A DNA stretch of 20,406 nucleotides from a virus, in the IMG/VR virus record IMGVR_UViG_3300032308_002830, positions 1 through 20,406 of that record; one strand, given 5' to 3'. Under the pieces are notes generated by a model. It searched no databases and was not told where the DNA came from. It worked only from the letters and a program-made list of their open reading frames with translations. This document shows, one piece after another, positions 1-20,406 of this stretch. Made by a program: the position numbers and the translations under genes. How positions within the stretch are numbered: the stretch's first letter is position 1; the number at the start of each line of letters is the position of its first letter.

Positions 1-679
1 CAATGATCTTGCGCGTTTCTACCTTACCGCTGCCACCTGAACCATTATCAATGACGCGGATGGTGAAGCCCTGCATATCGCCGCGATTGGCTAGTGCGTT
101 TGCCGCAGCGACAATGCCGATGGTCAGCGTGCCCGATGTCGCGCCCGCATTTGGGCAGGCGAAAGTGTAGCTTGTGCCAGACGGCACCGATACAAGCGTC
201 ACCATCCCCAATGGGATCGCGGCTAAATCAGAAGACACCGCAACCACCACCTGCTGGCCGATTGCGAAACCATGCGCCGCAGCCGTGCTGATAGTGGCGA
301 CGGCGCCGCTGCGCGTCCAGGTCGCGGTTGAATAGGCGATGTTGTTAAAAAGCCCATCAAGCGGAATTAATGAAGCCGTCGCGCCTGACAGAATTTTGGA
401 CCTTGGGCCGTGCGATGGCGCGAAAATGGCGGCTGATCCAGCACCAAACGTCCCGGCCAAGTTCGGCGATGTCAACGGCACGAAGTCGTTTGTCACCGGG
501 TCCAGCCGATCCAACGCACTCGCGCTCCGCAGCATCAAAATGCTTTTTATGCGGTCTGCGTCTGTGTTGGACATATCGTAAGCCAAGGACACGCCGGCAG
601 ACGCACCCCCAATCGCGGGCGCCCCAGGACGCCACGCTGGTTGATCCAGAACGCTTTTGAAATCCAGTATCGTTGTCAT
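1..679 (-). CDS. Probable phage virion/tail protein, 3' end beyond the window
   Basis: The frame opened by the ATG at 679 has no stop down to base 1, giving at least 226 codons; the C-terminus lies outside the window. The ATG overlaps the TGA of the upstream 61-residue gene (ATGA) and has a GAGG seven bases upstream, so the start is well supported. The N-terminal part contains a PNLAGTFGAGSAAIFAPSHGPR-like stretch around residues 75-95, and the middle (about 120-200) is rich in Ser, Thr, Val, Ala and Gly, as in beta-structured virion proteins. No catalytic motif or membrane segment is seen. From its place at the end of the tail module and its composition I infer a fibre, tip or other structural protein. 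The exact role is unknown. Confidence 0.75.
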   Translation of the reverse strand, partial: MTTILDFKSVLDQPAWRPGAPAIGGASAGVSLAYDMSNTDADRIKSILMLRSASALDRLDPVTNDFVPLTSPNLAGTFGAGSAAIFAPSHGPRSKILSGATASLIPLDGLFNNIAYSTATWTRSGAVATISTAAAHGFAIGQQVVVAVSSDLAAIPLGMVTLVSVPSGTSYTFACPNAGATSGTLTIGIVAAANALANRGDMQGFTIRVIDNGSGGSGKVETRKII

Positions 680-861
680 TCTACGGCCTCATAACCTTCA
701 AGGGTTGCCAAAACAACTGGAAGCGATCCGTCATCTGGATAGAAAACAAATTCCCATGGATGCACGTCCCGCGTTTCGCCTGGGTAGGCATAAATCAGGG
801 CGCGGCCTGTGCTTTGCGGCATCACTGTGCCGGTCTGGCCTTCGGGCGATTTGTATTTCAT
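676..861 (-). CDS. Small phage protein of unknown function (61 aa)
   Basis: I place the start at the ATG at 861 rather than the one at 891, because a GGAGG lies five bases upstream and the ATG overlaps the TGA of the preceding gene (ATGA). The product is 61 residues, soluble, with several Tyr, Pro and Gly residues and an acidic C-terminus (ending EGYEAVE). No known domain is recognised. Its stop overlaps the start of the following structural gene, so it sits in a tightly coupled cassette of small late genes. A minor virion or fibre-accessory protein is possible, but only by position. Confidence 0.6.
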   Translation of the reverse strand: MKYKSPEGQTGTVMPQSTGRALIYAYPGETRDVHPWEFVFYPDDGSLPVVLATLEGYEAVE

Positions 862-1208
862 GTGATCCTCCCGCGCACGGATAACGCCCAAGCGGTCATC
901 ATGTTATCCAGCACAAGGCTGTTCGCCGCAACGCCGCCCACTTGGCTCATGTTTGTCACCGTCGAAACAGTGGTGATTGTGCCAGATGCGATGGCTATCG
1001 GACCAGCGTTGACGTTCGCCGGAATATAAACCCGCATGGCGCCCACCGATGGATCAAACGACATCGGTGTTGCGATCTGCTTCAGCGCCGCAATCAGCGC
1101 CGCACTTTCCGCAGCGCCAAGCGCGATCACCTGCCGGTGCTTGCCATCCGGCTGCTCAAGCGTTTCAACAACTTCCCCAGTGCCGGGAAGGGTTACATTA
1201 TCACCCAT
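858..1208 (-). CDS. Small probable virion protein (116 aa)
   Basis: The product has 116 residues and starts at an ATG with AGGGGG about seven bases upstream. The N-terminus (about 1-30) looks like a short beta-strand segment (VTLPGTGEVVETLEQPDGKH). It is followed by an Ala-rich helical stretch (about 30-47) and then a Val/Thr/Ser-rich region (about 60-100) typical of beta-structured virion proteins. No enzyme motif is visible. It lies between another small structural protein and the 61-residue gene, with only 42 bases to its upstream neighbour. I infer a minor tail or fibre component; the family is not named with confidence. Confidence 0.65.
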   Translation of the reverse strand: MGDNVTLPGTGEVVETLEQPDGKHRQVIALGAAESAALIAALKQIATPMSFDPSVGAMRVYIPANVNAGPIAIASGTITTVSTVTNMSQVGGVAANSLVLDNMMTAWALSVRGRIT

Positions 1209-1249
1209 GCTCAGGCCCCCTCATTTTTCACTCGGCGATTGTCGCATGA

Positions 1250-1651
1250 CTACAGCGCAAACCAGCCAGACGCATTGACCGTGATATTGATGTCGCCACC
1301 ATTCGGCGTGACAGGCAGGCCAGAAACGCCCGTATCGTAAAAGCCAATCAACCGCGAAGTGCTGGGCGTGCCAGTGTCAATAAACAGGATCAGCGCTTCC
1401 GAAACATCGCCGGTCACCGCGGTGAAGGAAGGATCAGCGCTGTCGAATACGCCGCCGGTGAAGGTTTTGCTGGCCAGGTTGCCGCTGGTTGCCACGCGGC
1501 CAGCCACAGCCACATCGGAAAGAAATTCATGCGCGGCGGAATAGGTGTAATCCGCCAAATCAACCAACACCGCCTTGATGTTGCCGCTGGAAAGGTTCAC
1601 GCCGCCCTGCAGCGCCTGTTCCTTGAATTTCGGGTAGAGTGCGTTTGCCAT
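1250..1651 (-). CDS. Phage structural protein, conserved small virion family (133 aa)
   Basis: The product has 133 residues, beginning MANALYPKFKEQAL. The organisation is that of a recurrent phage structural family often found near tail or fibre genes: an N-terminal helix, then a segment about making a value and its display (KAVLVDLADYTYSAAHEFLSD), then V-A-T-S-G-N-L-A-S-K-T and a C-terminal GLPVTPNGGDI segment. This is recall of a family pattern, not a search. AAGG lies ten bases upstream of the ATG. It starts only three bases after the holin-like gene's stop codon. The rest is beta-rich and lacks catalytic residues or membrane segments. Its precise location in the particle is unknown. Confidence 0.7.
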   Translation of the reverse strand: MANALYPKFKEQALQGGVNLSSGNIKAVLVDLADYTYSAAHEFLSDVAVAGRVATSGNLASKTFTGGVFDSADPSFTAVTGDVSEALILFIDTGTPSTSRLIGFYDTGVSGLPVTPNGGDINITVNASGWFAL

Positions 1652-1654
1652 GGC

Positions 1655-1963
1655 TCATTTACCTTTCGGGTGCCGTTCGAGATAAGCAGTCAACAAATCC
1701 AACCCGCGCGTGCCCATGGCACCAGCCAGGCCAGCCGCGCCGGCGGTGATGAAGATCGCCCAGGAATCCGCCTTCAGCGCAGGGTCCAGCCACACCGCAG
1801 CCGCTGCGGCGATAACGCCAAGGGCCGCGCCCACAACAGCTTCAATCACCAGCCGCCAGCCACGCGCGCCGCCCTGCGCAGCGAAGGCCACGCGCACAAC
1901 CGCGCCCATGCCAGCCGCCGCCGCCGCGACCTTGGCGATGAAGCCGAGCGAATCATCAGACAT
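1655..1963 (-). CDS. Putative holin (102 aa membrane protein)
   Basis: The product has 102 residues with three hydrophobic stretches, at about residues 8-28, 38-58 and 67-84, and a charged C-terminal tail (LERHPKGK). Size, Ala/Gly-rich membrane segments and the G-x-x-G-T-R-G-L-D motif after the last segment are like phage holins of the LydA/lysis type, which permeabilise the inner membrane at the end of infection. AAGGA, overlapping the stop of the upstream gene, lies eight bases before the ATG. No endolysin gene is next to it within the window, so the holin call rests on topology and phage context. Another small phage membrane protein remains possible. Confidence 0.6.
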   Translation of the reverse strand: MSDDSLGFIAKVAAAAAGMGAVVRVAFAAQGGARGWRLVIEAVVGAALGVIAAAAAVWLDPALKADSWAIFITAGAAGLAGAMGTRGLDLLTAYLERHPKGK

Positions 1964-1974
1964 GATGGAATTCC

Positions 1975-2763
1975 TTAAAGGCGTTCAGTGACGCGAAAGG
2001 CCCGCGATGAAAGCGGGAAGCTGTCACGCGAAACCGCGGCGTCTTCACCTGGCGCATTCACCGCACCCCAAATGGCGCGGCGGTTGCGCTCAGCCAGCGT
2101 GTCATTCAGTTCCGCGATCCAAAGCGCATCGCCTGCCGCCCCAAGCAGCCGGGCCAGCGCGCGGTGCTGGATCCGCGCCTCGCTGGTGGAAAGCGAAGGC
2201 AGCGTAAAGGCCGCCATGCGCGGATTGGCCACGGCCGGCACCGGGAATTCAGCGCCGGTGAAGGGGTTGCGGTCGCGCCTATCCAGCATCACGCGCCCTT
2301 CGCGGATGCCATAGGCCGTGCCGCGCAGCAGCCGCCAAAGCCCGCCTGCAGCCAGCACGCCTGCATCTATCAAGCTTGCCGCGCCATCAACCAGATCAAT
2401 CCGCACATAGCGCGCGGTGATGGGCGCTGGCAGCACCATCACAACATTGCCTTGGCCCTCATCCTGCGCTTCAGCGGTTATGGTGCCGGTATCGGCCAGC
2501 AGCACCGAAAAATCGGCCACATTGGCCAGGCGCACGCGGATGGTAGCGCTGGCGGAAAGCGTGGTGGAAATCAGCGCCACGCAATCCACCGGCGAGGCAG
2601 TCAACAAATCAGCGTCCAGCGTGGCGCTGCCCGATGAAAACCGCACGCGACGACGCGGTTGCGGGTCTTGCAGATTGGCAACCGGCATACTTGGCACGTT
2701 TGCCTGTGCGCTGGTCAGCACGGCGCCGCGTGCGAGGTTGCTGTAAAGGAATGCGCCCGGCAT
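1975..2763 (-). CDS. Phage tail-module protein of unknown function (262 aa)
   Basis: The best start is the ATG at 2763, which overlaps the TAA of the preceding gene (TAATG); an in-frame ATG at 2778 would add five residues. The protein begins MPGAFLYSNLARG. It has a beta-rich N-terminal half ending in a segment that reads like a jelly-roll or discoidin-type edge (TARYVRIDL, about residues 138-147). The C-terminal half contains RDRNPFTGAEFPVP and, at about 190-235, a helical part with a WIAELN segment. No enzyme motif is recognised. Coupling to the 519-residue baseplate-like gene suggests the two act together at the tail tip, possibly in adsorption. That role is inference. Confidence 0.65.
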   Translation of the reverse strand: MPGAFLYSNLARGAVLTSAQANVPSMPVANLQDPQPRRRVRFSSGSATLDADLLTASPVDCVALISTTLSASATIRVRLANVADFSVLLADTGTITAEAQDEGQGNVVMVLPAPITARYVRIDLVDGAASLIDAGVLAAGGLWRLLRGTAYGIREGRVMLDRRDRNPFTGAEFPVPAVANPRMAAFTLPSLSTSEARIQHRALARLLGAAGDALWIAELNDTLAERNRRAIWGAVNAPGEDAAVSRDSFPLSSRAFRVTERL

Positions 2764-4322
2764 TAGCCTGCCCCCCATAGCGTAATTTCAAGCCGTCGCG
2801 CGGATAAGCTTTCACGCCAGCCGACCACAACGCCCGCGAAGCCATTATCAAGCCCGAATGCCGGGTACATGATGCGCCCGATGTGCCCGATTTCAACCTG
2901 CCCGAGCAGCCGGTCAGTCACCACCCGCACCATGCGCGGCCCGGCTTCCAGCAACGTGCGCCACTTGGCCGCCCGCGCAAGCGCTTCGCTTTCGTTCCAA
3001 TAGGCAGCCGGAAAGCTGACTTCCCGTTGCTGAGCCACGCGCGATGTGATCAAGGCGCTTTCCGCCCGCGCGAAGCTGCCTTCCTGGCCCAACCGTTGCC
3101 GATCAGCAGCCGCCACAGACCCGGCGATATTGGCCAGCGGCGCATGGTTGCGCTGCCACCGCACAGAGATAGCGCGCGGCAAGGGACGAAGGCTTGCGGG
3201 CAAGGCCAAAGGCTCACACTCCAAGATGCAGGCCGAAGGTAGATCAAACTGTGCCGCATCGGTTGCCAGCGGATCAGCCAGGCGCAACTTGCCGCCGCGC
3301 GTCCCTGAAAGCATGGCACCGGACCCGGCTAGAATTTCTTCAACAGCTGCCAGGGTGCTGACAACGCCCGCGCCTTGGTGAAAGCCCACCACGCCCGGTA
3401 GGTCAATTTCCGCAAAGCCCCATGCGTCTTCATCAAATTCATGAAAGGTAAAAGCGCCGCCAAGGGTTTCCAGCATCCGGCGCAAAATGGTCCCGGTGCT
3501 GTTGCAGTAAATCGGCACGGCATCGCCACGCGCATCGGCGGTGACATCACCATCCGGCGCACCGCCAAGCTGGAATAGCCCCAGCGTCGGAAAATCCCGC
3601 GCCTGGCCAACAGTTGGCGTGCCGCTGGTCACAATGACTTGCGCCACCCCACGAATGCGAACGGCGTCATGCCCTGCCATCGCGCGCCAATGGCTTTGAT
3701 AAGTCGGCAGGCTGCCCGCACCCAAATCCACATTGCCCAAGAACACGGGCGCGATATTGAAAACCTGCCCGATTGTCACCGGCTTAGGCCGCCCTTTTAA
3801 TTCTGCGCCGCCTTCCTGCCCGCCCGTGCCTTGATAAAGGGTCGGCTGCAATGGCGTCACCATGCGTTCCGTCAGATCATTCAGGGCAATGCGCGACGTG
3901 AAGGCGCCGGTGCGGTCAATACTGCGAAGGACGCCAACAAAGGGCACCGCCGCGCTGGCAAGGCTGGCGCCAAAGGCACTGTCGCGAGCGTCAATTACCG
4001 GCAGGGAAAGCACCCGCACCGCCCGGCCATCCGCCCCGCCAAACCGCGCCAGATCGCCGCTGAAGCCATCTCCATCCGCCAAGGCAATCTCGGACACGGT
4101 AAGCGCCACACGCCCGCCCACGCCCACAGCATCAGCGGCAGATTGGCCTATTTCAATTTCGCCCAGGATGCGCGGTTCATAGAAGGCCAGCGCAGGGCTA
4201 TCGCCAGCAGCCGAGACAAACCCGGCAGAAGCAAGGCGCAGCGTGGCGACGTTCTGCGGCGTGACAAAAGCCGCCGGCAAAAATGCTGGGGCGATCATCG
4301 CGGGCGCGTCAAAGCCCATCAT
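2763..4322 (-). CDS. Putative tail tip/baseplate protein (519 aa)
   Basis: The product has 519 residues and starts with two consecutive ATG codons that overlap the stop of the 52-residue ORF (ATGA). The N-terminal third is beta-rich. At about residues 174-193 there is a conserved-looking ELKGRPKPVTIGQVFNIAPV segment, which I associate with tail-tip proteins of alphaproteobacterial siphophages (recall, not searched). The central part has an N-S-T-G-T-I-L-R-R-M-L helix near residue 280, and the C-terminus ends in a beta segment. No peptidase or glycosidase motif is visible. Size, position after the tape measure and coupling to the 262-residue gene suggest a baseplate hub or wedge component. It could stand in for the usual central tail protein, which is otherwise not visible. 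Confidence 0.65.
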   Translation of the reverse strand: MMGFDAPAMIAPAFLPAAFVTPQNVATLRLASAGFVSAAGDSPALAFYEPRILGEIEIGQSAADAVGVGGRVALTVSEIALADGDGFSGDLARFGGADGRAVRVLSLPVIDARDSAFGASLASAAVPFVGVLRSIDRTGAFTSRIALNDLTERMVTPLQPTLYQGTGGQEGGAELKGRPKPVTIGQVFNIAPVFLGNVDLGAGSLPTYQSHWRAMAGHDAVRIRGVAQVIVTSGTPTVGQARDFPTLGLFQLGGAPDGDVTADARGDAVPIYCNSTGTILRRMLETLGGAFTFHEFDEDAWGFAEIDLPGVVGFHQGAGVVSTLAAVEEILAGSGAMLSGTRGGKLRLADPLATDAAQFDLPSACILECEPLALPASLRPLPRAISVRWQRNHAPLANIAGSVAAADRQRLGQEGSFARAESALITSRVAQQREVSFPAAYWNESEALARAAKWRTLLEAGPRMVRVVTDRLLGQVEIGHIGRIMYPAFGLDNGFAGVVVGWRESLSARRLEITLWGAG

Positions 4323-4477
4323 GCGTCGGGCGCCTTCGCGGTGATTTCCAGCAACAGCACCGTCGCGCTGGGCTGCGGCCCAAGCGTCAAGGCAGGGCGG
4401 AACGCGGGCGCGGCGGTTGACATGGAAGCCGCCAACATGGCCGGCGCATCCATCCCCGGCGCGTCATCACCCAACAT
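4319..4477 (-). CDS. Small ORF of 52 aa, unknown function
   Basis: The ATG at 4477 has an AAGG eight bases upstream and overlaps the last 11 bases of the membrane-protein gene. The frame runs 52 codons to a TGA that overlaps the ATG of the 519-residue gene (ATGA). It fills what would otherwise be a 145-base gap, and its stop/start coupling matches the other genes here. The product begins MLGDDAPGMDAP and ends LLLEITAKAPDA. It is Ala/Pro/Met-rich at the N-terminus with a short hydrophobic strand (TVLLLEI) at about 39-45. No family is recognised. It could be a small tail accessory protein or mainly a coupling leader. Confidence 0.55.
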   Translation of the reverse strand: MLGDDAPGMDAPAMLAASMSTAAPAFRPALTLGPQPSATVLLLEITAKAPDA

Positions 4478-4874
4478 TACCAGCGCCTTTTAAGCGAATG
4501 ATTGCGCCCCAAGCTAGGCCAATGAAACCGGCCAGAACTGCAACTAGAAATAGTCGCTCATGCCCGCCCGCAATGGCGACCACAAATGCCGCGCCAGCCG
4601 TGACAAAAAGCGAATCCTGCAGACAATCGCGCGCCGTGGCCCATGAAGGCGCCCGGAAGAAATCTGGCACCTCCTTCCCCAAAGCATAGCCCAGCGCCGC
4701 CGTGGCGAAGGCCAGGCCGGGCGAAAGCACAAAGAGCAGGCCACCCGCAAAAACCGCGCCCAGAAGCGCATGCGCCATCTGCCCAGCGCACCACAAGAAC
4801 CATTGGTCGCGCTGCGCGGAAGGCGTGTTTAATTCGGCCACGATCAGATCAAAGGCGCCGCGCCATTTGGTCAC
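4467..4874 (-). CDS. Small multi-pass membrane protein with VanZ/YfiM-like residue spacing (135 aa)
   Basis: The start is a GTG that overlaps the TGA of the upstream gene (GTGA). The 135-residue product has hydrophobic segments at about 33-51, 53-66, 88-103 and 107-126. Polar residues are spaced in a recognisable way: W25..WC29, AH35 followed by G39, GKEVPDF at 66-72, and D83...D87 followed by G94 inside the next segment. An H..G / KE..D / D...D......G arrangement is typical of the VanZ-like and YfiM (DUF2279)-like membrane families; that match is by eye only. Lying between tail genes, it could be a second holin or antiholin, an envelope-acting lysis helper or a superinfection factor. None of these is proven. 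Confidence 0.65.
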   Translation of the reverse strand: MTKWRGAFDLIVAELNTPSAQRDQWFLWCAGQMAHALLGAVFAGGLLFVLSPGLAFATAALGYALGKEVPDFFRAPSWATARDCLQDSLFVTAGAAFVVAIAGGHERLFLVAVLAGFIGLAWGAIIRLKGAGNVG

Positions 4875-5329
4875 GGCAGAGAAGCCCCAAGCGCGAAAAT
4901 CGCATCCACCTGTTCGTTAGTGGCAAGGTTCGCCGCCACCATAGCGCCGATCAACGGATGATCCCGCGCAATTTCCCGCATGGTTGCCCAGGTCACGCGC
5001 GCCGCAAATGCGTCTTGGCTTGGCAATTCAGCGAAAACCGCTTCAATCGCAGCCGGCACCGCACCCATGCGCGCAGCGGCAAGCGCTTCGGCTTCTGTGA
5101 TAAATCCGGTGAGGGTAAGCGCTATGAAAAGTTGGCGATTGGTCAGAACAATTGGCGCGGGCGGCATGGGCTCTGGCTCCGGCTCATAAGGCAGCGCGTC
5201 ACCCATTACTGCGGCCATCGCCACCGCATCGAGAAACAGCGGATCAGATTGCACGATATGGTATGGCGCTTGATTGACAATGCCGACAAAAGTGCCATTT
5301 GCACGGCGGAAAGTCAGACTTTCAAACAT
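4871..5329 (-). CDS. Unknown protein after the fibre-like gene (152 aa)
   Basis: I choose the ATG at 5329, which gives 152 residues, because it overlaps the TGA of the upstream gene (TGATG) and has GGAGG eight bases upstream; an ATG at 5347 would add six residues. Residues 1-45 resemble a small fibre-associated segment. A short Pro/Glu-rich linker (PYEPEPEPMPPAP) at about 47-59 separates it from a helical C-terminal half starting VLTNRQLFIALTLTGFIT and containing RVTWATMREIARDHPLI. Comparable helical domains often follow phage fibre genes, so a fibre accessory or assembly function is plausible. I do not recognise a named family. Confidence 0.6.
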   Translation of the reverse strand: MFESLTFRRANGTFVGIVNQAPYHIVQSDPLFLDAVAMAAVMGDALPYEPEPEPMPPAPIVLTNRQLFIALTLTGFITEAEALAAARMGAVPAAIEAVFAELPSQDAFAARVTWATMREIARDHPLIGAMVAANLATNEQVDAIFALGASLP

Positions 5330-6213
5330 CAAGACGTCCTCCAACAAAAACCAACGTAAATGGTATTCGCAACCCCAGCGGCAATCGTGGTTGCACCCGC
5401 GCTTATGCCGGCGTTATAGACGCCGCCCCATGTGGAACTGGAAGCTAAAAAACTCAGGAAAAACCATGCCCATGTTCCACTCGAAGGCAGAACTAAAGGG
5501 TCTCCAGCAGCGGCTGTAATGTATTGCCATGTGCCGACACCCGAAAGCGCAGGAATTGGCGCCGCGCCTGCAATAGAACGCACCGCAGGCCCATCCGCCG
5601 CCGCCATAAGCGAAAGGCCGGTTGCCGTTCCGCCAGCGATAATGCACTCCCAAGCCGAACCGTTGTGAAAAATGAAAGCACCCTGGCCAGCCTGCAAAAC
5701 CAGCGTCGCAACGCCGTTGATTGTTTCTGCGCTGTTCGGATCAATGGTCAGGGCGGCAAAGCCTGCGTTGCGAACCATCCAGCCCGCGCCACGCGGCACC
5801 GTTGCAATGGCAGGAAGATTCAAGTTAGAAGCGCTGGCGCCAGTGAAAAAAACTGCATTCCCAAGGTCGGCAAGCGCCAGCGTTGCCGATCCTGAAATAC
5901 CCAGCACTTCACGCGCAGACGGATCAAACACCGCAAAGACATCTTTCACCCCGCCTGGAAGGGTGACTAGCGCGTTTGCGTTTGAACTTGCCAGCACCGT
6001 CGCGCGGGTTAGGCTACCGGGAAAGCCGCCATCATAATCGCCAAGGCCAAGTTCATAGCCCGTTGCGAATTGGATCATGTAAAGAACGCGCCGAGAAACA
6101 GCCCCGAACGCGGTCTGAAAATTACGCGCATTCGGTTCCGCCGCGCTCAGCACAAGCGTTCCGGTGCCGACCGTGTTGGTGCTTTGCTTGGCGCGATAGG
6201 CCGGAATTGGCAT
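5329..6213 (-). CDS. Probable tail fibre or tail tip structural protein (294 aa)
   Basis: The product has 294 residues, starting MPIPAYRAKQSTNTVGTG with AAAGGA nine bases upstream of the ATG. Composition is dominated by Ala, Gly, Ser, Thr and Val with almost no Lys, as in beta-helical or trimeric fibre proteins. Residues about 45-75 read like a short conserved phage segment (YELGLGDYDGGFPGSLTR), and later parts carry repeated short strands (SAETINGVATLVLQAGQGA around 160-180). The Gly-rich C-terminus ends in hydrophobic strands. It directly follows the tape measure gene, where tail-tip proteins are usual. A receptor-binding or fibre-base role is inferred from composition and location only. 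Confidence 0.65.
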   Translation of the reverse strand: MPIPAYRAKQSTNTVGTGTLVLSAAEPNARNFQTAFGAVSRRVLYMIQFATGYELGLGDYDGGFPGSLTRATVLASSNANALVTLPGGVKDVFAVFDPSAREVLGISGSATLALADLGNAVFFTGASASNLNLPAIATVPRGAGWMVRNAGFAALTIDPNSAETINGVATLVLQAGQGAFIFHNGSAWECIIAGGTATGLSLMAAADGPAVRSIAGAAPIPALSGVGTWQYITAAAGDPLVLPSSGTWAWFFLSFLASSSTWGGVYNAGISAGATTIAAGVANTIYVGFCWRTS

Positions 6214-6227
6214 GTGAAGTTTTCCTT

Positions 6228-9200
6228 TTACTTGCGGGCCAAGATGGCTTCGTTTTGCGATGTCAGGCGCTTCAATTCAGTCAGAACGCTTTGCAGCACT
6301 TCGGTCTGCGCTTGGCCGGTGCCGATCACCGCCAATTCCAGCCGATCCGCGCCTGCCACCTGGGCTTCCAGCAGCGCACCAAGATTGGCCGGGTCACTAC
6401 CGGGCGCCGCCGCGCCAAGGGTGCGGGAGACATCAGCCACCAATTCGGCAAAGGAACCCGACACGCCGAGAAAGTCTTTAGCGATGGGCAAGGCGATCTG
6501 CGCCACGCGCGCAAATTCGGCCAATTCTTCCGGCGTGGCACCATCCAGCAAAGGCCGCTGCGCTGCTGATAGGCTGGACAACGCCGCGCCGTAACGCGCT
6601 TCAAGCGGCAAGCCGCCCAAATCGCCAAGCGTCAGGCTTTCCAGCAAGCCTTGCGTGATCCCGCGCATCCGGTCCGCCTGGGCCTGCGCCTGGCGCGCTG
6701 CCTCTTCCGCCTGGGCCTGCGCCTGCTGATCAAACTGCCGCATCACGGCCAGGCGTTCATCGGCGACAATCTGCTCCAGTTCGACAATTTGACGGACAAA
6801 CTCTTGCGTGGTGTCGTCAAAGCCGAGGTTGCGAAGCTGGTCCCGAAACGCGCGGTTTTCCGCTTCAGCCTGCAAGTCGAATTGGATCAGGCCGGCGCCG
6901 CGCGTGTCACCGGCCAGCGTTGCGCGCCGCGCGCCAAGCGAGCGGTCCATTATGCTGTAATCACGCCACCGTTCAGCATTTAATTGGGCTATCTGTTCCG
7001 CCCGTCGCGCTTGAAGCGCGGCTTCAGACAAGCCCAGATCACGCGCCTTGGTAATGGCTTCGTCATAGGTTTTGGTCAGCGCTTCCATGGCTTGCGTGAA
7101 GGCGCCGGTTTTGTTTTCCGCCCTGCCGAGCGGTTCAAAAATCTGGCTGATGAAATCCGCCGCTTGCAGCGCCTGTTCCAGATTGCCGCCGCGCCCGGCC
7201 AAATTACCGAAAGCCGCCATCTGGTTCGCATTACCGCTGCGAAGCTGGCCGACAAGCCCCGTCATGGACAGTTCACGCGGCGAACCGGAAGCCTGGCCAA
7301 AGCCGACCGCGTTTTGCCCAGCACCTGCAAAGGAAAGGCCACGCGCGCCGATTTGCTGGTTGATCGCGTCAAGCTGCGCCTGCACTTCCGCCGTGGCGCC
7401 GGCTGAATCAAAGCGCTTGCCGCGCGCGCCGGTGATAACAAGCTGGCCATTCGCGTCAGTGCCCAAGAAGACATCACCGCCGGAACGCGCGGCCATGCCG
7501 CTTTTGGTGGGGCCGAACATGGCGCCGCCGCCGCCGCCAAGGGCACCACCAATCAACCCGCCCGCCAGAGTGCCGACACCCGGAATGATGGAACCAATGA
7601 GAGCGCCAGCGATAGCGCCACCACCTGCGCCAATTGTGCCGCTAGGCCCCACAGTGCCGCGCTGCGACCCGACCAGCGAACTGGTGAGCATGCCAGCACC
7701 AAAGCCCGCGCCAGCGCCGCCCAGGAAGCCGCCAACCGTCATCCCGCCCAGGCCAAGGCTTGAAGGCGCAGCAGGGCCCATCATACCGCCCGGCATGGCG
7801 GCAAGCGCACTATTCGTGGCGCTGGCCTGCGCCGCAGACCCGAATAGCGGCATAGCCATGAAGCCGCTGACGCTGGCGCCAATGCCGCCCAGGCTTGGCA
7901 TGAAGGAACCGAGCGAGCCGAGCGAACCTATCATACCGCCGCCAGAAGCGGAAGACTGCGCCCCGCCGCCGAACGCCCCCATCAGCGTGGGGCGCGCCGT
8001 GCCGAAAATGGAATTTGTAATGGGCGTGACAACGGCCAGCTTCAGCAAATCCGCTGCAATACTGGCGGTGACGCCCCGCATGAGGCTTTGGAAATCAAGC
8101 GCCGCCTTGCCGCCGGACGTGAAGGCATTCACCAGGCCGGTGCCAATCCGGTCCATGGCGGTTTCGCCGATTTGTGCCAGGGCATCGCGGGACCGGCGGG
8201 CGAATTGTTCCGCTTGGCGCGCGGCCTGTTCCTGCGCTTCACGCGCGGCGCGGGCGGCGGGGTCCAGCGCGGCGACCGCGGCGTTGTATTGTTCCTGCGT
8301 GATCCGCGCGGCACCAAGCGCGGCGCTGAGCGCCAGCACCTGTTCGCTATAGCGCTGCTGTTCCGTGGCGGCCGTGCCCGCAAGCTGAACGCCCTGCTGC
8401 ACAAGGCGCTGATATTCGCGTTCGGCTTCTGTGACTTCCTGGCGCGTGGCGCGACCACCACCGCTGCCACCGCCTCCGCCGCCAGATGGCGGGGGCGGAG
8501 CATTTAGGAGGGAACCTGTTGCTTCGTTTAGTCCCGCAATCTGGCCTTGCAACCAGCGCAAGCGATCATCAAGTTCTCGCACTGCACCTTGACGCTGCCG
8601 AAGCTCCGCTGATGTTTGCTGCACCCTAGGGTCATTGGCCGCGCGCTGCCGAATGCCCTCAATTTCCATTTGCAGGATGCGTTCGCTTTCTTCAGGCGAG
8701 ATAGAAGACGCGCCACCGATCTGCGCCGCTTCACTTTGCCTTTGCGCCCGGAATCTCGCTTCATTGAAACCAATGAGGCGGTCAAATTCTCCTTGAATGC
8801 TGATGATTTCATCGGAAAGTGCTTGCCGCGAAGCTTGGCCGGCGGTTGCCAATGATTCCAGAGTGCGCACTTGAGCGCGCACAGCCCTTTCTGCGGCGGT
8901 TTCCGACAGCCGTGCAAATTCGAGCAAGACATCATTGACTTTTTTGAGCTCATCCGCGTTTTCGCGGTAGCGGCCAGTCAGCCAGTCAATCGTACTACCA
9001 AAGGTTTTGCTGATCGAGTCCCAATTTTGGAAAATGGCATAGGCAGCACCGGCAACCGCAACCACACCACCAATCGCGCCAGCAAGGCCGGCGCCGGTAC
9101 GCAGCGCGGTTGCAAGCCCAACAGTGCTGCGCGCCAAATCCTCAAACTGCCGGCCAGTATTGGCAAGATCGCCATTGATCTGCCCAAGCCCGGCCCGCAA

Positions 9201-9377
9201 GGCATCGCCCGCGGCGGATACTGCCGCCACACCACGGCCAGCCGCCTGCCCGCCCGTTTCCAGCTTGCGCATGGCGGTATCGCCAACCTGCCCAAGCTGT
9301 TCAAGCTGCGCGCGCGCTTCCTGCGCGCCATCAAAGCTCAGCCGAATGGAAAGGCGCTGATCGGAAGAACCGCTCAT
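6228..9377 (-). CDS. Tail tape measure protein (1049 aa)
   Basis: This is the longest gene in the window and follows the tail chaperones and the DUF6441-like gene, as a tape measure should. The N-terminus (1-60) and long stretches at about 190-290 and 360-400 are Gln/Glu/Arg/Ala-rich coiled coil. A poly-Gly linker lies near residue 300. A segment like the lambda tape-measure domain (LDFQSLMRGVTASIAADLLK) lies near 425-445. A very Gly/Ala-rich hydrophobic region spans about 520-625 and could enter the host membrane during DNA ejection. The C-terminus is again coiled coil. The ATG overlaps the upstream stop (ATGA) with GGGAGG five bases before it. By the usual 0.15 nm per residue rule the tail would be about 155 nm long (inference). 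Confidence 0.9.
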   Translation of the reverse strand: MSGSSDQRLSIRLSFDGAQEARAQLEQLGQVGDTAMRKLETGGQAAGRGVAAVSAAGDALRAGLGQINGDLANTGRQFEDLARSTVGLATALRTGAGLAGAIGGVVAVAGAAYAIFQNWDSISKTFGSTIDWLTGRYRENADELKKVNDVLLEFARLSETAAERAVRAQVRTLESLATAGQASRQALSDEIISIQGEFDRLIGFNEARFRAQRQSEAAQIGGASSISPEESERILQMEIEGIRQRAANDPRVQQTSAELRQRQGAVRELDDRLRWLQGQIAGLNEATGSLLNAPPPPSGGGGGGSGGGRATRQEVTEAEREYQRLVQQGVQLAGTAATEQQRYSEQVLALSAALGAARITQEQYNAAVAALDPAARAAREAQEQAARQAEQFARRSRDALAQIGETAMDRIGTGLVNAFTSGGKAALDFQSLMRGVTASIAADLLKLAVVTPITNSIFGTARPTLMGAFGGGAQSSASGGGMIGSLGSLGSFMPSLGGIGASVSGFMAMPLFGSAAQASATNSALAAMPGGMMGPAAPSSLGLGGMTVGGFLGGAGAGFGAGMLTSSLVGSQRGTVGPSGTIGAGGGAIAGALIGSIIPGVGTLAGGLIGGALGGGGGAMFGPTKSGMAARSGGDVFLGTDANGQLVITGARGKRFDSAGATAEVQAQLDAINQQIGARGLSFAGAGQNAVGFGQASGSPRELSMTGLVGQLRSGNANQMAAFGNLAGRGGNLEQALQAADFISQIFEPLGRAENKTGAFTQAMEALTKTYDEAITKARDLGLSEAALQARRAEQIAQLNAERWRDYSIMDRSLGARRATLAGDTRGAGLIQFDLQAEAENRAFRDQLRNLGFDDTTQEFVRQIVELEQIVADERLAVMRQFDQQAQAQAEEAARQAQAQADRMRGITQGLLESLTLGDLGGLPLEARYGAALSSLSAAQRPLLDGATPEELAEFARVAQIALPIAKDFLGVSGSFAELVADVSRTLGAAAPGSDPANLGALLEAQVAGADRLELAVIGTGQAQTEVLQSVLTELKRLTSQNEAILARK

Positions 9378-10105
9378 GACAACCTCCCTGCTATGGCTGC
9401 GTTGACTTCACGTTTTACTGCCCGGCGCGCGGCTTCAGCCGGGCCGGAAATGTCAAGCAATTTCTTGCCTTGAATCTGCTTGCGCAAAGCAAAAAGCGGC
9501 AGGCCCTTTGGCTGATCCGGCGCGTAGAAAACCGCCGTCAGGCCATCACCCTTCCGCGCCTTCATGATCACGATGCGCCGCCCGTCAATTGGTGCATTCC
9601 GCCCGCGGGGTTTGGCCTTTGCTATGCGCGGGCCGCGCTTGGCGTTATGGACGGAAACCACCACGGCGCGCAGCAGTTTTGCCGCCGCTTCAATATCAGA
9701 AACCTTGCGCCGCTGGCCGGCTGGCACCGCGCCACCCTTGCGGCTTTTAGTAGAATATCCCAGGCCAAGATGGATGGCGGACGGCAGGGCAATCACCAGA
9801 TATTCAGCGCGCACCGCGCGAATAAGTCGGCTTTCTTCAAAGGCGCGGTGCAGGATGGTGCTTTTGGAATAGACAACAGCCGCCGGGCCCATATTCAGCT
9901 TGGATCTGCGCTTGGGGTATTTATCCAGGCGCCAAGCCTTTTCTAACCCCTCACCAAGATTCGCGCGGCGCACCTGACTGCGCAATTCCGCCTGCAGTGT
10001 CTCACCCGTGCGATGCACGCCATCACGAAGGGCAGAAGCGAGAATTTCCTGACGCCGCTTGATTTCTTCCGAAACCATGCCTTGAACCTTCATCAGGATT
10101 TTCAC
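9374..10105 (-). CDS. DUF6441-like tail-module protein (243 aa)
   Basis: The product has 243 residues. The start is a GTG at 10105 that overlaps the stop of the GT reading frame (GTGA) and has AAGGGG six bases upstream; an ATG at 10093 would remove four residues. The protein is strongly basic, with a helical N-terminus (about 10-65), a middle part with the motif STILHRAFEES near 80-92 and a C-terminal part ending in an Arg/Ala-rich helix. This organisation, between the tail chaperone and the tape measure, fits the DUF6441 family of alphaproteobacterial phages (recall, not a search). Its job may be in tail completion or initiation, comparable to lambda Z by size, but this is unproven. Confidence 0.6.
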   Translation of the reverse strand: MKILMKVQGMVSEEIKRRQEILASALRDGVHRTGETLQAELRSQVRRANLGEGLEKAWRLDKYPKRRSKLNMGPAAVVYSKSTILHRAFEESRLIRAVRAEYLVIALPSAIHLGLGYSTKSRKGGAVPAGQRRKVSDIEAAAKLLRAVVVSVHNAKRGPRIAKAKPRGRNAPIDGRRIVIMKARKGDGLTAVFYAPDQPKGLPLFALRKQIQGKKLLDISGPAEAARRAVKREVNAAIAGRLS

Positions 10106-10964
10106 TCGCTGCCCCTTCGCCGTTTTTTCGCCGCTTCCATTTCAGCTTCAATCCCGCCAAGCGTGCGGAAGGCATCGAAAACCCATGCGGCCTGGTCCGC
10201 CACACCGCCCGCATCCGGCCAGGCGGCATAGCCACCCATGCCAGCGCGGCACGCAAACCAAAGCTGCACAAATTCAATAAATGGCCGCGGCGTGGTGATG
10301 CGCGGGTTCTCAGCAACCTCATCATCACCGATCAGAAAAGCGCCCCCATCGGAAGCGAATCGGCCTTCGCCAGCGCCAATGCCGCTGAGGGCGGCAAAGG
10401 CGCTTTTCAGTTTTTTTCCGCGGCCTTGGTTACCTGCATCATATCCATGGCGGCGGCGGCGATGATGGAAAGGTCTTCTTCGCCGCATTCTTCCAGCAGC
10501 GCATCCGGCACCAGGCCGCGCACGCGGGCAAAGGCGGGCAGCAGGTCAGAATTCCAGCCGCGCAAAGCGTGGCGCGCGGTGACCAATGGCATCAAGGAAA
10601 ACCAGCGCACCTGATCCGCCAGCATGGCGGAATAGGCCGGCACCCTGCGCGCCGCACCCTCCATCACGCGCAAGGCATCTTCATCGGCCTTGGCCATGGG
10701 CTCCGCGCCATCGGCCAAGGCGGCTTCAGCGCGGGCAATCACAGTCAGCAAATCGGGCAGGTTGTCGGGCGCCAATTCCTTCAGCGCGCTGGCCAGCCCT
10801 GCCAGCAATTCATCCCGCATCGGCAGGCGGCAGCCTTCACGCGCCATATCGGCGCGATATTCCGCGCGTTCGCGGACGCTCAGCGGCGCCACGGTATAGA
10901 TCGCGCGCTTGCCTTCCACCTGCCGCGTGGTGTGGCGGGAGAGGATTGCTTCTTCGTTTTTCAT
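10102..10964 (-). CDS. Tail assembly chaperone GT, -1 frameshift fusion (about 287 aa)
   Basis: The product reads as chaperone G through its last sense codons, slips back one base on A AAA AAC at 10416-10410, and continues from the CTG at 10410 through 102 more codons to the stop at 10104-10102. The second frame is open well upstream of the slip site, back to about 10488, so it needs no start of its own. Its sequence (LKSAFAALSGIGAGEG, then IEFVQLWFACRAGMGGYAAWPDAGG) resembles no membrane or enzyme family and fits a T domain. In lambda-like phages G and GT are needed at a fixed ratio to assemble the tail tube around the tape measure. The nested gene order G/GT, DUF6441-like gene, tape measure fits this role. 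Confidence 0.75.
10372..10404 (-). promoter_or_regulatory. Frameshift-stimulating hairpin
   Basis: Reading the minus strand, AGCGCC pairs with GGCGCT as an outer six-bp stem, a symmetric TT/TT internal loop follows, and TGCCGC pairs with GCGGCA around a five-base CCTCA loop. It starts five bases (TGAAA) after the slippery heptamer, the distance expected for a stimulator that pauses the ribosome with the heptamer in its decoding sites. All pairs are Watson-Crick. A search for a further downstream pseudoknot partner was not possible here. Confidence 0.75.
10407..10964 (-). CDS. Tail assembly chaperone G-like protein (185 aa)
   Basis: The start is placed at the ATG at 10964 because AAGGGA lies six bases upstream; an in-frame upstream ATG at 11006 would add 14 residues that include no good ribosome binding site context. 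The protein is largely helical and acidic, with an N-terminal IYTVAPLSVRERAEYRADMA segment, a Leu-rich centre (about 48-70) and RWFSLMPLVTARHALRGWN near 120-138. It ends in the slippery run just before a TGA. Between the tail tube and the tape measure this is the expected place of gpG, which acts with the frameshift product GT in tail assembly and is absent from the finished particle. Confidence 0.75.
   Translation of the reverse strand: MKNEEAILSRHTTRQVEGKRAIYTVAPLSVRERAEYRADMAREGCRLPMRDELLAGLASALKELAPDNLPDLLTVIARAEAALADGAEPMAKADEDALRVMEGAARRVPAYSAMLADQVRWFSLMPLVTARHALRGWNSDLLPAFARVRGLVPDALLEECGEEDLSIIAAAAMDMMQVTKAAEKN
10410..10416 (-). other. Slippery heptamer A AAA AAC for -1 ribosomal frameshift
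   Basis: The zero-frame codons are GAA AAA AAC TGA, so the last seven bases before the stop form the classic heptamer A AAA AAC. Slipping back by one re-pairs both tRNAs on AAA AAA and puts the ribosome in the frame that runs on to 10102. The stop codon comes directly after the heptamer, and a hairpin begins five bases further downstream, which is a standard arrangement for phage tail chaperone frameshifts. Confidence 0.85.
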
Positions 10965-10990
10965 GGGATGTCCCTTGTGCGAGGGTTGGT

Positions 10991-11018
10991 TGGCCGGGCC
11001 GCGCACACGGCCCGGCCA
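10991..11018 (-). promoter_or_regulatory. Strong GC hairpin between tail tube and chaperone G genes
   Basis: TGGCCGGGCCG and CGGCCCGGCCA form an 11-bp perfect stem with a six-base loop in the 119-base gap between the tail tube stop and the G start. No T tract follows, so it does not look like a classic intrinsic terminator. A second copy of the nine-base core lies at 11045-11053 and could pair alternatively. It may protect mRNA, attenuate transcription or separate the expression of tube and chaperone. Functional meaning is inferred. Confidence 0.55.
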
Positions 11019-11083
11019 GTGTCACGCGCGGCTTGCCGGTCAAGGGCCCGGCCGCGCGCAACGCCGTTCCGCTGTGCGGCGGA

Positions 11084-12262
11084 TTAGAAGGCGGTGATGA
11101 AGACGCGGGCGTCAGCGCCGTCCGCCTGGAAGCCGATGCTATCAACCGCCAAGGAACCGCGATCCCCTGGGTTCATGGCCGTGGCGCGGATGGAAGGCAG
11201 CACAATGGCGAAGCGGTTGCCCGGCGTGCTGCCCAGGATGGCGCCCAAAATCATATTGGTGCCGTTGCGGAAGTTGTTGAAGCGGCTGACGGAAACCGTT
11301 GTGTCCATCAGCGGGTCAAGGCTGCCAGCCACGTCGCGTTCCACCGGCACGGCGGGATCATAGCCTTCAGTGGCTTCCGGGTTTTCCGGCAACACCGTGG
11401 CCACACCGGCCTGAACCGAAAGCGCGCGCACGCGGGCGACTGCGCCATTCAAGCGGCAGGCGCCAGCCACAAAGCGCGGGGCGGTTGGGCGGATAACGGT
11501 GTTCCAGCCGGTCGGCAGGGCGGTTGCGGTGTAATCCACAAAGTTCCCGACCAGATCAAAGGACAGCATGCCGATCCCGCCCGTGGTCAAATCCAGGGAC
11601 CAGGTGCCCAAGCAGCCGGTAAAGCGCCAGCGCATGCCATCCGCGAAGAAGTAGATGGTGCAGGTCTTGAACACCGCTTCATCGGAGGTTGGCGCGTAGC
11701 GCTGGTTGATGGGGATTTGCGCAGTTTGGGACACGCTGAAGGCTGACGTGACTGTGTGGATAAACGTGGCCACGCGGCCTGCCGTGTAATCGGAAATGGC
11801 ACTAAGCGCGGGCTGGTCGCCCGTGATACCACCAAGCGCAATCGGCATGCCGCGATAAAGCTGCGCAGTAGAAGCGAAGGTGGCGCCGAGGGTGCCGCTA
11901 TTCGTGGTGCCAGCCGTCAGGGCAAGCGGGCTGGCGGGCACCGCCGCAGCGGTAAGCGTTTCCACCATAGTCGCGCATTGCAGCAACCGGCCCCATTCCG
12001 GCGCCGTGCCGGCAGCGCCCGAACCGCGCAAAGGCATCATCAGGCGCAGGCGCGGGCGCAGACCACCGACAATGGCGGGCGAGCGATCCAGGCTGCCAGT
12101 CAATTCCGGGTTCGGCACTGCGGATTGGTCAAACTGAACCTGGCAATCGGCGCCGATCCAATCCACATTCGCGGGCGTGCCAGCGATGGCATCAACGCCA
12201 GGCGTGGCTTCAATTTTGACAGCGACGGCAGCTTTGCGCAGCGCCACCAGATTGTTGCTCAT
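11084..12262 (-). CDS. Phage tail tube protein (392 aa)
   Basis: The product has 392 residues, starting MSNNLVALRKAAVAVKIEATPG with AAAGGAT five bases before the ATG. It shows a pattern typical of long tail tube proteins: a starting helix/strand, a P-x-L-T-G-S-L region near residue 55, Gly-rich beta loops in the middle, a GTWSLDLTTGGIGMLSFDLVG strand pair near 220-240, and a C-terminal domain with SVSRFNNFRNG and GDRGSLAVDSIGFQADG. No catalytic motif is seen. It stacks as hexamer rings around the tape measure to build the tail. Position before the chaperones supports the call. The extra length relative to small tube proteins suggests a decoration domain. Confidence 0.75.
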   Translation of the reverse strand: MSNNLVALRKAAVAVKIEATPGVDAIAGTPANVDWIGADCQVQFDQSAVPNPELTGSLDRSPAIVGGLRPRLRLMMPLRGSGAAGTAPEWGRLLQCATMVETLTAAAVPASPLALTAGTTNSGTLGATFASTAQLYRGMPIALGGITGDQPALSAISDYTAGRVATFIHTVTSAFSVSQTAQIPINQRYAPTSDEAVFKTCTIYFFADGMRWRFTGCLGTWSLDLTTGGIGMLSFDLVGNFVDYTATALPTGWNTVIRPTAPRFVAGACRLNGAVARVRALSVQAGVATVLPENPEATEGYDPAVPVERDVAGSLDPLMDTTVSVSRFNNFRNGTNMILGAILGSTPGNRFAIVLPSIRATAMNPGDRGSLAVDSIGFQADGADARVFITAF

Positions 12263-12273
12263 GGGTTATCCTT

Positions 12274-12717
12274 TCAAGGAGCGTATGGTGATTTGGCCGG
12301 CGTCATTGCCATGGCTTCAAAGCTGGCGTTGAATTCGCCCGCGGGCTTGGCGGATTCTTCTGTCGAATACAGTTCGAACTGCGCACTGCCGACATTGCAC
12401 TGGACAAAGCCTGACCCAAGGTCATGATCCTGCAGCGCCGCAACCACGCGCGCATGCAAATCAGACATCGCCTGGTCTGCCGCCAAATCCGTGGCGGCGG
12501 TGATGTATCCCGCGACGGCAAAGCCGATTCGCCATTGGGTTTCCCCAAAGGACATATCTTCATCAGCATCCATGCTGGTGCCCGTGATCAGCACGGCAGG
12601 GCAATGACGCGGGTCCAACGCGGCGCGATGCGCGCGCAGCACTGTCACGCCGGCAAGCTGCGCCGTCAGGCGCGTGGCGACGGCGGCCAGGATTGCTTCA
12701 CGGATGGGCGTGGGCAT
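12274..12717 (-). CDS. Putative tail terminator (lambda U-like) protein (147 aa)
   Basis: The product has 147 residues. The ATG overlaps the TGA of the upstream gene (TGATG). The fold-like pattern is an N-terminal helix (MPTPIREAILAAVATRLTAQL), a strand with a short conserved-looking PAVLITG at about 40-46, a long central region F-A-V-A-G-Y and an ALQDHDLG helix-turn, and a C-terminal strand/tail. This resembles tail terminator proteins of the lambda U or DUF3168 type, which cap the tube and form the tail's connection to the head. Position just before the tube gene supports it. A neck protein of the HK97 gp10/Z type is an alternative. Confidence 0.5.
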   Translation of the reverse strand: MPTPIREAILAAVATRLTAQLAGVTVLRAHRAALDPRHCPAVLITGTSMDADEDMSFGETQWRIGFAVAGYITAATDLAADQAMSDLHARVVAALQDHDLGSGFVQCNVGSAQFELYSTEESAKPAGEFNASFEAMAMTPAKSPYAP

Positions 12718-13040
12718 CAGGGCTCTGCCGCCAGCATCAAACGCCAGACCAGTTGCAGGTCATCACGTTCCGCTGATTTGATGCGCAGATCATCCGTGCC
12801 GATCACCAGCCTATCGCCTTCGGCGGGCTGGGCGGGAACATCTGCAATCAGCATATCCGCCATGAGCGATGCCTGCAGATTACCCATGCCGCCGGCCGGG
12901 CCATAAACTGGCTGGATGGGCGCTGAACGGATTACGCGCAGCGCCACCCCAGGGCCGGAGCCGCCAGCGTAATAGGTGGCTGGCTCCGATAGGTTTTCAT
13001 CCGCGTGCAGCACGGTGGCTGCGGCGGAAAAGGCGCTCAT
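12717..13040 (-). CDS. Possible head-tail connector protein, FII-like (107 aa)
   Basis: The product has 107 residues, starting MSAFSAAATVLHADENLSEPATY with the ATG two bases after the upstream stop. It has an N-terminal helix, a beta segment GVALRVIRSAP near 32-42 and a C-terminal part with ADVPAQPAEGDRLVIGTDDLRIKSAERDDLQLVWRL. In lambda-like gene order the small protein between decoration protein and tail terminator is FII or the equivalent head completion protein, which fills the portal before the tail joins. Size and the GD..V.G..D..I pattern near 75-85 fit that, but sequence support is limited. Confidence 0.5.
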   Translation of the reverse strand: MSAFSAAATVLHADENLSEPATYYAGGSGPGVALRVIRSAPIQPVYGPAGGMGNLQASLMADMLIADVPAQPAEGDRLVIGTDDLRIKSAERDDLQLVWRLMLAAEP

Positions 13041-13042
13041 GA

Positions 13043-13390
13043 TTAGGCCGCGACGGCGTTTGGCCCGCCCAGCTTCACCAGAATGTCAGTATTGTCCGCG
13101 CCCGCATTGGCCGCTGTGCCAACATGCCAGCCGATGCAGCGATTGCCGGTGGCCGTGGTGGTCACGCGCTTGGCAGTGTCATCCCAAAAAACGCGGACAC
13201 CCACACCAATGCTGCCGGCTGCCTTGCGCAGCGTGAACACGCCACTGGTTTGAATGACAGCAGGCGCACCAGAAGCGGCATCGGCCAGCACCACGCCGAA
13301 AAGATCACCCACCAAAAGGCTTTGCCCAGCAATGATATTGGCAGGCGCCAGAATATCGATGGCATTGCCATCCTGAACATAATTGCGCAT
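13043..13390 (-). CDS. DUF2190-like capsid decoration protein (115 aa)
   Basis: The start at 13390 is decided by a strong GAAGGAG eight bases upstream; an in-frame ATG at 13432 would add 14 residues (MPGAFPFPCEGVFE) with no support. The protein begins MRNYVQDGNAIDILAPANI and carries the alternation G-Q-S-L-L-V-G-D-L-F-G-V-V near 23-35, FTLRKAAGSIGVGVRVFWD near 52-70 and a C-terminal DILVKLGG near 101-108. This is the pattern of DUF2190 (phage capsid cement or decoration) proteins. It follows the capsid gene, and decoration proteins bind the outside of the expanded shell. No membrane segment or enzyme motif is present. Confidence 0.75.
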   Translation of the reverse strand: MRNYVQDGNAIDILAPANIIAGQSLLVGDLFGVVLADAASGAPAVIQTSGVFTLRKAAGSIGVGVRVFWDDTAKRVTTTATGNRCIGWHVGTAANAGADNTDILVKLGGPNAVAA

Positions 13391-13426
13391 TTCGAAAACT
13401 CCTTCACAGGGAAAAGGGAAAGCCCC

Positions 13427-13443
13427 GGGCACACCATGCGCCC
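13427..13443 (-). other. Short hairpin after the capsid gene
   Basis: In the roughly 66-base gap between the capsid stop and the decoration gene, GGGCGCA and TGTGCCC pair over seven bp with one G-U, around a three-base loop. A pyrimidine-rich stretch (GGGGCTTTCCC region) follows a few bases later. It could influence mRNA stability or act as a weak terminator, but it is short and may be chance in GC-rich DNA. Confidence 0.25.
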
Positions 13444-13456
13444 AAGGCCATCAAGA

Positions 13457-15499
13457 TCAGGTCGGAGCGACGCCTGCGTTGAAGTAGCCGCCGCGGTAAT
13501 CAATGGCGCCAACAGCGAAGTCATGCACCACTTCAACCACAGTGCCATCCACGCCCATCGGCTGGCCCACACGCACCTGCGGCACTTCATTGTCGCCGAC
13601 ATAGCCGTACACATAGACCGGCGCGCTCAAAGGATCAGCAAACAGATACCAGCGGTTGTTCGGAATATTGGCTTCCGGCACCACCCGAAAGATGCCCGCG
13701 AAGGGGTTAACATTGCTGGCACCGGAGGGAACCATCGCGGAATCCGCGAACTGCGCCGCCACAAATTGCTGAATGAGCGAACAGACCAAATAGCGCGGCT
13801 GCAGGTTCAGTTTCAGGCCGCCCAGGCTGGACTGCGCTTGGATGGCATTAAAACCAAGGCCGAGCGCCGCGGCTGTCACCGCGCTGGCGGTGCCAGCCTT
13901 GTTGTTACGCGCGCCGCCAGTGGCAAACACCGCTGCGCTGCCTTCGGCCAGCGTCGGGCCGTCACCGGAAGCGGTATTCACCACACCATAGGCCGTGGCG
14001 TTTTCAAAATCCGCTACGCTGCGCCCGATCATGGTACCAAAGTCAGCGAAGGCGCCCAGATCATCATTGACCAACATCCGGCGCGTGACGGACACGCTGG
14101 CTGAATAGGTGTTCGGCGTGATCTGTTCGCGCTTTTCATTGATGGTTCCGCGCTTGATTTCGCCACCCTCGTTCAAAACCTGCAGTGACGGGAAATCACC
14201 GACCGTCAGGAAGGAATGAGCCTTGAAGTCATTGAAGCGGCGACGGGCGAAAAACTGCCGATATGAAGGGTTTGCCAGCGCATAGCCCGCTTCAAGCATT
14301 TTGTTGCCGGCATTCGCCAGCAGCAGCGGGAAGTCAGAGCCCGTGTGGAAAGCGCGGGCGATCAGCTTTTCACGGTCGCGGGAAGTGACACGTTCACCAC
14401 GCGCCTGCGCCAATTCGATCAGCATATCGGAAGGGCGAAGGCCCGCGAAGTTGCGCCACTGGCCTTCACCAACCTTACTGGCCACTGCCGGCATGTGGCG
14501 GGCGGCGATGGCAGTCGCCATGGCATCCGCAATGTTCGCAGGGTCTTCATAGGAATGGATGAACTGGCTGATCGCGCCAGGTACGTAAGCCTGCGGGCTT
14601 TTCTGCGCCACGGCTTCCAACGCGGCTTCCAGCGCGGCTTCGCGCGTGGCACCGGCTTTGGCCTGCGCAAGCACGAATTCGGCAGGCAGGCCATTGCGGC
14701 AGGCAATGCCTTCCAGATCGGCCAAGCTGGCGCTGATGGGCTGAACCGCTACGGCCTGGACCGGGGCGGCGGATGGGGCCGGGGAATTCCCGCCGGCCTG
14801 GGCAACGGTATCGGTCATGCCGATCTCCTCTGCAATCACCGGCACCATTGCCGGCGGGTTGAAAACGGTTTCGGCCACAGGGGCCGCTTTCGCTGCTTGC
14901 ACCAAGCGGCGAAGTGCCTCCGGCGTGCGGGCATAGCGATCTGGGGAAAGGGATGCGAAAACGCGGATTTCCGCTGGCGCAGCGGCTTCAGTGGCGAAAC
15001 CATTGATCACCGCGTCTTCAGCCGTGAACCAGGTTTCCGCCGCCATCAGCGCCGCCACTGCTTCTTCGGTCTGGCCGCTGCGCGCGGCATAGGTGCGGCG
15101 ATAGGCGCCACTGATTTTTTCAAGCATATCCGCCTGCTGGCGCATGGTTTCGGCATCACCAAGAGCGCCACCCCAAGCTTCGTGAACCATCATGAAGGCG
15201 TTTTCCGGCATGATGATTTCATCACCCGCCATGGCGATAAGGCTGGCAGCACTGGCCGCGATGCCTTCAATCACCACGCGCTTTGGGCCTTCATGCCGCG
15301 CCAGGATGTTATGCACAGCAATGCCGGCCAAAGCGTCGCCACCATAGGAATTGATGGAAATATTCAAAGGCGCGCCCTTGGGCACACCCTTCAGCGCCAG
15401 CGCAACATTCTGGGCAGTGATTTCAAAACCGACATCCCCCATCAGCGCAAGCGTGATCGGCTGCGCCGCGGTGCCCGCGCGCATTTCAATATCCATCAT
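13457..15499 (-). CDS. ClpP-like prohead protease / major capsid protein fusion (680 aa)
   Basis: A single 680-residue frame. Residues 1-190 are a ClpP-like (S14) protease: an INSYGGDALAG oxyanion-loop motif near 48-58, GIAASAAS with candidate nucleophile Ser83, and MMVHEA with candidate His106. The usual catalytic Asp position appears to be Thr170 (FATE). Residues 191-310 are a Pro/Ala/Gln-rich linker and helical scaffold-like part. Residues 320-680 form an HK97-fold major capsid domain with NEGGEIKRGTINEKREQITPN and RYLVCSLIQQFVA segments. Protease-capsid fusions of this kind are known in phages. The protease would release the capsid from scaffold during head maturation. AAAGGA precedes the first ATG. 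A strong internal ribosome site sits at the junction. Confidence 0.85.
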   Translation of the reverse strand: MMDIEMRAGTAAQPITLALMGDVGFEITAQNVALALKGVPKGAPLNISINSYGGDALAGIAVHNILARHEGPKRVVIEGIAASAASLIAMAGDEIIMPENAFMMVHEAWGGALGDAETMRQQADMLEKISGAYRRTYAARSGQTEEAVAALMAAETWFTAEDAVINGFATEAAAPAEIRVFASLSPDRYARTPEALRRLVQAAKAAPVAETVFNPPAMVPVIAEEIGMTDTVAQAGGNSPAPSAAPVQAVAVQPISASLADLEGIACRNGLPAEFVLAQAKAGATREAALEAALEAVAQKSPQAYVPGAISQFIHSYEDPANIADAMATAIAARHMPAVASKVGEGQWRNFAGLRPSDMLIELAQARGERVTSRDREKLIARAFHTGSDFPLLLANAGNKMLEAGYALANPSYRQFFARRRFNDFKAHSFLTVGDFPSLQVLNEGGEIKRGTINEKREQITPNTYSASVSVTRRMLVNDDLGAFADFGTMIGRSVADFENATAYGVVNTASGDGPTLAEGSAAVFATGGARNNKAGTASAVTAAALGLGFNAIQAQSSLGGLKLNLQPRYLVCSLIQQFVAAQFADSAMVPSGASNVNPFAGIFRVVPEANIPNNRWYLFADPLSAPVYVYGYVGDNEVPQVRVGQPMGVDGTVVEVVHDFAVGAIDYRGGYFNAGVAPT
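14816..14830 (-). promoter_or_regulatory. Internal Shine-Dalgarno and ATG at the protease/capsid junction
   Basis: The minus strand reads GAGGAG, six bases (ATCGGC), then ATG at 14818, in frame with the fusion at residue 228. Initiation here would make a separate 453-residue protein starting MTDTVAQAGGN, holding the scaffold-like region and capsid domain without the protease. The site is stronger than that of most genes in this window. It recalls the nested scaffold start inside the lambda C gene (established for lambda; inference here). Confidence 0.6.
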
Positions 15500-15511
15500 C
15501 TGTTCCTTTGC

Positions 15512-17071
15512 TTAAGCCAGGCCCGTGGCGGCGATTTCAATGGCGGCATTTTGCGCCGCATCCTGCGCGCCGCCGGTCGCGTTAGCCCGGCGCGGGTCCA
15601 CATCAAGGATAATCCCGCGCGAATCGAGCATCTCATTCGCTTCGGCGATTTGATCCGCTTGGCGATCAGGATCATGCCCCTGTTCGGAAACAGCCTGCGC
15701 CCATGTTTTCAAGCCCATGCGGATCATTGCCTTGGTCGCCAGCGCATCCTTCAGCGGGTCAATAAATTCGAAGGGCGGAGGCGCCCAGGCAACCGGATAG
15801 TCGCCATCATCCGGCGGCAAGACTTCAGCAGCCACAGCCGCTTCCACCCATGCGCGCCATACCCGATCACACATTCCAGGTATCAGCATCAGCCACTGGT
15901 CTTGTTCCAGCCGCCGCTTGAAGGCGATGCGGCCGGCGCGCAGGCTGGAATAATTGGCGCCGGAAAGGTCGCCGGTCAGCAAATCATAGGTCAGGCCATA
16001 AGCGGCCGCGATGGCGTGAAGTTGATGGCGCGAAAGCCCATCAAAGCTGCCCGCACCGGAAGGCTGCGTGAAGCTGACTTCTTCGCCCGGCGCCAGGCGC
16101 TCGACCATGCCGGGGCTGAAGCTTTTAATCGCATCGCCCGCGCTGTCTTTGCCTTCCAGGGGCCCAGCCGCGGGCGGTGCCGCGCTGGTCACAAAGGCAG
16201 CGAGGCATGCCTGGATTTTGGCCTGCTGCAAGGCAGCGTCTTCCAATTCATCCAGATCACGCAACCTGCCGATCACGGGCGAAGGCACTGGCACGCCGCG
16301 CACCTGGCCGGGGCGCTGCGCGCGGAACAGGTGGATGATGTTTTCGGCAGGCACACGCCGGCGCTTGGCGTAAAAGGCAAAGCTGGCCGAATTTGCAGGC
16401 TGCCGGTCGAAAACGGTCTGGCCCATGCCGGACAGCGCGCCGGGGTGGCGTTCGAATAGGTGATACGCCACCGGCCGGGCCTGGGCGTCAAACTCAATAC
16501 CACTGCGGATAATGTTACCGTTGTTCAGCGTGTCGCTATTGAACGCCTCATCAAGCAAATCGGCTTCCAACACCTGCAGCACCAGGGGCACCTTCATGCC
16601 ACGGCGCCGCGCTTCCGCGGGCGATAGGCGCATCATCTGGATTAGCACTTCGCCCGATTCGGCACGGGCGCGCGCGGCTTGTTCCTGGATACCCCAGAAA
16701 TCCAGCATGCCATGAGCATCTGCGCGCCTGGCCCATTCGCCAAACAGCTTATCAACAGCCGCATTATCGCCGATTTTCATGTCAGAACGCGGCGTGATGC
16801 CATAGCCGATCTGATAAGCGACCAGCATATCCAGTGCGGACGCAGCCCAGGCATTATTGCGCGTCAAATCACGGGACCGATTGCGCAGCACCTTCAGCCC
16901 GCCCGCCACTTCTGTCTGCGCATCTGAAAAATTAGTCTGCCAGTTGCGAGTCCGCCGCGTAACCCGCGCGCCATCATAGCTGGCTTGCAGTGCATCAAAA
17001 GCCAAACGAGCGCGCATGCGGGAAAGCGCCCAGCCTGGTGCAATCCCGGCCAAGGCGCGTTCGATCCACAT
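15512..17071 (-). CDS. Portal protein, lambda family (519 aa)
   Basis: The chosen ATG at 17071 has AGGGA nine bases upstream; an upstream TTG at 17080, which overlaps the stop of the gpW-like gene, would give 522 residues. The protein carries the signature of the lambda-type portal: RARAESGEVLIQMM (about 137-150), a short GIEFDAQARPVAYHL strand pair (about 194-208), RVPAENIIHLFRAQRPGQVRG (about 242-262) and LTGDLSGANYSSLRAGRI (about 368-385, numbered from the TTG). A Pro-rich part near 420-445 precedes a helical C-terminus. Twelve copies form the ring at one head vertex through which DNA is packed, and terminase docks onto it. Neighbours on both sides support it. Confidence 0.9.
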   Translation of the reverse strand: MWIERALAGIAPGWALSRMRARLAFDALQASYDGARVTRRTRNWQTNFSDAQTEVAGGLKVLRNRSRDLTRNNAWAASALDMLVAYQIGYGITPRSDMKIGDNAAVDKLFGEWARRADAHGMLDFWGIQEQAARARAESGEVLIQMMRLSPAEARRRGMKVPLVLQVLEADLLDEAFNSDTLNNGNIIRSGIEFDAQARPVAYHLFERHPGALSGMGQTVFDRQPANSASFAFYAKRRRVPAENIIHLFRAQRPGQVRGVPVPSPVIGRLRDLDELEDAALQQAKIQACLAAFVTSAAPPAAGPLEGKDSAGDAIKSFSPGMVERLAPGEEVSFTQPSGAGSFDGLSRHQLHAIAAAYGLTYDLLTGDLSGANYSSLRAGRIAFKRRLEQDQWLMLIPGMCDRVWRAWVEAAVAAEVLPPDDGDYPVAWAPPPFEFIDPLKDALATKAMIRMGLKTWAQAVSEQGHDPDRQADQIAEANEMLDSRGIILDVDPRRANATGGAQDAAQNAAIEIAATGLA

Positions 17072-17076
17072 ATCGT

Positions 17077-17271
17077 TCAATCCCTGCTGAAGCTAGTCAA
17101 AGTGGTGCGGTTGAATGGCACCGTGGTCATTTCCTGGCGCAAAACGCCAAGAGCATCCCGCATTTCGCCGATGGTGCGATATTTCACAGACCGCCCATCG
17201 GAAAAGCGCACCTCGGCCACGTTGGACGCGATTGCCGCGACCAGCGCATCCACGTCAGCTTGCGTTGTCAT
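17077..17271 (-). CDS. gpW-like head-tail joining protein (64 aa)
   Basis: The product has 64 residues from the ATG at 17271, which overlaps the stop of the terminase large gene (TGATG); a TTG one codon earlier could also be used. The sequence has the gpW layout of two helices around a beta hairpin: TQADVDALVAAIASNVAEV, then RFSDGRSVKYRT, then IGEMRDALGVLRQEM. gpW-type proteins sit below the portal and finish the head before the tail is attached. The position between terminase large subunit and portal is identical to lambda W. The C-terminus (VPFNRTTLTSFSRD) is short and flexible, also as in gpW. Confidence 0.8.
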   Translation of the reverse strand: MTTQADVDALVAAIASNVAEVRFSDGRSVKYRTIGEMRDALGVLRQEMTTVPFNRTTLTSFSRD

Positions 17272-19256
17272 CAAATCCAGCTTTCGCGTTTTTCGAACCA
17301 GCCGCCGCTTCGGGGGGGCGGCGGTGCGGGTTGCGGTTTCGGTTCCGGCGGAGCGTCAGCACCAGCCAGCGTCTTCAGAACAGGCTGCCAAAGCGTTATC
17401 ATATCCGCCTGCGCATCTTCGGGCTTTCCAACCCGCTCAGCGATCAGCCTTTCCCAATGGGCATCAGTCAGGTTTGCCGTTTCATGCCGGGCCAAGGCTC
17501 GGGCATAAATGGCAATGTCCCATTGCTCATTGCGGGGTCGCACCTTGCGCCATTCCCGCCTGGTGAACCCGGCGCGGTTGCCGATTTCCACGCAGGCTTC
17601 AGCAGTAATCTGTTCGAAAAACCCAAGGTCGAGCGCTTGCGGAAAATGTGCCGCGCCCTTCGGCCAGGCGCCGGTCGCGTCAGGCCCCATTTCCGTGAGC
17701 CGTAGCGCCGCCGCCACTTCGGTCTTCAAATCCCATGTCCCGACCGGCCAAAGAAGGACCGATCCAATTTTCTTGCCGTTATAGTCAACATCTTGCGGCT
17801 TTGGCATGCCAAGCGGCGGTTCACCCCACTTTGCCCGGCCATCCAGCGCCATGATGCGCGGGTCTCGGCCGGCGGCGTGGCGGCGGGCGTAGGAATAAAC
17901 CCGCTGCGGCAAATAGCCAGAGTCAATCCCGTAAGAAATCGGCGCCCATTCGCGGTTCCAGGCATCGCGATATCGCTTGCCGATCACCTCATCCAAGGCC
18001 AACCACACCGGATCAAGCGCGGGGTCGCCTTCCAGAATTCCCCCATCTATCCACCAGGATGAAAGGTTGCGATCCCATCCGTACACACCCCATTCCAGTC
18101 GGTCGCCCTGAACGTCGCACGCCCCGGTCAGGAACAGCACACCGGGCGGAATGCGCCGCGGCGGATACGCTTCGCGCCGGCGCCACAGCAATTCATGGCT
18201 CGGCAAATCATAGCGGGGCTCATAAGGCAGGCCCAACACCTGCTGCGTGAACACCTTATCCAGCAGCGGATCATCCTGGCTGCGTTCGCGCTGTTCAGCC
18301 ACCCAAGCCCAGCTCACAAAAGGCGAATACAGCGCATTCAACGCGAAGCTTGCGTGATGCACCAAAAGTTCCGGACGCTCATGCACCCATTCACCGGCGG
18401 CCAGCATCGCGGCTTTGTGGCGATGTTCAATCCCCGAACCGCATACGGTGCAGTGATACAATGCGGCGCTTGGTTCACCCTTGGGCCAGCGCAGATTCTC
18501 AAACACCAGCGGCTGCTTCGCGCCGCAGTCTGGGCAGGCCACTTGGAACCGGCCCTGGCTTCCATCTTCAAAGCGGGCGCTGATGCGGCACTGGCCCTTG
18601 ATGCCGGGCGTGGATGCCGCGGCGATTTTCTCCCGCCCTGTCCAGGCAATGGCGCGGGCTTCCGCCATGGCAACCGGGTCGCCTCGGCCATCCACATCCA
18701 TTGGGAATTCTGAGACTTCATCCAGCAGGATCACCCGCTTGGTCACCATCTGCAGGCCCTTGGAACTATTCGCCCCGGTCAAATCAATGTTGCCGCCGGG
18801 GAAATTCTTGCGTTTGGTGGTGGAACCAGTCTCATCCCGGCTCACCAGCGCCTTCACCTTGGCCGACACCGCGGGCGAATTCGCCAGCATCGGTTCAAGC
18901 TTATCGCGGTTGAACTTCTGCGCTTCATCCAAGGAAGGCAAAACCCAAAGAACGGTTGTCGGCGTTTCCGCGATAACCTGGCCGGCCAAATTCAGCAGGG
19001 CCATTGTCTTGCCGACCTGCGCGCTGGCCATCAGCGTCACGCGCCGGGCAGGATGCGCCAGGCTCAGCGCGTCCATCACGTCGCGCAGGTAAGGCACGCG
19101 GTCGGTGCGCCAGCGGCCTGGGAAAGGCCCTTCTTCCGGCCCCAAAACGCGATTCGCATCAGCCCAGGCAGAAACCAAACGTTCCGGCGGTGAAGCCAGC
19201 CCGCGCGCCCAAGCCCGGCGAAGAATAGGCGCCGGGTCAGGCAGGGTCTGAAACAT
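17271..19256 (-). CDS. Terminase large subunit, GpA type (661 aa)
   Basis: The product has 661 residues, the normal size for lambda GpA-type terminases. The ATPase domain shows a Walker A-like ASAQVGKT at 77-84 and a Walker B VILLDE at 175-180. A C-x-x-C pair at 241/244 and another at 269/272 suggest a zinc-binding insertion. The nuclease part shows TGACDVQGDRLEW (Asp381), SYGIDSG (Asp445) and a late WDIAIYARA (Asp580) as candidate metal ligands. It cuts concatemeric DNA and pumps it into the prohead through the portal, with the small subunit providing DNA recognition. The ATG lies 20 bases inside the small-subunit gene, so the two are coupled. A Pro-rich tail (about 636-648) precedes the C-terminus. 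Confidence 0.95.
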   Translation of the reverse strand: MFQTLPDPAPILRRAWARGLASPPERLVSAWADANRVLGPEEGPFPGRWRTDRVPYLRDVMDALSLAHPARRVTLMASAQVGKTMALLNLAGQVIAETPTTVLWVLPSLDEAQKFNRDKLEPMLANSPAVSAKVKALVSRDETGSTTKRKNFPGGNIDLTGANSSKGLQMVTKRVILLDEVSEFPMDVDGRGDPVAMAEARAIAWTGREKIAAASTPGIKGQCRISARFEDGSQGRFQVACPDCGAKQPLVFENLRWPKGEPSAALYHCTVCGSGIEHRHKAAMLAAGEWVHERPELLVHHASFALNALYSPFVSWAWVAEQRERSQDDPLLDKVFTQQVLGLPYEPRYDLPSHELLWRRREAYPPRRIPPGVLFLTGACDVQGDRLEWGVYGWDRNLSSWWIDGGILEGDPALDPVWLALDEVIGKRYRDAWNREWAPISYGIDSGYLPQRVYSYARRHAAGRDPRIMALDGRAKWGEPPLGMPKPQDVDYNGKKIGSVLLWPVGTWDLKTEVAAALRLTEMGPDATGAWPKGAAHFPQALDLGFFEQITAEACVEIGNRAGFTRREWRKVRPRNEQWDIAIYARALARHETANLTDAHWERLIAERVGKPEDAQADMITLWQPVLKTLAGADAPPEPKPQPAPPPPRSGGWFEKRESWI

Positions 19257-19734
19257 CTTCCTTGCTCATGTCATCAGCAAGCCCATCAAGCGCGCGGCGA
19301 ATGGCCTGCGTGATGGTCTTCTGAATTGCAATTTCGTCACCCAGCCTGGCGCAATCCGCAGCCACTTCCTGAGGCACTTGCAGCAGCCGGTCGCGTAGCT
19401 TGCGGGTCAGGTCTTCCTGCTCGGCTTCAACGCGGGCCACTTCAACCAGCTTGCCCTTCTGGCGACCAAGTTCCAGTTCGGCGAGCTCAGCATCCGCCGC
19501 CATCTTGCGTTCGCGCTGCGCTGCCAGCCCGGTTTCAGGATCGCCACTGGCCTGCGCGGCGCGGCCCGTGGTCTGCAGCAGGGGATCAAGGCCAGATTCG
19601 CGAAGCGTGAGGTACGCATCCAGATCAACCTTGCCGTCAACGCCGCGAAGCTTGTGCGCCGCCACCTGGCGGGACACAGTTGACTTGTGAACCCCCGCAT
19701 GTTTCGCGATATCGGTTACGCTCAAACGCGGCAT
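19237..19734 (-). CDS. Terminase small subunit, Nu1-like (165 aa)
   Basis: The product has 165 residues. Residues 1-45 form a MerR/Nu1-like winged helix-turn-helix (VTDIAKHAGVHKSTVSRQVAAHKLRG, then a VDGKVDLDAYL wing). Residues 68-115 are a charged coiled-coil stretch (rich in Glu, Arg, Lys and Leu) and the C-terminal part is a further helical segment that should contact the large subunit. GGGGAG lies ten bases before the ATG, and the ATG directly follows a TAA of the upstream 85-codon ORF. Nu1-type proteins bind repeated sites near cos and direct the large subunit to cut. The repeats and hairpin just upstream fit this. Confidence 0.85.
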   Translation of the reverse strand: MPRLSVTDIAKHAGVHKSTVSRQVAAHKLRGVDGKVDLDAYLTLRESGLDPLLQTTGRAAQASGDPETGLAAQRERKMAADAELAELELGRQKGKLVEVARVEAEQEDLTRKLRDRLLQVPQEVAADCARLGDEIAIQKTITQAIRRALDGLADDMSKEDVSDPA

Positions 19735-19992
19735 TTATGCCACACTCCCCGCAGGCATCCAGGGCTTTCTGTTGCGCAACAAAGAGAAAATTGTTGCACC
19801 CTTCAGCAATTTCAGCACTACCAATGCCGGGCGCGCAAAGCCGCCCGCATACGGTTTGGGCCGGGAAGGACCCGCGAGGGGCATGGGCAAGCGGCGTGCC
19901 AGCCCGATGCGCAAGCGCCGTGCCAAGTTTGAAGAAGGATTTTCTGAGAAGATCGAAGGCGCTTGGCGCACTTCTGACTGATATTGGTTCAT
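19735..19992 (-). CDS. Doubtful 85-aa ORF in front of the terminase
   Basis: The ATG overlaps the stop of the helix-turn-helix gene (ATGA), and the TAA lies immediately before the terminase small subunit ATG, so it would be coupled on both sides. Its sequence is unusual: Arg/Pro/Leu-rich, with an eight-residue near-repeat (LARRLRIG, LARRLPMP) that comes from the 24-bp DNA repeat. No family is recognised. It may be a real small basic protein, or the open frame may be a by-product of a non-coding packaging region. Confidence 0.3.
   Translation of the reverse strand: MNQYQSEVRQAPSIFSENPSSNLARRLRIGLARRLPMPLAGPSRPKPYAGGFARPALVVLKLLKGATIFSLLRNRKPWMPAGSVA
19774..19799 (-). other. Hairpin and 12-bp palindrome upstream of terminase small subunit
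   Basis: GTGCAACAA and TTGTTGCGC pair as a nine-bp stem with one G-U and an eight-base loop. Overlapping it, at 19770-19781, TGTTGCGCAACA is a perfect palindrome. Both lie 40-65 bases before the terminase small subunit ATG. A two-fold symmetric site here is a candidate terminase or regulator binding site; an mRNA hairpin controlling terminase translation is an alternative. Confidence 0.45.
19883..19925. repeat. Imperfect 19-bp direct repeat, 24-bp period
   Basis: The plus strand reads ATGGGCAAGCGGCGTGCCA at 19883-19901 and ATGCGCAAGCGCCGTGCCA at 19907-19925, two differences in 19. The period of 24 bp is about two helical turns plus, so both copies could face a similar side of the DNA. Lying about 150-190 bp before the terminase small subunit start, they are candidate Nu1-type binding repeats near a packaging site. 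Confidence 0.5.
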
Positions 19993-20406
19993 TGCACTGA
20001 AACGTGGTGGGAAGTCAAGCGGGAATTTTCATCACCACCCCATCCAGCCTTGAGCGCATACCAGCCAAGGCTATGCCGCAGCCGCGCCAAGGCATTGCGC
20101 TGGTCAATTTGCAGCGCATCGGCCACCTGCCGCACACCACGCCCCCGCACCACCACCAGGCGCGTCAGTTCTTCCAGCGTTTCCACTGATGGCCTGGGCA
20201 AGCGCCGCGCCGGGTAGCGCCTTGCCCATGCCTTCCAGGGGGCGAAGCGTTCACGTTCCGCTTCTTCAATCCCCACCATCTGCCCCGTGCCATCGCCGCC
20301 TGAGGCCAAGCGCTCACTGAACTGGCTGCGCACCATCGGCAGCCGCCCGCCATCCACAAATTCCACGATCAGCCTGATCTCCTGCCCGGCCCGATGCTCT
20401 GCCGGC
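19989..20406 (-). CDS. Helix-turn-helix-like protein, 5' end beyond the window
   Basis: A GTG at 20366 would give 125 residues, but the frame stays open to the window end, reading back from it as ...AEHRAGQEIRLIVEFVD..., so the true start may lie further right. Residues about 60-115 (from the GTG) look like a sigma-like helix-turn-helix: PSVETLEELTRLVVVRGRG, then VRQVADALQIDQRNALARLRHSLGWYAL. The rest is basic and Arg-rich. It lies directly before the packaging genes, where phages often keep a late-gene regulator. A control function for the late operon is plausible but not shown by any specific motif. It is not assigned to a named family. Confidence 0.6.
   Translation of the reverse strand, partial: PAEHRAGQEIRLIVEFVDGGRLPMVRSQFSERLASGGDGTGQMVGIEEAERERFAPWKAWARRYPARRLPRPSVETLEELTRLVVVRGRGVRQVADALQIDQRNALARLRHSLGWYALKAGWGGDENSRLTSHHVSVQ

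Follow-up and report, generated by a model that had tools for sequence, protein, structure and literature searches.

An internal start conserved at the protease boundary of phage protease-capsid fusion genes suggests two products from one gene

Starts nested within head-protease genes are already known in phages lambda and Mu. In lambda, Shaw & Murialdo reportedly described in 1980 (a reference listed in PMC8508860) an overlap between C and Nu3, in which the protease gene contains a nested scaffold. The in-frame internal start in this head-protease gene gives a protease-free product consisting of scaffold only, the capsid protein E being encoded by a separate gene. Mu gene I has the same anatomy, with an annotated internal start for Z (CAGGAGAACAAACCC-ATG, codon 179) in the protease gene; Z, too, is a scaffold alone, and the Mu capsid protein comes from another gene, T.

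Tripartite capsid genes, single genes that unite protease, scaffold and capsid and have ClpP-type and Phage_capsid_4 domains, are also known and are carried by Gifsy-2, MD8 and F10. The Gifsy-2 gene is that of Effantin 2010, cited in PMC8814770, and a single tripartite product was described for MD8 in a paper whose text makes no mention of an internal start (PMC8508860). The PAJU2 fusion, which precedes the portal gene, has been interpreted in print as a polyprotein that undergoes autocatalytic cleavage (PMC8306868). Peptidase_S78 fusions, whose capsid domain is unrelated or only distantly related to that of the gene studied here, are annotated as single products. In open-access full text, our searches turned up no earlier description of an internal start in fusions of this kind. 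Protease-capsid fusions are common, as 25/398 sampled genomes of one phylum scored over the NF045541 cut-off, and their stoichiometry is puzzling: a shell has hundreds of subunits, and every one of them would come with a protease.

We analyzed a stretch of viral DNA of 20,406 nucleotides (the window; IMG/VR virus record IMGVR_UViG_3300032308_002830) that carries such a fusion gene in a lambda-like head operon, flanked by a portal gene (TIGR01539/PF05136) and a decoration-protein gene (PF09956). Its features, in the direction of transcription, are as follows (SD, Shine-Dalgarno).

15504..15509, minus strand: SD-like AAAGGA of the primary start at 15499 (sequence; duplex dG -4.0)
13457..15499, minus strand: protease-scaffold-major capsid fusion gene, 680 codons plus stop (ORF listing, profile matches)
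14987..15454, minus strand: ClpP-like head-maturation protease domain, residues 16-171 (NF045542, PF00574)
14741..14860, minus strand: disordered linker, residues 214-253, holding the internal start (AlphaFold2 pLDDT <50)
14825..14830, minus strand: internal SD GAGGAG (dG -7.2; synonymous constraint in ClpP-type relatives)
14816..14818, minus strand: internal start codon ATG, codon 228 (in-frame start conserved across fusions)
13457..14818, minus strand: predicted short product, scaffold-capsid, 453 aa, MTDTVAQAGGN... (from translation)
14603..14725, minus strand: putative scaffold (delta-like) helices, residues 259-299 (AlphaFold2)
14549..14599, minus strand: second disordered segment, residues 301-317, with a module crossover near 305 (AlphaFold2; segment identities)
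13460..14542, minus strand: HK97-fold major capsid domain, residues 320-680 (PF25209, AlphaFold2)

By family score, the protease domain is a ClpP-related head maturation protease of predicted activity: it passed the NF045542 cut-off (175 bits vs 120; best stretch, residues 17-171) and matched PF00574 with 86 bits. The capsid part matched PF25209 (Phage_capsid_4) over residues 383-672 (144 bits vs a cut-off of 27). Two whole-protein cut-offs were missed, with 359 bits in each case, that of NF045540 (475 bits) by a match spanning nearly the full length (16-671) and that of NF045541 (525 bits) by a match to the scaffold and capsid part (237-676). The match to PHROG 133 covered nearly the full length of the ORF. 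An AlphaFold2 model of the 680-aa protein, built with 48 relatives (mean pLDDT, 82), placed in order a protease fold, a disordered region that includes Met228, scaffold-like helices at 259-268, 273-282 and 286-299, a second disordered region and the shell domain from residue 320. By profiles and model, the architecture is that of a prohead protease/MCP fusion, with a protease and an HK97-fold capsid in one open frame. Residues 301-317 are a candidate maturation cleavage region. The nearest bacterial relative, at 81% over the capsid portion, belongs to a Roseomonas MAG; therefore, the host of the virus is probably one of the Acetobacteraceae.

The preliminary description had reported, inside the fusion gene and exactly at the domain boundary, a GAGGAG with six-base spacing to an in-frame ATG. 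Indeed, GAGGAG-ATCGGC-ATG lies at 14830..14816 on the minus strand, with the spacer ATCGGC, and is in frame with the 680-aa ORF at codon 228. The placement at the boundary was borne out as well, the protease match ending at about residue 171 and the scaffold helices beginning at 259, on either side of the disordered residues 214-253. Pairing with the anti-SD was stronger at this site (-7.2 kcal/mol) than at the gene's own first start (-4.0). The exact motif occurred once in the window and was present in 7/100 shuffles; therefore, chance could yield such a site in one genome, and the window alone is only suggestive. The looser pattern AGGAG-N5-9-ATG occurred twice, against 1.67 expected, and both occurrences are starts of shell proteins: one is the internal start, and at the other, 13390, the decoration-protein gene begins. 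For the latter gene, the ATG at 13390 (GAAGGAGTTTTCGAA-ATG, minus strand) is a more likely start than the GTG at 13432 of the longer ORF.

Viral contigs, genomes sampled at one per species, and annotated phages supplied the related fusions, and the capsid ORF was located in each. The protease end was located by two HMMs (ClpP-type and HK97/U35-type) built from subsets of the collected set. The scan zone comprised 84 codons around and after the protease end, with other 84-codon windows of the same genes as the null, and SDs of -5.5 kcal/mol or below were counted as good. The linker Met was picked by its best SD, a choice that favors the hypothesis, and the positional null picked likewise. As a positive control, the same scan applied to Mu gene I ranked the annotated Z start (codon 179) first. 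Experiments on lambda favor a Nu3 of about 131 residues. In lambda C (L278, NC_001416), the scan ranked codon 309 first (dG -10.5), which would give a 131-residue Nu3. The RefSeq nu3 start at codon 239 is without an SD (+0.5), and this annotation looks too long next to the strong SD at codon 309.

The resulting set contained 330 fusions, 144 of the ClpP type and 186 of the HK97/U35 type. An in-frame ATG was found no more than about 80 codons from the protease end in 328/330, and the two exceptions (L171 and L175) had TTG and GTG at the homologous codon. A good SD was present in 111/125 clusters at 90% identity (24 expected), 70/83 at 80% (17 expected), 44/55 at 70% (10.3 expected; maximum of 200,000 simulations, 23), 36/41 at 60% (7.8 expected) and 24/25 at 50% (5.0 expected; maximum of 200,000 simulations, 14); an earlier cluster count had given 34/41 against 7.2 expected. 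None of the simulations approached the numbers observed. About one fifth of the 70% identity clusters had weaker SDs. F10 and Gifsy-2 both had the boundary SD-ATG, and so did fusions outside the main family: Arthrobacter Dewayne (codon 160), Microbacterium Yasuo (codon 166), Lactococcus Nocturne116 (codon 145; dG -4.0) and PAJU2 (codon 197; dG -10.5), the last of which was missed by the main family search and differs from the window gene in gene order. These four are likely independent fusion events. The Peptidase_S78 fusions have an SD-ATG at the boundary. Conservation so far over the positional null shows that the site is more than chance. Thus, the comparison of related fusion genes that the preliminary description had proposed did not refute its second start: the site is kept with either of two unrelated classes of protease and recurs in the separate fusions.

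The start is also kept where the protease has been exchanged. Relatives with an 85 to 89% identical capsid and an unrelated protease (19 to 20%) had GAAGGAGAGAGC-ATG at the boundary. Residues 1-305 of the window protein (protease, linker and scaffold) were 82 to 94% identical to L021, with only 17 to 33% in the shell domain, whereas its shell domain (306-680) was 86 to 89% identical to L005, with 19% in the protease and 35% in the scaffold. An SD-ATG stood at the protease/scaffold boundary in both modules. These identities place the exchange at the scaffold/shell joint, the start either traveling with each module or being kept in it. The gene at 13457-15499 is a mosaic, its protease-linker-scaffold matching one group of relatives and its shell another with an unrelated protease. 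PMC8508860, by contrast, suggests that a capsid gene is swapped only along with its own protease.

The alternative that survives best is a true polyprotein, in which there is a single product, the protease cuts itself off near the boundary, the conserved residues before the Met are there for cleavage, and codons rich in E/K give rise to SD-like DNA as a side effect. The PAJU2 MCP was proposed to be fused to its protease and released by autocatalytic cleavage (PMC8306868), and scaffold proteolysis is expected in any case. Moreover, upon synonymous-codon resampling, the observed mean SD was -6.78 kcal/mol vs -5.63 (summed z, -4.0; median p, 0.44), so the excess over the synonymous null in these GC-rich genes is real but modest, and conserved E/K/Q-rich residues account for a large share of the SD strength. 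However, the peptide ahead of the Met varies: the SD core was found in all three reading frames, with different residues (EEIG, KEKA, GGNL, PEGQ, QGGN) and aligned spacing peaks at 4 and 7. Within the ClpP class, the AGG-completing third base was G in 42/43 clusters against 21.8 expected (z, 7.0), as well as in 29/30 clusters at 80% and 15/16 at 70%, whereas the neighboring Glu codon showed no bias at 90% (z, 0.2) and a z of about 2 at 80% and 70%. Matched codon pairs elsewhere had no excess of G but a slight deficit (z, -2.0). A synonymous base that is fixed where it builds the SD, next to a Glu codon left free, favors a ribosome site over a peptide motif; as the synonymous null showed, the latter, taken as the sole cause, explains much but not this third-base pattern. 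In the U35 class, where the SD is often in another register, the third-base test was null or negative (z, +0.1 to -2.5), and the nucleotide-level claim therefore rests on the ClpP class. Replacement of ATG by TTG and GTG in two fusions, and persistence of the pattern with unrelated proteases, also speak against the polyprotein, which we consider improbable.

Across all genes, the GAG/GAA contrast was 149:6 vs 100:12; it leans on close kin, chiefly one Acetobacteraceae clade, and carries little weight. In that clade, which is of the U35 type, the first Glu was GAG in 100/101, the second most biased of 32 Glu columns. The second Glu there was GAA in 57/60, though Glu columns in these genes are typically 81% GAG (median), which perhaps keeps the spacer A-rich or unstructured. 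Residue composition at the second position after the Met gave a weak signal (p, 0.03). Acetobacteraceae relatives (e.g., L171, L126 and L107) had a second SD-like CAGGAGACCACC followed by GTG (PPQETT-V) downstream of the boundary start; in L109 and L185, the SD at the Met was lost and a strong SD stood at such a downstream GTG (-7.1).

Loci that appeared to lack a protease were mostly contig ends or frame-broken. The exception, L248:1022-3448, has a single in-frame TGA between a U35-type protease ORF and the capsid ORF and is either not fused or a fusion that has been broken. Relatives in which protease and capsid are separated in this way, together with phages such as lambda in which the capsid protein has its own gene, would fit an internal start that is no longer used, a relic of the time before two genes lost the stop codon between them and became one. 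Such a relic would be expected to decay, yet the site was kept in 24/25 clusters sharing <50% identity and showed synonymous constraint in the ClpP class, so we regard this explanation as very unlikely.

The location in a disordered linker between folded domains would also suit a pause site, at which SD-like sequence slows elongating ribosomes and aids folding of the protease, the Met being incidental. However, RNA structure at the boundary start was below synonymous expectation (t, +4.1), the reverse of control Mets (t, -4.05), and pausing needs neither this reduced structure at the ATG nor a start codon at initiation spacing nor its substitution by TTG or GTG; we give this explanation hardly any credence. 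Chance in a GC-rich gene, compatible with the 7% of shuffles of this window that contain the motif, is rejected by family-wide counts far above the positional null and is the least probable explanation of all.

The site lies in the linker, persists through protease swaps and in separate fusions, and is constrained at the nucleotide level in the ClpP class. From this, we infer that the fusion gene is a two-product gene encoding the full protein and, from the internal start, a scaffold-capsid protein; we put the probability of this reading at about 0.84. The preliminary description's second start yielding protease-free scaffold-capsid is thus well supported by sequence comparison. As a similar boundary start was present in nearly every fusion examined, such genes probably give rise to two proteins, one with and one without the protease, and not to one polyprotein. 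Ribosomes starting at 15499 would make the full protease-scaffold-capsid protein, and those entering at the internal GAGGAG-ATG would make scaffold-capsid without protease. Sharing scaffold and shell domains, both products should co-assemble into one procapsid, which would then enclose a limited number of proteases borne by a fraction of the subunits. As happens in HK97, lambda and Mu, the protease would then trim the scaffold, probably within the second disordered segment. An excess of the short form that would leave the protease a minor component, as the preliminary description had proposed, is plausible in this gene and fits its SD values of -7.2 and -4.0. Such an excess does not follow generally from SD strength alone, since among 69 genes of the family the internal SD was stronger than that of the first start in only 32, weaker in 23 and equal in 14.

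Judged by its sequence, the window gene has the nested arrangement of lambda C/Nu3 and Mu I/Z, with an in-frame start and SD downstream of the protease domain. Unlike in lambda and Mu, the predicted nested product extends through the capsid domain. What is new is that the shell protein itself would be the nested one, in an arrangement that recurs. We lean toward a general rule whereby annotated protease-capsid "polyproteins" are two-product genes, each independent fusion keeping a dedicated internal start; the protease-bearing subunit would be a minor variant of the shell protein that co-assembles with it, and protease modules would be swappable because the internal start is kept. A conserved internal start would resolve the protease/capsid stoichiometry puzzle and would extend the nesting trick of lambda and Mu to the capsid protein itself. 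The main shell precursor of these phages may be missing from present annotations, and the internal start is a clear prediction that can be tested in laboratory phages.
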